From the NCBI RefSeq assembly GCF_001642955.1, contig NZ_LWSK01000005.1:1-64000 (forward strand): 64,000 nucleotides of DNA, in the 5' to 3' direction. Positions 1 through 64,000 of the stretch are shown here, in pieces (position 1 is the stretch's first letter; each line of letters opens with the position of its first letter). The notes beneath the pieces were generated by a model. It saw only the letters and a list, made by a program, of their open reading frames with translations. It searched no databases and had not been told where the DNA came from. The translations under genes were made by a program, and so were the position numbers. This DNA comes from Rubripirellula obstinata. Lineage in GTDB: Bacteria; Planctomycetota; Planctomycetia; Pirellulales; Pirellulaceae.

Positions 1-170
1 TTGGGAAGCGGTATTTGCTGGTCAATTTACATTTTTCAGTGTTCATTTTGCAATTTGCAATCAACACCGAGGCCGGTCAGCCACAAACCCCCAAAGTCGT
101 CCAGTTTCCCTCCACGCAAACATTTTCGTCAGCCCAGGCATCGCCCAACGCCGTGAAGGGTTTCTGAACT

Positions 171-243
171 GTTTAACCGCGTGGGCATCGCCCCTCTCGT
201 TGTGCGGCCCCGAACGCGCGGGGCGATGCCCACGCGGCTAAAC
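171..243. repeat. Palindromic intergenic repeat (family B)
   Basis: Arms 171-194 and 220-243 are reverse complements over 24 bases with one mismatch, separated by a 25-base loop. The arm begins GTTTAACCGCGTGGGCATCG. The outer part resembles the element at 15989-16067, which also begins with a TTAAACCGCG arm. It probably forms a strong hairpin in RNA and may end transcription of the minus-strand gene; that role is inference. Confidence 0.85.
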
Positions 244-286
244 GAACGAACACGCATTTTCAGGGACCAAAACTCTTCACGGCGTT

Positions 287-341
287 GGGTTCAGTCCAAT
301 GTCGGTTTAAGCTTGACTGAACCCTGGCGGGATCAGCTACG
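287..341. repeat. Degenerate palindromic repeat (family A)
   Basis: GGGTTCAGTC at 287-296 is the exact reverse complement of GACTGAACCC at 315-324. The right side then continues as TGGCGGGATCAGCTACG to 341, which is the arm of the complete elements at 40372-40444 and 49864-49945. The left arm has lost its outer part, so this is a decayed copy of the same family. Confidence 0.75.
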
Positions 342-391
342 GGGGCGCGTTGAGGAAACCGTTCAATCGACGTGGAGTTCGCTGGCGACGA

Positions 392-3300
392 CTACTCTGA
401 TCTTGAAAGCAACACGATCGTGTCGTCAAGATCGTCGATGGTCAAATCGGCGATTGAATTCAATTCGGTGTCAGTGATCTCCAACGACTTGTCGCTGTTC
501 GACCGTGATTGAAACGGCTGGCTGGGCTGCGTATTGGTTTGTGAAAGGCTTGCGAATTGGACGTCGGTAATCACTGATGGATCGTCCTGGACAATTCGTA
601 AGCTTCGCAGAGGTTGGATGGTCGGCTGCTGGTTTGGGGGCGGTAATTGCTCGCCCTCGGGTGCATTCCCTGGTCTGCTGTCTCCATCGCCCTCGCCGCC
701 GACGGTGCCACCGCCGGTGCTGACAGCGTTGATATGGTTCAGCACTAATAACGCATCCAACGCTGAAACCATTCCATCGGCGTTGACGTCATAACTAAAA
801 ATCAGGTCGCCCGATCCGACTGGTCCGGGGCCAAATCTGTTGAGGTAGTTGATGATGATTAACGCGTCAAACGCACCTACGCCGCCGACATGATTGACGT
901 CAAACGGGTTTTCGAGATTGTGGGCGGGTGTTTGATTTTCCAGAACCGCAATCGTGAACGTTTCAACAACGGTATCGAATTCCCCCAGCGAATCGATCAT
1001 CGTGACTTCGACGTCAATTTGAATTTCTTCGTCGCGATTGACGACCTGGCCTTCGCTAAGTTTTAAGATGCCATCGACCACTTCAAAGCGGATGTCGTCA
1101 GTGAACAGGTTGTACCGCGAATCCGGCGAAGCTCCGTCAAGCGAAATCGCACCCACTTCCGCACCGGGAACCAGTTCCAGAACGGTTTGATTGTTCAGCC
1201 CGATCCCAGCGGGTTGTTCGCTGATATCGCGGACCCTGATCGTGATCGCCTCGGTGAACGAGTTTTCGCCACCGATTTCGGTTGCCGTGACGTTGACGAT
1301 GACTTCTGGGGCGGTTTCGTAGTCCAACGACACGCCTGGTGCCAAACGGAGGTCGATTCCATCGACGATGAATCGATCGTCATCGACGACAAACGTGTGG
1401 AACTGTTCTTCGTCTTCGTCTAGGACTCTTAGCCCGGCAATCAAATCGCCCACCGCGTTCTCAAACACAAACGCCTCCGTCGGCAAGATGCCTGTGATGG
1501 GATCGTTGGCATCTTGCAACGTGACGGTGATAGACTCGTCAATGATGTCGCCGGTCTGGCTGTCGGTGACGGTAATGTTGATTGGAATCAGCGGCTGGGT
1601 CTCGAAGTTCAGGTCGCCTCCGTTGAAGATGATCTGTCCTTCCACAGCATTGAAACGCGGGTCATCGATTTCGATGATGTGTCCGGGACCATCGGCATCA
1701 ATGATCTCGATATCGCCAATTGGCATTCCCGGTTGCAGACTCTCGGGCACCGGATTGATGGTGATATCGATTCCCGTTGGACCATCGGGGATCGGAGCGA
1801 CGAAGATCTGCAGTGTGATCCCGTCGGAAATGTCGCGGCCGTCATGCAGTGTCACACCGAAAACATCGTCGCCCGCGAAATCGGGATTGGGTTCGTAGAC
1901 CAGTGATCCATCCAGGCCAATGGAGACGGTTCCGTTGCTGGTGCCGGTCGGATTGATCAGGACAAATTGATCGTTCTGGTCATCCACTGCGCCTTGCAAC
2001 GCGCCCGGTGCCGGTGCGGTTAGCTCAAGATCTTCAGTCGCCTGAAAAGACGGAAGTGTTTCGTAGCGAGGCGGCGTGTTGGTGCCCGCGACACTGACAC
2101 CAAAGATCATGTCAGCCACATCGAAGCCGTCTGCAATGACGACTTCGCGAGCGGTCGGTTTGTCCAGACGAATTTCACTGACGCCAACGGTACCGTGCAG
2201 GATTAGCGAAGTGGGAGAAGAACCAACGGCAATCGAAGCTGGTGTTCCCAACGGCCCCAGGTCGGTTGCGACTTGGTGAAGCGTCACTCCGTCGTTTAGG
2301 TTGATGATCTGCAGCGATGAACTATCACTGCCGTACGCGAACATCAAATCTCGTTTGCCATCGATCGCGACCGGACCCGTTTGATCGGCAAAATGATGCA
2401 GTGTTTCAAATTCGTTGTTGGCATCAAGGACACGGACTCCGCCGTCGGAAGTGCGAAGTGCGATCAGGCCGGATTGATCATCGAAGGACAACAACGATTG
2501 AGCATCATCGACCTGGATTGGTGTGGTGGAGATAAACGATTCGGTCGTGTTGCTCCACAGTGACAGTTCCAGGCCTTCGGTGGCGGGCCAAGCGAAGACG
2601 CTGCGTGAACCGGTTGCCGATGCGAGCACCGTCGTGTCGGCTGGCACAAACGTCGATGTCATCGAGACAACGATTCCCGAATCATCGCCGATTCCTGAAT
2701 CATCGCTGGCGTCGATGCCACGTACTTCGACGGAAATTTCGCCGGCTTGGGCTTGCTGCAAAACCACGCCGCGTCCGTTGCCGTCGATTGCCAATTCCGC
2801 CCAAGACGTCGCCTGCGTTGGGGGAACTTCGGCTCCGGATAAATCCGTGGGCGATACGGAACCATCGGCGGGATCGAACACCCACGCTGTGTCGCCGGAT
2901 AGGTCAGAGCCAATGACCAGCAATGAACCATTGGGCAATCGCTGTGTCTTGTCGATCGAATCAGCGACGCGGGTTATCGTTCCGTCGCTGCCAATCGCAC
3001 CAGAGTCAATTGTGACGATCGAATCACCGGCGATCAGATGCAATGCCGATTCGCTGGCGATCAGGCCGGCGGCATCAGCGACTTCAGAAATTGGCCCCAA
3101 GCCATCGGTGCCAACGGGGACGGTTTGAACTTGGCTGTTGGTTCCGTTGAACAGTCGGATTTGGTAGGTGCCGTCGTCGAGGCCGGTAAACTCAAATTCA
3201 CCAGAATCGTTGGCCAGAGCGATTTTCTCACCAACGTCCAACGCTGCGTTGTCGTTCGCATCGATGTAGACGAGTCGAGATTCAGCACCTAGTTCGCCAT

Positions 3301-3475
3301 CATCGCGGCTCAGCGAGTGGTTGGCGTCATCAAAAACGGTTCCCGTGATCGCGGCCAAAACCCGACGATCGGTCAGCTTTTCAACCCGCAGGCGTCGCTG
3401 AACGGCCCTGGAGCCTGGCGAAACGGCCCTCAAGCGTCGCTGAACGGAGAGTCGAATCGGGAATCGATGAGCCAT
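392..3475 (-). CDS. Large secreted dockerin/cadherin-like protein
   Basis: A 1027-residue protein with the planctomycete extracellular start: an arginine-rich leader followed by LTDRRVLA near residue 38, which resembles the LEDRRVLA signal found on many giant surface proteins of this phylum. After it comes a SdrD-B-like module (ITGTVFDDANHS onward), a long beta-rich region, Ig/cadherin-like modules (the NTPPRY start and the YEPNPDFAGDDVFGVTLHDG segment, then two repeats with DYETAP), and a dockerin-like pair of calcium loops near residues 850-920 (DVNHVGGVGAFDALIIINYL and DVNADGMVSALDALLVLNHI). The C-terminus is polar. It is probably exported and attached to the cell surface or a complex, but the ligand cannot be told. 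The leader contains a direct repeat of VQRRLRA type (14-base DNA repeat at 3392-3405 and 3434-3447), so the exact start is uncertain. Confidence 0.85.
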   Translation of the reverse strand: MAHRFPIRLSVQRRLRAVSPGSRAVQRRLRVEKLTDRRVLAAITGTVFDDANHSLSRDDGELGAESRLVYIDANDNAALDVGEKIALANDSGEFEFTGLDDGTYQIRLFNGTNSQVQTVPVGTDGLGPISEVADAAGLIASESALHLIAGDSIVTIDSGAIGSDGTITRVADSIDKTQRLPNGSLLVIGSDLSGDTAWVFDPADGSVSPTDLSGAEVPPTQATSWAELAIDGNGRGVVLQQAQAGEISVEVRGIDASDDSGIGDDSGIVVSMTSTFVPADTTVLASATGSRSVFAWPATEGLELSLWSNTTESFISTTPIQVDDAQSLLSFDDQSGLIALRTSDGGVRVLDANNEFETLHHFADQTGPVAIDGKRDLMFAYGSDSSSLQIINLNDGVTLHQVATDLGPLGTPASIAVGSSPTSLILHGTVGVSEIRLDKPTAREVVIADGFDVADMIFGVSVAGTNTPPRYETLPSFQATEDLELTAPAPGALQGAVDDQNDQFVLINPTGTSNGTVSIGLDGSLVYEPNPDFAGDDVFGVTLHDGRDISDGITLQIFVAPIPDGPTGIDITINPVPESLQPGMPIGDIEIIDADGPGHIIEIDDPRFNAVEGQIIFNGGDLNFETQPLIPINITVTDSQTGDIIDESITVTLQDANDPITGILPTEAFVFENAVGDLIAGLRVLDEDEEQFHTFVVDDDRFIVDGIDLRLAPGVSLDYETAPEVIVNVTATEIGGENSFTEAITIRVRDISEQPAGIGLNNQTVLELVPGAEVGAISLDGASPDSRYNLFTDDIRFEVVDGILKLSEGQVVNRDEEIQIDVEVTMIDSLGEFDTVVETFTIAVLENQTPAHNLENPFDVNHVGGVGAFDALIIINYLNRFGPGPVGSGDLIFSYDVNADGMVSALDALLVLNHINAVSTGGGTVGGEGDGDSRPGNAPEGEQLPPPNQQPTIQPLRSLRIVQDDPSVITDVQFASLSQTNTQPSQPFQSRSNSDKSLEITDTELNSIADLTIDDLDDTIVLLSRSE

Positions 3476-3884
3476 GGTGCGAGCTGGGTGAAGAATGAAA
3501 TTTAGAAAGCAAGGTTAGACGCGGGCGAACGGCCTTAAGTTCCCTGACACGAATCCGTTACCGACCTATCGCACGCTGCTGCCCACATGCCACCCACAAT
3601 TCAGACGGTTTAGGGGCCGTTCAGGCTCCATGCTTGGCCCAAACCATCTATGATGGGACCATCGATGATGGAACCACCTATCATACGCGGAATGCAGCGA
3701 AAAAGACTCAGTGAAAACCTGCTATTTTGTTGATTTGGCGAACCCGGCGGGCTGTTTTTCCAAGAATTGAGTTGGAATGACACTGTGGCCACGGTACAAC
3801 CAAATTTCAACCAAACCTCCGCCAAATCGCCGAAAATTCACGTCAAATCCACCTCAAGTCATCATTTGTAGCGGTCCTGTTCTT
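3476..3884. other. Divergent intergenic region
   Basis: This 409-base stretch separates the divergently transcribed dockerin protein and the acidic secreted protein, so it should hold both promoters. Short repeats of ATCTATGATGGGACCATC type occur around 3645-3685. No coding sequence, RNA gene or clear operator is visible. Confidence 0.5.
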
Positions 3885-5453
3885 ATGTATTTGAGCTCTC
3901 GGTTACCAACCTTCCTTGTCTTTTGCTCGCTCGTCGTCGGTCTTTTCATGGGGCCAATTCCGTTTGCAGCGGCACAGTCCTATGACGACGAAGACATGTA
4001 CGAAGACGATATGTATGGGGATGACATGTACAGCGGTGGCATGTACGGCGGCGGGCGAGGTGCCGGCGGCGGGCCGATCAGCATCTATACCGCCCCAGTT
4101 CTTGCCATCTTTAAAAGCATGGATCTGAAACCGATCCTGGCCAGTGACATCAAGATTGATGTTCGCAGCGGCCCAGCGCTGGAAGCCGAAGCGAAGGAAG
4201 TGTTCGCCGCCGGCAATCAAGCATTGGCGTGCCAACTGTTGTACGGGCACATCGCGGCTGAGTACGAAGAAGCTTCCCCCGCTTTATCAAAAGTGAAACT
4301 TAGCAAGTTGCTAAAACGCCCCGTTTGGAATTTGCGTTGGGCCATTTCGATGGCCGTTCGCGGCGGAGAAGACGTCGAGGATCCGAGCCCAATAGCGGTT
4401 GGAACGTCTGGCGGGTACTCGGCCGATGACATGGAAATGGACATGGGCTTTCGAGCGCCGCAGCAACGCAATCAAGGGCGACGCAATCCGGGGCGACGCG
4501 ATGACGATGAGTTCATGGACGATTCGATGGATGACGAGTTCATGGATTCGACTCCCAAGCAGGTTGATGATGAAGTTCCATCCATGCTAAGCGACGATGC
4601 CGCTGAGCAGTTGGACACGCACCTCGGTGGCGTCGCAGCCGCTTGTGCTGCTGAGTTCGACAAACGCTTCGCCGCCGGTGACTTTGGATCCAGCCTTCAA
4701 GCGGAACTGGCAGATGCCGAGGCGGCCGAGGCGGCTGATGCGATGGACCAACAAACCAATCTCAACCAAAGAATGACTGGTCGCCCATTAACAGAAGAGG
4801 ACACCCCGGTATTCAGCAAGTCGGTTACCGAATTGCTCAGGAACGCGCCCAGGGCGCTGCCAATGTGGAGACCGGGGATCGTGTTTTTGGGAGTTGGCCC
4901 GTCAAGCGAGATCATTCAGACGGCCAAAGCGGAGCAGATTGATTTGTTGATTCACTTTGACATCGTTTTGAAATCGCAAGGGCGTCAAAACCAGACCTTC
5001 GTGCAAAACGTTTCTCGTGCCCGTTTGATTCATGTCGCAGAAGGGAAGTCGCTAATCGTTTCCAAAGCCATGGATAGTTCTGAAGTTCAACAATTACAAT
5101 CCTCGGGACGACTCAGCGATACCGGTCGCTACATCGATGATCAAATGTCTGCACTTTGGCGGACAGTCGATCGTGAAATCAAGCTATCCGAGATGCCAAA
5201 GCTGAGCCCTGAAAGTGCCCGGCGTCGAATCGGCAGCTTGCTTGAAAGCGGTGGCGGTCGCAACCTAAGAACGCTGGCCGAAATCCGGCTGTATCAATCG
5301 CGTGGACTGATTGAGATGGATGAAGTCAATAATGCTTATGACATTATCGGCGGCCCCGATGCCCTGACGATGATGCATGGCCCCCGAGAAGAACGATTGG
5401 AGACGGCCAGGAATTGGGCGATCGAATCGGTCAGCATCGCGGAAGAAGAATAG
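3885..5453 (+). CDS. Secreted acidic protein of unknown function
   Basis: A 522-residue protein. The frame is open upstream to 3777, but the ATG at 3885 directly precedes a clean signal peptide: a hydrophobic stretch from about residue 8 to 26 ending in PFAAAQS, so this start is preferred. The mature N-terminus is an acidic Met/Tyr/Gly-rich segment (repeats of DDMYGDDMY type), and a second acidic Asp/Met/Phe run (DDEFMDDSMDDEFMDS) lies near residues 205-225. The rest is a mixed helical/beta domain with no recognised catalytic motif. I do not recognise the family. The acidic Met-rich repeats could bind metal, which is only a guess. It stands alone on the plus strand, followed by a convergent minus-strand cluster. 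Confidence 0.75.
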   Translation: MYLSSRLPTFLVFCSLVVGLFMGPIPFAAAQSYDDEDMYEDDMYGDDMYSGGMYGGGRGAGGGPISIYTAPVLAIFKSMDLKPILASDIKIDVRSGPALEAEAKEVFAAGNQALACQLLYGHIAAEYEEASPALSKVKLSKLLKRPVWNLRWAISMAVRGGEDVEDPSPIAVGTSGGYSADDMEMDMGFRAPQQRNQGRRNPGRRDDDEFMDDSMDDEFMDSTPKQVDDEVPSMLSDDAAEQLDTHLGGVAAACAAEFDKRFAAGDFGSSLQAELADAEAAEAADAMDQQTNLNQRMTGRPLTEEDTPVFSKSVTELLRNAPRALPMWRPGIVFLGVGPSSEIIQTAKAEQIDLLIHFDIVLKSQGRQNQTFVQNVSRARLIHVAEGKSLIVSKAMDSSEVQQLQSSGRLSDTGRYIDDQMSALWRTVDREIKLSEMPKLSPESARRRIGSLLESGGGRNLRTLAEIRLYQSRGLIEMDEVNNAYDIIGGPDALTMMHGPREERLETARNWAIESVSIAEEE

Positions 5454-5485
5454 GCCGCGCCAGCAGTATTAGGTTGGCCAAAATG

Positions 5486-5731
5486 TCATCCGCCGCTGAC
5501 GGGCGGAATCAACGCGATTTCGTGATGCGAGCCGAGCGGGAAATCGTCTGGCACGTACTGATCGTCAACCGCCAATCGACAGGAAGGCAACAATGGTTTT
5601 AGGCCAGGATGAATCTGGCCCAGTTGCTCCATCAACGAGCCGGAGGTTGCCGGCTGTTCCAGTTCAAGTGTGATGCGATCCGAACCAACGCTTTCCTTGG
5701 CAGCGGCAAACATCATGACTTCGATCTTCAT
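5486..5731 (-). CDS. moaD: MoaD-like sulfur carrier protein
   Basis: An 81-residue ubiquitin-fold protein that begins MKIEVMMFAAAKE and ends in VSGG. The terminal Gly-Gly is the site that MoeB adenylates and that carries the thiocarboxylate used by molybdopterin synthase to insert sulfur into precursor Z. Length and the N-terminal beta strand fit MoaD well. It is the last gene of a minus-strand run after the FAD/Fe-S oxidoreductase, but a 166-base gap with a perfect palindrome separates them, so it may have its own promoter. No moaE or other molybdopterin genes are in the window. Confidence 0.88.
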   Translation of the reverse strand: MKIEVMMFAAAKESVGSDRITLELEQPATSGSLMEQLGQIHPGLKPLLPSCRLAVDDQYVPDDFPLGSHHEIALIPPVSGG

Positions 5732-5776
5732 TGGCTAATTCGTTTTCTGGGTCGCTGCGTAGGCTGGGTCGCTGTG

Positions 5777-5870
5777 TAGGCCGGAACAAGCCGCTTCGGC
5801 GCAGTTCCGGCAATTGCATGGTACCGTGTGCGACTGCCGGAACTGCGCCGAAGCGGCTTGTTCCGGCCTA
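5777..5870. repeat. Perfect 36-base inverted repeat (family C)
   Basis: Arms 5777-5812 and 5835-5870 are perfect reverse complements over 36 bases with a 22-base loop. The arm starts TAGGCCGGAACAAGCCGCTT. It fills the gap between the end of the oxidoreductase gene and moaD. The TAGGCCG outer end is shared with the elements at 17373-17448 and 61498-61570, suggesting one family with variable inner sequence. Confidence 0.95.
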
Positions 5871-5897
5871 CATCTACCACATCTACATCGATTCTTA

Positions 5898-8800
5898 TCA
5901 TGCTTGTTGATCTTCGGTTTCAACGACCGGCATGTCTTGTTCGACTTGCGGCATTCGTCCGTAGGCATACGCCAACAGTTTCAATGGGTGAATGGTTTTG
6001 CGACCGCTGCCGTGTTCGATCTGCATTTTGCACGCGCTGCATTCCGTTGTTGCCATCGAAACTTTGGCAGTTCTCATTGCTGAAATCAGCGGCCAGCCGA
6101 TTCGAAGACTGTTTCGGTAATTCTTTTTTTGCAATCCCCAAGTTCCCGCCATTCCGCTGCACCCCGCCTCAATCCGCTCGACTTCGATACCGGGAACCAA
6201 CTGCAAGACGCTGGGGCCGTAGCCGACGGGATCAAGAACTCGAAGGTGGCAAGGTTGATGGTAGGCAACGGTCACGTTGACTGGGTCAAATTCGGTGGAT
6301 AACCGATCGCCCTGATGCAATTCCCAAAGGTATTCGCATGCTTCGCGGGAATGATCGGCGACCAAGTGGGCGTCTTCATCGTCAAGCAAGTTGGGGTATT
6401 CGTGTTTCAAACACAGGATCGCCGACGGTTCGGTCGCGATGATGGTGTAACCCGCTCGAACGGCGTCCGCCAACAATCGCACATTGCGGCGAGCAATCCG
6501 TAGGGCTCCCTTGGCATCACCGGCGGTGATTCGCGACATGCCGCTGGCGGATTGTGACGGTGGAACGTACAGCCCGATGCCATTTTGTTGCAGAATCTCA
6601 GCGAGTGCTCGACCAATATCCGGGTCGTGGTAGTTGGCGTATTGATCAAAAAAGTAGGCAACCTTTAAACCACCATGCGGCGACGGTTTGGTCCAGCGCC
6701 GACCCGTCGCATGACGCAAAAACGATTCCGACGCGATCGCTGGCAGCGGCCGGGCGGCGGAAAGTCCAAACAAACGTTCGGCGAACCAGCGAGTTACTTT
6801 CCCCTGAATCAAACGATTCGATAGCCATGCGAATCGAGATGCCACCGCAGCAACCGTATCGATGCGACCAATCAATGCATCGGAGACCGACAAGCCGTTG
6901 GTGGCAACGTATTGCGCCTTCAGTTCGCCGACGATTTTTGGAATGTCGATTGAAGCAGGACACTCCAGCCGACATTGATGACAATTAAAACAAAGATCAG
7001 TGATTTCTTTCGCCTGGTCCGACGCTAAACCATCAACCGGAATCTGGCCGCTCAAAACGCCTCTTAGCAGATTCGCTTTCGCTCGCGGTGTCGCTTCTTC
7101 CCGCATCGACGCACGAAAAACCGGACATTGCCTTTCGCCGGGCGAAGTCGTTCGGCAACGACCGCATCCGTTGCAACCACGCGTGACAGCGGAGATTCCG
7201 TTGCTGCCTGCCCAGTGCTGTAGGACTTGCAGTTGCGGGACGCTGCGGCCGGCTTTATTAGCAGCTTCACCACTGGGCAGATCCGCGTGGACCAGCACTC
7301 GACTTTCGTCAATCACTTCGATGGTTTGGTCAGCGGGACGCAGGTTTTCGTTTGGACGCTGCATTTCTGCGCCAAACAATTTTCCTGGGTTCGCGCGATG
7401 ATTGGGGTCGAACAAACGCTTCACTTGCCCCATCGCCTGCCATAGATTGCCAAACTGTCTTGGCAACAAATACGACCGGCTTAATCCCGCGGCATGTTCG
7501 ACGCTGACCTGGCCCCCGAAACGCCAGACGACTTCGGCAATGTCGCTGCTAAGTCTGCTCAATCGACGGCGGTCTTCTGATTTGGAAAGGTCCAGGAACG
7601 GTCGCAGGTGAATTTGCCCATGACCAACGTGCGCAAAAATGGTCGCCGTCGCTTGCTGGCTTTTCAACGTGTCCTGAATCGCGATCAACGCTTCGGGAAG
7701 CGATTCGCGGGGCACCGCTAGGTCTTCGATAAATGGCAGCGGAGCCTCGTTTTGTTTGTAACGATACAAACGCGGGATCACGCGACGCGACAAAGCCCAA
7801 TACAGATTTCGCTCGTCCCGATCCAGGGTGTCGATACACGCGAACGCGGCGTCGGGGCCGCTGGAAAGGTCGCGTCGGATTAGTGACAAGCGGTCATGCA
7901 GGTCGTCTAATGATTCGCCTTGGATTTCAACCAGGACCATCGACTCGGCACCGCGTGGCAACAGGTCTGCAAATTTCGGATCGGTGTCGCGAGCGATTTG
8001 CAGGGTCCGTCTGTCCATCAGATCACAAGCGACCAAGCCGTGCTTGAGCGCCGAAACGGCGCTGCGAGCTGCGAGGTCCATTCGATGATAGAACGCCAGC
8101 ACAACGCCGCGGTGTGCTGGAACGACTTCCGATCGAACGACGGCATCAACGGTCAGTGCAAGCGTCCCCTGCGTTCCGACCATGAACTTGGCCAGGTCAA
8201 CGCGTCCGTCGTCGGGATCCACCACGTCATCAAGTCGGTAACCGCCACGATGTTTGGGGGCGAGCTTTCCTTTGGTGTCGTCGCCATCGAGTAGCGAACT
8301 GAATCGTTGTTGAATCTCGGAAATGCCGCGAGCCAATTTGCCGGCGGTGGTTGTTTCGTCGGGGGAGTGTTTTCCCAGTTCAATCAGTTCGCCTTCCATC
8401 GTGACCACACGCATGGACTGGATCGCGTTTCGCGCCGAACCGCTGCGCAAGTAATGGCTGCCCGACGCGTTGGTCGCAAGCACGCTGCCCATCGTGGTGA
8501 TGCTTCGCGTGACTGGGTCGGGACCGAATCCGCGACCGAGTGGACGAAGAATTTGGTTGACGTCTGCCAAAACTGCGCCGCTTTGAACGCGAACGGTTGC
8601 CCCGTTGGATTGGACTTCGATTCGTCGCATGTACCGCGAAAAATCGATCACGATTCCTCGTCCAAGCGATTCGCCCGCCACGCCGCTGCCCGCGCCACGC
8701 GGATGAAGCGTCAGTTCGTTCTCGCTGGCGTACTGGGCCGTCGCAATGACGTCCGCCACAGCTCGCGGGCGAACAACTCCGATGGGTTGGACCTGGTAGA

Positions 8801-8906
8801 TGCTGGCGTCCGACGCATAGAGCTGCGTCATCATCGGATCACAATGCACGTCGCCGCGCAGGATGCCACGCAGGTCGTCTTGGATTCGTTGACGTTCAGT
8901 ATCCAT
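5898..8906 (-). CDS. FAD-linked oxidase / Fe-S oxidoreductase fusion (D-lactate or glycolate dehydrogenase type)
   Basis: A 1002-residue protein fusing a GlcD-like flavoprotein to a GlcF-like electron-transfer module. Residues about 40-270 form the FAD-binding (PCMH-type) domain, with the PRGAGSGVAGESLG pyrophosphate loop and the ATNASGSHYLRSG segment. The FAD-oxidase C-terminal domain follows. Two [4Fe-4S] ligand sets come next (CNGCGRC...QCP and CFNCHQCRLECP), then CCG-type domains (YHQPCHLR, and a GCSGMAGTWG that varies from the usual CCGMGGTFG, and a final ECSACKMQ). The family oxidises 2-hydroxy acids and passes electrons to quinones. The start at 8906 is chosen because the frame upstream to 9080 overlaps the preceding gene; it begins 14 bases after that gene's stop, so the two are probably co-transcribed. 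The exact substrate cannot be read from the sequence. Confidence 0.9.
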   Translation of the reverse strand: MDTERQRIQDDLRGILRGDVHCDPMMTQLYASDASIYQVQPIGVVRPRAVADVIATAQYASENELTLHPRGAGSGVAGESLGRGIVIDFSRYMRRIEVQSNGATVRVQSGAVLADVNQILRPLGRGFGPDPVTRSITTMGSVLATNASGSHYLRSGSARNAIQSMRVVTMEGELIELGKHSPDETTTAGKLARGISEIQQRFSSLLDGDDTKGKLAPKHRGGYRLDDVVDPDDGRVDLAKFMVGTQGTLALTVDAVVRSEVVPAHRGVVLAFYHRMDLAARSAVSALKHGLVACDLMDRRTLQIARDTDPKFADLLPRGAESMVLVEIQGESLDDLHDRLSLIRRDLSSGPDAAFACIDTLDRDERNLYWALSRRVIPRLYRYKQNEAPLPFIEDLAVPRESLPEALIAIQDTLKSQQATATIFAHVGHGQIHLRPFLDLSKSEDRRRLSRLSSDIAEVVWRFGGQVSVEHAAGLSRSYLLPRQFGNLWQAMGQVKRLFDPNHRANPGKLFGAEMQRPNENLRPADQTIEVIDESRVLVHADLPSGEAANKAGRSVPQLQVLQHWAGSNGISAVTRGCNGCGRCRTTSPGERQCPVFRASMREEATPRAKANLLRGVLSGQIPVDGLASDQAKEITDLCFNCHQCRLECPASIDIPKIVGELKAQYVATNGLSVSDALIGRIDTVAAVASRFAWLSNRLIQGKVTRWFAERLFGLSAARPLPAIASESFLRHATGRRWTKPSPHGGLKVAYFFDQYANYHDPDIGRALAEILQQNGIGLYVPPSQSASGMSRITAGDAKGALRIARRNVRLLADAVRAGYTIIATEPSAILCLKHEYPNLLDDEDAHLVADHSREACEYLWELHQGDRLSTEFDPVNVTVAYHQPCHLRVLDPVGYGPSVLQLVPGIEVERIEAGCSGMAGTWGLQKKNYRNSLRIGWPLISAMRTAKVSMATTECSACKMQIEHGSGRKTIHPLKLLAYAYGRMPQVEQDMPVVETEDQQA

Positions 8907-8920
8907 CGTGATCAGACACT

Positions 8921-9691
8921 CTAGCGTACCGCCATCACAAAGAAGCCAGCAGCGATTCCGAAGAGAACAATCGACACGAGGATCGGTTTCCAAATTCCCT
9001 TGGCGCTGCGTTGCTTGTAGATGGTAACCGCCATCGACACGAGAGCCCCCGCCCCGACCACTGCAAACGCGACTCCGCAAAGTTGCAGGAACAATTCCAG
9101 GAAATCAAAGTTGCCTTCGCCATCAAGACGCTTGGCTTGATTGACCGCCAAGACGCCGATCACGATCCCGCTGCCCAGCATGAACAACACCAATGCCAAT
9201 CCCCACCAGGGCATTCCGGCACCGCGGACCAACTTGGCCTGCATTTCGGCCGCCTTGGACATGTCGGATTCAGCCTTCATCAGCGCGAGTTCACCATGGC
9301 TGATATCGACCCCCGCGGTTCTGTGAGCGTCCATCTTGGTGCCATGCTCGCGATGAAAACCGCACTTCGTGCAAAGCACAGAATTCAATTTCATTTCGGC
9401 AGCACAACTCGGGCACACAGCGGCAACTGTTTTCGAGAACCCTTCTTCGTCAAACAAATCGTCCAGACCGCCGCTCGCTGGGGCGGCAGCAGGCATTGGC
9501 CTGGCTGCGGCCGGTTTGCCCTGCGGAGTGCTAGATTTGCTCTGCGGAGCGGCCGGTTTACCCTGCGGCGCAGCCGGTTTCGCGGGCACTTTTATCACTG
9601 AGCCGCAACCGGGGCATTTGACCGATTTGCCAACCATTGCGTCGGGGATGTTGAGTGCTTTGCCGCACTGGCATTTAATCTGAACTGGCAT
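8921..9691 (-). CDS. Zinc-ribbon membrane protein
   Basis: A 256-residue protein. The N-terminus has a zinc-ribbon pair (CQCGKAL and CPGCGSVIKV, residues about 8-34), followed by a Pro/Ala/Gln/Lys repeat linker (APQGKPAAPQSK type), and a second CxxC pair (CPSCAAEM and CTKCGFHREHG) at about residues 95-115. Three hydrophobic segments fill the second half (around 165-190, 205-230 and 238-254). This architecture, zinc ribbons plus transmembrane helices, is common in planctomycetes but has no assigned function. It lies immediately upstream of the FAD/Fe-S oxidoreductase with a 14-base gap, so the two may form an operon. Confidence 0.8.
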   Translation of the reverse strand: MPVQIKCQCGKALNIPDAMVGKSVKCPGCGSVIKVPAKPAAPQGKPAAPQSKSSTPQGKPAAARPMPAAAPASGGLDDLFDEEGFSKTVAAVCPSCAAEMKLNSVLCTKCGFHREHGTKMDAHRTAGVDISHGELALMKAESDMSKAAEMQAKLVRGAGMPWWGLALVLFMLGSGIVIGVLAVNQAKRLDGEGNFDFLELFLQLCGVAFAVVGAGALVSMAVTIYKQRSAKGIWKPILVSIVLFGIAAGFFVMAVR

Positions 9692-9776
9692 CGGAGCTGA
9701 CGAATAGGGAAGAAGCGAACGAAGTTCAAAACGTTGGTCGCAGCATGTCTCAGTAAGCTGCTAGATCGCCCACAGT

Positions 9777-9950
9777 TTACTTCGAAGCCTTGATTTCTGC
9801 TGCCTCGGTCTCCAAGTTCTTAATCTGATCTTCCAGCTCCTTCAACTCAGATGGATCGTCGGCCTGTTCGCGAGACCCAGCCAGACGAGGTCGGAGCGTT
9901 TGAAGCTTTTTGTTGATAATGTCGAGACGTTTCTTTGCTTTCTTGTCCAT
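9777..9950 (-). CDS. Small coiled-coil protein
   Basis: A 57-residue, highly charged helical protein (begins MDKKAKKRLDI) with heptad-like spacing of Leu and Ile and many Lys/Glu residues. The ATG at 9950 is preferred over the 9977 start because AGGA lies about 6 bases ahead of it. Orphan small coiled-coil proteins like this are common in planctomycetes; no function is known to me. It lies upstream of the zinc-ribbon gene, with an 85-base gap. Confidence 0.6.
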   Translation of the reverse strand: MDKKAKKRLDIINKKLQTLRPRLAGSREQADDPSELKELEDQIKNLETEAAEIKASK

Positions 9951-10165
9951 CAGGATCCTCGGAACAGCGTTTAACACAATTGGTCATGATAACCGATCCG
10001 GACCACGGCTAACACGGGCTCAAACCCTCAGCCAGGGTAACTCAGTTTTTCTGCTTCAGGACGGTTGACCGAACCGTCGAAACCGTCATGGTGGGGCCGC
10101 CACGCTGGATTCGTCTGCTATTTGACGATCGCCCTGACTTTACGCTCTTCACCCATCGCCTTTTT

Positions 10166-11530
10166 ATGAAGCGTATGATGATCACGAACCGTTCCATGAC
10201 TCGTCGATACGTCATCGCGTTGCTCTTAATCGCAGCGGTTCTGATACTGTCGCATACCTTGCTGCTGGCGCAGATCGCGCGAACGGAAAGTGACGGATAC
10301 ATTATCAACGTCAGCGGGATGCAGCGAATGCTCTCGCAGCGGATTGGGTTGATGGCCATCGAATTGACTCGTAACGATGACTTGGAAACATCGTCGGCGT
10401 TGGCTGCAAAGCTGGAAGATGCCCATTCGATGATGAAGTCGAATCAGTCTGAGCTGAATCAGGCTAACGAACAATCGATGACGCCGGAGATCCAAGATCT
10501 GTACTACGGTCAATCCAACTTAGACCAAAGGGTCACCGACTATCTGTCGCTGGCAGAACAATTGTTGAACCAACACCAGCAGCAGCCTGATCAAAAAGAA
10601 CAACAGAAGCAAACCGCACAGAAAATTGTTGAAGTCGCCCGCAACGGATTGCTTGACGAGTTGGATGCAGTCGTCACTCAGTATCAAAAAGAGTACGAGC
10701 AGCGAATCGTTCTTTTTCGCAGAGCCCAGTTGGCGTTTCTCGCGATTGGTTTGTTCTTGCTGGCGATTGAAGCGGCTTTCATTTTTCGACCAATGACTCA
10801 AAACGTTTCTCGGACGATGTCTAGCCTAGAAGACGCGAATGCCGAGTTGCGTGAATTCGCATACCGAATTTCGCATGACCTAAGAGCTCCGGTGGCGTCT
10901 TCGATTGGGTTGTCCCAAATGATTAGCGATTCATTGAAGGAAGGCGATACTGATTTTGCGGCCCAGGGGATTGGTCGCGTCCAGGGAGCTATGAAAAAGC
11001 TTGATGAACTGATCGGCGATATCATCACTGTCACCAAGAATAGGCACCTAGAGGTTGAACCAGAGCTGGTTGATGTTGGATTGATGATCAATGAAATTTT
11101 AGAGTCGCAATCTCATCTGCCGGGATTCGAACGCCTGGATATCGAGAAAGACATTGATCGGGACGCATTTGTGGCGACAAAAAGAATCATGTTGAGTCAA
11201 ACACTCGAAAACCTGATCTCAAACGCGATTAAATACTCGGACCCGGACAAGTCATCGCCCAAGTTGAAGGTGAAGGCGTCTGTTCAGGATGGACAGATGA
11301 GGATCGAAGTGGCGGATAACGGCATCGGATTCCCCATTGAAAGCCAAGATCAAATGTTCGGCATGTTCAAACGGTTTCATCCACGACAATCTTTCGGCAG
11401 CGGGCTCGGTTTGTATTTAGTAAAGCAGAACGTCGATGCGATGCATGGCACGATCCGCTATACTCCCCTATCCGAAGGTTCCTCTTTCGTGATTCAGGTT
11501 CCTCAGCTTTCGACTGGAGTTTTGTCTTGA
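10166..11530 (+). CDS. Membrane sensor histidine kinase with PilJ-like sensor domain
   Basis: A 454-residue kinase. A transmembrane helix at about residues 13-33 is followed by a periplasmic helical domain containing the SGMQRMLSQRIGLMAIEL motif of type IV pili methyl-accepting (PilJ) sensors, like those found in nitrate/nitrite sensors. A second helix lies at about 190-210. The H-box is YRISHDLRAP with the phosphoacceptor His237. The N-box (LENLISNAIKYSDP), G1 (VADNGIGFPIE) and G2 (GSGLGLYLVK) are all present, so the ATPase looks active. The frame is open to 10088, so the start is uncertain. Its TGA overlaps the TTG start of the response regulator, a translationally coupled pair. Confidence 0.9.
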   Translation: MKRMMITNRSMTRRYVIALLLIAAVLILSHTLLLAQIARTESDGYIINVSGMQRMLSQRIGLMAIELTRNDDLETSSALAAKLEDAHSMMKSNQSELNQANEQSMTPEIQDLYYGQSNLDQRVTDYLSLAEQLLNQHQQQPDQKEQQKQTAQKIVEVARNGLLDELDAVVTQYQKEYEQRIVLFRRAQLAFLAIGLFLLAIEAAFIFRPMTQNVSRTMSSLEDANAELREFAYRISHDLRAPVASSIGLSQMISDSLKEGDTDFAAQGIGRVQGAMKKLDELIGDIITVTKNRHLEVEPELVDVGLMINEILESQSHLPGFERLDIEKDIDRDAFVATKRIMLSQTLENLISNAIKYSDPDKSSPKLKVKASVQDGQMRIEVADNGIGFPIESQDQMFGMFKRFHPRQSFGSGLGLYLVKQNVDAMHGTIRYTPLSEGSSFVIQVPQLSTGVLS

Positions 11531-11922
11531 CGCTTAAAACGGTCCTGCTGGTGGAAGATTCGCCCGACGATCAGTTCATGGGCAAGGAGATGTTTCGCCG
11601 AGCGATCAAAGACGTCGAGGTGGTCTGTGTGTTTGATGGAAGCGAGGCGCTGGAGCGGTTGGCTGAAGAAGATTTTCGCCCAGATGTCATCCTGTTGGAC
11701 ATCAACATGCCTCGCATGAATGGTTTGCAGTTTCTGCAAAACTACGGCCGAAAGAATGATCCAACGATTCCACCGGTCGTCGTAATGCTGACGTCTTCGG
11801 AGCAAGCATCGGACAAGGCGGAATCGATGGCTTACGCTTGCGTAAAACATTACTTCGTCAAACCGCTGCAAAAATCCAACATCGAAGCAATCGTCGAAAT
11901 GCTCGATGCGATTGACGGTTAA
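11527..11922 (+). CDS. Single-domain response regulator (Rcp1-like)
   Basis: A 131-residue receiver domain with no output domain. It has the acidic pair at Glu10/Asp11 (VLLVEDSPDD), the phosphoacceptor Asp58 (VILLDINMPRMNG), the Thr switch residue (VVMLTSSEQ) and the conserved Lys in FVKPLQK. The VEDSPDDQF start and long loop resemble Rcp1-type regulators that pair with phytochrome-like kinases. It starts with TTG at 11527, overlapping the TGA of the histidine kinase, so the two form a matched pair. With no DNA-binding domain it must act by protein contact or phosphorelay. Confidence 0.93.
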   Translation: MTLKTVLLVEDSPDDQFMGKEMFRRAIKDVEVVCVFDGSEALERLAEEDFRPDVILLDINMPRMNGLQFLQNYGRKNDPTIPPVVVMLTSSEQASDKAESMAYACVKHYFVKPLQKSNIEAIVEMLDAIDG

Positions 11923-11927
11923 TTAGT

Positions 11928-11985
11928 GTCGCCTTTCGCTCCGCGAAAGTAGCGAATCCGCTGCTTTCGCGGAGCGAAAGGCGAC
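11928..11985. repeat. Palindromic repeat (family D)
   Basis: Arms 11928-11949 and 11964-11985 are perfect reverse complements over 22 bases with a 14-base loop; the arm begins GTCGCCTTTCGCTCCGCGAA. It lies 6 bases after the response-regulator stop. The same element, slightly diverged, lies inside the MlaF-MlaE gene at 13571-13633. Between convergent genes it could serve as a terminator. Confidence 0.95.
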
Positions 11986-12100
11986 TATAAAAAGTCGCAC
12001 GTTCCTTAGTCGCTTGCAAGCGTAGGCCGTGTTGTGTTTCCCAATCGCTTTATGATTGATTGTGCCGACGGTCCTTGGTATCGCGTGAACAACAACTGAG

Positions 12101-12163
12101 GTAGCGGATCTCGCAGAGAGATTCGGCCGTGCGGTAATCAAAAGTCTCTGCGACTTTCGCTAC
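12101..12163. repeat. Degenerate palindromic repeat (family D-like)
   Basis: GTAGCGGATCTCGCAGAGA at 12101-12119 pairs imperfectly with AGTCTCTGCGACTTTCGCTAC at 12143-12163. The outer GTAGCG/CGCTAC ends match family D elements and the element in the SGNH gene at 39548-39660. Confidence 0.7.
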
Positions 12164-12211
12164 TTCAAAGATCGTCACTTATTGATCACGCGATGCTGAT
12201 ACTCTCGCAGC

Positions 12212-13861
12212 TTAAAACTCTAGCAGTGCGATCATAAAGTGAACGACCAACACGTACAGCGTGCTCCATAGCACCGTCGCAGTGATCGCTTGACTAACAT
12301 CGCTGGCGGAACGCTTGGGCGAAATGCCGCGGTAGTAACCGATGACGCCGCTGCCTACGCCGCATAGCAAGTTCTTTAGCATTACCCAACGGAATGCTTC
12401 CGAAGCAAGCAAGCCGTCTGATTCGCTGATGCGGGCATCGAAGTGCTGACGCCAAAAAAAGTCGCCGATCTCGGGGTGCGTTACCTTGAACGTCACCGCA
12501 CTAATCCATCGGGCTGATTCAAACGCCAACCACTCCAACCATGGGACCGCGACCACCATCGCAGCCACAATCGGGATCAGCAAATAAAGTCGCGGCGCGA
12601 TGCCAAAGGTTCGCATCGCATCGACGCTGCCGCTGTATCGTTTGACGCCGACATCCGCGGCAACCGCTGCACCGCACCTTGCCGCGATCAACACGGTTGC
12701 CAGCACCGGCACCAAGACGCGGTACAACGCGAACCCGATCGCGGATAACAGTTCGTCGATCAACAACGGTTGGGTGTAGACGCGAAACGGCAAGAATCGG
12801 AATGTAAAGTAAGTGGTCGTGAAGCCCGCGATCAGGCCCGCGATAATCAGGTAGATCGATGCCGAAATCCCGCCAACCAGTTTCAAGTAATGCAAGAAGA
12901 AACGTGTTGCCCATTTCCATGACGGGAAATTTGGACGAAGCGTCCAAGGCAACGTTACGCCGGCCAAAACAGCGTTCCCGCTTTGCGTCAAGAACGACTC
13001 CAGGCGTGCCATGGTTCGACGCGCTATCGCTGGCCTTCCCTGGGACTTGCTTGGGGTGGGCAGCGTCACGGCGGTAATGCGGCGTGGAACTTGTTGCCAA
13101 CCCTGACGTTCAATTCGCTGCAATGACTTGGATTGCGAATCAAACAAAATCACTTCGTCCGCGATTCCCAACATCGTTTCGTAATCATGCGTGACGATCA
13201 CGCTGGTGCGACCAAATTTACGATGGGTTTTGGCGATCAATGATGCGACTTGCCGACCAGTCGCTGCGTCCAGCCCCGAACTGGGTTCGTCGTAAAGCAC
13301 CACATCAGGATTGGCTGCCAAGGTTCGTGCGATTGCCAATCGCTGCTTCTGGCCGCCGGACAAAAACGCAACCGGAGTCAACGCTGGAACTCCCAACTCC
13401 TCAAGCCACTGCAGCGACGTCAGCGATTCTGGTTCAGTGGTTGCGGTGTTTTTTCCCGCAGCGTGGTCGATCGCAAATTGAATGTTTTCAGCCGGCGTCA
13501 ATTCGTCGAACAACGCGAACTGTTGGAACACGACACCGACGTTACCGCCACTGTTCGGGCTACCTTTTAATAGTCGCCTTTCGCTCCGCGATAGTGTGTC
13601 TTTTCCGCTACTTTCGCGAGACGAAAGGCGACTGTCAGATGTCTTCAGTCGAACATGCCCCGTCCAATGAATCGAAGAGTCCTGTTTGTCGATTAGCCCC
13701 GCGATCATCCGCAGCAGCACCGATTTGCCAACGCCGCTAGCACCGACGATCACGGTGATTTTACCCGCTGCGATCGAAACGTCCGTCGCCTGCAACAGCA
13801 CCATGCTGTTGGTTTCGATCTGCAGGCCGTCCAGATGCAGGGTGGTGGAGCTTTCGGGCAT
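12212..13861 (-). CDS. MlaF-MlaE fusion: ABC ATPase joined to MCE-type permease
   Basis: A 549-residue protein in which an ABC ATPase (residues about 8-265) is fused to an MlaE-type permease (about 285-549). The ATPase has Walker A GASGVGKS (40-47), a Q-loop VVFQQF, the signature LSGGQKQR, Walker B VVLYDEP and the H-loop VTHDYE. The permease has five or so hydrophobic helices with the AARCGAAVAADVGVKR cytoplasmic loop typical of MlaE/TrigalactosylDG-1 proteins. In most Gram-negatives these are separate subunits that move phospholipids between membranes. ATG at 13861 overlaps the upstream TGA by one base (TGATG). Residues about 77-98, between the Walker A helix and Q-loop, are encoded by an inserted palindromic repeat (13571-13633). 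Confidence 0.9.
   Translation of the reverse strand: MPESSTTLHLDGLQIETNSMVLLQATDVSIAAGKITVIVGASGVGKSVLLRMIAGLIDKQDSSIHWTGHVRLKTSDSRLSSRESSGKDTLSRSERRLLKGSPNSGGNVGVVFQQFALFDELTPAENIQFAIDHAAGKNTATTEPESLTSLQWLEELGVPALTPVAFLSGGQKQRLAIARTLAANPDVVLYDEPSSGLDAATGRQVASLIAKTHRKFGRTSVIVTHDYETMLGIADEVILFDSQSKSLQRIERQGWQQVPRRITAVTLPTPSKSQGRPAIARRTMARLESFLTQSGNAVLAGVTLPWTLRPNFPSWKWATRFFLHYLKLVGGISASIYLIIAGLIAGFTTTYFTFRFLPFRVYTQPLLIDELLSAIGFALYRVLVPVLATVLIAARCGAAVAADVGVKRYSGSVDAMRTFGIAPRLYLLIPIVAAMVVAVPWLEWLAFESARWISAVTFKVTHPEIGDFFWRQHFDARISESDGLLASEAFRWVMLKNLLCGVGSGVIGYYRGISPKRSASDVSQAITATVLWSTLYVLVVHFMIALLEF
13571..13633. repeat. Palindromic repeat (family D) inside a coding frame
   Basis: Left arm 13571-13594 and right arm 13608-13633 form an imperfect inverted repeat matching the intergenic element at 11928-11985 (GTCGCCTTTCG at both ends). 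Its 63 bases are a multiple of three and are read through in frame in the MlaF-MlaE gene, adding the Ser/Arg-rich segment DSRLSSRESSGKDTLSRSER between Walker A and the Q-loop. Confidence 0.9.
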
Positions 13862-15144
13862 CAAAGCGGTTCCGCCGAATCTGGATTGGCCAGGTACACA
13901 ACCGGATAGGGCATCGATGCCTTACTTCGCCGGATCACGATCGGTGAATCTGCTGGTTGTCTGGTTTGGCGAGGTCGCGCGATCACAAAACGCCGATCCT
14001 TGCCTAGAATTTGTTGACGCAGCACCCGTGCAAAGTTCGCGTTGATTCCGGTTTCGGGTGTTCCAAACAATTCGTCGCCGATTTCACGCACCATGGGCTC
14101 CACCCGATCGCCGACTCGATCCAAAATCTGTTTTGCTTCATCGCTGGTCCAAACCGATTGCCAAACGTCACGAAGCGAATCGTTGTCGATCAGTGTTTCT
14201 CTTAGGATTGTCGCCAGCAATTGTTTTGCGGCTGGATCGCTGGACAGTTCAGAGGCAACGTTCCCCAATTCGGATCGCACACGCGAATTCCTGGCAATCC
14301 CTTGAACCGTTTTTTGAACCGTATCCACCAATTCGTCAGTGTGTGATTCCAACACCGGCAATGCTTCCTCCTGAACAAACCGATCCCACTCGTCTTGGAC
14401 CAGATCTTGCTTTGGCAGCGGAGATTTGTCGTAGACCGCACGCCAACCAAACCGCCATAGCGAAGCACGATCCCAAAGCTCGCGGCCCATGTCTTCCACC
14501 ACGGGTTGAGCGTGTTTGCGGACGATCGGCAGGATCTCTTCACGCGCAAGTGGAATTAATGTCTCACGAACAACTTCTTCGTTCCAGCGATTCGCCAAAT
14601 CATCGATCTCGCCACGATGCCGAGCCGCTGATTCTTGAATAGCCAATTCGATCACCGGCATCGATTGCCGAAGGCTTGTTTTTAGCAGTGGCAAGATCGA
14701 CTCGGCCATCTCTTCGCCATGCTGTTTCATCAACAGTGACACCTTGGCCGAAATTCGATCACGTTGCTGTGCCGGCAACATCGTTTGAATGACTTCATCG
14801 AGTCGCCCGCTTTGAAAATGTGAGCTGAAATCAAAACCACTTGCAGCCTGATCGTCATACCAAGCCAATGAAATCGACCCCGGTTCGGAACCCAATTTCT
14901 GAACCGAACCCACTTGAGTCCAATGGTCGAAAGAAGTCTGCAGAAAAACGGGATCACCGACTCGCAATCTTGAAGATTCATCCTTGATCTCGACGTTAAC
15001 TGCGGGATCAAAGAGGGTTTGCACGGTCGTTTGTGCAAACTCAGCCAACGAAAGATCGGAACCGCGGGACAAACCAATCACCGCACCCACAGACGCGATC
15101 GCCCAGCCAGCGAGTCCCACGTAGAAGTTAGTCGATCGATTCAT
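13861..15144 (-). CDS. MCE-like membrane-anchored protein (MlaD partner)
   Basis: A 427-residue protein with one N-terminal transmembrane helix (about residues 8-26) and a short beta-rich domain (about 40-95) whose VGDPVFLQTS...VGSVQKL pattern resembles an MCE domain. The rest is a long, charged, mostly helical region without further membrane segments. By position it is the periplasmic substrate-binding partner of the MlaF-MlaE fusion: its TGA stop overlaps the ATG of that gene. Domain similarity is weak by eye, so the MCE call rests partly on context. It follows xth with a 9-base gap, so xth, this gene and the transporter are likely one transcript. Confidence 0.65.
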   Translation of the reverse strand: MNRSTNFYVGLAGWAIASVGAVIGLSRGSDLSLAEFAQTTVQTLFDPAVNVEIKDESSRLRVGDPVFLQTSFDHWTQVGSVQKLGSEPGSISLAWYDDQAASGFDFSSHFQSGRLDEVIQTMLPAQQRDRISAKVSLLMKQHGEEMAESILPLLKTSLRQSMPVIELAIQESAARHRGEIDDLANRWNEEVVRETLIPLAREEILPIVRKHAQPVVEDMGRELWDRASLWRFGWRAVYDKSPLPKQDLVQDEWDRFVQEEALPVLESHTDELVDTVQKTVQGIARNSRVRSELGNVASELSSDPAAKQLLATILRETLIDNDSLRDVWQSVWTSDEAKQILDRVGDRVEPMVREIGDELFGTPETGINANFARVLRQQILGKDRRFVIARPRQTRQPADSPIVIRRSKASMPYPVVYLANPDSAEPL

Positions 15145-15153
15145 ACGAACAGT

Positions 15154-15957
15154 TTATACAGAAACCTTTTTCGATGGTTTTGCTTTTGATGTCGCGACAG
15201 GCGAAAGACTCAACTCCACTGGGCAATGGTCTGAACCAAAGATGTCGCTGCGAATTGAGGCAGATTCGATTCGATTCCAGAACCGCCGGGCGACCCAAAA
15301 GTAATCCAGACGCCAGCCGATGTTCCGCTCGCGAGCGTTCATTCGGTAGGTCCACCAAGTGTAATTGTCCGGTCCATTGTCGAATTGACGAAACGAATCT
15401 AAGAAACCTGCTTTGGCGATTTGGTCCATGCCCGATCGCTCTTGCGGAGAAAAACCGGCGTTCTTTTGATTGGCTTTGGGGTTGGCGAGGTCGATTTCGT
15501 GGTGGGCGCAGTTGAGGTCGCCGCAGAAAATGACCGGCTTTCGTTTGTTGAGTTTCTTGACGTGGTTCAGGAAGTCGATGTCCCATTGTTGTCGGTATTC
15601 CAACCGAGCGAGGCCGCGTTGTGCATTGGGTGTGTAAACATTGACCAAGTGGAAGTCATCAAACGTGGCAGTGATCACACGGCCTTCCTTGTCATGTTCA
15701 TCGATGCCGATCCCGAGTGCATGTTTGGCGATCGGTTGCCTGCTCCAGATCGATGTTCCGCTGTAGCCTTTCTTTTCTGCCCAATTCCAAATTCGTTCGT
15801 AACCAAGTTCATCAGCCCAACCCAAGTCCACCTGATGAGGTTCAGCCTTCGTTTCTTGAAGACACAACACATCCGGTGTTTCCGAAGTGACAAAGTCGCG
15901 TAAGCCTTTGTCCATCGAAGCGCGAATTCCGTTGACGTTCCAAGAGACCAGCTTCAT
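15154..15957 (-). CDS. xth: Exodeoxyribonuclease III (AP endonuclease)
   Basis: A 267-residue endonuclease/exonuclease/phosphatase-fold enzyme. MKLVSWNVNGIRA at the start, the metal-binding Glu in LQETKAE, GDLNCAHHEID, and the catalytic GSDHCPVEL at the C-terminus are the ExoIII/ExoA signatures. It cleaves the backbone at abasic sites and removes 3'-blocking groups in base excision repair. Length is normal for the family (about 250-280). It lies between a palindromic repeat upstream and the MCE-like gene downstream. The last ten residues are Lys-rich. Confidence 0.95.
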   Translation of the reverse strand: MKLVSWNVNGIRASMDKGLRDFVTSETPDVLCLQETKAEPHQVDLGWADELGYERIWNWAEKKGYSGTSIWSRQPIAKHALGIGIDEHDKEGRVITATFDDFHLVNVYTPNAQRGLARLEYRQQWDIDFLNHVKKLNKRKPVIFCGDLNCAHHEIDLANPKANQKNAGFSPQERSGMDQIAKAGFLDSFRQFDNGPDNYTWWTYRMNARERNIGWRLDYFWVARRFWNRIESASIRSDIFGSDHCPVELSLSPVATSKAKPSKKVSV

Positions 15958-15988
15958 CAGGAGTTGCTTTTTTGAGGAGTTACAATTT

Positions 15989-16067
15989 CGTTAAACCGCG
16001 CGCTCAACGGGCCGCGCACGTCTGGGATTCATCGTGACGCGCGGCCCGTTGGGCACGCGGTTTAACG
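15989..16067. repeat. Palindromic intergenic repeat (family B)
   Basis: Arms 15989-16017 and 16039-16067 are reverse complements over 29 bases with two mismatches, with a 21-base loop. The arm starts CGTTAAACCGCGCGCTCAAC. It lies between the dusB stop and the xth start on the minus strand. The outer TTAAACCGCG matches the element at 171-243. Confidence 0.92.
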
Positions 16068-16100
16068 ATAGTGCTTGGCAACAATTCTTGGAATCGCTGA

Positions 16101-17168
16101 CTAGCACTCTTCCTGGCTGCCGTGCAGGGCTCTTGGAATGTATCGGCCTGGTCCGTCGGTGGCGTAGTGCTCTGCGATCGCGTTGTCAAAATCCTCGCGA
16201 GTGCGGATTTTGATGAATGACGTTCGCACGTTTTCGTAGTCGGGATGGCACTGCGAATACTTGATGCAGAATTTACGCATCAACAATGGGGCTCGATCGA
16301 CGGTGTAGGTTTGTTCGCTGAGATCAAAGTGCTCTCGCATCACGGCGACTTGCTGATGCAAGGTCGGTGGGTCGGGTAAGGCATCGCCGTTTGCCAATGC
16401 TCGGGCCTGATCGAAAATCCATGGATTGCCAATCGCACCGCGAGCCACCGTGACGCCGTCAACGCCGGTTTCGTCGATCATGCGAAGACAATCGGCCGCG
16501 TCAAACAAATCGCCGCTGCCAAGAATCTGCAAGCGATCCCCAACGTGCGATTTCACTTCGCCAAGGAACGCCCATCGACTGGGGCCGATGTATCGCTGCA
16601 CGACGGTGCGACCGTGGACGGTTGCGGCTGATAAACCAGCATCGATGGCACCATCGAGGATTTGAAAAAAGTGGTCGCGAGATTCTTGCGTGTCATCGAT
16701 GCCGCGCCGCATCTTGACGGTCACGGGAATGGCATCAGGAACAACGTCGCGGGTTCGGCGCAGGATCTCGATCGCGACCTCGGGTTGCGACAGGTGGAAT
16801 CCGCCTCGGCATCGTCCCAGCACTTTTTTGACGGGGCATCCAAAGTTGACGTCGATGATGTCGAAACCCGCTTCGACCAACTTCAATGCGCCCGCTGAAA
16901 ACTGTTCCGGCTCCGCACCCATCAACTGACCACCGACCGGCGGTTCGTCAGGATGAATGTCCAAGAAATGTTTCGTCTTTTGTTTTTTGGTAAGCGCCAG
17001 CAAAAACTGATCCAGCATGACTTCGCAAACGGTGTAGCTGGCACCACGACGCCGTGCGATCGTCCGCATGGGCAGGTCGCTGTAACCCGAAAGCGCCGCT
17101 TGTACGACCGGGAAGCCGATTTCGACGTTGCCGATGGTTAGTGGTTTGAGCCTGATTTGCGTCGTCAT
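16101..17168 (-). CDS. dusB: tRNA-dihydrouridine synthase
   Basis: A 355-residue FMN-dependent TIM-barrel enzyme that reduces uridine to dihydrouridine in tRNA D-loops. AALSGYSDLPMR matches the N-terminal substrate/FMN motif (usual form APMAGVTD), and DVNFGCPVKKV contains the catalytic cysteine. GSGDLFDAADC, with GVTVARGAIGNPWIF, is the phosphate-binding end of the barrel. The segment after the cysteine (LGRCRGGFHLSQP) differs from the usual GSALL form of bacterial DusB. ATG at 17168 is chosen because the motif-bearing part begins there; the frame is open to 17231. Confidence 0.92.
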   Translation of the reverse strand: MTTQIRLKPLTIGNVEIGFPVVQAALSGYSDLPMRTIARRRGASYTVCEVMLDQFLLALTKKQKTKHFLDIHPDEPPVGGQLMGAEPEQFSAGALKLVEAGFDIIDVNFGCPVKKVLGRCRGGFHLSQPEVAIEILRRTRDVVPDAIPVTVKMRRGIDDTQESRDHFFQILDGAIDAGLSAATVHGRTVVQRYIGPSRWAFLGEVKSHVGDRLQILGSGDLFDAADCLRMIDETGVDGVTVARGAIGNPWIFDQARALANGDALPDPPTLHQQVAVMREHFDLSEQTYTVDRAPLLMRKFCIKYSQCHPDYENVRTSFIKIRTREDFDNAIAEHYATDGPGRYIPRALHGSQEEC

Positions 17169-17746
17169 TGGTCGGGTAAAAGCAGTTTTCGAGGTAACGG
17201 AACAGTCAAAGCTTACTCGGTCATTCCACATTAAAAAAGGATCTCAGCAGGCTGCTTGCTGGTCGAAGCTCTGATCAAGAATGCCATCTCAGCGTCCGGC
17301 CACAACGGCGAACCCAAGAGCTCGATCTTGACCCTCAAGGGTGCAGGCACGCTCATCGGCAGACGTTTTTTTGTAGGCCGTAGCGAGCCATAGCGAGTTA
17401 CGGCAATTCGCGCACCGCCGTAACTCGCTATGGCTCGCTACGGCCTACTTTCAGGGGTCGTGTGACAAGTTGACAACGACACATTTTCATCAGCCCACCC
17501 TGACCCGCCACCCCTGACCCGGCACCCTGTACATTTCTCTCTTTCCGTGAAACACCACTTTCGCTAAAGTCCGCTAATCGACTCGCTGGACTTGCGAGTT
17601 TTACGAGACTTTTATGAGCTTTTTCGCGTTCCAGTTCCCGCGGCAATCCTTTGCCACTGGCGGCGAGAATTTTCAAAAAAAGATTTACCGGAACGGACTC
17701 ACGCAGGCGATGGAATCGTTTGCACTGGCCAGGGAGGAGCCAAGCT
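17169..17746. other. Divergent intergenic region with a palindrome
   Basis: This 578-base stretch separates dusB (-) from the large ATPase gene (+). Apart from the perfect palindrome at 17373-17448 it shows no gene. GGGAGGAGC at 17732-17740 is a strong ribosome-binding site for the ATPase gene, unusual in this window, where most starts lack one. Confidence 0.6.
17373..17448. repeat. Perfect 32-base inverted repeat (family C)
   Basis: Arms 17373-17404 and 17417-17448 are perfect reverse complements over 32 bases with a 12-base loop. The arm starts GTAGGCCGTAGCGAGCCATA. The inner arm contains its own TAGCGAG repeats. A diverged relative lies at 61498-61570. Confidence 0.95.
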
Positions 17747-20700
17747 ATGCTGCTGGATCGAATCGATATTGACGCACACGGACCGCTTAACACTGTTGAG
17801 CTGGGACCATTTTCAGAACACTTGAACGTCGTTTGTGGCCCCGAAGGTTCGGGGAAGACCGCCATTGTGCGGTTTGTTCGCGATTCGCTGGTCGACCGCG
17901 ACTATCCGCTGGGCATGATGAGTTCGTCCAGCGGGCGAATCGTGTGGGCCGATCGCAACGGCATCGTGCATTGTCGCCGTGAAAAAGACGGCACCGCAAA
18001 GGGCCGTCGCACGATCGAAATTGAATCACGCGGCCATACCTCTGTGTACAGCGATTCGGTGTACGGCGATTCGTTTGGCTCGGGTGACGTCACTCGCTCA
18101 TCAACCGGCGGCCCATCGACCGATTGGGTCAATCAATACACCGGCAATGGTCACTACCATGCCGCAGCCCAGCGATCGATTCAGTTGCCTGAATCAATCG
18201 TTGATGGTGTCATCACTGACACCGCCGTAACAAGTGTCCAACGTGTCGTTTCCGCATGCGTCCGCAGCGGTCTCGATTCGCATGAAACTTACAGCAAGCT
18301 GCCACTGTCAGCGAACGGCAGTGAGAATTATCGCAGTGAGCATCATCGCAGTGAGAATTATAGCAGCGAAGATTATCGCAGCGGAGATTATCGTTACGAC
18401 GACCAACGAGTTCTCCGTGCTGAACTGGCGAGCATTGAATCCGAACTGTCGCGTCTCGGGGGCATTGATCAGGTTTCGAGCCAGCTTGAATCATCGACTC
18501 GGCGTGAAGCGTTGATCCGGCGTCGTGACGAATTGTTGGCGTTGGCGAATCATCGCCCTTACGCAAATCATGCCGCACTGGATCATGGCTATGACTCAAC
18601 CTACGTTAGTCAGCAACTGGCTAGCCTTCACGATCAAACTCGTGAACTTCGATTCCGCCGCAGTGAATTAGCTCGCTGGATCGAAAACATTGATCGCCAA
18701 ATTGCAAGCCTTATGCATCACCGCGGTACCTATGGTTCTGATGTGTACGGTGCGACTGGCGTTTACAGTTCATATCAAGATGGACGTGGCCTTTACAACG
18801 AACAGCTTCGCCGCCAACTAGATGATCTTGATGCTCAAATGATCAAGTGGCAACACGCGTTGTTGGAAGTTCGCGGAGTCCGTGAATCAATCACTGCGTC
18901 GGCTGGCACGTTCAATTCGTCCCGTTACGATTCGATGGATTACCAAGACCTACACCGAGCCCGGTACAACGGTTTCTTGGACGCAGCGGATCATTATGAC
19001 GTTCGACATCCTTGGGATGCCTCGGCTTGGTATCGTCAAGACGATCGGCCTTATCAGTACATTGACGAACTAGACGCCCGCTTTGAATCGGCTTTGCGTC
19101 ACGTTGACGAATTGCTTCATCGCTATTCCGCTGCTGATCAGGTAGCGACTCCGTGGTACCACGCGACCGATCCTGTGACGGCTAACGTTGCGGCAAGCAG
19201 CATCGGCGACCGATCGCTTTGCCACATGCTCCGATCGATTCGACATGACCTGCAATCCATGTCGGGCACGATGCCATGGCATCGTCGTGATCCTGTTTCG
19301 GCTCCGATTCCTGCATCGGGTTCATGGCACCAATCGATTTCGGCGCGCCACGAAGATCTGTTGGCCAGCGAACGTTGGTTGGCTGCATCAATCGAAGGCA
19401 TCAGCCGTCATCGGGACGAATTGTTACGTCGTCATACCGTCGCTCCGAATCCTGCCGCGACTCATTCTGAATACCGAACCGGCGCAGACCTGGCGGCATT
19501 GCAATCGGAACGAATCGCACGCGTGACCGAACTGCAAAACGTCAGCACATCGCTTGACTCGACACTTCGTCAGGCATTCGAGCTGCGACGATCGATTCGT
19601 GCGTTGCCAGTGTTGGATAACGCTTTCAATCACAACAGCACGCTGGATCCAACAATCCGTGGCTACACTTCGTCATGGGCAGACCATGATGCGATTCGAG
19701 CAGAGCTTCATCAGATTGATCAGCGTTTGTCTTCATGGTCAAGAATCGGATGGTTGCAAAACCGTCGCAACGAAATTCGCCGTCAACTGCAAACCACACG
19801 ACGACCTGTCGCTACGGGGTCGCCGCTTTCGGATCTGGCCAGCACTTGGTTGGTACGACTTTCCGGTGGCCGACTAACGCGGGTCAGTTGGGATTCAGCC
19901 GCTCGCGTTGTAACGATCGCGTCGCGTGATGGCGGTCACCGTCAAGAAGATCATTGCAGCGGAGCCGACCGAGCGATTTCGGTACTGGCTGTGCGAATGG
20001 CCGCGGGCGAATTGTTGCATCGCATCGGTCGCCCTGTGCCGTTGGTGCTGGAAACGCATCGCGAACTGCTTAACCAAGCGCAACCATTGCAAACACCGAC
20101 TTACTCGGACGCTGGTTTCTATTCGGAACGCGGGTACTACGAAAACGGCGATCTAGGCCGGAACAATCACCCCATCGCTGCGGCGCTTCACGATTACGCA
20201 AAGGGTGGTCGTCAAGTCGTCATGTTGACCAGTGATCGTCGTTTGGCAGACCAGTTGGGACGCGTCGGTGCTCGTCAGTACGAAGTGTTTACGAATCGGA
20301 CCGAGCACGCTCATCGACCGATTTGGCGGCCTAACTATTCGCCAGAGAAATACGTTGGCCCTCACCCGCATACCAGCGGGCGATCATCGCTAAATGGAAT
20401 CGATGACATCAATCGCGATTTCGATATGGCTTGGCGAGAAGCTTACGGATTCTACGACAATCATTCGCATCACGGCGGAAGCCCTGTCGCCCGAACCGAT
20501 TGGGCGACCGACGGAACCGACTATCGCGATGGTTTCTACTTTTCGGATAGTTACACCACCGCCGGGGATAGCTCGTCAGATCAATCATTTCACAATCGGG
20601 AGGGCGGCTCCTTTCGTAGGGAGCCTTCGTTTCGTGACCAGCAGTCTGGAGTTCGTCCAGAAGCATTATCACGGTCAGCAGCTACCGCCGTTTCAGCGAC

Positions 20701-22315
20701 CGCTGTTTCAGCGAACTCCATTTCAGCTACCAAGGCACCCGTCAGCCCGTTTTTCTTGACCGTCGATAGCCCGATCGATCAAGCTCCGTCGATTGACGCG
20801 GTCGCAGCGGCCCGACTTCGTGGGCTTAGCATCACGCACATCACTCACCTGATGCAACAAGACAGCAACAGGCTTGCTGATTCGTTGGGTCTAGCCGATG
20901 TCGATGCTCGCACGATTCGCCGTTGGCAATCAGAATGTCGGCTGGCATGCCGCGTTCCTCACCTCCGCGGCTTTGACGCTCGTGTTTTGGTCGGGTGCGG
21001 AATCCAAACCCCCAGCGAACTTGCTTCGATTCATCCCGTGGAATTGCTGCAGCGAGTCGAATCGTTTTTAGCGACCAATCGCGGACAGCAGTTATTGCTT
21101 AGCGGAAGCAGTCACGAACTGTCGCGACTGACAAGCTGGATCGCGACCGCCAACTCGACTCATGGCGAGTATTCGTTCGATAGCGATCGCTACGAATACG
21201 ATCAAGACGGCCGACGCATTCGACGAAGCGGCGACCGAACGCGTTTGCGAGACAACGATCGAGATTTTGAAGGACGAACTCGACGACGTGTTGCTGGAAC
21301 TTCGGGATCGGAAGGCTTTGGCGATCGTAGCCGACGATCTTCCAAGAGCCGTAGTCGTTCTAGCAGTCGTCGTGACCGCGAATATCGCGATCGCGACCCT
21401 GGTCAGTCTCGTCGATATGGAATCAGGACCGCCGACGATGAAAATCGTGACGACGAAAATCGTGATGGCGTTGTTGATGGGCATGTCGCCGATCGCAATG
21501 GCGATTATGCCCGTCGCAGTCGTTCGGGCGGTGCCAATGGCTCCGGTTCAGGACGTGGTTTTGGCTCGGGCTCAGGCTCGGGATCAGGACGCGGACGCGG
21601 AAACGGATCACGCAGTGGCAGTGGTAGTGGATCGGGCAGTGGATCGGGCAGCGGACGCTCACGCCGATCTTCATCGCGTTCCAATGGCCGCGATCGCAAC
21701 GTCGTCAGCTATCGCAATCGCGAAAATTCAAGCCGCGAATACGCCGATCGCGAACCTCGTGAACGACGTGAATACGTTCGCACCGAACGGGAACCTCGCG
21801 CCGAACGTGAACCGCGCGCCGAACGTGAACCGCGCGCCGAACGCGAACCGCGTGAAAGCCAGAGCGGCGAACGTGAACTGCGTTTCTATCTGCAACGCGA
21901 CAGCCCCGTCGTTGACGCTCCGTCGATCGGTTCACGAATGGCCGCTCGTCTGGAAGCGATTGGGATTCACACCGTCAACGATTTGTTGATCGCCGATCCA
22001 GAAACAGTCGCCGAAGAATTGAACCACCGTCGAATCGATGCTGAAACGGTGCTGCAATGGCAACAACAGGCAACGTTCGTTTGCCGCGTTCCAATGCTAC
22101 GCGGACACGACGCCCAGCTTTTGGTGGCCGCAGAAATTACGTCCGCCGAAGAGTTGGCCGTCCAAGATGCTGGAGACCTGTTTGCACTGATCGATCCGAT
22201 CGCCCGCAGCAGCGAAGGCAAGCGAATCGTTCGCGGTGGCAAACTGCCCGACATGGAAGAAATTGTCGAGTGGATCAGCTACTCGCAGCACCACCGAGCT
22301 CTCAAAGCCGCTTAA
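17747..22315 (+). CDS. YhaN/SMC-like ATPase with two DUF4332 modules
   Basis: A 1522-residue protein. The N-terminus resembles the ATP-binding lobe of YhaN/RecF/Rad50 proteins (Walker A GPEGSGKT at 31-38). Long helical segments follow, with LxxxLxxL spacing. A second ATPase lobe has a degenerate signature (CSGADRAISVLAVRMAAGEL near 735-755) and a Walker B-like PLVLETHREL at about 764-773, with Glu where Asp is usual. Two DUF4332 (helix-hairpin-helix type) modules follow: residues about 1003-1131 and 1378-1522. They are joined by a disordered Arg/Ser/Gly/Asp/Glu linker with GS and EREPRA repeats. Such a layout suggests a DNA- or nucleoprotein-bound, structural-maintenance-type ATPase, but that is inference. 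The start at 17747 follows a good ribosome-binding site. Confidence 0.8.
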   Translation: MLLDRIDIDAHGPLNTVELGPFSEHLNVVCGPEGSGKTAIVRFVRDSLVDRDYPLGMMSSSSGRIVWADRNGIVHCRREKDGTAKGRRTIEIESRGHTSVYSDSVYGDSFGSGDVTRSSTGGPSTDWVNQYTGNGHYHAAAQRSIQLPESIVDGVITDTAVTSVQRVVSACVRSGLDSHETYSKLPLSANGSENYRSEHHRSENYSSEDYRSGDYRYDDQRVLRAELASIESELSRLGGIDQVSSQLESSTRREALIRRRDELLALANHRPYANHAALDHGYDSTYVSQQLASLHDQTRELRFRRSELARWIENIDRQIASLMHHRGTYGSDVYGATGVYSSYQDGRGLYNEQLRRQLDDLDAQMIKWQHALLEVRGVRESITASAGTFNSSRYDSMDYQDLHRARYNGFLDAADHYDVRHPWDASAWYRQDDRPYQYIDELDARFESALRHVDELLHRYSAADQVATPWYHATDPVTANVAASSIGDRSLCHMLRSIRHDLQSMSGTMPWHRRDPVSAPIPASGSWHQSISARHEDLLASERWLAASIEGISRHRDELLRRHTVAPNPAATHSEYRTGADLAALQSERIARVTELQNVSTSLDSTLRQAFELRRSIRALPVLDNAFNHNSTLDPTIRGYTSSWADHDAIRAELHQIDQRLSSWSRIGWLQNRRNEIRRQLQTTRRPVATGSPLSDLASTWLVRLSGGRLTRVSWDSAARVVTIASRDGGHRQEDHCSGADRAISVLAVRMAAGELLHRIGRPVPLVLETHRELLNQAQPLQTPTYSDAGFYSERGYYENGDLGRNNHPIAAALHDYAKGGRQVVMLTSDRRLADQLGRVGARQYEVFTNRTEHAHRPIWRPNYSPEKYVGPHPHTSGRSSLNGIDDINRDFDMAWREAYGFYDNHSHHGGSPVARTDWATDGTDYRDGFYFSDSYTTAGDSSSDQSFHNREGGSFRREPSFRDQQSGVRPEALSRSAATAVSATAVSANSISATKAPVSPFFLTVDSPIDQAPSIDAVAAARLRGLSITHITHLMQQDSNRLADSLGLADVDARTIRRWQSECRLACRVPHLRGFDARVLVGCGIQTPSELASIHPVELLQRVESFLATNRGQQLLLSGSSHELSRLTSWIATANSTHGEYSFDSDRYEYDQDGRRIRRSGDRTRLRDNDRDFEGRTRRRVAGTSGSEGFGDRSRRSSKSRSRSSSRRDREYRDRDPGQSRRYGIRTADDENRDDENRDGVVDGHVADRNGDYARRSRSGGANGSGSGRGFGSGSGSGSGRGRGNGSRSGSGSGSGSGSGSGRSRRSSSRSNGRDRNVVSYRNRENSSREYADREPRERREYVRTEREPRAEREPRAEREPRAEREPRESQSGERELRFYLQRDSPVVDAPSIGSRMAARLEAIGIHTVNDLLIADPETVAEELNHRRIDAETVLQWQQQATFVCRVPMLRGHDAQLLVAAEITSAEELAVQDAGDLFALIDPIARSSEGKRIVRGGKLPDMEEIVEWISYSQHHRALKAA
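18320..18394 (+). repeat. 15-base tandem repeat in the ATPase gene
   Basis: Five 15-base units (18320-18334 to 18380-18394) encode the five-residue repeat SENYR and its variants (SEHHR, SENYS, SEDYR, SGDYR). Units differ at a few bases each, so the expansion is not brand new. It lies between the ATP-binding lobe and the helical region, at about residues 192-216 of the protein. Confidence 0.9.
21785..21856 (+). repeat. 18-base tandem repeat in the ATPase linker
   Basis: Four 18-base units at 21785-21802, 21803-21820, 21821-21838 and 21839-21856 encode EREPRA repeats. Units 2 and 3 are identical, so their expansion is recent. Just upstream (about 21540-21660) a GS/GR-rich stretch has simple SGSG repeats. 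Together they form the disordered linker between the two DUF4332 modules. Confidence 0.9.
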
Positions 22316-22353
22316 ACGATTGCAGCTTAAACAAATTCGGTACGCTACAATGC

Positions 22354-22397
22354 AACCCGGTCGCAGATGATGATCTGCGGCCGGGTTCTTTTTTTTT
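22354..22397 (+). terminator. Rho-independent terminator
   Basis: AACCCGGTCGCAGAT (22354-22368) pairs with ATCTGCGGCCGGGTT (22373-22387), leaving a 4-base loop, and a run of nine T follows (22389-22397). It lies 38 bases after the ATPase stop and ends that transcript. Confidence 0.93.
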
Positions 22398-22424
22398 GAC
22401 TCATGATTGAAACGGGTGATAACG

Positions 22425-23132
22425 ATGGATGCAATGGACATACTTGGGGCGTTGTTGGGAAAGAAGTCTGGTTCCGGCGGCATCGGCGGCAAAATTTTGA
22501 AAGACATGATGGGGGGTGGTCAGCGACGGCAAGCCCCCCCAACACGACAACCCAGTGGTCCGCAGCTTGGTCGATCAAAGACCTCGGGCCGTCCGCAATC
22601 GATTGGCGAAGCTGCCCATTCTTTGGAAGAACTGCTAGGCGTCAGCAACGATCATCACCAACACAATCGCCGCACGCGATCTTCGCAACCTGCACCTAGC
22701 GATCCTGCGCCGTCTAACCCCTCGCCGTCTAACCCAGCGCCGAGGCCGCAGTGGACTCCGCCGGAAAAAGAGCAGCTTGATGAGCAAGCGAAGGTATTGA
22801 TCCGAGCGATGGTCAGTGCGGCAAAGTCCGACGGCCAGATCACTCAAGAAGAACAAGACGCGATCGTCAAACAATTGGATCACGTTAGCGAAGAAGAGAT
22901 CCAGTTTTTGCGTCAAGAATTCGCCAAGCCAGTGGACGTTCGCGAACTGGCCTGGGCAATCCCGCAGGGCATGGAGGAACAGGCGTACCAGATTTCCTTG
23001 ATCGCCATTGACTTAGACGATCAAAAAGAAGCCAACTATCTCGCCGACCTCGCCCACGGCTTGCGCCTACCGCCAGCCCGTTGTAACCAAATCCACGAGC
23101 GCCTCGGTGCCCCGGTGATTTTTAAAGCTTAA
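22425..23132 (+). CDS. DUF533/TerB-like protein
   Basis: A 235-residue protein. The N-terminus is a Gly-rich segment (MDAMDILGALLGKKSGSGG...KDMMGGG) that resembles the start of DUF533 (YebE-type) proteins; a Pro/Ser/Ala linker with SNPAPSNP-type repeats follows. The C-terminal half (about 110-235) is a TerB-like helical domain with an acidic AAKSDGQITQEEQDAI loop. This family is linked to tellurite resistance and stress by homology only; no function is assigned. ATG at 22425 is used; the frame is open to a TTG at 22407. It begins just after the ATPase terminator. Confidence 0.85.
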   Translation: MDAMDILGALLGKKSGSGGIGGKILKDMMGGGQRRQAPPTRQPSGPQLGRSKTSGRPQSIGEAAHSLEELLGVSNDHHQHNRRTRSSQPAPSDPAPSNPSPSNPAPRPQWTPPEKEQLDEQAKVLIRAMVSAAKSDGQITQEEQDAIVKQLDHVSEEEIQFLRQEFAKPVDVRELAWAIPQGMEEQAYQISLIAIDLDDQKEANYLADLAHGLRLPPARCNQIHERLGAPVIFKA

Positions 23133-23304
23133 TCATTTGAAATAGGCTGGCATCTAAGGAATTCCCTTGGTGGCGAAGCTATGCAGGCTTCTATCGGATT
23201 GGATGACATGATTCTCATTGAACAGACCTACCAGCCACCAGTATCGTAGGGCCCTTCTCGCAAAAGCCGTTTGTACGGTCTTTTTCATTTAACAAGGATT
23301 ACGA

Positions 23305-23520
23305 ATGCTTACTCCCAATTACAACGCCGTGATTCGCCAAGACGGTGAATGGTGGATCGGTTGGATCGAGGAGGTTCCCGGCGTCAATTCGCAGGGTGCG
23401 ACCCGAGCTGAATTGTTGGACAATCTCCGCGAGGCCCTTTCCGAAGCGATCGAAATGAATCGCCAAGACGCTCGAAAGGCTGCTGGCGCGACCTATGAAG
23501 AAGTGGCGATTCAGCCGTGA
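23305..23520 (+). CDS. hicB: HicB-family antitoxin
   Basis: A 71-residue HicB-type protein with the partial RNase H-like fold: YNAVIRQDGEWWIGWIEEVPGVNSQG and the ATRAELLDNLREALSEAIEM helix. In complete systems HicB neutralises the mRNA interferase HicA and represses the operon. Its TGA overlaps a GTG that begins MKRRDLLNFLRKF, the normal start of a HicA toxin, but the toxin frame loses similarity after about 15 residues. So the antitoxin survives with no intact partner visible here. The order hicB before hicA is a known arrangement. Confidence 0.85.
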   Translation: MLTPNYNAVIRQDGEWWIGWIEEVPGVNSQGATRAELLDNLREALSEAIEMNRQDARKAAGATYEEVAIQP

Positions 23521-23569
23521 AACGCCGAGACCTGCTCAACTTCCTGAGGAAATTCAACGCTTCAAATCC
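23517..23569 (+). pseudogene. hicA: Truncated hicA toxin remnant
   Basis: GTG at 23517 overlaps the hicB stop (GTGA) and starts MKRRDLLNFLRKF, the conserved N-terminus of HicA. The next codons are not HicA-like, and the region from 23570 is the 3' end of the minus-strand DJ-1/PfpI gene. The catalytic His and the dsRBD-like core are absent, so the toxin is not functional. An 11-base direct repeat (CTGAGGAAATT) lies at 23544-23554 and 23583-23593, near the breakpoint. Confidence 0.75.
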
Positions 23570-24310
23570 TCACGCGTTTTCGCTGAGGAAATTTGCGATC
23601 GCATCGACGAAATGTGGTAAGTCCAATGGGCCTCGGCTGGTGATCAGGTTGTCGTCGATGACTACCGGTGCATCGACCAGTTTTACGCCGGCGTTCTCTA
23701 AGTCGACCAACATCAGCGGCCAACTGGTGGCTTTCTTGCCGGCAACGACTCCGGCAGAAATCAACACTTGTGGGCCGTGGCAGATCGCACTGACTAGTTT
23801 TCCGTCTTGCTGCATTGTCTGGATAAACTTGATCACGCGTGGGTCTCCGCGTAACAGATCAGGATTCCATGCTCCGCCAGGAATGATCACTGCGTCGTAG
23901 TTGGACGGATCGGCGTCGTTGATCCAAACATCGACCGGGTGCCAGCCCGCGGGTTCGATGAATCGAATCGTCATAATGTGCGATTGACGCAGGGCAGGCA
24001 TGACAATCCCCAGCGACCCGATGTCGGATGATTCGGGGGCAACGACTTCGACGACCGCTCCCATTTCGCGAAGCTTCCGCAGTGGGATCGTTAACTCGAT
24101 CTCCTCGACACCATCAGTCGAAACGATTGCGATTCTTTTGCCCTGCAGTAAGTTTTGATTCTCGTCGCGTTGCAAGAACGCAAGCAGATCACGATTAGCG
24201 TCATCCGGGTAACTCAGCAATAAATCTGTATTGAGCGACGGCACCAATGGTGTGGCTGCAGTTGATTGGGCGAGAGCGATTGCGTCTTGTGATTCGTTTT
24301 GCCGACTCAT
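23570..24310 (-). CDS. DJ-1/PfpI family protein
   Basis: A 246-residue protein with the DJ-1/PfpI glutamine amidotransferase-like fold. The nucleophile elbow SAICHGPQ places Cys177 before His178, the usual pair. GKRIAIVSTDGVEEIELTIP at about 57-76 and YDAVIIPGGAWNPD at about 138-151 are family signatures. Members include proteases, glyoxalases/deglycases and chaperones, so the activity cannot be named. The ATG at 24310 is preferred; the open frame to 24451 is basic and unlike the rest. It is transcribed divergently from the Gfo/Idh/MocA gene. Confidence 0.87.
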   Translation of the reverse strand: MSRQNESQDAIALAQSTAATPLVPSLNTDLLLSYPDDANRDLLAFLQRDENQNLLQGKRIAIVSTDGVEEIELTIPLRKLREMGAVVEVVAPESSDIGSLGIVMPALRQSHIMTIRFIEPAGWHPVDVWINDADPSNYDAVIIPGGAWNPDLLRGDPRVIKFIQTMQQDGKLVSAICHGPQVLISAGVVAGKKATSWPLMLVDLENAGVKLVDAPVVIDDNLITSRGPLDLPHFVDAIANFLSENA

Positions 24311-24589
24311 GGTTTTTCTAGGAGGTTTGGTTTTTCTGGGAGAGTTGGGTGATAAAGAAATGTTGTTGGTGATCAATCTACATCGGATGCAAATTCGACG
24401 CATCTTATTGCGGTTCACCATTGGTTGCCGATTCTTCGGCGATTTACACACAGCCTACAAGACGCGTTGATCGATTGGGCCCGCAAATTCGTACCAAAAA
24501 CGGTGACGACGGCGTTATGTGAAACAGAATCAGTTAAACTGCTAGACCCCGTGATGCTCTTTCTGACTCACTTTCCCACCGAGGTATCA

Positions 24590-25993
24590 ATGTCCCAATC
24601 CCAATCGAAGTCCCAACCGTTATCCCAACGCAGGCAATTCTTGAAGACAACCGCGGTGGTGGGTGCTGGTTTGTCCACGCCGTATTTCTTTTCGACACAG
24701 CGCACGTTGGCGGATGAAATCAAAAAGGACAAGATGGCGATTGGAGTGATCGGGGCTGGTGGAATGGCGACCGGAAATATCAGGTCGGCACAGGAGTGGT
24801 TGAACGTTGTCGCGGTCTGCGATGCTGATGCGAAACACGCTGAACAATTTAACCATAGGTTCGCAGATGGCAAAGCGGATGTTCAGACTGACTATCGAGC
24901 GATGCTTGACGACGATGCGATCAAGATCATTCACATTGGCACACCTGATCATTGGCATACCAAACCGCTGATCGAAGCGATGTATGCGGGCAAAGATGTG
25001 TACTGTGAAAAACCGCTGACATTGACGATTGATGAAGGCAAACAGATTCGGGCCGCCCAAAAAGAGACCGGGCGAATTGTCCAGGTCGGAACGCAGCAAC
25101 GCAGTCAATACAATTTGTTTGTCAAGGCGATGGCGATCGTTAACGAAGGACGACTCGGGAAGATTAAACGTATCCAGGCGGCCATCGGTGGTTCGGGCCC
25201 ATCGGGGCCGATTCCTGTTGTCGCTGTTCCCAGCGAACTCGATTGGGATCGCTGGCTCGGTCCCGCACCGATGGCTCCTTACCGATTTAAGCCGCCGATT
25301 AACGGCAAAGGACGCCCAAAAACGAATGGGCACTATGAATTTCGATGGTGGTACCAATACAGCGGCGGCAGGCTGACCGACTGGGGTGCTCATCACGTTG
25401 ATATCAGCAATTGGGCTCTCAAATTAAATGGCCAGACCGAGGGGCCGATGTCGATCAGTGGCAAGGCTAATCACCCCGTTGAATTTGACGAACTGGGCAA
25501 TCCAAAACAAGACGATCGCTACAACACCGCGAACTCGTTTTTGTTCACATTACAGTATCCCGGTGGCACCGAAATGGTCATCCGCAATGACACGGATAAC
25601 GGCGTGTTGATTGAAGGTGATAAGGGCCGCATCTTTGTGAACCGAAAAAAACTTGTGGGTGCGCCAGTGGAACAATTGGTCGACAACCCGTTGCCCGAAG
25701 ACGCGATCAGCAAGGTCTACAAAGGGTTACCGATTCAATTTGATGCAAGAAAAGCGCATTGGGCAAACTTCCTGCACTGCGTTCGCGAACAGGTCGAGCC
25801 GATTTCGGATGTGCATTCACACATGGAAGGTTTGAACCTGTGTCACCTAGCCGGAATTAGCGGGCGGCTGGGACGCGACTTGAAATGGGACGCCGAAAAC
25901 GAGTCGATTGTCGGTGACGAACAAGCCAATCGCATGTTGGCTCGTCCGTATCGCGAAGGATACGAAATCGAAGTGCCTGTAACCGTTTCGTAG
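24590..25993 (+). CDS. Tat-exported Gfo/Idh/MocA family oxidoreductase
   Basis: A 467-residue protein with a twin-arginine signal (RRQFLKTT at 14-21, then a hydrophobic stretch). A Rossmann fold follows, starting AIGVIGAGGMATG, with the family's YCEKPLTLT motif and the HVDISNWALK segment near the C-terminal alpha/beta domain. These enzymes act on sugars or sugar-like substrates with bound NAD(P), often after export in planctomycetes. Length and order are normal. GAGG lies 6 bases before the ATG. It stands alone between a divergent gene and hrpB. Confidence 0.92.
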   Translation: MSQSQSKSQPLSQRRQFLKTTAVVGAGLSTPYFFSTQRTLADEIKKDKMAIGVIGAGGMATGNIRSAQEWLNVVAVCDADAKHAEQFNHRFADGKADVQTDYRAMLDDDAIKIIHIGTPDHWHTKPLIEAMYAGKDVYCEKPLTLTIDEGKQIRAAQKETGRIVQVGTQQRSQYNLFVKAMAIVNEGRLGKIKRIQAAIGGSGPSGPIPVVAVPSELDWDRWLGPAPMAPYRFKPPINGKGRPKTNGHYEFRWWYQYSGGRLTDWGAHHVDISNWALKLNGQTEGPMSISGKANHPVEFDELGNPKQDDRYNTANSFLFTLQYPGGTEMVIRNDTDNGVLIEGDKGRIFVNRKKLVGAPVEQLVDNPLPEDAISKVYKGLPIQFDARKAHWANFLHCVREQVEPISDVHSHMEGLNLCHLAGISGRLGRDLKWDAENESIVGDEQANRMLARPYREGYEIEVPVTVS

Positions 25994-26020
25994 TCCCTCG
26001 CGATAGCCCATACCAAGCCA

Positions 26021-28531
26021 ATGGAATTGACTGAACTTCCGGTCGCCGAAGTTCTGCCAGAAATCGTTGCTGCCTTGGCAGACGATCAGGCGGTGGTGCT
26101 GCGTGCCCCGCCCGGTGCAGGCAAAACGACCGCAGTGCCGCCAGCGATTCTTCGTTCAGGTTTGGTCGCAGGCAAAACGCTGCTGATCCAACCCAGGCGT
26201 TTGGCCGCGCGGAGTGCCGCGTCAAGGCTTGCGCATCTTGTCGGGGCAAAGCTTGGCGATGCGGTTGGCTATCAAGTTCGATTCGACAATCGCACCAGTA
26301 AGAACACTTCGCTGATCGCAATGACAACGGGAATCCTGCTGCGGCGATTGCAAACTGATCCACTGCTGGAAGATGTGGGCTGCGTGATCTTGGATGAATT
26401 CCACGAACGCAGCGTCGATCTGGATTTGGCACTCGGGATGCTGATGCGAATCCGCGGTTCGTTGCGGCCCGAGCTAAAGTTGGTCGTCATGTCAGCGACG
26501 CTGGACCCTGTGCCGATCGTGGATTTTCTAAGTGATTCTGGTGGCGGTGCGGTCGCCATTGAAAGTGAAGGCCGAAGTTTTCCAGTGGAAATCAGCTACG
26601 CCGATACGATCTCGCGTGAGCGAATTGAAACGCAGGTTCTGCAAGCGACTCGGCACGCGATGACGCAAACTGATGGGGATGTGTTGGTGTTCTTGCCCGG
26701 AGTTGGCGAAATTCGTCGCTGCCAAACGGCGCTGTTGGATTCGTTTGGCGAGATTGCCGATTCTGACTCGCCCGAAATTCATTTGCTGTATGGCGATCTT
26801 CCAGCAGACAAACAAGATGCAGTCCTGTCGCCCTCGCCACGCCGAAAGATCGTCCTGTCGACCAACGTCGCAGAAACGTCGATTACCATTGACGGCGTGA
26901 CCGCGGTTGTCGATAGCGGACAAGCCCGCGTGATGCTGTTTGACCAGAACCTTGGGCTGCCCAAGTTGCAAATGCAGCCGATCTCGAAAGCGTCCGCGGA
27001 TCAACGTGCCGGCCGCGCGGGTCGAACTGCGCCGGGGATCGCGTATCGGCTGTGGCCAAAACCAACGCACCAAAGTCGTCCCGATCGCGACACGGCGGAG
27101 ATTGAACGATGCGATTTTTCTGGTCCGATGCTGATGCTGAACGCCTGGGGAGAACGCGACCCAACCGATTTCCCTTGGCTGACCCCGCCGCCACAACATG
27201 CCATCGTCAATGCACAAAAACTTCTCTTTGGGTTAGACGCGATCGATGTCGAGGGGAAGCTGACGGATCTTGGACAGCAGATGTTGGCGTTGCCGTTGCC
27301 GCCAAGGTTGGCACGTTTCATGATCGCCGCCTGCCGGATCGGTGATGCGCGCGACGCGTCGATTGCAGCCGCGATGCTGACCGAGCGAGATCCCTTCCGC
27401 GGGTCAACGCTTTCCTTCGGGGAACGAATCGAAACGTTGAAAGATTTTGAAGTTGGACGAACCAGGTTGGAGCATGGTTTTGCGGCTAAGAACGTTTTGC
27501 GAGTCGCCAAGCAAATACGAAAACAATTGCCTGATGATTTGGCGACTTCGGCAACCTCGACGCGCGATGATGTTGATGGATTGCAGAAAGCACTTCTAGC
27601 GGCGTATCCAGATCGACTCGCCAAACGTCGCGACCATGATCCAAGTACAGGCGTGATGGTGGGCGGACGCGGCGTAAAGTTTGACAGAACGATTGCCAGC
27701 GGCGATCAGGATTTGTTGCTGTGCTTGGATGTTGACTCGGCCGGCATCGAAGCCAAGGTGCGAATGGCGGTTGCGATTGACGAAACTTGGTTGCCGGCGG
27801 AGTCTGTCGCGACGACGGACGAGCCGATCTTTGACGATGGGCTGCAAGCCGTGGTGGCACGACGGCGGCGCAGGTTCGCTGATCTGCTGCTTTCTGAATC
27901 GCCGATCAAATGTATCCCGAGCGATGATGTTGCCACGATTCTAGCGACCGCTGCTCGGCCCGAAATTGATCGCATTTTGGCGGGCGTGTCCAAGGATCTG
28001 ACTCGATGGATTGATCGAGTTGCCTTTATCAATCAGACGATGCCTGAATTGGAATTGCCGATCATCGACGCGAGCGTGATTGATGAGGTGCTTTTAACTC
28101 TTTGCCAAAGTCGCACCAAGCTCGCTCAATTGAATCAAGCACCGTGGTTGGATCATTTGCGAGGACGGTTCAGCTATCAGCAAAGCCAACTGATCGACCA
28201 GCACGCACCCGCACGGTTTTCCTTACCCAGCGGAAATTCGACTGCTGTGATTTACGAGGACGGCAAGCCGCGAATGGAGGTTCGTATCCAAGAGCTGTTC
28301 GGTTTGCAGGTGACACCGCGTGTCGCCGGTGGACGGGTTCCAATCACGCTGCATTTGCTTGGCCCGAATTATCGGCCGCAGCAAATTACCGATGATCTCG
28401 AGAACTTTTGGGCAGAAACCTATACACATGTTCGCAAGGAACTGCGTGGCCGTTACCCCAAACATCATTGGCCCGAGAATCCGGCAACCGCCACTGCGAC
28501 GCCCAAGGGGCTGAAGCCACGCCCCAATTAG
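26021..28531 (+). CDS. hrpB: ATP-dependent helicase HrpB
   Basis: An 836-residue DEAH-type helicase. Walker A PPGAGKTT (30-37), the DEFH box (125-128), VMSATL, DVLVFLPGVGEIRRC, STNVAETSITIDG and QRAGRAGRTAPG are motifs I to VI of the DEAH/RHA group. A HrpB-specific C-terminal domain follows (about 480-836), ending with the GRYPKHHWPENP motif typical of HrpB. Its role in most bacteria is poorly known; RNA helicase activity is inferred from motifs. It begins 27 bases after the preceding stop, and no ribosome-binding site is evident. Confidence 0.94.
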   Translation: MELTELPVAEVLPEIVAALADDQAVVLRAPPGAGKTTAVPPAILRSGLVAGKTLLIQPRRLAARSAASRLAHLVGAKLGDAVGYQVRFDNRTSKNTSLIAMTTGILLRRLQTDPLLEDVGCVILDEFHERSVDLDLALGMLMRIRGSLRPELKLVVMSATLDPVPIVDFLSDSGGGAVAIESEGRSFPVEISYADTISRERIETQVLQATRHAMTQTDGDVLVFLPGVGEIRRCQTALLDSFGEIADSDSPEIHLLYGDLPADKQDAVLSPSPRRKIVLSTNVAETSITIDGVTAVVDSGQARVMLFDQNLGLPKLQMQPISKASADQRAGRAGRTAPGIAYRLWPKPTHQSRPDRDTAEIERCDFSGPMLMLNAWGERDPTDFPWLTPPPQHAIVNAQKLLFGLDAIDVEGKLTDLGQQMLALPLPPRLARFMIAACRIGDARDASIAAAMLTERDPFRGSTLSFGERIETLKDFEVGRTRLEHGFAAKNVLRVAKQIRKQLPDDLATSATSTRDDVDGLQKALLAAYPDRLAKRRDHDPSTGVMVGGRGVKFDRTIASGDQDLLLCLDVDSAGIEAKVRMAVAIDETWLPAESVATTDEPIFDDGLQAVVARRRRRFADLLLSESPIKCIPSDDVATILATAARPEIDRILAGVSKDLTRWIDRVAFINQTMPELELPIIDASVIDEVLLTLCQSRTKLAQLNQAPWLDHLRGRFSYQQSQLIDQHAPARFSLPSGNSTAVIYEDGKPRMEVRIQELFGLQVTPRVAGGRVPITLHLLGPNYRPQQITDDLENFWAETYTHVRKELRGRYPKHHWPENPATATATPKGLKPRPN

Positions 28532-28645
28532 GTCCAGGTTTTTCTGGTAGGTGCGGGCTTATCTGGCAGGGGGATCTTTTTGTTCGCTCAGAGTGATTAT
28601 TCTGTCGCTTGACCTGACATCCATGAATTGCCAACCGAAACCAAA

Positions 28646-31600
28646 ATGATAGACGCAAAGAGCTTCTGCTTACGAACTTGCTTGACTTACTGCTTCTGGG
28701 GCCTCTTGCTGGGAACTTTTCTTTCGGGAACTTTTCCGGGAACCGTGCAAGGCCAGCAGTCCACGACGACGTCACCGATCGTTGGAATCAGAACGAGCGA
28801 CGCATCGCCGGTGCTCTTGCACGGCGGAACCGTCGTTACAGACCCAGGTTCTGCACCGGAGGAAAAGGATGTTCTGATTCGTGGTAACACGATTGTGAGC
28901 GTTGGCGAAGATATCGAAGCACTCGCTGGTACGCAGCGCATTGATGTCAGCGGCAAACGCATTTACGCAGGTTTGATTGATGCGATGCGTGAAGTCAGCA
29001 TCAAACCCAGTCAGTCCGATCGCTTGGGCGACGCGTCGGGTTCAGGTTATTGGAATAAGAACATCACTCCCAATATCCGAGCGGCTGACGTCGCCAGTCA
29101 ACCAGATTCGGACCTGGACAAACTTCGCAGCCAAGGTTTCACGGTTCAGTTGTTGGCACCCAGCGGCGGGATCGTCAAGGGAGCCAGTTGTGCCGTGCTG
29201 ATGGTCGATCCAAAGCACTCGCAACGACTACTGAAAGAGAACGTTTTTCAGCATGTCACAATCACGGTTCCGCGTGGCAAGCGACGTGACGACTATCCCA
29301 ATTCGCCGATGGGAGCGACCGCGCTGTTGAGGCAGACGTTTTCTGATGCAGCTTGGTACCGCGATGCCCAGCGTGCTCGAAAACTATATCCTGCTTTGCC
29401 GCGACCGGAACTGAATCTGTCGCTTGCTCAAATCGGCCAGATAATGGAATCGGGCACGTTTGTGTTTGATGCAGCAAACGAACGAATGGCTCAGAGATCG
29501 ATCGACATCGCAGAGGAGTTTTCGCTGTCGATGGTTTTGCGAGGCAGTGGTCGCGAGTATCGCGAGCTGGATCAGATTGCTGCCACGGGGAAAGTCGTTT
29601 TGTTGCCGGTTGATTTCCCCAAGGCTCCCGACACAAAGACTGCCCAGTCGATTCGCGAAACTTCGCTAGTGGATTGGATGCACTGGCATTTCGCACCCGA
29701 AAATCCTGGGCGGCTAGAAAAAGCGAATGTCTCGTTTTGCTTGACATCAGACACGTTGGATGATCCGGGCAAGCTGTTGTCGAACGTGCGAAAGGCGGTC
29801 GATCGGGGGTTGAGTGCTGAAGCTGCCTTGGCTGCGTTGACCGAGACGCCGGCAAAGGTGCTTGGTATTGAACGGTTTGCTGGACGCGTCGAGGCCGGCA
29901 TGCTGGCCAGTTTGGTGATCACCGATGGCGATCTGTTCGATGATAAAACAAAAGTTCAGGAGACATGGGTCGCGGGCGAGCGTTTCGTTATTGAAAAGAA
30001 CAATGATCAAGAACAAGATCGACTCGTCGGTAGCTGGAAATTAGAAGTGCCAATTCAGGGCATGACAAAGACGATGAAGTTGGTCATTGAGAAAAAGAAG
30101 AAGTCGCTGTCCGGGAAGATTGCTCTGATGGGCGAAGAAGAGCCTGAGTCAACTGAAGAGGCTGAGCCAACTGAAGAAGACGTCAAGGAAAGCGACGAGC
30201 CGAAAGAGGAAACGAAGGAAGTCACGGTCGCGTTGAAAGATTTGATTCGGCAGCGTGAGCGGATGACCGCGTCGATTCGGATGGATGAACTCGATAACGA
30301 ACTCCCAACTGGCAGCTATCAGTTGACGATTTTGACGGTGGGTTCCGATGACGAGGGTGCCGTGGAACCTGCGATCTTCGCTTCTGTAACCTGTCCCGAT
30401 GGATCGAACGAAAAAATAACGCTTGAGCGAATTGTTGAAGAAGAGAGTGCTGAGTCTGAAGCTGAGATTCCAAAGAAGGACCAAGACGAAGATGAAGACG
30501 AAAAAAGTTCGCTCGCGTTAAGCAGTGATGAAGAGATTGATTTGGTTTTTCCGCTGGGGGCTTATGGGCTGGCGAAGAAAGCCGAGCAGCGTGAATCGGT
30601 TCTCTTTCGAGGTGCCACGGTTTGGACATCTGGCCCGGATGGGAAAATTGCGAACTGCGATGTCTTGGTCAAGCGAGGGAAGATCGTTGCCGTTGGTGTG
30701 GATTTAGAAACCGGTGATTCATGCGAGATCATCGATTGCCGTGGCAAGCACATCACGGCGGGGTTGATCGATTGTCACTCGCATGCCGCGACTGATGGCG
30801 GGATCAATGAATCGGGCCAATCGGTGACGGCTGAAGTTCGCATCGGCGACTTCATCGACAATTCAGATATTTCAATCTACCGACAATTGGCCGGCGGGGT
30901 GACGACCGTCAACATCCTGCACGGTTCCGCAAATCCGATCGGCGGGCAAAACCAGGTGGTTAAATTCCGTTGGGGCGAGTCGATGGATGCGATGAAGTTT
31001 GCCGATGCACCGCCGGGCATCAAGTTTGCGCTCGGCGAGAATGTCAAACGCATGCGAGGCAAATACCCGGATACGCGAATGGGTGTTGAACAGTTGTTGC
31101 GAGACCAGTTTCTTGCGGCGAGGCAATACGAAGCCGATCGCCGAGCTTGGGAAGGCGGCGATCGCAGCGGTTTGCCACCACGGCGTGATCTACAACTCGA
31201 CGCGATCGTCGAAATCCAAAATGGCGAGCGTTGGATTCATTGCCATAGTTATCGACAGGACGAGATCACCGCGACGCTGGATGTCTTGGATGAATTCCAC
31301 ATTCAAATTGGAACGCTGCAACACATTTTGGAAGGCTATAAAGTTGCCGATCGTATGGCCAAGCATGGTGCGATGGCTTCGTCGTTCGCGGATTGGTGGG
31401 CGTACAAGTACGAAGTGTTTGACGCAATTCCTTACAACGGTGTGCTGATGCATGACGCCGGTGTGGTGGTTTCGTTCAATAGCGATGATCCGGAACTGGC
31501 CAGGCACCTCAACACCGAAGCTGCCAAGGCGGTTAAGTACGGTGGCGTTGATGAACTGGAAGCGTTGAAGTTCGTAACACTCAATCCAGCCAAACAGCTT

Positions 31601-31930
31601 CGTATCGACGATCGAGTCGGTTCGATCGAAGTCGGCAAGGACGCGGATTTGGTCGTCTGGAGTGGTCGCCCGCTGTCCACGACATCGCGGTGCGAGCAAA
31701 CTTGGATCGACGGGAAAATGTATTTCTCGATCGATTCAGATAGGGAACTGCGAAAGCGTGACCAGAAGTGGCGAGCACGCTTGATTCAACTGGCTGCAGA
31801 CGTGAAGAAAACGACTATTTCAGATGACGAGAAAGCCAAAAGAAAAGATAAAGTGCCGGAGGAAAAACGTTGGCTTCGGTATGACGAATTCTGTAACGCC
31901 GGTGGGCAAGGAATGGAGGTGCAACAATGA
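28646..31930 (+). CDS. Exported two-module amidohydrolase
   Basis: A 1094-residue protein with a hydrophobic signal sequence (residues about 15-35). It carries two imidazolonepropionase-like amidohydrolase modules separated by a Glu/Lys-rich linker (about 480-620). The second module has the metal site: HxH in DCHSHAATD (His711 and His713), IHCHSYRQDE, LQHILEG and the Asp in FNSDDPE. The first module lacks the HxH (GLIDAMREV at the same point), so only the second is likely to be active. It overlaps the next gene by 4 bases (ATGA), which encodes a third related module. The substrate is unknown; such proteins are common exports of planctomycetes. Confidence 0.87.
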   Translation: MIDAKSFCLRTCLTYCFWGLLLGTFLSGTFPGTVQGQQSTTTSPIVGIRTSDASPVLLHGGTVVTDPGSAPEEKDVLIRGNTIVSVGEDIEALAGTQRIDVSGKRIYAGLIDAMREVSIKPSQSDRLGDASGSGYWNKNITPNIRAADVASQPDSDLDKLRSQGFTVQLLAPSGGIVKGASCAVLMVDPKHSQRLLKENVFQHVTITVPRGKRRDDYPNSPMGATALLRQTFSDAAWYRDAQRARKLYPALPRPELNLSLAQIGQIMESGTFVFDAANERMAQRSIDIAEEFSLSMVLRGSGREYRELDQIAATGKVVLLPVDFPKAPDTKTAQSIRETSLVDWMHWHFAPENPGRLEKANVSFCLTSDTLDDPGKLLSNVRKAVDRGLSAEAALAALTETPAKVLGIERFAGRVEAGMLASLVITDGDLFDDKTKVQETWVAGERFVIEKNNDQEQDRLVGSWKLEVPIQGMTKTMKLVIEKKKKSLSGKIALMGEEEPESTEEAEPTEEDVKESDEPKEETKEVTVALKDLIRQRERMTASIRMDELDNELPTGSYQLTILTVGSDDEGAVEPAIFASVTCPDGSNEKITLERIVEEESAESEAEIPKKDQDEDEDEKSSLALSSDEEIDLVFPLGAYGLAKKAEQRESVLFRGATVWTSGPDGKIANCDVLVKRGKIVAVGVDLETGDSCEIIDCRGKHITAGLIDCHSHAATDGGINESGQSVTAEVRIGDFIDNSDISIYRQLAGGVTTVNILHGSANPIGGQNQVVKFRWGESMDAMKFADAPPGIKFALGENVKRMRGKYPDTRMGVEQLLRDQFLAARQYEADRRAWEGGDRSGLPPRRDLQLDAIVEIQNGERWIHCHSYRQDEITATLDVLDEFHIQIGTLQHILEGYKVADRMAKHGAMASSFADWWAYKYEVFDAIPYNGVLMHDAGVVVSFNSDDPELARHLNTEAAKAVKYGGVDELEALKFVTLNPAKQLRIDDRVGSIEVGKDADLVVWSGRPLSTTSRCEQTWIDGKMYFSIDSDRELRKRDQKWRARLIQLAADVKKTTISDDEKAKRKDKVPEEKRWLRYDEFCNAGGQGMEVQQ

Positions 31931-33237
31931 ATCGCTTAATTTGTTTCCTTGTTTTATTGCTGGTGATTTCTGGCAAGACAATTGCTCACGATCAAATCCC
32001 TGGCAGCTCTCAATCGGGCCCGATTTTAATCCAGAACGCAACCATTTATCCCGTTGACGATGCGGTCATCGCGAATGGTTCGATTCTGTTTGATAACGGA
32101 CGAATTGTGGCATTGGGTCAGGATATCGCCGTGCCAGAGGACACCAGAGTGATCGAAGGAACCGGCAAACATGTCTATCCAGGGCTGATTGAATCGATGA
32201 CGGATTTGGGGCTTCGTGAAGTGGCGGCCGTCGAGGTGACTGTTGACCGAACGGAGACCGGTGATCTGAATCCGAACGTCCGGTCATGGGTCGCCGTGAA
32301 TCCAGACAGTGAACTGATTCCGGTTGCGCGAGCCGGTGGAGTGTTGCTCGCACACGTGTCGCCCGGTGGCCCGTGGATCCGAGGACAAACGTCGGTGATG
32401 CAATTGGATGGTTGGACCGCAAAGGAGATGAATCTGAAAGCGCCCGCTGGCATGTCCGTCAATTGGAACTGGATGATGCCAAGCGACAAGGATGCGAAAA
32501 AACAAGCCAGCAAACGCAACGAGAAACTGGCGGAACTAGATGAACTTTTCGATCGTGTCCGTCGTTACGGTGATGCCAAAGCGGCTTCGCCAAAACAGGT
32601 GACGAGTGATGTGCGGCTGGAAGCGATGCTGCCGGTCATTCGTGGTCAGCAACCGATGTTTGTCGCAGCGAATCGCCGCGCCGCGATTGAATCAGCGGTG
32701 GCTTACTCAGTGAAAAACGATTTGCGTTTGGTGATCTACGGTGGTTACGACGCGGCCGAGTGCGCGGATCTTTTGCGCGAGTACAAAATCCCCGTGATCG
32801 TTTCGGCGACCTACCGATTGCCGATGTATCGCCACGATGCGTACGACGCCGCTTACACGCTTCCGAATCGGTTGAAGGAAGCGGGAGTGCAGTTTTCGAT
32901 CGCTGGCGAGGGGCCCGGTTATCCCGGCGGTTCTTCCAACACGCGAAATTTGCCTTATCATGCCGCGTGCGCCGTGGCGTACGGATTGCCACGCGAAGAC
33001 GCGATTCGTGCGGTGACATTGTCGGCTGCGGAAATCCTTGGCATTGATGACCGAGTTGGATCGATCTCGATCGGGAAGGACGCGAGCCTGATCGTTTGTG
33101 ACGGAGACATTCTGGAAACCGAGACCAACGTGGAGCTGGCGTTTCTGCAAGGCCGCGAAGTCGATTTGACGAGTCGGCATACGATGTTGTTTAAAAAGTA
33201 TCAGCAAAAGTATCGGCAAAAGCCCAAAGGCGATTGA
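31927..33237 (+). CDS. Exported amidohydrolase-like protein without HxH
   Basis: A 436-residue protein with a signal peptide (MNRLICFLVLLLVISGKTIA). It has the amidohydrolase beta-sandwich and barrel pattern (ILIQNATIYPVDD..., VYPGLIESMTDLGLRE, GIDDRVGSISIGKDASLIVCDGD), but the HxH metal ligands are replaced by ESM, as in the first module of the preceding protein. It is therefore likely a non-catalytic partner or a subunit. ATGA overlap with the upstream gene and a 4-base gap to the ABC ATPase point to one operon. Confidence 0.83.
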   Translation: MNRLICFLVLLLVISGKTIAHDQIPGSSQSGPILIQNATIYPVDDAVIANGSILFDNGRIVALGQDIAVPEDTRVIEGTGKHVYPGLIESMTDLGLREVAAVEVTVDRTETGDLNPNVRSWVAVNPDSELIPVARAGGVLLAHVSPGGPWIRGQTSVMQLDGWTAKEMNLKAPAGMSVNWNWMMPSDKDAKKQASKRNEKLAELDELFDRVRRYGDAKAASPKQVTSDVRLEAMLPVIRGQQPMFVAANRRAAIESAVAYSVKNDLRLVIYGGYDAAECADLLREYKIPVIVSATYRLPMYRHDAYDAAYTLPNRLKEAGVQFSIAGEGPGYPGGSSNTRNLPYHAACAVAYGLPREDAIRAVTLSAAEILGIDDRVGSISIGKDASLIVCDGDILETETNVELAFLQGREVDLTSRHTMLFKKYQQKYRQKPKGD

Positions 33238-33241
33238 TCCC

Positions 33242-33922
33242 TTGAACCAAAACGCGATCGCAGTGGACGTGCTGGTTCGGGCCTCGAACTTGACTCGCCG
33301 AGTCGGCGAAACCACGCTGCTTGACGATGTCTCGATTGTGATCCGATCGGGACAGGGCTGGGGGCTGACGGGAAAGAGCGGCAGTGGGAAATCAAGTCTG
33401 CTGCGAGCGGTTGCGATGCTGGATCCGATCGACGCGGGCAGCGTTGAAGGTTTCGGAGCAATGATTCACAGCGAAGCTGTTCCGGCTTACCGTCGCAAGG
33501 TTGCTTATGTTGGCCAGCGTCCGTCGATGGTGGCTGGCAGCGTGGAAGAAAACCTTCGTTTGCCGTTCGAGCTGAGGGGCTACTCGCAAACGTTTAATCG
33601 CGACGCTGCGGTTGGCTTGTTGGAATCGCTTGGTCGATCGGCAGCTTTGCTGGACCAGGATGCGAGTCGGTTGAGTGGCGGCGAGCAGCAATCGGTGTCT
33701 CTGACGCGAACGCTATTGGCCGAGCCGCAGGTGCTGTTGCTGGACGAACCCACCGCGTCGCTCGATCCTGCAGCGACTGAACTTGTCGAACGAGTTCTGC
33801 TGGATTGGAAGGATGCTGACGGATCGCGTGCATGGATCTGGACCAGCCATGACGCGGATCAAATTGATCGAGTTTCAGATCAGGTCATTCGAATGCAAGC
33901 GGGAAGGTTGATCGATGGATGA
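33242..33922 (+). CDS. FetA-like ABC transporter ATPase
   Basis: A 226-residue ABC ATPase with Walker A GKSGSGKSS, Q-loop (VGQRPSM), signature LSGGEQQSVSLTRTLL, Walker B VLLLDEP and the H-loop TSHDADQ. Together with the following permease it resembles the FetAB (YbbL/YbbM) iron-homeostasis exporter. The TTG start at 33242 begins 5 bases after the preceding stop; a GTG a few codons in is another option. The last 8 bases overlap the permease gene, a sign of coupling. Confidence 0.88.
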   Translation: MNQNAIAVDVLVRASNLTRRVGETTLLDDVSIVIRSGQGWGLTGKSGSGKSSLLRAVAMLDPIDAGSVEGFGAMIHSEAVPAYRRKVAYVGQRPSMVAGSVEENLRLPFELRGYSQTFNRDAAVGLLESLGRSAALLDQDASRLSGGEQQSVSLTRTLLAEPQVLLLDEPTASLDPAATELVERVLLDWKDADGSRAWIWTSHDADQIDRVSDQVIRMQAGRLIDG

Positions 33923-34688
33923 TTTGATGCTGAGCCCTTGGGAGGTGTCGGTTGCTGCCCTGTTGCTGGTCGTCAACGTGGTTGTGTCGTGGTGGCTGCG
34001 GCTTGGGTTGGGCAGACAAATTGTGTTGAGTGCTGTGCGAATGGTTGCGCAGCTTTCGTTGTTGGGATTAGTGCTGAAGCAGATCTTTGCACTGGCCAGT
34101 TTTCCGCCGGTGATGTTGTTGGCGGCCGCGATGACGATCATCGCTGGTTTGTCGTCAATCAGTCGCGTTGAAAACCGTTATCCATCGATTCACCTGACGG
34201 CGATCATTTCTGTTTGGGCCAGCAGTTGGCTCGTCACTGCGGTGATGATCACGGCAATCGTTCGGCCAACACCCTGGTACGCTCCGCAGATTGTGATTCC
34301 GTTGTTGGGGATGGTGCTGGGCAATTCGTTGACCGGCATTTCGTTGGCGATGGACCGGTTTGTTTCAGAGTTGAAGAACCGACGTGGTGAAGTCGAGATG
34401 CGTTTGTCACTGGGCGCGACTCGCTGGGAAGCAACTCGAGAAATCTTTGCAGCGTCGGCAAGAACCGCGATGGTGCCAATCCTGAACACAATGTCCGTCG
34501 CCGGCATCGTCAGCATTCCTGGAATGATGACGGGACAGTTGTTAGCGGGCGCACCACCAATTCAGGCCGTGAAGTACCAAATCATGATCATGTTTGTCAT
34601 CGCCGCCGCAATTGCGATCGGCGTGATGATCGCACTAGGCATTTCGTTTTACCGAGTGACAACAAGCGATCATCAATTAAAGCTTTAA
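33915..34688 (+). CDS. FetB-like (UPF0014) permease
   Basis: A 257-residue membrane protein with about seven hydrophobic segments and the cytoplasmic motif EMRLSLGATRWEATREIF, which matches the coupling helix of UPF0014/FetB proteins. FetAB exports iron and protects against peroxide stress in E. coli; here the role is inferred from homology. The last 90 bases (34599-34688) have a diverged copy at 35709-35798, downstream of the next gene. Confidence 0.9.
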   Translation: MDDLMLSPWEVSVAALLLVVNVVVSWWLRLGLGRQIVLSAVRMVAQLSLLGLVLKQIFALASFPPVMLLAAAMTIIAGLSSISRVENRYPSIHLTAIISVWASSWLVTAVMITAIVRPTPWYAPQIVIPLLGMVLGNSLTGISLAMDRFVSELKNRRGEVEMRLSLGATRWEATREIFAASARTAMVPILNTMSVAGIVSIPGMMTGQLLAGAPPIQAVKYQIMIMFVIAAAIAIGVMIALGISFYRVTTSDHQLKL

Positions 34689-34782
34689 GCGATCTGGTAA
34701 AAGGTAATTGTAGTGGATTCTGCTAAAGATCCTCGCGGACTTGGTTCTTCAACGAGATCCCAACATCATCTTCTCCCATTGT

Positions 34783-35568
34783 TCAAGCCAACAGCTTCGA
34801 AATTCGCTTGGACAACTCTTCATCCATCGCTGGTACTAGTGGTTGTTTGTAGTCGATGGAATAGTCGTAACCTGCGCGGTCGTAAACCAGATTAAACACT
34901 TCTTGCAGATTAAAATCGACATCGGGATCGTCGCCGGAAAGTGGGATTTTGATCGTTGGCAAGGTGTGGAAAAGAGGCCAGCCGTAGACATCGACGCGTG
35001 GTCGTTGGCTACTGCGACTGACGATTGCAAAGTAGTCACCCGGCGGTCGTTCTATCACTTCGGTCCGCTGACCGTCACGCAGTAGATCAATTTCGACATA
35101 GTGAACTTTCGTCTTCAGAATCTCTTCCATCTTGGCCACGTACTTTTTACGACCATCGGTGCCGGCACGTTTGTTGGTCGGCGAAAGAAGTTCGATGACC
35201 GTGACGATATCACGTTGCGATCCACCACGAATCGTAATGAATGACTCACGACGTTCGTCCGGGTAGGGAATGACGCATGTCTTGGGCTCTACCGCCACTT
35301 CGTCCAAGACTGCAACGCCCGCGCCGGCAGATTCGCTCGGCTTCAAAGCATTTTCGGATTTTGAGACCACCGCGTCAGCGATGAAGTTTCTAAACGGCGT
35401 CTCAGGGTCGTGAGCTTCTAGGTAAATTCGTCGCTCGACCTCAACGAAGTACTTCGGACGCACGCTTGGGACAAGCATTTGCCGGATAGCAGCAATAAAG
35501 TCAGTGTGAAAATCTTCCCACATTTGGGATTCGATGAACGGGTCCATTCCCGGAAAACGTGAGGGCAT
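34783..35568 (-). CDS. DUF4058 family protein
   Basis: A 261-residue protein of the DUF4058 family, recognised from MPSRFPGMDPF, IYLEAHDPE, ERRESFITI and VIELLSPTNK. The VIELLSPTNKR segment with surrounding acidic residues looks like a PD-(D/E)xK-type nuclease core (E-x-L, K), so nuclease activity is possible but unproven. GGAG lies 7 bases before the ATG at 35568. It is common in cyanobacteria and planctomycetes. It is convergent with fetB. Confidence 0.85.
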   Translation of the reverse strand: MPSRFPGMDPFIESQMWEDFHTDFIAAIRQMLVPSVRPKYFVEVERRIYLEAHDPETPFRNFIADAVVSKSENALKPSESAGAGVAVLDEVAVEPKTCVIPYPDERRESFITIRGGSQRDIVTVIELLSPTNKRAGTDGRKKYVAKMEEILKTKVHYVEIDLLRDGQRTEVIERPPGDYFAIVSRSSQRPRVDVYGWPLFHTLPTIKIPLSGDDPDVDFNLQEVFNLVYDRAGYDYSIDYKQPLVPAMDEELSKRISKLLA

Positions 35569-35642
35569 AATCAATCTCCACTAGAAAAATTCGACGACTC
35601 CATCATATCAAGAATTCCAACGATTGCTTTCTTCGGCCAAAT

Positions 35643-35713
35643 TCAAAACTGGAAGTAGACGAATGGGCGGAAGTCTGGGGGGCGTAGAGCAGTAGGCACC
35701 AGATCAAGATCGC
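35643..35713 (-). pseudogene. Remnant of an MBOAT gene 3' end
   Basis: On the minus strand the last codons before the TGA (35643-35645) match the end of the intact MBOAT gene at 37374-37444: IWCLLLYAPQ, then after a one-base deletion FRPFVYFQF. DNA around CGAATGGGCGGAAG and CACCAGATCA is shared exactly. The frameshift and the missing upstream part mark it as a pseudogene. Confidence 0.85.
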
Positions 35714-35798
35714 CGCAGCGATCGCAATCGGCGTGTTAATCGCACTTGGGATTTCGTTCTACCGAGTCACCACTGGGCATCATCAATTGAATCTGTAG
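35709..35798 (+). pseudogene. Remnant of a fetB 3' end
   Basis: Bases 35709-35798 encode 29 codons plus TAG that match the end of the intact FetB (34599-34688): IAAAIAIGVLIALGISFYRV and so on, 25 of 29 residues identical. By my count 71 of 90 bases agree, with most differences at third codon positions. The upstream part of the gene is missing; it is joined to the MBOAT remnant at 35709-35713. Confidence 0.88.
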
Positions 35799-36001
35799 AT
35801 CGCTTAATCGATACATCCGGAAATCTTGTCGTAGATCGATGGTCGTGCGGCGTCAATTGAATCGGAAAATGGATATGCTCATATCTCGCATCAGAGTTAT
35901 CGCCTAGTGTTTTCTGACCTAGCAGTGTTCGTCTCAGGCGTTCGCCAGGTCCAATAAAACCCGGGGCATTAGCAGAGCAAACTCGATTCGGAACGATTGA
36001 C

Positions 36002-37258
36002 GTGTCACAACTTTTAGCATGCGAAACCACTAGCGATTCGCAGGAAGCCGCGCGGCACGCCAGAATGGCGGAGACCGCTAAGGTTGCAATTATCGACGAT
36101 GAGCCTGTCAATATCGAGATCGTTCAAAGCTATCTCGAAGAAGCAGGCTACCAGAACTTTTTTCGCACCACAGATGCGACGGTGGCCATCGACCTGATTC
36201 GCCAGGAACGTCCTGATGCTGTTCTTCTGGATGTGATAATGCCTGAGGTCAGTGGGTTAGAGATTTTGGCTGCAATGCGTGCCGACGAGCAATTGCGCTA
36301 CATTCCCGTCATTATTTTGACGGCTTCCTCGGGAGCTGAAACGAAACTGAAGGCGTTGAACTTGGGCGCATGTGAGTTTCTCGCTAAGCCAGTTGATTCA
36401 AGCGAACTGTTGCTTCGATTGCGCAACGTCTTGTCTTTCAAAGGGTACCAAGACCATCTTTCTGATCTCGCCGCCGCTCAACGAGAACTACTCGACAGAA
36501 CCTTCACGGGGGCTGTCTGCATGATGACCGAGATTATTGAATCGATCGAAAGTCCTGTCGTTGATTCAAGCGAGGTGCGGAAGGTCGCAGAGAAGCTAAT
36601 GGCGGATATGGGAATCGACAGCGATTGGTCGATGCCGCTCGCCTCTCGATTGCTCGTCGTAGGGCTTCCGTTGTTGACTCAGAGTCAACGAAATGTGCTG
36701 ACGGATCAGCCGATTGCATCGGCATCGCACCGGGAAATTTTCAAGAAGCTGATTGAGATTTCATCAAGTTTAATCCGACGCATCCCAAGACTGGATCCTG
36801 TGATTGATCTGCTGGATGAAACATTGAATGTGGACGGATCGCTCTCCGAGACCGATTCGACGTCGCGTACCTTTGCGACCGTGATTGTCACGGCACTTTA
36901 TGTGGACTTGTTGGTTCGCCGGGGTGGTTCTGCTGACCAAGTTGTCGATGAAATGCAAAAGCGATTCCCGGCGATCGATCGCACGCTTTTGGCGTCCGCA
37001 GGATGTTTGTTAGGGATATCCCAGGACATGCAAGAAGGTGAGGCACAAAACACATCTGTTCTGCAGACCGTTCAACTGAAGGAAGGAATGGTGGTGGCTT
37101 CTGAGATTTTTGACGACAGGAATCAAGTGCTCGTCGCCGCGGGCCGCTCGCTCACTGAGCCAATGATTGTGAGGCTAAGGCAAATGGCAGCTTCACGAGA
37201 TATCTCGATTGAAGTGATCGACAACAAGTGTAAAGCCGATTCGATTGATCGGAATTAA
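36002..37258 (+). CDS. Response regulator with degenerate HD-GYP domain
   Basis: A 418-residue protein (GTG start; an ATG at 36065 is an alternative). The receiver domain (about 26-145) has Asp32/Asp33 and the phosphoacceptor Asp77 (VLLDVIMPEVSG), Thr (ILTASSG) and Lys (FLAKPVD). The rest aligns by pattern with HD-GYP c-di-GMP phosphodiesterases (TEIIESIESPVVDSSEVRKV, the HREIFKKLIEISSSLIRRIP helix), but the HD pair and GYP motif are gone: RLLVVGLPLL is where ALLHDIGK should be. It ends with a LKEGMVVASEIFDDRNQVLV segment found in similar planctomycete regulators. It probably acts as a binding or scaffolding regulator, not an enzyme. Confidence 0.8.
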   Translation: MSQLLACETTSDSQEAARHARMAETAKVAIIDDEPVNIEIVQSYLEEAGYQNFFRTTDATVAIDLIRQERPDAVLLDVIMPEVSGLEILAAMRADEQLRYIPVIILTASSGAETKLKALNLGACEFLAKPVDSSELLLRLRNVLSFKGYQDHLSDLAAAQRELLDRTFTGAVCMMTEIIESIESPVVDSSEVRKVAEKLMADMGIDSDWSMPLASRLLVVGLPLLTQSQRNVLTDQPIASASHREIFKKLIEISSSLIRRIPRLDPVIDLLDETLNVDGSLSETDSTSRTFATVIVTALYVDLLVRRGGSADQVVDEMQKRFPAIDRTLLASAGCLLGISQDMQEGEAQNTSVLQTVQLKEGMVVASEIFDDRNQVLVAAGRSLTEPMIVRLRQMAASRDISIEVIDNKCKADSIDRN

Positions 37259-37373
37259 CACGTTCTGCTCGTGTTCAGTTTTCTTGTGGTGGGATTCGCC
37301 AGAATTGCTTGCGGCTTAGGATTTCTGGTGAAATCCAATACGGCTTATACGAAAACCAAGCTACGGCGGTACC

Positions 37374-38744
37374 TTAGAACTGGAAGTACACGAATGGGCG
37401 GAAGCCTTGCGGGGCGTACAGGATCAAGCACCAGATCATGATCGCGATGGCGATTGGTGAATACCAACGGTCCGCTGGCAATCGCATCGCCCGGCGTAAT
37501 CTTGTCCGCCATGCTAGGTGTTCCATGGCCAGGCATCCGATTGCTGCGATCGCTAGCGGCGGTAACCACAGGATGCCATCGGCCATCGTTAATACTTGTC
37601 GGTAAACTGACATGGCGGTCGCGAAATCTGGGCTGCGAAAAAGCACCCAGCCTGTTAGCACAATGGTCAAGACACATAGCCATCTAAAAAGTTTTGGCAA
37701 TCTGATGACGGTTGCTCGTTCGATCGCCAGTGCCATTCCATGCAGCATTCCCCAAAGCACGAACGTCCAAGCGGCTCCGTGCCACAGTCCACCCAGCGTC
37801 ATGGTGATCATCAGGTTGCGGTAGGTCGCCCATGTCCCGGCACGACTTCCGCCCAACGGAATGTACAGGTAATCGCGAAGCCAACGCGACAGCGTCATGT
37901 GCCATCGATGCCAGAAATCGGCCATCGAAGTGGCGAGATAAGGATGCCGGAAATTGACTGGGAATCGATAGCCGAGCATCTTTGCAGCACCGATTGCGAT
38001 GTCGGAATAGCCGCTGAAGTCGTAATAGATTTGACCCGCGTAGGCGACGACTGCGATTGCGACGGTCGCGCCGTGATAAATTTCAGGGCCTGCAAAAACG
38101 ACATCGACCATTTCACCCAAACGGTCAGCCAGCAGTACTTTCTTGACGGCACCCCGCAGCATTTGCTGGAAGCCGCCGTAGCAACGCCGGCGTGAAAAAC
38201 CAGGCATGGCAGACAACTGCGGCAGCAGTTCGCGGGCTCGGACGATCGGACCGGCGACCAACTGCGGGAAGAACGCGACGTAGAGTGCGAAATCAATGAT
38301 GCTGTTGGTGGGAGCCAGCTTTTGACGATAGACGTCAATCGTGTAGCTGAGTGTTTGGAAGGTGTAGAAAGAAATACCGACCGGCAAGATCAAGCCCAGC
38401 GAACCGCTTCCCAGTCCGGCGTTATCAAAAATCTGCCGCGCTGATTCGATAAAGAAGTCGGCATATTTGAAGTACGCCAAAACACCTAAGTTGACGATAA
38501 CGCTGGTGGCCAACAATGACTTACGAACTGCATCGTTTTCGCTCCGGTACATCCACTTGGCGACGATGAAATCGACTGCGGTGGACAGTATCAACAGACC
38601 GCAGAATCGGTAGTCCCAATAGGCGTAGAAATAGTAGCTGGCGACCAACAGAATGACGTTGCGCGTGATACGGTTTTTGGTGGACCAGACCGCTGCAAGC
38701 ACGACCAGAAAGAAGATCAGGAATTCAGCTTGCGTGAAAATCAT
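37374..38744 (-). CDS. MBOAT family O-acyltransferase (AlgI-like)
   Basis: A 456-residue integral membrane protein with about ten hydrophobic segments. The motifs DFWHRWHMTLSRWLRDYLYI and LGGLWHGAAW, with the catalytic His322, are those of AlgI/DltB-type MBOAT acyltransferases. The enzyme moves acetyl (or acyl) groups across the membrane to an exported polysaccharide. ATG at 38744 precedes the first membrane helix; the frame is open to 38795. The next gene on the same strand, 7 bases upstream, encodes an SGNH protein that could receive the acetyl group, as in the AlgI/AlgJ pair. The target polymer is unknown. Confidence 0.92.
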   Translation of the reverse strand: MIFTQAEFLIFFLVVLAAVWSTKNRITRNVILLVASYYFYAYWDYRFCGLLILSTAVDFIVAKWMYRSENDAVRKSLLATSVIVNLGVLAYFKYADFFIESARQIFDNAGLGSGSLGLILPVGISFYTFQTLSYTIDVYRQKLAPTNSIIDFALYVAFFPQLVAGPIVRARELLPQLSAMPGFSRRRCYGGFQQMLRGAVKKVLLADRLGEMVDVVFAGPEIYHGATVAIAVVAYAGQIYYDFSGYSDIAIGAAKMLGYRFPVNFRHPYLATSMADFWHRWHMTLSRWLRDYLYIPLGGSRAGTWATYRNLMITMTLGGLWHGAAWTFVLWGMLHGMALAIERATVIRLPKLFRWLCVLTIVLTGWVLFRSPDFATAMSVYRQVLTMADGILWLPPLAIAAIGCLAMEHLAWRTRLRRAMRLPADRWYSPIAIAIMIWCLILYAPQGFRPFVYFQF

Positions 38745-38751
38745 CGCCGGG

Positions 38752-39861
38752 CTACCGATTCTGGTTCTGAAGAATCGAAATAATCGCTTCCGCAACGATC
38801 TGATTGCCGGTCACATTCAAATGGCCTGATCCGATGCGACCGTTGTGAAAGCCGTGCGGCCATCGGTTTTGCTGAGCCGATTCACGCAGGCGATCGCGAA
38901 GATCGATCACTGGGATCTGTTCAGATTTCGCAGCGAGTTTTAAACGCGTGAACGATTCCTGTTCGTTGTCTGCGAAGATTATTTTGTTTCCCATCACGCG
39001 TGGTAATTGCGGTGCGTAAACGATGGCGACTGGTTGATCGGTGGTTTGCTTGATCGAGCGGAGGGCTTTGTTCCAGTCGGTGGATTGCGACCATTGCTGG
39101 AGTCTAGGCTTTAGCCGATTCGGTTGTTGATCGATCTTGGGCGTAGCGGCTAAAGCCTGGACTCCAACATTAAATCGCAGTCGTCGTGGTGTGACGCCAT
39201 CGTCTTGGGTAAGAACATTTCGTGCGGCATGGATCGCGAAGTCGGGCAGCCAGCTAACGACCGCGTTCGTCTTTGGAAGTTCAGCCGTTTTCAAAATTGG
39301 ATCGGCAGCAAATGCCAAGTCGGACAGTTCCGTGATCAGAAATAGGTGCGCAGAGACACCGAGTTCTTTTTCAGCGAACGGAATTTGCTGCAGCCAATCG
39401 CCGGCGGTATCTCCGCTGCGAGCGAGTGGTATGACGGACGCTTGGCCCGCGACTTGGTCGTTTGCAAGCGAGAAGATTTTCTGTTCGTCGTCGACGCAGA
39501 CGCCTTCGGCTTGTGAGTCACCCCACAGAGCGACGACCGAAGGTAGCGTAGCGGAAGTCGCCAAGACTTTCGGCGCTGTGACTATCGACGCTGTGACTTT
39601 CGGCGCTGTGACTATCGACGTTGGGATGCTGGTGCCGAAAGTTTTGGCAACTTTCGCTACGGGGTGGTGGCCCACCATGCCGAGGTCGCCGATTTTTGAG
39701 GTCGCATAGCCCTCGCTACGCCAGCGATAGGATTCGCCGGCGGGAAGTGTCAGTACACCGCGGTTGATTTCTCGCGGCAGGTAGCTGCGGACAAACAGCG
39801 GCGACGTTAGCCAGATGACCGCGGTGCCAGCGACGAATCCGATGGTCCAACGCGCGATCAT
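38752..39861 (-). CDS. SGNH-hydrolase-like acetyltransferase partner (AlgJ/AlgX-like)
   Basis: A 369-residue protein with an N-terminal membrane anchor (about residues 6-24). WGDSQAEG (Ser116) is the block I nucleophile and GSGHLNVTG near the C-terminus gives the catalytic His, the SGNH pattern of AlgJ/AlgX. It is just upstream of the MBOAT gene (7-base gap), so the two probably O-acetylate an exported polysaccharide. Residues 68-105 and about 232-255 are encoded by two palindromic repeats inserted in frame; the first carries a tandem SIVTAPKVTA repeat. Both lie outside the motifs. Confidence 0.75.
   Translation of the reverse strand: MIARWTIGFVAGTAVIWLTSPLFVRSYLPREINRGVLTLPAGESYRWRSEGYATSKIGDLGMVGHHPVAKVAKTFGTSIPTSIVTAPKVTASIVTAPKVLATSATLPSVVALWGDSQAEGVCVDDEQKIFSLANDQVAGQASVIPLARSGDTAGDWLQQIPFAEKELGVSAHLFLITELSDLAFAADPILKTAELPKTNAVVSWLPDFAIHAARNVLTQDDGVTPRRLRFNVGVQALAATPKIDQQPNRLKPRLQQWSQSTDWNKALRSIKQTTDQPVAIVYAPQLPRVMGNKIIFADNEQESFTRLKLAAKSEQIPVIDLRDRLRESAQQNRWPHGFHNGRIGSGHLNVTGNQIVAEAIISILQNQNR
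39098..39166. repeat. Palindromic repeat inside the SGNH gene
   Basis: Arms 39098-39117 and 39147-39166 are reverse complements over 20 bases with one mismatch; the arm is TGGAGTCTAGGCTTTAGCCG. The 69 bases are read in frame and encode the segment QALAATPKIDQQPNRLKPRL of the SGNH protein. Confidence 0.92.
39548..39660. repeat. Palindromic repeat with internal tandem repeat inside the SGNH gene
   Basis: Arms 39548-39574 and 39634-39660 are reverse complements over 27 bases with three mismatches (outer ends GTAGCG/CGCTAC). Between them a 30-base unit is repeated twice: 39566-39595 and 39596-39625. The whole element is read through in frame, adding residues 68-105 of the protein. Confidence 0.92.
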
Positions 39862-39862
39862 G

Positions 39863-39901
39863 TTACCCGCACTACGCTTCGGTTTACCCGCACTACGCTT
39901 C
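39863..39901. repeat. 21-base tandem repeat across the cyclophilin stop codon
   Basis: TTACCCGCACTACGCTTC occurs at 39863-39880 and 39884-39901, a 21-base period. The second copy includes the last codons and the TAG of the cyclophilin gene on the minus strand. The duplicated copy thus carries a spare stop. Confidence 0.9.
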
Positions 39902-40324
39902 AGTAACTGTGACGGTCTTCATCACGTCGCCACCTTCGATGGTGTCAACGACATCTTGGCCTTCGATCACTTTGCCGAACACGCTGTGTCGATTGTCCAG
40001 GTGTGGCTGAGCTTCGTGAGTGATAAAGAATTGTGAACCGTTGGTGTTTGGTCCTGCGTTGGCCATTGACAGAACGCCGGGTCCATCGTGTTTGAGATCG
40101 GGATGAAATTCGTCTTCAAACTTGTAGCCCGGTCCGCCGGTTCCGTTTCCGTCAGGGCATCCGCCTTGAACCATGAAGTTGGGGATCACGCGGTGGAACG
40201 TCAGTCCGTCGTAGAAGTTTTTTTCGCAGAGCGTTTCAAAATTCTGGACGGTCTTGGGAGTCTTGTCGTCGAACAATTCAATCTTGATGACGCCTTTGTC
40301 TGTGTCAAAGGTTGCAACTTTCAT
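39893..40324 (-). CDS. ppiB: Cyclophilin-type peptidyl-prolyl isomerase
   Basis: A 143-residue cytoplasmic cyclophilin without a signal peptide. [19 protein letters not shown] holds the catalytic Arg and the Phe/Met/Gln pocket residues, and [24 protein letters not shown] are the family's substrate pocket and C-terminal motifs. It speeds cis-trans change of Xaa-Pro bonds. Length is normal for the PpiB group. It is followed by a 21-base tandem repeat across its stop codon. Confidence 0.95.
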
Positions 40325-40371
40325 AGGTCTCTTTGGTCTTTAAAGGTGAGGTAAGTGAGTGGCTGTTAGAA

Positions 40372-40444
40372 CGTAGCTGATCCCGCCAGGGTTCAGTCGT
40401 CGATCGGTTGAAGCTCGACTGAACCCTAGCGGGATTCAGCTACG
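40372..40444. repeat. Palindromic intergenic repeat (family A)
   Basis: Arms 40372-40399 and 40416-40444 form a near-perfect inverted repeat; the arm starts CGTAGCTGATCCCGCCAGGG. It lies between the cyclophilin start and the stop of the Coa1-like gene on the minus strand. Copies of the family lie at 287-341 and 49864-49945. Confidence 0.92.
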
Positions 40445-40487
40445 GGCAGGTCGCGCGTAATCGAATAGGGTTAGTACAAAGCAGTTT

Positions 40488-41078
40488 CTATGGATCGCTT
40501 GAAGGTTCCAGACCCGAAGGTTCCAGACCCGAAGGTTCCAGGGTATCGCCTGCGTCAAACATGTCGGGATTAAATTCCAGTGACGGTTCATCGATTGCTT
40601 CGACTTCCAGTGGGATCGATTTGCCGTCGGAGGTGACCAGGCGAGCCGACCGAATCACGACGTTCTCGCCTCCGCCAGCGCCTTGTTCGATGAACACGGT
40701 TCCGCTGCCTTTACTGCCGACGATTTCAAAGGGCAGCTCTGGTGCTCCGCCCGGATCTTGGGTTTGAGCATTTTCCAAGGCAGCCGAGAAGCTCATTGAG
40801 AACGATTCGATGTCACCGATTTCTTCGACGATGACGGGATTGTTTTCGATTTGGGTTTGAACCTGGGTCGCCAGCATTCCCATACCGAATTGCATCGTCG
40901 CATACGTACCGCCGCAACAAATCAAGCCGAGCACCCCCATGCCGCCCAGGCACCCGAGCAACCAAAACATCTTGCTTTTGGATTTCTTTGGCGGCGGGCC
41001 GCCCGCCATCGGGCCGCTGCCCATCTGGTTGGGGCTGTTGGGATTCCCGTCGAACGGGTCGTTGGGGTTATTGGACAT
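40488..41078 (-). CDS. Coa1-like membrane protein
   Basis: A 196-residue protein. A Pro/Asn/Gly-rich N-terminus is followed by one transmembrane helix (about residues 36-58, MFWLLGCLGGMGVLGLICCG) and a domain whose pattern (NNPVIVEEIG, FEIVGSKGSGTVFIE, SARLVTSDGKSIPLEV) resembles Coa1-type cytochrome oxidase assembly proteins. The C-terminus carries LEPSGLEPSGLEPSS, made by a 15-base DNA tandem repeat near 40502-40545. The Coa1 assignment is by eye only. ATG at 41078 is chosen because it starts the charged linker; the frame is open to 41159. Confidence 0.65.
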   Translation of the reverse strand: MSNNPNDPFDGNPNSPNQMGSGPMAGGPPPKKSKSKMFWLLGCLGGMGVLGLICCGGTYATMQFGMGMLATQVQTQIENNPVIVEEIGDIESFSMSFSAALENAQTQDPGGAPELPFEIVGSKGSGTVFIEQGAGGGENVVIRSARLVTSDGKSIPLEVEAIDEPSLEFNPDMFDAGDTLEPSGLEPSGLEPSSDP

Positions 41079-41653
41079 GCTTGAATCCTTATCGAAGCGA
41101 GCGTCAGGCGAAGGGAAGTCGTCATCAACCACCCGGAATTTGATGAAACCAACGCTCAACAGAGCGTCCCTGTTTCTCTGAAAACGGACGCTTCTGGTCG
41201 GCGACGGCTTGATTTGATGATTAGAGCAACGGGACCGACGTTTTCATAGTTGGTTGATCGCAAACACTTCCGTCACGATTAAGGCGATGATTTCTGCCCA
41301 AAGCACCCGGATGCAGCATCGCATGGTGCCGCAAAACCGGTTTGTTCCGAAGCGTTTGACATGCGGGCAAAGGATGACTTTCGCCGGCAGAAATTTCGGT
41401 TACTTTAGGGGGCGTGAAGTTGAAATGAGTTTGAGTTCATAAATTTGTTCAGGCATCAGTCGCTGGAGGTCTTCAATCCAACGGCAGCGGGTGCCTGCAA
41501 ATACCTGGGTGGTAGGTAGAAAAGTCGCAGGACGCACTGGTACATTCGTTTTGGTTTGTTTGCTTCGATACGGCCCAGCGTTGGGTTCGTCAAAGAATAG
41601 GGCGGCAGACTTCGGTCACATTTCATCTGATTTCTTAAGGGGGAATCAACTCT
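41079..41653. other. Long glutamine synthetase leader region
   Basis: This 575-base stretch lies between the Coa1-like gene (-) and the glutamine synthetase gene (+), which are divergent. No coding sequence is convincing; the short open frame at 41254-41442 has no family features. AAGGGGGA at 41637-41644 is the ribosome-binding site. Nitrogen control elements are expected but none is clear by eye. Confidence 0.5.
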
Positions 41654-42673
41654 ATGACCAAATGCAAGTTGGAATACATCTGGCTCGACGGCTACAAGCC
41701 CACCCAGAGTTTGCGTGGTAAGACCAAGATCGTGGAAGATTTCAGCGGCAAGCTGGAAGACTGCGAAGTGTGGTCGTTCGATGGTTCGTCCACCGAACAA
41801 GCCGAAGGCGGCAGCAGCGATTGCTTGCTGAAGCCAGTTTTTGTTTGCCCTGATCCAGGCCGCATTGGCGATGGTTACATCGTGATGTGCGAAGTGCTCA
41901 ACGCCGACAAAACGCCTCACGACTCCAATGGTCGCGCGACCATTGACGATGACGACAACGATTTCTGGTTCGGTTTCGAGCAAGAGTACGTGTTGATCGA
42001 TATTGAAACTAATAAGCCTGTCGGTTTCCCGTCCGGCGGTTATCCTGGTCCTCAAGGGCCTTACTACTGCAGCGTCGGTGCATCCAACGCCGTGGCTCGT
42101 GACTTGATCGAAGAGCACTTGGAAATGTGCTTGGAAGCTGGTCTGAACGTTGAAGGCATCAACGCCGAAGTGATGATGGGTCAATGGGAATACCAGATCT
42201 TTTCCAAGGGTGCCGCCGAAGCCGGCGACCAGATTTGGGTTTCGCGTTATTTGCTTGAGCGATGTGGCGAGAAGTACGGCATCAAGATTGATTACCATTG
42301 CAAGCCCGTCAAAGGTGACTGGAATGGCAGCGGCATGCACGCCAACTTCAGCAACACGACGCTGCGAACTTGCGGTTCACGCGAAGTGTACGAACAGATC
42401 TGCCAAGCGTTCCAGCCTCGCGTCAAGGAACACATCGACGTGTATGGTGCGGACAACGATCAACGCTTGACCGGTCTGCACGAAACGCAGCGAATCGATG
42501 AATTCAGCTACGGCATTTCGGACCGTGGTGCATCGATCCGAATTCCAATCGCGACCGTGGAAAAGGGCTGGAAGGGCTGGTTGGAAGATCGCCGACCTGC
42601 GTCCAACGCGGATCCATACAAGGTTGCCGCGGAAATCATCCGAACGGTCAAAACCGCCGGCGTGCCCGCATAA
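41654..42673 (+). CDS. glnII: Glutamine synthetase, eukaryotic (GSII) type
   Basis: A 339-residue enzyme making glutamine from glutamate, ammonia and ATP. It matches the GSII group: WLDGYKPTQSLRGKTK, WSFDGSSTEQA, EQEYVLID, NAEVMMGQWEYQI, GSGMHANFS and the DRGASIRIP end. Bacterial GSI is longer (about 470) and carries an adenylylation loop; GSII is about 340-370 and usually not adenylylated. So control here is probably at transcription. It is followed by a tandem repeat that starts within its last codons, then a terminator. Confidence 0.93.
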   Translation: MTKCKLEYIWLDGYKPTQSLRGKTKIVEDFSGKLEDCEVWSFDGSSTEQAEGGSSDCLLKPVFVCPDPGRIGDGYIVMCEVLNADKTPHDSNGRATIDDDDNDFWFGFEQEYVLIDIETNKPVGFPSGGYPGPQGPYYCSVGASNAVARDLIEEHLEMCLEAGLNVEGINAEVMMGQWEYQIFSKGAAEAGDQIWVSRYLLERCGEKYGIKIDYHCKPVKGDWNGSGMHANFSNTTLRTCGSREVYEQICQAFQPRVKEHIDVYGADNDQRLTGLHETQRIDEFSYGISDRGASIRIPIATVEKGWKGWLEDRRPASNADPYKVAAEIIRTVKTAGVPA

Positions 42674-42727
42674 GGCATTCAGAGTGCCCGCATAAGGCAT
42701 TCAGAGTGCCCGCATAGGGCATTCTGA
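42662..42727 (+). repeat. 22-base tandem repeat across the glutamine synthetase stop codon
   Basis: Three copies at 42662-42683, 42684-42705 and 42706-42727. Each begins GTGCCCGCATAAG, which in copy one encodes the last three codons (Val-Pro-Ala) and the stop. Copy three has two changes, including TAA to TAG. Confidence 0.92.
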
Positions 42728-42745
42728 ATCGGTCAAAAACGCAAG

Positions 42746-42786
42746 CTCGGTTGGTCTTTCTGAACGAAGGCCAACCGAGTTTTTTT
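42746..42786 (+). terminator. Rho-independent terminator after glutamine synthetase
   Basis: CTCGGTTGGTCTT (42746-42758) pairs with AAGGCCAACCGAG (42767-42779) with one G-T pair, followed by seven T (42780-42786). It ends the glnII transcript. Confidence 0.9.
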
Positions 42787-42850
42787 GTGCGCGGGCACAT
42801 GCAATGTTTTTCTAAATCAGGCTGCGTGCAGCGCGACAGCTTATTGATTT

Positions 42851-42979
42851 AGTGAGCCGCGACGCGTAAGCGGCCGGGCCTTTCGTTTTGCCTGATGCCT
42901 TACTGAGGCTGCTGAAAAAGTCGGGTGTCAGTCACCAGGCAATGCGTATAGCCCGGGCGCTCACGCGTCGCGGCTCACT
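42851..42979. repeat. Long inverted repeat (family F)
   Basis: Arms 42851-42879 and 42951-42979 are reverse complements over 29 bases with two mismatches, with a 71-base loop. The arm starts AGTGAGCCGCGACGCGTAAG. The GACGCGTAAGCG core recurs in the element at 58174-58244. It fills the gap before the kinase gene. Confidence 0.85.
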
Positions 42980-43093
42980 ATTTTCGCTGAAACGATACGT
43001 CACAAGAGCTTGCCCAGCTTCAAGAATTGAGTCGCCCTGCTGTGAACGGCATGCCAGTGGTTGGGGTGAGCGGGTTTGCCTTATACTGACGGC

Positions 43094-44059
43094 ATGGCTG
43101 AATCCTTAATCGTGCTCTCCGCAACCGACGCTGACCTGCCTCGCAACATTCCGGCGGGGATGGAACGCTATACCGGTTTTCGCGAGATGGCTGCTGGTGG
43201 TTGTTCGCGATTGCGTTCGTGTTATGACCGGGTCACCGGGCGGACGGTGGCGATGAAGTCGCTAAAAATTGAGAGCTTGTTTGATCGGCGAGAACGTCGG
43301 CGGTTGCTGCGAGAGGCTCGCATTACCGCTCAATTGCAGCACCCCAATACGGTGCCGGTTTACGATATCGGTGAAGACGACAAAGAGGGCGTGTACTTCA
43401 TCATGAAGCGGATTTCGGGCGAGAATTTGTTCGAGATTCTCAAGCGGATTGCACGAGGCGACGAAGCCACCATTGCCGCCTACCCGATCGATCGGCGGTT
43501 AGAAATTGTCGCCGGTGCTTGCCAGGCACTCGCTTATGCCCATGCTCGCGGAGTGATCCACCGGGACGTTAAGCCAGAAAATATCTGGGTCGGAAACTTT
43601 GGCGAAGTCATTTTGCTTGATTGGGGCGTCGCGAAAGTCTGGGGAGCGGCCGATGACGAATCGCCTGTGCGGCAAAGCACCCTGAAACCCGATGATGGTA
43701 CTGAAAGTCAGCAAACATCCACGTTGACCGGTGGCGGCCAACGGCCTGGAACGCCGTTGTATATGTCGCCTGAACAGATTCGCGGCAATCGGACGATTGA
43801 CGAACGCAGCGACATTTTTAGTGCTGGCGTTTGTCTTTACGAGACTTTGGCGGTGCGTGAACCGTTTCGCGGCAAAAGTGTCGATGAGACGTTCGCCAAC
43901 ATTACCGGCAAAGAAGTCGATCCGCCCAGTGTGGTGTCGCCGCAGGCTGGGATTCCCGAATTCGCGGATGCCACGGTCATGCGTGCGATGCAGAAAAAGC
44001 CGGGCGATCGGTTTCAGTCGATGCGGGAAATGCTGGCGGCAATCCGGTCGGAAGGCTGA
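43094..44059 (+). CDS. Serine/threonine protein kinase (cytoplasmic)
   Basis: A 321-residue Hanks-type kinase with no transmembrane segment. The ATP site is MAAGGCSRLRSCYDRVTGRTVAMKS with the Lys in VAMKS; the catalytic loop is HRDVKPENI, and the metal motif is DWG instead of DFG. A Gly/Ser/Thr-rich insert follows the DWG, then GTPLYMSPEQI (APE-like). The C-lobe ends in FQSMREMLAAI. The glycine loop lacks the usual GxGxxG. Such cytoplasmic kinases are abundant in planctomycetes; targets are unknown. Confidence 0.9.
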   Translation: MAESLIVLSATDADLPRNIPAGMERYTGFREMAAGGCSRLRSCYDRVTGRTVAMKSLKIESLFDRRERRRLLREARITAQLQHPNTVPVYDIGEDDKEGVYFIMKRISGENLFEILKRIARGDEATIAAYPIDRRLEIVAGACQALAYAHARGVIHRDVKPENIWVGNFGEVILLDWGVAKVWGAADDESPVRQSTLKPDDGTESQQTSTLTGGGQRPGTPLYMSPEQIRGNRTIDERSDIFSAGVCLYETLAVREPFRGKSVDETFANITGKEVDPPSVVSPQAGIPEFADATVMRAMQKKPGDRFQSMREMLAAIRSEG

Positions 44060-44226
44060 AATCGCTGGGAGATTGGCAAGTTTCTGTTTTCCGGGCGTTT
44101 TCGGGCTGAAAGTATTGATTCCGTCTTGTCGCGTTGGCACGGATCGCTACACTCTGCCCTTCCAAGGTGAGCGGGGATGGTGTCTGTGCGTCTCGACTGA
44201 TTTTCAGACAAAAACCGCTCGGTTTG

Positions 44227-44299
44227 GCCAACGTAGCTCAGTTGGCAGAGCAGCTGATTTGTAATCAGCCGGTCGCGGGTTCGAATCCCTCCGTTGGCT
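44227..44299 (+). tRNA. trnT: tRNA-Thr (anticodon TGT)
   Basis: Cloverleaf with acceptor GCCAACG/CGTTGGC, D-arm, anticodon loop TTTGTAA with anticodon TGT at 44260-44262, and T-arm GGTTCGAATCC. CCA is not encoded. First of four tRNA genes ahead of tuf, in the same order as E. coli thrU-tyrU-glyT-thrT. Confidence 0.96.
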
Positions 44300-44356
44300 T
44301 TTTAGAAGAAGAAGACACGAAGAAGACACGAAGAAGAGAAGAGACGCAGAGAACTC

Positions 44357-44438
44357 GGGGGTTTGTCCGAGTGGTTAAAGGAGACGGACTGTAAATCCGT
44401 TGGCTATGCCTACACAGGTTCGAATCCTGTAGCCCCCA
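44357..44438 (+). tRNA. trnY: tRNA-Tyr (anticodon GTA)
   Basis: An 82-base class II tRNA with a long variable arm. Acceptor GGGGGTT pairs with AGCCCCC; the anticodon GTA lies at 44391-44393 and the T-arm is GGTTCGAATCC. CCA is not encoded. Confidence 0.95.
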
Positions 44439-44444
44439 TGAAGA

Positions 44445-44524
44445 AGCTTTTAGCGGTTAGCTATTAGCAATTAGCTTTCTAGAAAGAGAGCTATCAGCTA
44501 ATCGCTATCGGCTAATCGCTCTTT
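44445..44524. repeat. AGCTAATCGCTAA-type repeat (family E)
   Basis: The gap between tRNA-Tyr and tRNA-Gly is an inverted array: AGCTTTTAGCGGTTAGCT and related units on the left, and GCTAATCGCTATCGGCTAAT units on the right. The 10-12 base units are direct repeats within each arm and inverted between arms. Same family at 44606-44682, 46127-46276 and 47818-47947. Confidence 0.85.
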
Positions 44525-44527
44525 CCT

Positions 44528-44598
44528 GCGGGTGTAGCTCAATGGTAGAGCAGCAGCCTTCCAAGCTGAATACGAGGGTTCGATTCCCTTCACCCGCT
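44528..44598 (+). tRNA. trnG: tRNA-Gly (anticodon TCC)
   Basis: Acceptor GCGGGTG/CACCCGC, D-arm GCTC...GAGC, anticodon loop CTTCCAA with anticodon TCC at 44560-44562 and T-arm GGTTCGATTCC. CCA is not encoded. Confidence 0.95.
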
Positions 44599-44605
44599 TT
44601 TGGAT

Positions 44606-44682
44606 AAGCTTTTAGCGATTAGCTTTTAGCGATTAGCTTTTCAATGTGAAGCTAATCGCTAACGGCTAGTTGCTAACCGCTT
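44606..44682. repeat. AGCTAATCGCTAA-type repeat (family E)
   Basis: Left side 44606-44643 has two TTTTAGCGATTAGC units; right side 44647-44682 has GCTAATCGCTAACGGCTAGT and TTGCTAACCGC. The two sides form an imperfect stem with a 3-base loop. It fills the gap between tRNA-Gly and tRNA-Thr. Confidence 0.88.
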
Positions 44683-44687
44683 CTTCC

Positions 44688-44761
<74 letters not shown>

Positions 44762-44934
44762 GTTTTGATACTTGATTAACGCGAGCCCCGACTCGTGCGG
44801 CCAGACCGAAATCGAACCCCCGCGGGTGTGAAACGCGGTCGATAGCGGATTTGGACTGACTGGAGCGTATCTCTGGTCGGTAGTGGCACAGACGGGCGAA
44901 CAAGACCACAAAATTGTGGTGCAGGTGATTTAGA

Positions 44935-46128
44935 ATGGCTAAGGCAAAATTTGAACGGGTCAAACCCCACGTCAACGTCGGCACAATTGGCCACATTGAC
45001 CACGGTAAAACGACCACCACCGCAGCGATCCTCGCTGTACAAGCCGCCAAGGGACTGGCAGATTTCAAGGGTTACGCAGATATCGCCAAGGGTGGTACCG
45101 TCCGTGACTCGACCAAGACGGTGACCATCGCTGTTGCACACGTTGAATACAGCACCGAAAATCGTCACTACGCTCACATTGACTGCCCCGGCCACGCCGA
45201 CTTTGTCAAGAATATGATCACCGGTGCCGCCCAAATGGACGGTGCAATCCTGGTGGTATCGGCTGCTGATGGACCAATGCCACAAACCAAGGAACACGTG
45301 CTTTTGGCTCGCCAAGTTGGTGTGCCTTACATCGTGGTTTACCTCAACAAGTGCGACCTCGTCGATGACGAAGAACTGCTTGAATTGGTGGAATTGGAAG
45401 CACGCGAATTGCTGTCCAAGTACGACTTCCCCGGCGACGACGTTCCTGTTGTTCGCGGTTCGTCACTTCCAGCCTACAACACCCCCGACGATCCAGAAGC
45501 ATCGAAGTGCATCACTGAATTGATGGAAGCACTCGATACTGCGATTCCAGAACCTACCCGTGAAGACGACAAGCCTTTCCTGATGGCGATCGAAGACGTT
45601 TTCTCGATCGAAGGTCGCGGAACGGTTGCAACCGGTCGTATCGAGCGTGGTGTGGTGAAGGTCGGCGAAGAAGTCGAAATCATCGGTTTGGTCGATTCGG
45701 TCAAGACAACTTGTACCGGCGTCGAAATGTTCCGCAAGGAAATGGAAGAAGGCCGATCGGGCGATAACGTCGGTTGCTTGCTTCGTGGTGTGAAGCGTGA
45801 AGACATCCAACGCGGTCAAGTTTTGGCCAAGCCTGGTAGCATTCTTCCTCACATGAAGTTTGAAGCTGAAGTTTACTGTCTTAGCAAAGACGAAGGCGGC
45901 CGCCACACGCCGTTCTTCTCGGGATACCGTCCCCAGTTTTACTTCCGCACGACAGACGTGACCGGAACCGCTAACTTGGTTGGCGCTGAAATGTGCATGC
46001 CTGGCGATAACGTGAAGGTCACCGTTGAACTTCACAAGCCAATCGCAATCGACGATGGTGTTCGCTTCGCAATTCGCGAAGGCGGCCGAACCGTCGGTTC
46101 AGGCGTTGTGACCAAGATTGTTGAATAA
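44935..46128 (+). CDS. tuf: Elongation factor Tu
   Basis: A 397-residue GTPase that brings aminoacyl-tRNA to the ribosome. G1 GHIDHGKTT (from residue 19), the switch I region, G3 DCPGHADF, G4 NKCDLVD, and the beta-barrel domains II and III ([25 protein letters not shown]) are all present. AGGTGA at 44923-44928 is a good ribosome-binding site. It follows tRNA-Thr(GGT) as in E. coli tufB, so it may share a transcript with the tRNA genes. The downstream hairpin at 46180-46213 may end or slow transcription. Confidence 0.98.
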
Positions 46129-46276
46129 GAAGCGATTAGCTTTTAGCGGTTAGCTATGAGCTTTTCGATTGGCATACGTGACCTTGGGCATTCCGATTTG
46201 AGTGCCCAAGGTCAACGCCGTTTAGACGAAGAACATTGGAACTACAAAGCTAATAGCTAATTGCTAAAAGCTTCTT
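46127..46276. repeat. AGCTAATCGCTAA-type repeat with inner hairpin (family E)
   Basis: Left arm 46127-46167 (AAGCGATTAGCTTTTAGCGG...) and right arm 46246-46276 (AAAGCTAATAGCTAATTGCT...) flank a perfect 11-base hairpin, GACCTTGGGCA (46180-46190) with TGCCCAAGGTC (46203-46213). The right arm ends 10 bases before tRNA-Trp. Confidence 0.85.
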
Positions 46277-46286
46277 AGCTTCCCCC

Positions 46287-46359
46287 AGGGGTGTAGCTCA
46301 ATTGGCAGAGCACTGGTTTCCAAAACCAGCGGTTGCGGGTTCAAGTCCCTCCGCCCCTG
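46287..46359 (+). tRNA. trnW: tRNA-Trp (anticodon CCA)
   Basis: Acceptor AGGGGTG/CGCCCCT with one G-T pair, anticodon stem CTGGT/ACCAG with loop TTCCAAA and anticodon CCA at 46320-46322, and T-arm GGTTCAAGTCC. CCA end not encoded. It sits between tuf and secE, a conserved place for trnW in many bacteria. Confidence 0.96.
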
Positions 46360-46479
46360 CTTTACGATGACTTTGAAATACTGAACTTTTGAAACCCGAA
46401 CTTTTGAAGTACTGCCCAGCCGCATCGGACGCTGCTGGCATCAAAAACTAGAGTACGAGTGCTCACGCAGGAGACGATC

Positions 46480-46932
46480 GTGTCCCGAGACATTACCACC
46501 AACAATGCCGCTGCCAGCGGCCCATCACTGACCAAGGAACTGTTCACCAACACGGTGTACAAGCCCAACCAAGGTCGGTTCGTTCGCCAATTGTCGGCGC
46601 TCGCCATTTGGGTCGTCGCTGCCTTGGCATGCTGGTCACTTTATTCAACGCTCCGTGCTGCTCTGCCAGCGGGTTCACCAGCGATTCCCGTTGCGCCGGC
46701 GATCACGCTCGCAGCAGCACTTTGGTTTGGATACCGAGTCGTTAATTGGCCCCGATTTGCCGACTTCTTGATCGCTGTCGAAGCGGAAATGAACAAGGTG
46801 ACTTGGCCTAGCAAGGAAGAACTCAAGCGAGCGTCCGTGGTGGTGATCTTTACGATTTTCTTCCTCGCTATTGCTCTGTTCCTTTTCGATATACTATGGC
46901 AAGCGATTTTCAGCGCCATTGGCGTGACTTGA
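46480..46932 (+). CDS. secE: Preprotein translocase subunit SecE
   Basis: A 150-residue protein. The C-terminal SecE core (about 105-150) has EMNKVTWPSKEELKRASVVV and the last membrane helix, the family signature. Two extra hydrophobic segments precede it (about 45-65 and 72-92), so there are three helices in all, as in E. coli SecE and unlike the single-helix form of many bacteria. GTG at 46480 is chosen because AGGAG lies 6 bases ahead; an upstream GTG at 46459 is also open. It is followed by nusG as usual. Confidence 0.92.
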   Translation: MSRDITTNNAAASGPSLTKELFTNTVYKPNQGRFVRQLSALAIWVVAALACWSLYSTLRAALPAGSPAIPVAPAITLAAALWFGYRVVNWPRFADFLIAVEAEMNKVTWPSKEELKRASVVVIFTIFFLAIALFLFDILWQAIFSAIGVT

Positions 46933-46996
46933 TAGCTCTCCATCCTGACGATTTCCAATCACCACACTGCTGGTGACACTTGCAAACTGAATACCT

Positions 46997-47818
46997 GTGA
47001 ACGACGCCGAAACTACTGACGACCAGCCAACACCCGACGCCAACGATGCGGTCGAAGCGAATCCCGCTGACGAGCAAGTCGATGCGCCAAAGCAAGAGGC
47101 TGCTGAAGCTGTCACTGAGCAGGAAGCTGTTGCCGAGGCAGCCGATACACCAAAACCTCCGCCGGTCGCTCCCCCACCCGCTCCGCCAAAGGCAGCAGCC
47201 AAAGCCAAGGTCGATGAGCCTCGCGACACGATTCGTTCGATCAATCTGGACGGCAGTCCTGATCTTGGCGAAGCGCCGCAAATGGACTGGTACATCTTGA
47301 AGGTGGCTTTCAACCGCGAAGACACCATCGCCGATGCCCTTCGCAAGAAGGTCCGCATGGAAGGCATGGAAGAGTACTTTGGCGAGATCGTCGTTCCGAC
47401 CGAAGATGTTGCAACCTTCACCCGCGACGGCAAACGCCGAATCAGCAAGCGTAAGCTTTTGCCCGGTTACATCATGGTCAACATGTTGATCAACGACGAC
47501 ACATGGTTCATGTGCCGCGAAACCGGTGGGATCAGCGATTTCACGGGCGCTGCCGGCAAACCGATGCCAATGGAACCGTCGGACATCGAACGATTCATCA
47601 ATCGACCCGAAGTCGATGACGAAGAAGAAGCACCGATCAAAATTGGAATCCCATTCAAAGTGGGCGACCGGGTTCGCGTCAAGGAAGGCAACTTCGAGAA
47701 CCAGGAAGGCGATGTCGATGCCGTCGACGAAGCCAATGGTCGCATCACTGTGATCATCAATATCTTCGGCCGCAGTGTTCCAATGGAACTCGATCACTGG
47801 CAAGTCGAACCACTGTAG
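46997..47818 (+). CDS. nusG: Transcription antitermination factor NusG with long N-terminal extension
   Basis: A 273-residue NusG. The NGN domain begins at about residue 96 (MDWYILKVAFNREDTIADAL) and holds KLLPGYIMVNM and WFMCRETGGISDF; the KOW domain (about 215-273) starts FKVGDRVRVKEGNFENQEG. The first 95 residues are an Ala/Pro/Glu/Lys-rich disordered extension, which E. coli NusG (about 180 residues) lacks. NusG links RNA polymerase to Rho or the ribosome. It starts with GTG and lies between secE and rplK, the standard order. Confidence 0.95.
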   Translation: MNDAETTDDQPTPDANDAVEANPADEQVDAPKQEAAEAVTEQEAVAEAADTPKPPPVAPPPAPPKAAAKAKVDEPRDTIRSINLDGSPDLGEAPQMDWYILKVAFNREDTIADALRKKVRMEGMEEYFGEIVVPTEDVATFTRDGKRRISKRKLLPGYIMVNMLINDDTWFMCRETGGISDFTGAAGKPMPMEPSDIERFINRPEVDDEEEAPIKIGIPFKVGDRVRVKEGNFENQEGDVDAVDEANGRITVIINIFGRSVPMELDHWQVEPL

Positions 47819-47947
47819 AAAAGCGAATAGCTATTAGCGTTTAGCTGTTAGCTTTTCAAATTTCGTTTTTGTTTCCCAACCACACTGATTATTGATTCCC
47901 GCTTTTAAGAAAAGCTAATCGCTAATCGCTAACAGCTAACAGCTTTC
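47818..47947. repeat. AGCTAATCGCTAA-type repeat between nusG and rplK (family E)
   Basis: Left arm 47818-47857 (units AGCGAATAGCTATTAGCG, TTTAGCTGTTAGC) and right arm 47910-47947 (units GCTAATCGCTAATCGCTAAC). The right arm ends 3 bases before the rplK ATG, so the repeat occupies the space where a ribosome-binding site should be. Confidence 0.88.
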
Positions 47948-47950
47948 ATC

Positions 47951-48376
47951 ATGGCTAAACAAGTTACCGGCGTTGCCAAATTTCAAATTCCTGGCGGTCA
48001 AGCCACTCCCGCGCCGCCCGTTGGTACCGCACTCGGTAAGTTTGGCGTGAACCTTGGACAGTTCGTCCAAGCGTTCAACGACAAGACCAAAGAGTACGCT
48101 GGAACTCCGATCCCAGTGATCGTGACGGTCTACAACGATCGCAGCTTTGAATTCATCACCAAGAGCCCACCAGCGGCATCGATGTTGAAGTCCGCTGCGA
48201 ACATCGCCAAAGGAAGCGGCGTTCCTCACAAGGAAAAAGTTGGCAAAGTCACACGTGCTCAATGCGTCGAGATCGCCGAGAAAAAGATGGCCGACCTCAA
48301 CGCTCGCAGCATCGATCAAGCTGTCCTGATGATCGAAGGCACCGCCCGCAGCATGGGCATCAACGTCGAAGGCTAA
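47951..48376 (+). CDS. rplK: 50S ribosomal protein L11
   Basis: A 141-residue L11. The N-terminal PGGQATPAPPVGTALGKFGV and the C-terminal IAEKKMADLNARSIDQAVLM are family signatures. L11 binds 23S rRNA at the GTPase centre. In most bacteria rplA, rplJ, rplL and rpoBC follow; here the next gene is a PQQ-propeller protein, so the cluster is broken after rplK. The ATG is preceded directly by a repeat arm instead of a ribosome-binding site. Confidence 0.97.
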   Translation: MAKQVTGVAKFQIPGGQATPAPPVGTALGKFGVNLGQFVQAFNDKTKEYAGTPIPVIVTVYNDRSFEFITKSPPAASMLKSAANIAKGSGVPHKEKVGKVTRAQCVEIAEKKMADLNARSIDQAVLMIEGTARSMGINVEG

Positions 48377-48408
48377 CCGTTCGGCCCACATCCAGTACAG
48401 CCAAGCTC

Positions 48409-49770
48409 ATGCAAAAAGCGTCAACTCCACGCTTTCCGGCGAGCATTCGCCTTTGCGTCTCTCTTTCGATTGCGTGCTGTTTCTTCGTCACCAGCACGCA
48501 TGCTGAGGACTGGCCTCAATGGCGTGGCGTCAACCGCGATGCGACGATCGACGATTCCGGAATCGTCGATTCATTCGATCAGCGAATCGTGCCGCGGAAG
48601 TGGTCGGTTGAACTAGGCGGCGGTTACAGCGGCCCCACGGTGGCCGACGGACGAGTCTATGTGACTGATCGCGGTCCGACGCCTGCCCCCGATGAACTAA
48701 CGCCGCCCGAAATCGAACGCGTGCTTTGTTTTGATGCCAGCGATGGCAGCCTGATCTGGAGTCACCAATACGATTCGGTTTACCAAATCGATTATCGCGC
48801 CGGACCGCGAGCATCGGTGACGGTGCATGCTGGGAAAGCGATCGCCGTCGGTGCGATGGGACATCTTCACTGCTTTGACGCCAAAACAGGCGACATTCTT
48901 TGGAAGCATGACCTGGCCGATCAATACGACATCCGCATGCCATTTTGGGGAATCGCCGCAGCGCCGTTGGTTGTTGACGGTTTGGTGATTCAAATTGCGG
49001 GCGGCAAGAAAGACGACTGCGTGATGGCGTTTGACTTGGAAACCGGGGTCAGAAAATGGAACGCGATCGATGAACGTGCCGGTTACAGTTCGCCGATCTT
49101 GATTGAACAGGCCGGGCAACAGGTGGTCGTTTGCTGGACCGGCGAAAGCGTGTCTGCCCTGGACCCCAAAACTGGCAACGTGCATTGGCGAATTGAAATG
49201 CTGCCTCGCAATATGCCGATCGGAGTTCCCACGCCGGTGTTCGATGGCCAGCACTTATTGGTGTCTTCGTTTTATGACGGAACGATGTTGATTCGCGTTC
49301 ACCCAGATCAATTGTCAGCCGAAAAAATGTGGCATCGCATCGGTGTCGATGAAAAGAACACCGATGCACTGCACTGCATGATTAGCGGCCCGATCATCAA
49401 GGGAGATCATGTCTACGGGGTGGACAGTTACGGCGAACTGCGATGTTTGGAATTGAAAACCGGCGACCGAGTCTGGGAAAGTGACAAAGCGGTTCCGCGG
49501 GCACGATGGGCGACAGTTCACATCATCCAATTGAAGGGCGAATCCGAAAACCGCGAAATCATGATGAACGACCGAGGGCATTTAATACTCGCGACTCTTT
49601 CACCCGATGGCTATCAAGAACACAGTCGCGCCGCGCTGATCAAACCCACCCGGCAACAACTTCGTCGTCGCGGCGGCGTCGCCTGGGCTCACCCAGCGAT
49701 CGCCGACGGAATGATCTACATTCGCAGCGACACAGAACTGGTATGTGCTTCGATCACGGATCCGGAATGA
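48409..49770 (+). CDS. Secreted PQQ-like beta-propeller protein
   Basis: A 453-residue protein with a signal peptide (hydrophobic core about 12-25, ending STHAED). WPQWRGVNRDA is the planctomycete start of this family. Repeats with the pattern LCFDASDGSLIWS, HCFDAKTGDILWK and MAFDLETGVRKWN are PQQ-propeller blades. Such exported propellers probably bind carbohydrates or act in outer-membrane assembly, but no enzyme site is visible. ATG at 48409 starts 32 bases after the rplK stop. Confidence 0.9.
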   Translation: MQKASTPRFPASIRLCVSLSIACCFFVTSTHAEDWPQWRGVNRDATIDDSGIVDSFDQRIVPRKWSVELGGGYSGPTVADGRVYVTDRGPTPAPDELTPPEIERVLCFDASDGSLIWSHQYDSVYQIDYRAGPRASVTVHAGKAIAVGAMGHLHCFDAKTGDILWKHDLADQYDIRMPFWGIAAAPLVVDGLVIQIAGGKKDDCVMAFDLETGVRKWNAIDERAGYSSPILIEQAGQQVVVCWTGESVSALDPKTGNVHWRIEMLPRNMPIGVPTPVFDGQHLLVSSFYDGTMLIRVHPDQLSAEKMWHRIGVDEKNTDALHCMISGPIIKGDHVYGVDSYGELRCLELKTGDRVWESDKAVPRARWATVHIIQLKGESENREIMMNDRGHLILATLSPDGYQEHSRAALIKPTRQQLRRRGGVAWAHPAIADGMIYIRSDTELVCASITDPE

Positions 49771-49863
49771 TGCGGACTCATCCAACTGACCGATTTGTTA
49801 CTTTCGTAAATTGATATAGGCCGGAACTGTCCTGAAACAAGTTCCGTATTTGGCGAAATCTTT

Positions 49864-49945
49864 CGTAGCTGGGCCCGCCAGGGTTCAGTCGGGTACAGCC
49901 AGTGATGGACTAAACAGGTACTAAACCGTGGCGGGCCCATTTACG
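49864..49945. repeat. Palindromic intergenic repeat (family A)
   Basis: Arms 49864-49889 and 49920-49945 are imperfect reverse complements over 26 bases; the left arm is CGTAGCTGGGCCCGCCAGGG onward. It is a third copy of the family at 287-341 and 40372-40444. Confidence 0.85.
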
Positions 49946-49982
49946 GGAAAACCGAGCCAGAGAATTGATGTGGGTCAGCCAT

Positions 49983-50158
49983 CCGGGTGCTCTCGCACCC
50001 GGCAGGGAGCTGCCGGCCCTCCGGGCCTTTTCGGTTTTGGTTGTATTACCCGGTGGCTTCGCCACCGGCACTGGGCTTTCGGCCCTCCGGGCCTGGAATG
50101 ACTCTCAGCCACGGAGTGGCGGCAGCCCAGTGCCGGGTGCTGGCCGGCTTGTCGATTA
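49983..50158. repeat. Run of GC-rich hairpins
   Basis: Several short inverted repeats follow one another: CCGGGTGC/GCACCCGG at 49983-50002, CCGGTGGC/GCCACCGG around 50050-50068, and GGCCCTCCGGGCC units at about 50015 and 50081. The CAGTGCCGGGTGCTGGCCGG end at 50128-50147 mirrors GCCACCGGCACTGGGC. It looks like a nested mosaic of repeat elements. Confidence 0.75.
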
Positions 50159-50289
50159 AAGGGCCAACGTAAATGCCAAAGGCTTTACGGCCAGCGGCTC
50201 ACAAAGAAATTGGATGTCCTGAAAAAAATTCGCCTACTCAGCAAAAGTCGGCAACCTGCTGAAAAGCAGGAACGTGATAAGATACTGGA

Positions 50290-50727
50290 ATGCGAGTTCC
50301 AACTTCTGATCGTCGCACCGCTATTGGTGCTAACATGACACCGATGATCGATGTTGTTTTTCTGCTGATCATCTTCTTTCTGGTTTCCAGTCACTTGGCG
50401 CGACAGGAAAACCACCTGCCACTGGACTTGCCGACTGCTGGAACGTTCCAACCAAACGATCCCGATAAGCAGGCACTGACGATTAGTTTGGATGACGCTG
50501 CATCAATTCGTGTTCGCGGCGACGTCGTGTCGATTCAAGCACTCGGCTTGCTGTTGGCTGAGTTGAAAGCCCAAGATGGCGATGATGCGGCGATCCGAAT
50601 TCGCGTTGACGGCCAAGTCCAGTACGCGTTGGTCGAACCCGTGCTACGCCAAGCCGCACTCGCAGGGGTCACCGATGCATCGATTGCCGTACGCGACAAA
50701 GCAACCAGCGGTGGGAACCAGCCATGA
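50290..50727 (+). CDS. exbD: ExbD/TolR family protein
   Basis: A 145-residue inner-membrane protein with one N-terminal helix (about 18-38), preceded by NMTPMIDVVFLL with the conserved Asp that conducts protons. The periplasmic domain is the ExbD type. It works with ExbB/TolQ to turn proton flow into force on TonB, TolA or similar proteins. The next gene starts before this one's stop (ATGA overlap). No ExbB gene lies in the window, so the motor partner must be elsewhere. Confidence 0.92.
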   Translation: MRVPTSDRRTAIGANMTPMIDVVFLLIIFFLVSSHLARQENHLPLDLPTAGTFQPNDPDKQALTISLDDAASIRVRGDVVSIQALGLLLAELKAQDGDDAAIRIRVDGQVQYALVEPVLRQAALAGVTDASIAVRDKATSGGNQP

Positions 50728-51158
50728 AGATCCCGGGCGGAAATACGGATCGATCGATCGAGCTAAAAATGACGCCGATGATTGACGTCGTCTTTTTGTT
50801 GTTGGTGTTCTTTGTATGGACCAGCAGCTTTGAATTGCCCGAATATGACCTGCCCGGCGCGATCGCGACTCCACCCGGCGGCTCCATCGATTCGTCGGCG
50901 CAACCAGCGGAAACATTCGATGAGATTATCATTCGAATTTCCAATCGTGATTCGATGACCAGCATCAATATGAACGGAACCGTACTCGCAGACGTCGATG
51001 CGTTGACTGATCGCTTAGCACAAGTCGTCGCCATTGGCGTTCAGCCGCCCGTGATTGTTGATCCCGACGACAACGTCACGATGGATGTCGCTGTGTCAGT
51101 CTACGACGCAGCCCGTTCTGCGGGCGTTGACCGAGTTTTGTTTGCAGCGAGTGAATGA
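50724..51158 (+). CDS. exbD: ExbD/TolR family protein
   Basis: A 144-residue ExbD-type protein with MTPMIDVVFLLLVFFVW as the membrane helix and proton-site Asp. It differs from the preceding ExbD in the periplasmic half. A pair of ExbD subunits in tandem suggests two heterologous subunits in one complex. Start overlaps the preceding gene; its stop overlaps the ATG of the secreted repeat protein. Confidence 0.92.
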   Translation: MKIPGGNTDRSIELKMTPMIDVVFLLLVFFVWTSSFELPEYDLPGAIATPPGGSIDSSAQPAETFDEIIIRISNRDSMTSINMNGTVLADVDALTDRLAQVVAIGVQPPVIVDPDDNVTMDVAVSVYDAARSAGVDRVLFAASE

Positions 51159-53488
51159 TGAAGTCTCTCTTGTTCCGATTCACGATTGCAATGGTGATGC
51201 TATCGACGACGTGCGCGTTTTCGCAAACGCCCGTGCAACGCCAAACCGCCGACCGTGACGCTGATTTGATTCAGGCACTCGTCACGGAACAGCGTTTCGA
51301 TGATGCGAAATCCGTCTGCCTTTGGAACCTGAACCAGCATCAGAAGACGTCTGATCCCTATGCACTGGCGATCACCCAAATCGCGAAGGTCAACATTGCC
51401 AAGCAGATTGCATCGGGAGCTTTCGATTCGGCAACCGTCAAAACGGCAAACCAGCCCATCGACCAATTGCTTTCCAAGTATCCAGATCTCGATCGCAGAC
51501 TCTTTTTAGAAGCCGCCAAAATTTCAGTCCGACAAATGGCGGTTCAGATGGACGTTGCTGCCGCGGCAATCAATGTCTCTCAACAGGACACCAGAGAACA
51601 GGTGGAAACTCTGCCTGCGATGGTAAGGCTAACGCGTCTGACGCGAGACACCGAATCACTGATTGATCGTATCCGTCAATCCATTCCGCAGGATGACACC
51701 AAATTGAAAGACCAACAACGGCTCGAACAAGAATTATTGGTCGCCACCGTTTCAATGGCACTCATGCAAACCGAGTTGTTCCTGTCCGACACTGCTGATG
51801 CGATCGCAGCGGCAACCGCCGCGATCCAAGCGGCCGAACAAACTCAACTAAGACTGCCGCCGGATTCACAAGCCGCAGCGGAGGTTAGGCGAATGAGAAT
51901 CACGGCGGTGCTTCGATCAGGCGATGCAAAGCTTGCCTCGGCGGAACTGCGGCAGCTTCTTGATCAATCCGATCAACCACCTTCATCGAATCTGCAAGCA
52001 CTGCAGGTCGAAATCTTGTTGGCGCTAGGTCAAGTCAAAGAAGCAGGCAAGCTACTTGCCACCCACTTCGATTCATCATCCGACAAAACTGCATCCTCCA
52101 TTCCAATGGACTTAGCCAGGCTTCGGTACTTATTGGCTGACGATCAAACCGATGCTGCTGCGAATTGGATCACTAAAATCGGTCAGCGACATGGGCTGTA
52201 CGCGAGGCGTTTGGCGGAAGCAATTGTTCTTTCCAAGCTGGACCGTTCGCTTTCAGATTCCAATGCGACATCGTCTCCTCCGGCCGCGCTCGTCGAAACT
52301 CGCGGGCGACAACTCATTCGCGAAGGAAAGCTAGATGAAGGCGGTCGCATGCTCGCTGCCGCGGCCGGTTCGCAATCCGATCCCAAACGAGCCATCGAGA
52401 TCGCGATCGCAGCGGCCGCAGCGTTGCAGAAGGCTGAGCTTTTCCAAGCGGGATCAGATGCACTGTCCAGCGTCGCAAAACAGCACTCCGATTCGCCCAA
52501 CGCACCACCGCTGGATCTGCAAGCGATCATGATGCTGACATCGGGATCGACACCTGCAAGCGGCGATCAAATCGAATCCAGACTTCGTCAGCACTTGGAA
52601 ACTTGGCCCGAAAGCGACGTATCGGCGTCAGCGCGTTCATGGCTGATTGAGCTGCTGGTCAACAAACAGAAACTCATCGACGCAGCCGTCATCGCGACTT
52701 CCTTAACACCTTCGCAGATCAATGCGTCATCCATGGATGCAATGGTCAGCCAATGGGAATCGACTTTTCGAGTCGCGTTGGATGATGATCTGGATGCGAA
52801 GGTATCAAGAATAGCGTCCGATGCGATGACCAAACTTAACGAGCATCCGTTGGTCGTTACAGCTCACCGCCAACTGGCCGCGCGTTTCTTTGACCGAGCC
52901 AGCCTGCACTCGATTCCCGAACAAGATGCGTCCCAGTTGGACCATGAACCGGCATGGGTGGATCAAGTGATCCAATTCCGCCGCGACGGAAAGCTAGATC
53001 CTGAATTGCGAAGTTTAACGGAGGATATTGAAGACGTCCGCCAACGCTTAGTCAAAGATGGTCAACGTAACCCAACCATCCGAAAACGCATTGCAGATCT
53101 ACTAGCGTCGTGGTCATCAGCAACGACCAAGCCGATTGATCAAGCCGTCATTCAACTTTGGCTTGGCAACGTTGCCGAAGCGGTCCGAATCGTTGAATCA
53201 AACCTAACGACTAACGATCAGGCGGAATTGTTGATTGCGGCGGCTACCGCGTTGCAAGATTCAAACGACCAGGATGCCAAGAATGCAGCAATTCGCTGGT
53301 GGGACCAATTGGCGGCGGGTTCCAAAGTGGGCAGTCCGAATTGGCATCGCGGTAAGATTGCGTCGATCGATCTGCTTGATCGCAGCGGGAAAAAAGAAGA
53401 AGCAGCTCGGCGGGCAAGCTACATTCTGCTGACGAACGCAAACTTGACGCCTGAACAAAAAGCTAAATACCAGTCCCACAGGCCATGA
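51155..53488 (+). CDS. Large secreted helical repeat protein
   Basis: A 777-residue protein with a signal peptide (hydrophobic core about 8-20, ending FSQTP). The rest is almost all helical and charged; many segments of about 30-40 residues with Ala/Leu-rich faces look like TPR/HEAT-type repeats, but no repeat passes a strict consensus by eye. It is translationally coupled to exbD (ATGA overlap), and the next gene overlaps its stop in turn. It is probably the periplasmic partner or load of the ExbD motor. The family is not recognised. Confidence 0.75.
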   Translation: MMKSLLFRFTIAMVMLSTTCAFSQTPVQRQTADRDADLIQALVTEQRFDDAKSVCLWNLNQHQKTSDPYALAITQIAKVNIAKQIASGAFDSATVKTANQPIDQLLSKYPDLDRRLFLEAAKISVRQMAVQMDVAAAAINVSQQDTREQVETLPAMVRLTRLTRDTESLIDRIRQSIPQDDTKLKDQQRLEQELLVATVSMALMQTELFLSDTADAIAAATAAIQAAEQTQLRLPPDSQAAAEVRRMRITAVLRSGDAKLASAELRQLLDQSDQPPSSNLQALQVEILLALGQVKEAGKLLATHFDSSSDKTASSIPMDLARLRYLLADDQTDAAANWITKIGQRHGLYARRLAEAIVLSKLDRSLSDSNATSSPPAALVETRGRQLIREGKLDEGGRMLAAAAGSQSDPKRAIEIAIAAAAALQKAELFQAGSDALSSVAKQHSDSPNAPPLDLQAIMMLTSGSTPASGDQIESRLRQHLETWPESDVSASARSWLIELLVNKQKLIDAAVIATSLTPSQINASSMDAMVSQWESTFRVALDDDLDAKVSRIASDAMTKLNEHPLVVTAHRQLAARFFDRASLHSIPEQDASQLDHEPAWVDQVIQFRRDGKLDPELRSLTEDIEDVRQRLVKDGQRNPTIRKRIADLLASWSSATTKPIDQAVIQLWLGNVAEAVRIVESNLTTNDQAELLIAAATALQDSNDQDAKNAAIRWWDQLAAGSKVGSPNWHRGKIASIDLLDRSGKKEEAARRASYILLTNANLTPEQKAKYQSHRP

Positions 53489-53895
53489 CTTCCAACAACC
53501 CAAAACGATTCGTCATTCTGCATCACCGAGTCGGATCAGGATTCGGACGTACCGACCAAGACCATTTTGATTGGATGTTCGAGACCGGGCAAACACTGAT
53601 CACGTTTGCGACTCCGATGATCGAAGACATGCATTCAAACTTTCAAATCACATGCCAACTTCTGCCTGATCATCGGATCGTGTATCTGGATTTCGAAGGT
53701 TCGATACCGGACCGTGGCGAACTGCGTGACCGCGGTAGTGTGACGCGGATTGCTTCAGGCAGTTTTGAGGAAATCACAAACTCAGATGATCTGTTTTCCG
53801 CAGAGCTGTTGTTCTCACCAACAAACAAAAATACCGGAAGCGTCGAATTCAAAAAATGCGACCAACAGTGGGTTCTAAGATACAAATCAAACTGA
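53485..53895 (+). CDS. LigD 3'-phosphoesterase-like protein
   Basis: A 136-residue protein that starts KRFVILHHRVGSGFGRTDQDHFDWMFE and continues HRIVYLDFEGSIPDRGELRDRG. The pattern resembles the 3'-phosphoesterase domain of LigD (DNA polymerase ligase family), but the catalytic His residues are not certain by eye. It overlaps the secreted protein gene by 4 bases (ATGA), so it belongs to the ExbD operon, although the role in such an operon is unclear. It ends 13 bases before a convergent gene. Confidence 0.6.
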   Translation: MTSNNPKRFVILHHRVGSGFGRTDQDHFDWMFETGQTLITFATPMIEDMHSNFQITCQLLPDHRIVYLDFEGSIPDRGELRDRGSVTRIASGSFEEITNSDDLFSAELLFSPTNKNTGSVEFKKCDQQWVLRYKSN

Positions 53896-53908
53896 CGAGT
53901 GATTTGAC

Positions 53909-54715
53909 TCAACGAATCAACGACTCTTTTCTATTTGCACGGTCCATCTGAGCCCGCCGATGGATCCTGGGCAGGTACGAAACAAATTCGTGCGTCGATC
54001 CGACTGGCTTGAATTCTTCGGCGGTAATGTCGCCGGTATGTCCTGCCAATACCATCGCGCCCCGAACTAGGTTGACTGATTCAATGACGACGGGACTGGC
54101 GTGATATCGGGGATCTTCTGAAGGAATTGTCACCAGTGCAACGGGTCCAGAATCGGTAAAGTCCCAATCGATATCCAGCCCGCCCTTGGCCGCTTCTTTG
54201 GAAATTCCGCGAACAAATTTGTTTAGCGGCAACGGGATCGCGCCGGCGCGAAGATGGTGAAGCCGCAACGCCAACATGTTGGGCTGCTCGGTCAACTCGA
54301 CCGTTGCTTCGCAGGAAATTACCGTATCGATCTGCCCGCGCTGAAAACGAACCGCTGCCAAGATACGGTCATCTTCGACTTTGATTCTGGGCTCTCTCGC
54401 ACCGTAGGCCAGCAGTCTTGGGAATGCTCTTGGCAGTTCCTCAATCAACCAAGCATTGACCTGTTGATCGCTAAGAGCGGTGTTCCATCGTCCCCGTTTT
54501 GATCGGTCCGACTGGAATCGTCTCAATTCACTCTGCAGATTCCGACTTGCTTTGATCGACGGCAGGGGGCGAATCGTTTTGGCTTGCGAATAGAAGTCGG
54601 GGACGAACTTCGACTGTGCCTTTATCCAAAGTCCAGTACCGACCACAAATGCGAAAGCCAGAAACGTGCCTAGACCAAACGATCTGCAAAGAATTCGTTT
54701 TTTCGATCGGAGCAT
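53909..54715 (-). CDS. Membrane-anchored exported protein of unknown function
   Basis: A 268-residue protein with one N-terminal membrane anchor (about residues 13-31). The LSDQQVNAWLIEELPRAFP segment resembles YpmS-like proteins, where a similar LxxxQVNAxL motif follows the anchor. The rest is beta-rich and ends in a basic tail. No catalytic motif is visible. It lies 24 bases after the stop of the large exported protein on the same strand, so the two are likely co-transcribed. Confidence 0.65.
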   Translation of the reverse strand: MLRSKKRILCRSFGLGTFLAFAFVVGTGLWIKAQSKFVPDFYSQAKTIRPLPSIKASRNLQSELRRFQSDRSKRGRWNTALSDQQVNAWLIEELPRAFPRLLAYGAREPRIKVEDDRILAAVRFQRGQIDTVISCEATVELTEQPNMLALRLHHLRAGAIPLPLNKFVRGISKEAAKGGLDIDWDFTDSGPVALVTIPSEDPRYHASPVVIESVNLVRGAMVLAGHTGDITAEEFKPVGSTHEFVSYLPRIHRRAQMDRANRKESLIR

Positions 54716-54739
54716 TTTGCATTAAACCGTAAAGAAGAA

Positions 54740-57700
54740 TCAAAAGCGAAGGCGTTCCAACAACCAGACGCGATTTCGGTTCGCGACTTCAGGAACGTCT
54801 TCGATCAAGTTGGACTTCGCCGACTCCGTTGAAAGCAATGGTTTTTCCGAAGCATCTCCGGATTGATCCGACTGCTCTAACAACCGACTTGCCCAACGAT
54901 TCATCAGCAAATTTGCCGACGGTGTCAAATTGCCTCGGTGCAATCCCTCGACGGCAAGAAACGCTTGTCTCTGCAGATCGGTTCGTTCCCGAGCGGTGGA
55001 AAAGTCATCATGTAAACGAACATCATCGATCCAAACCAAACCGGGCGTCATACTGTCAATCGTCAATCGCAGCGAATCGGTCGTACTTGGGTCAATTGAA
55101 TCGACCTCTAATACTATACGTCTAGGCTGCCAGATTCCCGAACGCTGAATCTCCACGTCCGCACTCTTGCGAATCGGAACTCCTGCTTGCGTTCCCTCCA
55201 ACGACACTCGCAGATGTTGCACTTTTTCGCTGGTTGGATCTGCTTGCGGCGGTGTACTTTTGACACTCACACCCTGATCGGGAACAGTTGCTCGATTTTG
55301 CGGATGCGGAACTGACGAAGGTTCCCCCGCAATCTGGTCGCCACGCAAAGCCATCGAAACGGCGAGACGTCCTGACGCGGGAACCTCAATCGTATCGCTA
55401 ACCAACCAAGTTCGTGCCGAAACAGCTTGATCTGTTTTCAATCGAATCGACTTTGCACCATCACTCGCTTGTTCGGAATCAACCACCACGCAACCCGGTG
55501 GATGTTGGGCGTGTAACCATCCCACCAACCCCATTTCACCGACCGTCTCAAAGCTTCCGTTGTTCAATTGATCGTTGGACGCGGGATCACTGAGCATTCC
55601 CACGCGTTCAACGATTTCGGTAACATTCTTTTTGATCTGATCCACAACGCGATCACCCCCAGCGACTCGGGAACTCCATCGCCACGATGCCATTCCAACT
55701 TGCGAAGTCGGCGGGACGGGAAATCTCGATCGGAGCAATAGCGTCTGGCGAGCAGCCACATCCAAACCCTGGGTCAATTTTAGACCGTTCATGGATTCAA
55801 AAGACCCATCATCAATGCGTTCCCAAAGCACCGCATCACTTAGCAATGCCTCAGCGCCGGCCGCACCGTTTGAATCGTTAAGCGATTCCAATTGAATGAT
55901 GCTGTTCCACGGTGCCAAATTGGACAATGAAATCAACACACGGTTCTCAACGATCGCCTGATCGATTTGGCATGTCCCGTCACCGGGATCCAACGGTTCA
56001 AGTTGCTTGACAGAACTGACTGGCAACGCTTCAAAGGATTTACTGATTCGATTGAGTTGGTCGTCGACCGTGCCTTTGACGACTGCTTCGTCGATCACGA
56101 CGACGCTTGGACTGGATCGATGAATGATCTCGAACAAGCAGCCCGCAGGATCCTGCCGCGCGATCGGATCATCGATCACTGCAACGCCTGTCATTCGGGG
56201 TGACCCCGCGGACGAGAAATCGCTTGCCGGGCGGACGGAACCCGAGAAATCAAAGTTTGCAACCAGGACCGCGCCTTCAATGCCGGCGATGTCTTGTTGA
56301 GTTTTCTCATTCAGTCGGCCATCCGTACGAACCAACAAACGTTTCGTTCGACTAAGTTTTTTCAGAACATCAAGCGTGTCTTTTGTTACCTCCGAAGACT
56401 GATCCATCGTGATGACGAGTCCATCAAAGCAGCGAAATTCACTGAAGCGTTTGATTGTTTGCTGCAACGAATCGGCTTGATTGCCAACCAGTGATACTTG
56501 TGGCTTGATCGCAATGTCAAATCGCTCGAACACGTTCAGCACGACGGCTTCGCTGTCCGCTTCTTGGTCATCGATCGCTGTGCTTGGCGACGAAAATTCA
56601 ATCGGTGCAACCGGAATCGACAGTGACGATGCTCCCATTGCTTGGGCCTGTTCGACCACACGATGAGCGGCCAGCCAAGACTGATGAAGACCAATCGATC
56701 GGGGTTCGCAGACGGGTGACTCATCGACGGATTGCCAGTCTTCCGTCCAAGTCTGTATCCAAGAAGGATCTGAAATGGACAACACAATCCCTCGCATCAT
56801 CGGCCCACCGACAGACTTCCGATAAACCAGATTCGTGGAAGTCGCTGGTCCAGCGGTGACCGTGATGGACTCAAAGGCAACGGGATCCGATTCATTCAAA
56901 TTTGTTAGCCAAACTTGATCGTCTGGTTGTGGGTAATACAGATAAGTTCGAGTCAACCAGCGATCGTCGGATGCAGTTCGCGAAGGATCATCACCCTGAT
57001 CATTCGTCGCTTGTCCATTCTCGTCCTGGCGATAGGCACCAAGATGGCTCACAGAATCACGTGACTGAACAAGCGATGAGAATCTTGATTGAGTCTGATC
57101 GGCTCCGTGTCCTAAATCGATTCGCAATCCGCGGGCCTGATCACGCGGACACCGAATCGTAATCCGATGTGGGTAACCGATTGCCATGATCGGCAGCTTG
57201 GCTTGAAAAACGCTTTTGGGTTGCACGATGGAAATCGATTCGCCATCAGCCTGACCTTTTTGCAGATTGCCCTTCACGTATCGCACGCCGGGAATCAAAC
57301 GGGCGGCGGAATCGGGCAACCATTGCCCCAGTGCCATGGCAGTATCCGAAGGACGAATTTCGCCGATCGTTTGCCATGAAGTTGATTGTCGCGATGAAAG
57401 TGGCGACACAGCCGAAGGTGGCAATTGAACTAACATAGGAACCCGCAATTCCTCCAACACGATCTCTTTGGGTCGCAAACGAGCCCAAAGATTGTCACTG
57501 CGTCGAACGAGTTGAAAACGAACTTCGTAAACGCCCGCTTCCTTGGGCGAACGATCATCCAGAGAGATCGTTTGCGATTGTTCTGTTTCAGCGAAGAGGA
57601 TTTCACGTCGGCCGGACAGTACCTTGTGCCCCAAACCGGCTTGGTGGACCGAGTAAGAAAGCGTCAGAGGGTCATCATCGATATCAGCCGAGTCAGAGCT

Positions 57701-57982
57701 GGAGGTGGCTTGAATCTGAAAAACCCACGGCATCTTCTCATTGGCCTGCACAATTCTCAGCGACTTGCCCGCGACCAAACGGAGTCTCTTTGCTTGGGAA
57801 TCGGTATGTATTGAATCGGCAGCAGACTCAGCACGATTCTGTTCGGCAACGTGCCCTTCGTCAGCGAAACAAATGGGTTGAAAAGCAGCCGAAATCCAAA
57901 ACGACAGCAAAAACGACCACCGCAGAGACGTGCTCGCCCCAAAAGTTAAGTGATATTGGCCAAGACTTTCTTGTCGCGCCAC
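54740..57982 (-). CDS. Large exported protein with barrel-like and carbohydrate-binding-like regions
   Basis: A 1080-residue protein that starts with GTG and a signal peptide (hydrophobic core about 22-36, cleavage near FADEG). The middle (about 390-650) has the alternating pattern of a TIM-barrel glycoside-hydrolase-like domain (ASSLSIPVAPIEFS, IAIKPQVSLVG, FDGLVITMDQ, KRLLVRTDGR), but no catalytic Glu pair can be named. The C-terminal part (about 800-1010) looks like carbohydrate-binding modules (NGSFETVGEMGLVGWLHAQH, PGLVWIDDVRLHDD). It is probably a secreted polysaccharide-binding or degrading protein; this is inference. It is the first gene of a two-gene unit. Confidence 0.65.
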   Translation of the reverse strand: MARQESLGQYHLTFGASTSLRWSFLLSFWISAAFQPICFADEGHVAEQNRAESAADSIHTDSQAKRLRLVAGKSLRIVQANEKMPWVFQIQATSSSDSADIDDDPLTLSYSVHQAGLGHKVLSGRREILFAETEQSQTISLDDRSPKEAGVYEVRFQLVRRSDNLWARLRPKEIVLEELRVPMLVQLPPSAVSPLSSRQSTSWQTIGEIRPSDTAMALGQWLPDSAARLIPGVRYVKGNLQKGQADGESISIVQPKSVFQAKLPIMAIGYPHRITIRCPRDQARGLRIDLGHGADQTQSRFSSLVQSRDSVSHLGAYRQDENGQATNDQGDDPSRTASDDRWLTRTYLYYPQPDDQVWLTNLNESDPVAFESITVTAGPATSTNLVYRKSVGGPMMRGIVLSISDPSWIQTWTEDWQSVDESPVCEPRSIGLHQSWLAAHRVVEQAQAMGASSLSIPVAPIEFSSPSTAIDDQEADSEAVVLNVFERFDIAIKPQVSLVGNQADSLQQTIKRFSEFRCFDGLVITMDQSSEVTKDTLDVLKKLSRTKRLLVRTDGRLNEKTQQDIAGIEGAVLVANFDFSGSVRPASDFSSAGSPRMTGVAVIDDPIARQDPAGCLFEIIHRSSPSVVVIDEAVVKGTVDDQLNRISKSFEALPVSSVKQLEPLDPGDGTCQIDQAIVENRVLISLSNLAPWNSIIQLESLNDSNGAAGAEALLSDAVLWERIDDGSFESMNGLKLTQGLDVAARQTLLLRSRFPVPPTSQVGMASWRWSSRVAGGDRVVDQIKKNVTEIVERVGMLSDPASNDQLNNGSFETVGEMGLVGWLHAQHPPGCVVVDSEQASDGAKSIRLKTDQAVSARTWLVSDTIEVPASGRLAVSMALRGDQIAGEPSSVPHPQNRATVPDQGVSVKSTPPQADPTSEKVQHLRVSLEGTQAGVPIRKSADVEIQRSGIWQPRRIVLEVDSIDPSTTDSLRLTIDSMTPGLVWIDDVRLHDDFSTARERTDLQRQAFLAVEGLHRGNLTPSANLLMNRWASRLLEQSDQSGDASEKPLLSTESAKSNLIEDVPEVANRNRVWLLERLRF

Positions 57983-58299
57983 GTTAGCTGGTCCGATCGT
58001 AAACTAGAAATTCAAATGCGGAGACCCTGCGAGATATCGCAGTGTTTCAGATATCGCAGTGTTCCAGCACCGAACTAACAAACTGACCCGACCTGGGTAA
58101 AGGCAAGAAAATTCCGCCCCAAAGATTGCTATCAAATGTTGGCTTAGAAACCATCACGAAACAACGCCCCAATATCCCAACCCGGACGCGTAAGCGAGGG
58201 ATCCAGGCTGCAGCGATCCCTCGCTTACGCGTTCGGGTTGGGATTTCGATGCGTTTTGCTTTACCTGCAAATGCAATGGAACGGCCGATTCTAATTCGG
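57983..58299. other. Intergenic region with palindrome
   Basis: No gene is evident in this 317-base stretch between nadD and the large exported protein on the minus strand. It holds the family F palindrome at 58174-58244 and a short direct repeat of AGATATCGCAGTGTT around 58031-58062. Confidence 0.6.
58174..58244. repeat. Palindromic intergenic repeat (family F)
   Basis: Arms 58174-58203 and 58215-58244 are reverse complements over 30 bases with one mismatch and an 11-base loop. The arm starts ATCCCAACCCGGACGCGTAA. It lies just after the nadD stop on the minus strand and may also serve as its terminator. Confidence 0.92.
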
Positions 58300-58911
58300 T
58301 TACTGATATGGCTTTTCGCTGCGGATGAACGCCTCCACCGCGGCTGGAACCTGATAGCGAACGCTTTTGTTTCCCAGGATTCGGCGTCTTAGATCGGTGC
58401 TGCTGACTTCGATCAATGGCATCGGCACCACGCTGTTCTTGACCGTTTGCAGGCGGGCGTCATCACAAAAACGCTTGAGGATCGAAACATCAATCTCCGC
58501 ATCGCCGCCTCGCTGAATCACGGCTAGGGTTGCAAGTTCCAACAACTGTGATGGTTGATGCCAACGATCAAAGGAAGCGAGCGAATCACTGCCGACGATT
58601 AAAAACAATTCATCATCAGGATGCTGTTTTTGAATTTCGGCAACGGTATCCACCGTATAGCTGACTTCGCCACGAGCGATCTCGCGATCATCGAGCACGA
58701 AAAACGGATTCCCCGAAATCGCCAATCGCACCATCTGCAATCGATGATCATCCGACGCGACGGGGCCATCGGGTTTTAGAGGCGACGTCGCAGCCGGAAT
58801 CCACCGCACCTGATCCAGCGACAATTGTTCCCGCGCCGCCTCGGCAATCCAAAGATGCCCCAAATGTACCGGATCGAACGACCCACCAAAAATTCCAATC
58901 CGCTGCGGCAC
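58300..58911 (-). CDS. nadD: Nicotinate-nucleotide adenylyltransferase
   Basis: A 203-residue nucleotidyltransferase for NAD synthesis (nicotinate mononucleotide plus ATP to deamido-NAD). RIGIFGGSFDPVHLGHL holds the HxGH motif, and SSTDLRRRI is the C-terminal ISSTxIR motif. GTG at 58911 is chosen because AAAGGA lies 9 bases ahead and family length fits; the frame is open to 59061, overlapping priA. It is divergent from priA. Confidence 0.92.
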   Translation of the reverse strand: MPQRIGIFGGSFDPVHLGHLWIAEAAREQLSLDQVRWIPAATSPLKPDGPVASDDHRLQMVRLAISGNPFFVLDDREIARGEVSYTVDTVAEIQKQHPDDELFLIVGSDSLASFDRWHQPSQLLELATLAVIQRGGDAEIDVSILKRFCDDARLQTVKNSVVPMPLIEVSSTDLRRRILGNKSVRYQVPAAVEAFIRSEKPYQ

Positions 58912-59122
58912 CAGTTGAGTTCCTTTTGTTTGACTTTCATTCGTCCGACAATCCACGCTTCTGGACCAATGTAACGTTGATCCTGACTTCTTTGTGACCA
59001 GACGTGTCCGACGCGTCGCGATGATGAATCTAACCGGGTCCGAATTCCTGACGAGATTCACTATGTTGACTGATCAAGCACAATTTCCAAAAGACCTTTT
59101 ACCCTCCGCGATACCCAGTTTA

Positions 59123-61480
59123 ATGTCGGACCCGTTGGACGAATTCGAGAACATGCCGCCCGCTGATAAAGGTCAGCAGCCAGGACATCAGAAGCAAGAG
59201 GAATTGTTTGAGACCGCGCCCCCGCCCTGGGAATTGGCGGTCCAGGATGACGTCGCGACGGCCACGATTGTGTTCAGCGAAGCGCCGCATGGGCCTTACG
59301 ATTACCGCATCCCAGACGAAATGCGGGACGACCTGAAACCCGGCATGCGGGTGAAGGTTCCGCTGGGGCATCGCAAGAAAGCCATGATTGGTTGGTGTAC
59401 CGAAACCAAAATGGGTTCCTCGGCATCGCGAACGCTGCGCGATGTCAGCGAGGTCTTGGATGACGATCCGCTGTGCGACGCCCACTTGGTGCGGTTGGTG
59501 ATGTGGATGAGTCACTATTATCAGGCACCCGCCGGCCAAGTTTTTGACACGCTGATCCCTTCGAGCGTTCGATCCAACGCGGGAACACGCGAGCGAACGT
59601 ATTTCAAACTGACTCGCCGTGACATCGAAGACGAATTGATTGAATCGTTACCGCCCAAACAACAGCAAGCGATTCGTTTCCTGATCATGTCAGGCCGGCC
59701 GATGACGTCGGCTCAAGTCATGATCGGAGCCGATTGCACGATCAGTCCGATCAAGTCGCTGGAAAAAAAGGGCTTGGTCGTTTCGGAAGCTCGTCGTGAA
59801 ATGGCGACGAGTACACCGATGCGATGGCAACTCGACGACGGCGAAACTGAAACCAAACATGAATTGACCGATGACCAGTCGGTTGCGTTGGGGAAAATTA
59901 AAGACGCGGTGGATGCCGAGGAAGGGAAAGCGTTATTGTTGCATGGCGTCACCGGCAGCGGCAAAACCGAAGTCTACATTCGCGCAATCGAGCACGTTGT
60001 CAAGTTTGGTCGCAGCGCGATCGTATTGGTTCCTGAAATATCGTTGACACCGCAGACTCGCGGCCGATTCGAACGTCGGTTCGAGGGCGTTGCCGTCCTG
60101 CACTCGCAAATGACGCCAGCCGAACGCCATTTCCAATGGCAACGAATTCGTCGAAACGAAGTTCAGGTGGTGATTGGTCCAAGGTCCGCCGTATTTGCTC
60201 CGCTGCCACGTCTAGGTCTGATCATTTTGGATGAAGAACACGACGGGTCGTTCAAACAGGGAACCGCGCCGCGGTACCACGCCCGCAAAGTGGCACACGC
60301 GCGAGCGATGTCGCTGAAAATCCCGATCATCCTGGGCACGGCAACACCGTCGCTGGAATCCTGGCACGCTTGTTCGACCGGTCACGCTGATTTGATCTCG
60401 ATGCCGTCGCGAGTTGGCAATCGGCCCATGCCCGACGTGCAATTGGTGGATTTGAAAAACCGTGATGATCGCACGTCCGGTGCAATCAGTCGTCCGTTGC
60501 ATCAGGCAGTGGTGGATACGCTGGAGGAAAACGGTCAAATCATTTTGCTGCTCAATCGACGCGGGTTTGCCACGACGATTCAATGTCCTTCGTGCGGTCA
60601 TGTGGTTTCGTGTCCCGATTGTGACATGCCGCTGACGCATCACCGTGATGGTGGCAAGGCGGTTTGTCATTACTGCGATTACACGATCGGAACGCCACCC
60701 TGGTGCCCGGCATGCCGGTTTGACGGAATTCGCTACGGTGGCCTCGGGACGCAGCGTCTGGAGGTCGAGGTCAAAAGTCGGTTCCCTGGCGCGAAGGTCG
60801 CACGCATGGACAGCGACACGATGCGCCGGCCTGGCAGCCACCAAAAGGTGCTTTCCGCGTTCCGATCGGGCGAAATCAATATCTTGTTGGGCACGCAAAT
60901 GATCGCCAAAGGACTGGACTTCCCCAACGTGTTGTTGGTGGGAGTGATCAATGCCGACAGTGCCCTGCACTTCCCCGATTTCCGTGCCGCCGAACGGACC
61001 TTTGGCTTGGTGACTCAGGTCGCCGGTCGCACCGGACGCGGCGACCGTGGCGGGCGAGTGATTGTGCAAACTTTTTCACCCGAACACCCGGCGATTCAAG
61101 CTGCATCACGCCACGATTATGAACAGTTCGCCCATGATGAAATGAACGCTCGGCGAAAGTTCAACTACCCGCCATTGGGCAGCGTTGCTCGAATCATCAT
61201 TCGTGGCGGCGTCGAAGAGGTCACTGAATCAACGGCGGAGTCTTTAGTACGCCACTTCGAATCCGCACGAGACAAACTCGGTCACGAAGTCCGCATCTTG
61301 GGCCCGGCTCCGCCACCGATGTCAAAGCTGAAAGGGAAGTACCGCTTTCACATCCTGTTGCAAGCCGTCGCATCAGGGCCTCTTGGCGAGGTCATCCGAA
61401 CGGCGACCGACAAGTTTGTCATTCCAGAAAAAGACGACGTGCAATACGTCGTCGATATCGATCCCATGGAAATGCTTTGA
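59123..61480 (+). CDS. priA: Primosomal helicase PriA
   Basis: A 785-residue superfamily 2 helicase that restarts stalled forks. The N-terminal 3'-DNA-binding domain includes GMRVKVPLGHRKK. Walker A GVTGSGKTEVY, DEEHDGSFKQ, GTATPSLESW, the zinc cluster (CPSC, CPDC, CHYC and CPAC), and TQMIAKGLDFPNV are all present. It is complete. The start is uncertain: in-frame ATGs at 59024, 59027, 59063 and 59123 have no clear ribosome-binding site, and 59123 starts the acidic segment MSDPLDEFENM. Confidence 0.94.
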   Translation: MSDPLDEFENMPPADKGQQPGHQKQEELFETAPPPWELAVQDDVATATIVFSEAPHGPYDYRIPDEMRDDLKPGMRVKVPLGHRKKAMIGWCTETKMGSSASRTLRDVSEVLDDDPLCDAHLVRLVMWMSHYYQAPAGQVFDTLIPSSVRSNAGTRERTYFKLTRRDIEDELIESLPPKQQQAIRFLIMSGRPMTSAQVMIGADCTISPIKSLEKKGLVVSEARREMATSTPMRWQLDDGETETKHELTDDQSVALGKIKDAVDAEEGKALLLHGVTGSGKTEVYIRAIEHVVKFGRSAIVLVPEISLTPQTRGRFERRFEGVAVLHSQMTPAERHFQWQRIRRNEVQVVIGPRSAVFAPLPRLGLIILDEEHDGSFKQGTAPRYHARKVAHARAMSLKIPIILGTATPSLESWHACSTGHADLISMPSRVGNRPMPDVQLVDLKNRDDRTSGAISRPLHQAVVDTLEENGQIILLLNRRGFATTIQCPSCGHVVSCPDCDMPLTHHRDGGKAVCHYCDYTIGTPPWCPACRFDGIRYGGLGTQRLEVEVKSRFPGAKVARMDSDTMRRPGSHQKVLSAFRSGEINILLGTQMIAKGLDFPNVLLVGVINADSALHFPDFRAAERTFGLVTQVAGRTGRGDRGGRVIVQTFSPEHPAIQAASRHDYEQFAHDEMNARRKFNYPPLGSVARIIIRGGVEEVTESTAESLVRHFESARDKLGHEVRILGPAPPPMSKLKGKYRFHILLQAVASGPLGEVIRTATDKFVIPEKDDVQYVVDIDPMEML

Positions 61481-61497
61481 TCGCGGAACAGAGCTTG

Positions 61498-61570
61498 TAG
61501 GCCGTCGCGAGTGAAGCGAGTTACGGCATTGATCGTGAAGCCGTGTGTCGCGGAGTTCCGCACGGCCTAC
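61498..61570. repeat. Imperfect palindromic repeat (family C)
   Basis: Left arm 61498-61527 (GTAGGCCGTCGCGAGTGAAG...) and right arm 61540-61570 are imperfect reverse complements with matching GTAGGCCGT/ACGGCCTAC ends. It lies 17 bases after the priA stop and resembles the perfect element at 17373-17448 in outer sequence. Confidence 0.8.
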
Positions 61571-61600
61571 GTCCTGGAATTGACCAAGATAAACGCAAAC

Positions 61601-61628
61601 AGCCTTGCATCAATTCTGATGCAAGGCT
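61601..61628 (-). terminator. Hairpin, probable terminator of the small secreted protein gene
   Basis: AGCCTTGCATCA (61601-61612) pairs perfectly with TGATGCAAGGCT (61617-61628) with a 4-base loop. Downstream on the minus strand the sequence is T-rich (GTTTGCGTTTA). It lies 31 bases after the minus-strand stop at 61660. Confidence 0.75.
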
Positions 61629-61659
61629 GCGAGTGTTAGCGTTGGGCCTGATTGAAAGT

Positions 61660-62184
61660 TCATTGGCCGTAGTAGACAGGTTGGTTGGAGTAGACCGGCT
61701 GAGTCGTGTAGATCGGTTGGCCCCAACGGTTGTCTACGGCACGCGATCGTGAACTGCTGAATTGCCCAAAGTCGGCAACGGACATCGAATCGGCTCGGGC
61801 GTTGGACCATGTTCCGTTGGCTCGTGCGATTCCGGTACTTCGCGAGAAACCGCCAAGGCTAAGTGCGGTCGAGTCGGCTCGTGAACGTGCTCCCCAGCCG
61901 TTGGCGTGGGAACGTCCGTTGCTGATTGCGACGCCGCCGGCTGCGATCGCGGTGCTGTTGCCGCTGGCGAATCCGCCGTTGCGACCACTGCCTCGCATGC
62001 TGGCTCTTGCGTATCCGCCGCCCGTGGCGAACGAGGTTGCGTTGAGCCGTGTGTTGCCTCGGCCGCTGGCGGTCGAGATCGCTGTGCCGCCGGTTGAATA
62101 GCTGCTGGCGGTGACTTGTGCGTCAACTTCGCTGGCGATCAGGGAAAGAGCGGCAACAGCGAGGGTCAGGATGCGAATGTTCAT
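61660..62184 (-). CDS. Small secreted Ser/Gly/Ala-rich protein
   Basis: A 174-residue protein with a signal peptide (MNIRILTLAVAALSLIASEVDA). The mature chain is low in complexity: repeats of the kind ATSFATGGG, RADSTALSLGG, ANGTWSNARADS, and a C-terminal QPVYSNQPVYYGQ. Small repetitive exports like this occur in planctomycetes; function is unknown. AAGGA lies before the ATG at 62184. It is transcribed divergently from the terminal kinase gene. Confidence 0.75.
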   Translation of the reverse strand: MNIRILTLAVAALSLIASEVDAQVTASSYSTGGTAISTASGRGNTRLNATSFATGGGYARASMRGSGRNGGFASGNSTAIAAGGVAISNGRSHANGWGARSRADSTALSLGGFSRSTGIARANGTWSNARADSMSVADFGQFSSSRSRAVDNRWGQPIYTTQPVYSNQPVYYGQ

Positions 62185-62311
62185 GGTCAGGGTTCCTTGG
62201 TAAATGTTGTAAAGTGTCGGATGGTGGGAAGGTTTTGTTGTCTTCACCAGTACCTGCGGGCAGTTGCCGAAAACCCCTTAACGATTTCTGAGAAATACTT
62301 TGCCGGACCCA

Positions 62312-64000
62312 ATGAAGCACGATCAAACGCAGCAAATTGCCGAAGCGATCTTCTTGGAAGCCGTCGAGATGCCAGCCGACGCCCAAGCCGCGTTCATTGC
62401 GTCGAAGTGTGGCGATGACCCGAAGCTGAAGGCGATCGTGGAGTCATTGTTGTTGGCCGATGCAGCCGCAGGCGACGACGACTTTCTAGCATCCAAGTTT
62501 TTGAATTCGCCGAATTTGGACGAAGGGAATTCCGCGAATACAACGCCACCGTCGAATGCTTCGGCAAGCGAAGCGGATCGTTTTGAGATCCTGATGGTTC
62601 ACGATCGAGGCGGTCTCGGCGAGGTTCTATTGGCCCGGGACCGGCAATTGGGACGTGACGTGGCAGTTAAACAGATCCTTCACAAATGGCAGGGGCATCA
62701 AGAAGCCGGTGCGAGATTTCTGCAAGAAGCCGAGGTCACCGGTCGGCTGGAACATCCCGGCGTCGTGCCTGTTTATGCGATGGGCACTTGGCCCGACGGA
62801 AGACCGTTTTATGCAATGCGGTTCATCGAAGGCAAAACGCTCAAGCAGGTCATCCACGACCATCGGGAAGCCGGCAACACCGTCGCACAACTGCGTGGAT
62901 TGCTGAACCGATTCATCGACGTATGCAACACGATCGAATACGCCCACAGTCGCCGCATCATTCACCGCGACATCAAACCATCCAACATCATGGTCGGCCC
63001 CTACGGCGAAACACTGGTCGTCGATTGGGGGTTGGCCAAGATGTTGGAATCTGATTTTGATGATTCATTGACGGCTCAATTTATCGAGCAGCTTGGCGAA
63101 GACCGAGTCAAAAGTGAATCCAGTCGCACGCGGATTGGTGGGGCCGTCGGAACACCGCAATACATGAGTCCCGAACAAGCGAGCGGCAAACTTGATTCGA
63201 TGGGCACCCGCACGGACGTCTATCTGCTGGGTGCGACGCTGTATCAAATCCTGACCGGAAAACCGCCGCACAATGAAGAGTCGATTGCCAAGTTGATCGA
63301 CCGGGTCAAGCAAGGGATATTGATTCCACCGCGTCAGATCGATGCCAGCATTCCTGCGACGTTGGAAGCGATTTGTTTGAAAGCGATGGAAACCGATTCG
63401 ATCGATCGATACGCGTCTGCATCTGAACTTTCGCAAGACATTGAACATTGGCTTGCCGATGAACCGGTTTCCGTTTTCACTGACCCAATCGCGTCACGAA
63501 TGGGACGTTGGATTCGCAAGAACCGCACCTTGGCGATGAGCGGCGGTGTCGCGGCGACACTGCTGACGATGAGTTTAGTGTCAGGTTCGATCCTTTGGAG
63601 TTATCAGCAGGCCCGAAATTTCAAACTGGAAAAAGAAAGAACAGCAAAAGCAAACCAGCTACTCGCCAGCCAAACGCAGCGGCTAACAGAGACACGGGAA
63701 TCGGCTGAATCTGCCTGGCAAATGTCCAGCCGAGAAATCGCAGCCGACCGACTCGATTCTGCTGTTGCGATTCTACGTCGAGCCAAAAAAACGCTCAGCT
63801 CGAACGACACAGCGGCCACATCGACGGTTCCGCAAGATTCCCAATTGAAAGAACAAAAAGAACGCATCACCGCACGGTTGCAACGGCTTGAAAAACTGAC
63901 TGACTTCTATCAGCAATCGGAACTCGGCCAACAGTACAACGTGATGAGCCGCGACACCGAGGGCATCATGGCATCGACGGCGGCACTGAAATCACTGGGC
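62312..64000 (+). CDS. Serine/threonine protein kinase, partial
   Basis: The first 563 codons of a membrane kinase that runs past the window end, in frame to the last base. A short helical region (1-85) is followed by the kinase domain: VHDRGGLGEVLLARDRQLGR (glycine loop), VAVKQ, HRDIKPSN (catalytic loop) and DWGLAK in place of DFG, then GTPQYMSPEQA. After the kinase domain comes a membrane helix (about 400-420, GGVAATLLTMSLVSGSILW) and a helical, coiled-coil-like periplasmic region. In similar planctomycete kinases this part continues into WD40 or TPR repeats; what follows here is not visible. Confidence 0.9.
   Translation, partial: MKHDQTQQIAEAIFLEAVEMPADAQAAFIASKCGDDPKLKAIVESLLLADAAAGDDDFLASKFLNSPNLDEGNSANTTPPSNASASEADRFEILMVHDRGGLGEVLLARDRQLGRDVAVKQILHKWQGHQEAGARFLQEAEVTGRLEHPGVVPVYAMGTWPDGRPFYAMRFIEGKTLKQVIHDHREAGNTVAQLRGLLNRFIDVCNTIEYAHSRRIIHRDIKPSNIMVGPYGETLVVDWGLAKMLESDFDDSLTAQFIEQLGEDRVKSESSRTRIGGAVGTPQYMSPEQASGKLDSMGTRTDVYLLGATLYQILTGKPPHNEESIAKLIDRVKQGILIPPRQIDASIPATLEAICLKAMETDSIDRYASASELSQDIEHWLADEPVSVFTDPIASRMGRWIRKNRTLAMSGGVAATLLTMSLVSGSILWSYQQARNFKLEKERTAKANQLLASQTQRLTETRESAESAWQMSSREIAADRLDSAVAILRRAKKTLSSNDTAATSTVPQDSQLKEQKERITARLQRLEKLTDFYQQSELGQQYNVMSRDTEGIMASTAALKSLG

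Follow-up and report, generated by a model that had tools for sequence, protein, structure and literature searches.

The gene for a fused ABC transporter of the MlaF-MlaE type in Rubripirellula obstinata contains, within the part encoding its ATPase, a palindromic stretch of DNA, which raises the question of whether a mobile repeat has been turned into protein sequence at this locus or whether the segment is an ordinary loop of the protein family. The DNA analyzed was a stretch of 64,000 nt (NZ_LWSK01000005.1, positions 1-64,000, forward strand), hereafter the window, whose relevant features are collected in Table 1. The explanation that we favor, and hold with good confidence, is that a copy of a repeat family, here named F1, was inserted in the MlaF-type ATPase part of the gene and was tolerated in a permissive loop. 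A palindromic element amplified in R. obstinata would have entered the fused gene, would have kept or regained the reading frame without a stop in the frame used, and would have provided about 21 Ser/Arg-rich residues to a loop between Walker A and Q-loop whose length already varied. Insertions of a second family, F2, in a tsaB-like gene and in the SGNH/GDSL-like gene of the window were counted as parallel cases.

Table 1. Repeats of the window and the genes that hold them.
Feature	Position	Strand	Remarks
Head-to-head dimer of REP-like F1 hairpins (GTCGCC...GGCGAC, 60 nt)	13571..13634	.	In coding sequence
Fused ABC ATPase and MlaE permease, MlaF-MlaE type	12212..13864	-	PF00005 at residues 24-194, PF02405 at residues 338-546
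Intergenic F1 copy with right outer inverted repeat	11921..12008	.	F1 model match
Palindrome of a family other than F1 (GTAGCG...CAGAGA)	12101..12163	.	Family members listed
F2-type (GTAGCG...CCAAGA) inverted dimer, in frame in SGNH/GDSL-like gene	39548..39660	.	Within residues 67-108
SGNH/GDSL-like gene holding the F2-type insertion	38752..39861	-	Lipase_GDSL_2 E 0.00076, below curated cut-off

The F1 family and its mobility

The 22-base arm of F1, GTCGCCTTTCGCTCCGCGAAAG, has four matches in the window, compared with 0.00 expected from 100 shuffles. The genome-wide search for this arm that had been proposed in an earlier, sequence-only reading of the window yielded, with three mismatches allowed, 250 matches across the genome (6.58 Mb), and none with the reversed pattern used as control. 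With no more than one mismatch, the count is 211 in R. obstinata and ranges from 0 to 4 among 21 genus mates. When a covariance model of F1 was run against the genus mates, 17 of these 21 genomes were without any match and, counting both strands, G016 had 31, G021 11, G012 5 and G006 4. Thus, F1 is amplified in the R. obstinata lineage, yet not entirely confined to this species, since the model matches four of its genus mates. The 31 matches in G016 are weaker than those of R. obstinata (best E 8e-8), which suggests a diverged sister family in that genome.

The anatomy of the family was studied in a sample of 100 genome stretches, picked mainly for holding copies, plus the window (1.825 Mb scanned, with 189 of the genome's 250 arms at up to three mismatches). 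It contained 98 F1 sites, a few of which may be due to chance, since the reversed arm gave 4 matches at up to five mismatches in 1.00 Mb, and one single-arm site among them carries 5 mismatches. Plain inverted (+/-) pairs account for 89 of the 98 sites, with a modal length of 58 nt. Each half-unit forms a GTCG-tagged hairpin of a 7-bp stem and a 3-nt loop, and the whole is an inverted head-to-head pair of REP-like hairpins, GTCGC-CTTTCGC-TCC-GCGAAAG. Across 57 aligned copies, the G, T and C of the tag are invariant and the next G is conserved in at least 90%, and two pairs of the stem are altered on both sides yet still paired, in 3 and 5 of the 57 copies, respectively.

Longer matches bear outer inverted repeats (GGAACG...CGTTCC), and on this basis the full-length element measures about 98 nt. 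The 3-nt sequences flanking the element are identical in 19 of 30 scorable copies (9 TTA, 9 TAA and 1 TCA), these being the copies among 91 paired sites in which both end motifs were readable; in 2000 shuffles, identical flanks averaged 9.0 and reached 16 at most. Flank identity is confined almost entirely to this length (2, 0, 19, 0, 0, 0, 0, 0 and 0 copies for lengths of 1 to 9 nt) and looks like a 3-bp TWA target duplication. Together, the target duplication and the outer inverted repeats indicate that F1 is MITE-like in its behavior, around a core that resembles a REP. Indeed, terminal inverted repeats and target site duplications, by which MITEs are recognized, are both found in F1, and the likeness to bacterial MITEs extends to the absence of an own gene and to a length of about 100-120 bp. 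F1 departs from MITEs in that its REP-like dimer core is common to forms with different outer ends, in that no autonomous partner was found at the DDE_Tnp_1 and Y1_Tnp loci, and in that the copy within the gene is without clear outer repeats. In some other copies, a 62-nt core lies within a different outer palindrome. Separately, a palindrome of about 300 bp at C1:141053 begins with the F1 outer end and then diverges, and six further places start in the same way and continue differently.

The sequence-only reading had located the same element between genes at 11928-11985, and this was borne out with the correction that these positions are the core of the longer intergenic copy in Table 1, which lies beside the stop of an upstream response regulator gene and is without the left 16 nt of the full element. 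That reading had also taken the palindrome at 12101-12163 for a degraded copy; this was rejected: even at E up to 1, these positions are not matched by the F1 model, and the palindrome belongs to a separate, GTAGCG-tagged family.

The core of F1 invites comparison with the GTAG REPs, of which several families have been described in R. baltica, also a planctomycete, and among which GTMG tag variants are listed (Di Nocera et al., 2013; PMC3733652). As described there, GTAG REPs are high-copy, mostly extragenic short hairpins with a 6-9-bp stem and a small loop, they carry a GTxG tag, they occur mostly as head-to-head inverted dimers, some of them inside genes, and the dimers of some species lie within longer palindromes. 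F1 shares the hairpin geometry, the high copy number, the predominance of inverted pairs and the mostly extragenic placement, and its tag, GTCG, is of the GTxG form without being GTAG; it differs from them in the outer inverted repeats and 3-bp duplications of many copies, and in that no linked RAYT was found.

These likenesses bear on the origin of the insertion, because F1 could be a RAYT-mobilized REP pair and not a DDE-type MITE, in which case the dimer of about 63 nt would have inserted alone. We regard this origin as possible rather than probable. Hairpin, tag and head-to-head arrangement agree with it in the terms of PMC3733652. The lack of clear outer repeats in the gene copy also agrees, and so does the presence in the genome of a RAYT above the curated cut-off: of 11 Y1_Tnp matches, five were covered by an NCBIfam scan, and one of these, on contig C33, passed it. 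However, the C33 RAYT is surrounded by a different REP family, and no F1 arm (up to five mismatches) was found within 1.5 kb of any of the 11 Y1_Tnp matches; the RAYT linkage of GTAG-type REP dimers is thus not seen in F1. Moreover, 3-bp target duplications are not expected of Y1 transposases, and duplications such as those of F1 point to a DDE-type enzyme. Among the 7 DDE_Tnp_1 and 11 Y1_Tnp loci of the genome, with 1.5-kb flanks, no autonomous element with F1-like ends (TNA-GG type) was found. F1 would have been moved by a transposase acting in trans. The surroundings of the C33 RAYT (about 9500-11100) contain GTAGGCCGTAGCGAG...TTACGGC repeats and have the appearance of a classic REPtron. 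At C244:37270, an IS200-type transposase is surrounded by arrayed CCGGTGGC...GCCACCGG hairpins, with a spacing of 83 bp between several of them.

The copy within the MlaF-MlaE gene

A covariance model derived from 57 distinct copies, this one not among them, scored the sequence at 13571-13634 at 62.8 bits (E 1.9e-15). A chance palindrome is ruled out by this match and by the comparison of arm matches with shuffles. The arms occupy positions 13573-13594 (1 mismatch) and 13611-13632 (3 mismatches), and the core of the copy exceeds the modal F1 length by 2 nt. Positions 13571-13633 comprise 63 bases, that is, 21 codons without a stop, which encode residues 77-97 of the minus-strand open reading frame (SRLSSRESSGKDTLSRSERRL), with Ser or Arg in 12 of the 21 positions. 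This segment sits between the motifs that we take to be Walker A (residues 40-47) and the Q-loop (within 110-115), and the presumed signature, Walker B and H-loop motifs are also present in the ATPase part. The coding signal is strong on either side of the copy, in the same frame as used. The central claims of the sequence-only reading, namely that a palindromic repeat is read through in an MlaF-type ATPase domain and that between Walker A and the Q-loop it contributes some 21 residues rich in Ser and Arg, with the motifs intact, are thereby upheld. An AlphaFold model made from a two-row alignment had a mean pLDDT of 47.6 and was not used.

The flanks of the gene copy were compared with the outer repeat of F1: the left one is weakly alike (p about 0.02) and the right one not clearly so (p 0.18), and neither target duplication nor outer inverted repeats are recognizable in them. 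Since the insertion of a canonical element (98+3 = 101 nt) causes a frameshift, the gene copy must be a bare dimer, a shorter form, or one with compensating indels. The copy has also diverged from the F1 model (58-63 bits, versus up to 87.5 bits for the best copies elsewhere in the genome), and the insertion is therefore probably not recent.

Orthologs and the loop

The ortholog set comprised 21 rows, 20 of them distinct (L031 and L056 are the same in sequence) and one, L053, cut at its N-terminus; a paralog and fragments (L057, L058 and L059) were dropped. Measured between the same anchors, the loop that holds the segment has 38 residues in R. obstinata, 10-22 in 14 of the 21 rows and 31-41 in the other 7, and these seven longest loops group together on one side of a branch (93/92). 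Without the 21 residues of the insertion, the R. obstinata loop would have 17, which falls within the range of the short ones. The nearest relative in the tree (L048, of G001), which joins the R. obstinata gene with 100/100 support, has a loop of 11 residues. No match to the F1 model, at E up to 1, was found in any of the 21 ortholog loci. The longest perfect stem in the loop DNA is 12 bp in R. obstinata and 4-6 bp in the ortholog rows, and the folding energy of the R. obstinata loop (-0.36 kcal/mol per nt) is barely beyond that of the lowest ortholog (L046, -0.33). The search for an empty site in a closely related genome found none, the best full-length ortholog having 62% identity; the G001 ortholog has 66% identity over residues 99-549. 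As a separate observation, the seven relatives with long loops (L037-L043) appear to have acquired them independently at the same place, without a palindrome.

The alignment with orthologs had been proposed in the sequence-only reading, with the proviso that unrelated loops of the same length in orthologs lacking the repeat would make the segment an ordinary family loop. Its outcome was mixed, as unrelated loops of comparable length do occur in one clade, while the inserted DNA is nevertheless an F1 repeat and most orthologs, including the nearest, have short loops. Given the unrelated loops, the insertion site is a permissive loop of the family, already variable in length among orthologs, notwithstanding the repeat origin of the DNA inserted there. 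From the aligned sequences, this loop has probably grown at least twice, once through repeat insertion.

The effect of the insertion on the protein admits several readings. The Ser/Arg segment, or a hairpin in the mRNA, might alter ATPase activity or translation and be kept by selection, as might be suggested by the retention of a diverged copy whose loop DNA, with its 12-bp stem, can still fold. We consider this improbable, given that the loop is variable and mostly short in orthologs, and that the three in-gene insertions found in this genome (see below) sit in unrelated proteins. Slightly less credible still is that the insertion, located as it is in a catalytic domain, inactivated the transporter and that the open frame is a leftover: despite the divergence of the copy from the family, frame and ATPase motifs are intact, and the coding signal persists on both sides. 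As for the segment being an ordinary version of a length-variable, Ser-rich family loop with a palindrome arisen by chance, the long loops of seven ortholog rows speak for it, but the match of its DNA to a genome-wide repeat that is absent from all ortholog loci, its much longer perfect stem and the short loop of the nearest relative make it highly implausible. Under the preferred explanation, a tolerated F1 insertion, the MlaF-MlaE protein with its additional residues would be made and working, and the survival of the insertion at this place may reflect purifying selection against insertions elsewhere.

In-gene insertions elsewhere and their relation to known elements

Only the MlaF-MlaE copy was clearly inside a gene among the 98 sampled F1 sites. 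A test for coding signal on both flanks could score 93 of these sites, 3 of which look intragenic, although just 49% of random positions were called genic at the threshold used, so the test may miss in-gene copies. Two of the three intragenic-looking sites start 5-6 nt past the stop of the upstream gene. The sites C233:20905, C38:4727 and C24:11163 were rejected as intragenic, the upstream gene ending 5, 6 and 28 nt short of the element core, respectively; the downstream gene at C233 and at C24 has an open frame that extends back over F1, where N-terminal read-through may occur. C255:1623, where just one flank carries coding signal, was also discarded. At the single arm C148:3061, both flanks carry such a signal, though a weak one (2.3 and 3.3), and this arm may lie within a gene. 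In-gene placement of F1 is exceptional.

At a loose threshold, the GTAGCG-tagged family yields 54 clusters, of which 34 comprise two or three arms and 20 a single one, several of the latter looking like chance. Its main form, F2, reads TWA-GGACCGTCGG...CCGACGGTCC-TWA and measures 120 nt. Of 148 F2 candidates, 40 were scored before 30 copies were fetched, and identical 3-nt flanks were found in 16 of the 29 fetched copies that were scored; the lengths from this scoring are not independent measurements, the right end having been placed at a fixed distance where the end motif is absent. The coding-flank test could be applied to 27 of these 30 copies, fetched genome-wide, and flagged a single one. 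This copy (contig C34, 2383-2502) has an altered right end and TTA on each side, and lies in a gene that we read as tsaB-like, with PF00814 over residues 37-142. The flanking TTA belongs to a direct repeat, GGAGCTTA, that exceeds the customary three bases. An F2 element of 120 nt plus a 3-bp duplication amounts to 123 nt, exactly 41 codons, and the frame stays open here; all 19 aligned orthologs lack the insertion.

The F2-type copy in the SGNH/GDSL-like gene of the window is altered relative to the F2 form. In an alignment of 21 rows representing 17 genomes, the site holds no more than a short segment in G001 and several other relatives, and unrelated inserts in others, among them the best-scoring ortholog. 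Three further F2 candidates flagged as in-gene (C112:70777, C245:31704 and C262:19420) were single arms without a matching opposite arm and were put down to chance. Under a test that requires an open frame and two-sided coding signal, no in-gene copies were found in 55 clusters of the GTAGGCCGTAGCGAGCC family or in 12 clusters of the CCGGTGGC...GCCACCGG family. Altogether, three in-gene pairs were found (one F1 and two F2 or F2-type), and all three are in frame, with a chance of about one third for each; this carries little weight as evidence, and the same outcome would be expected from purifying selection.

The sequence-only reading had likened the insertion to the Rickettsia palindromic elements (RPEs), with which REPs have also been compared in the literature (PMC3733652). 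The comparison holds in that a palindrome is read through in frame, without a stop, and lengthens a conserved protein by some 20 residues or more. It fails in that the sequence differs and F1 ends in GTCGCC...GGCGAC and not in CGTC, the end given for RPEs in that source, and in that in-gene copies are a rare exception in F1. That reading also knew of no case in planctomycetes. Beyond PMC3733652, available to us in part, no paper on intragenic repeats in planctomycetes was found, and to this extent the statement stands; it has to be set against the GTAG-type REPs of R. baltica and the REPs inside genes of several species, in other phyla, which that source reports together with the amino acids they encode. 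Read-through of F1 is a rare but recognized kind of event and not a new mechanism.

A broader proposal, tentative and one that we rather doubt, is that some of the composite REP-MITEs of this genome act as protein-inserting elements, as a free-living analogue of RPEs that seeds new loops. Its members would be the three in-gene copies, F2 in the tsaB-like gene, F1 in the MlaF-MlaE fusion and the F2-type dimer of the SGNH-like gene. Whatever the standing of this proposal, the insertions add planctomycete cases with repeat-free orthologs to the short list of mobile palindromes that became protein sequence; in one of them, the tsaB-like gene, the element is complete, in frame and bordered by a direct repeat. 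The surviving insertions are found where orthologs already differ in length, and this, along with the repeat-free orthologs, makes the gain of loops through mobile repeats testable. Apart from these insertions, the window also contains, at 17651-22315, an open frame of 1554 codons with long repetitive stretches rich in Ser, Arg and Gly.
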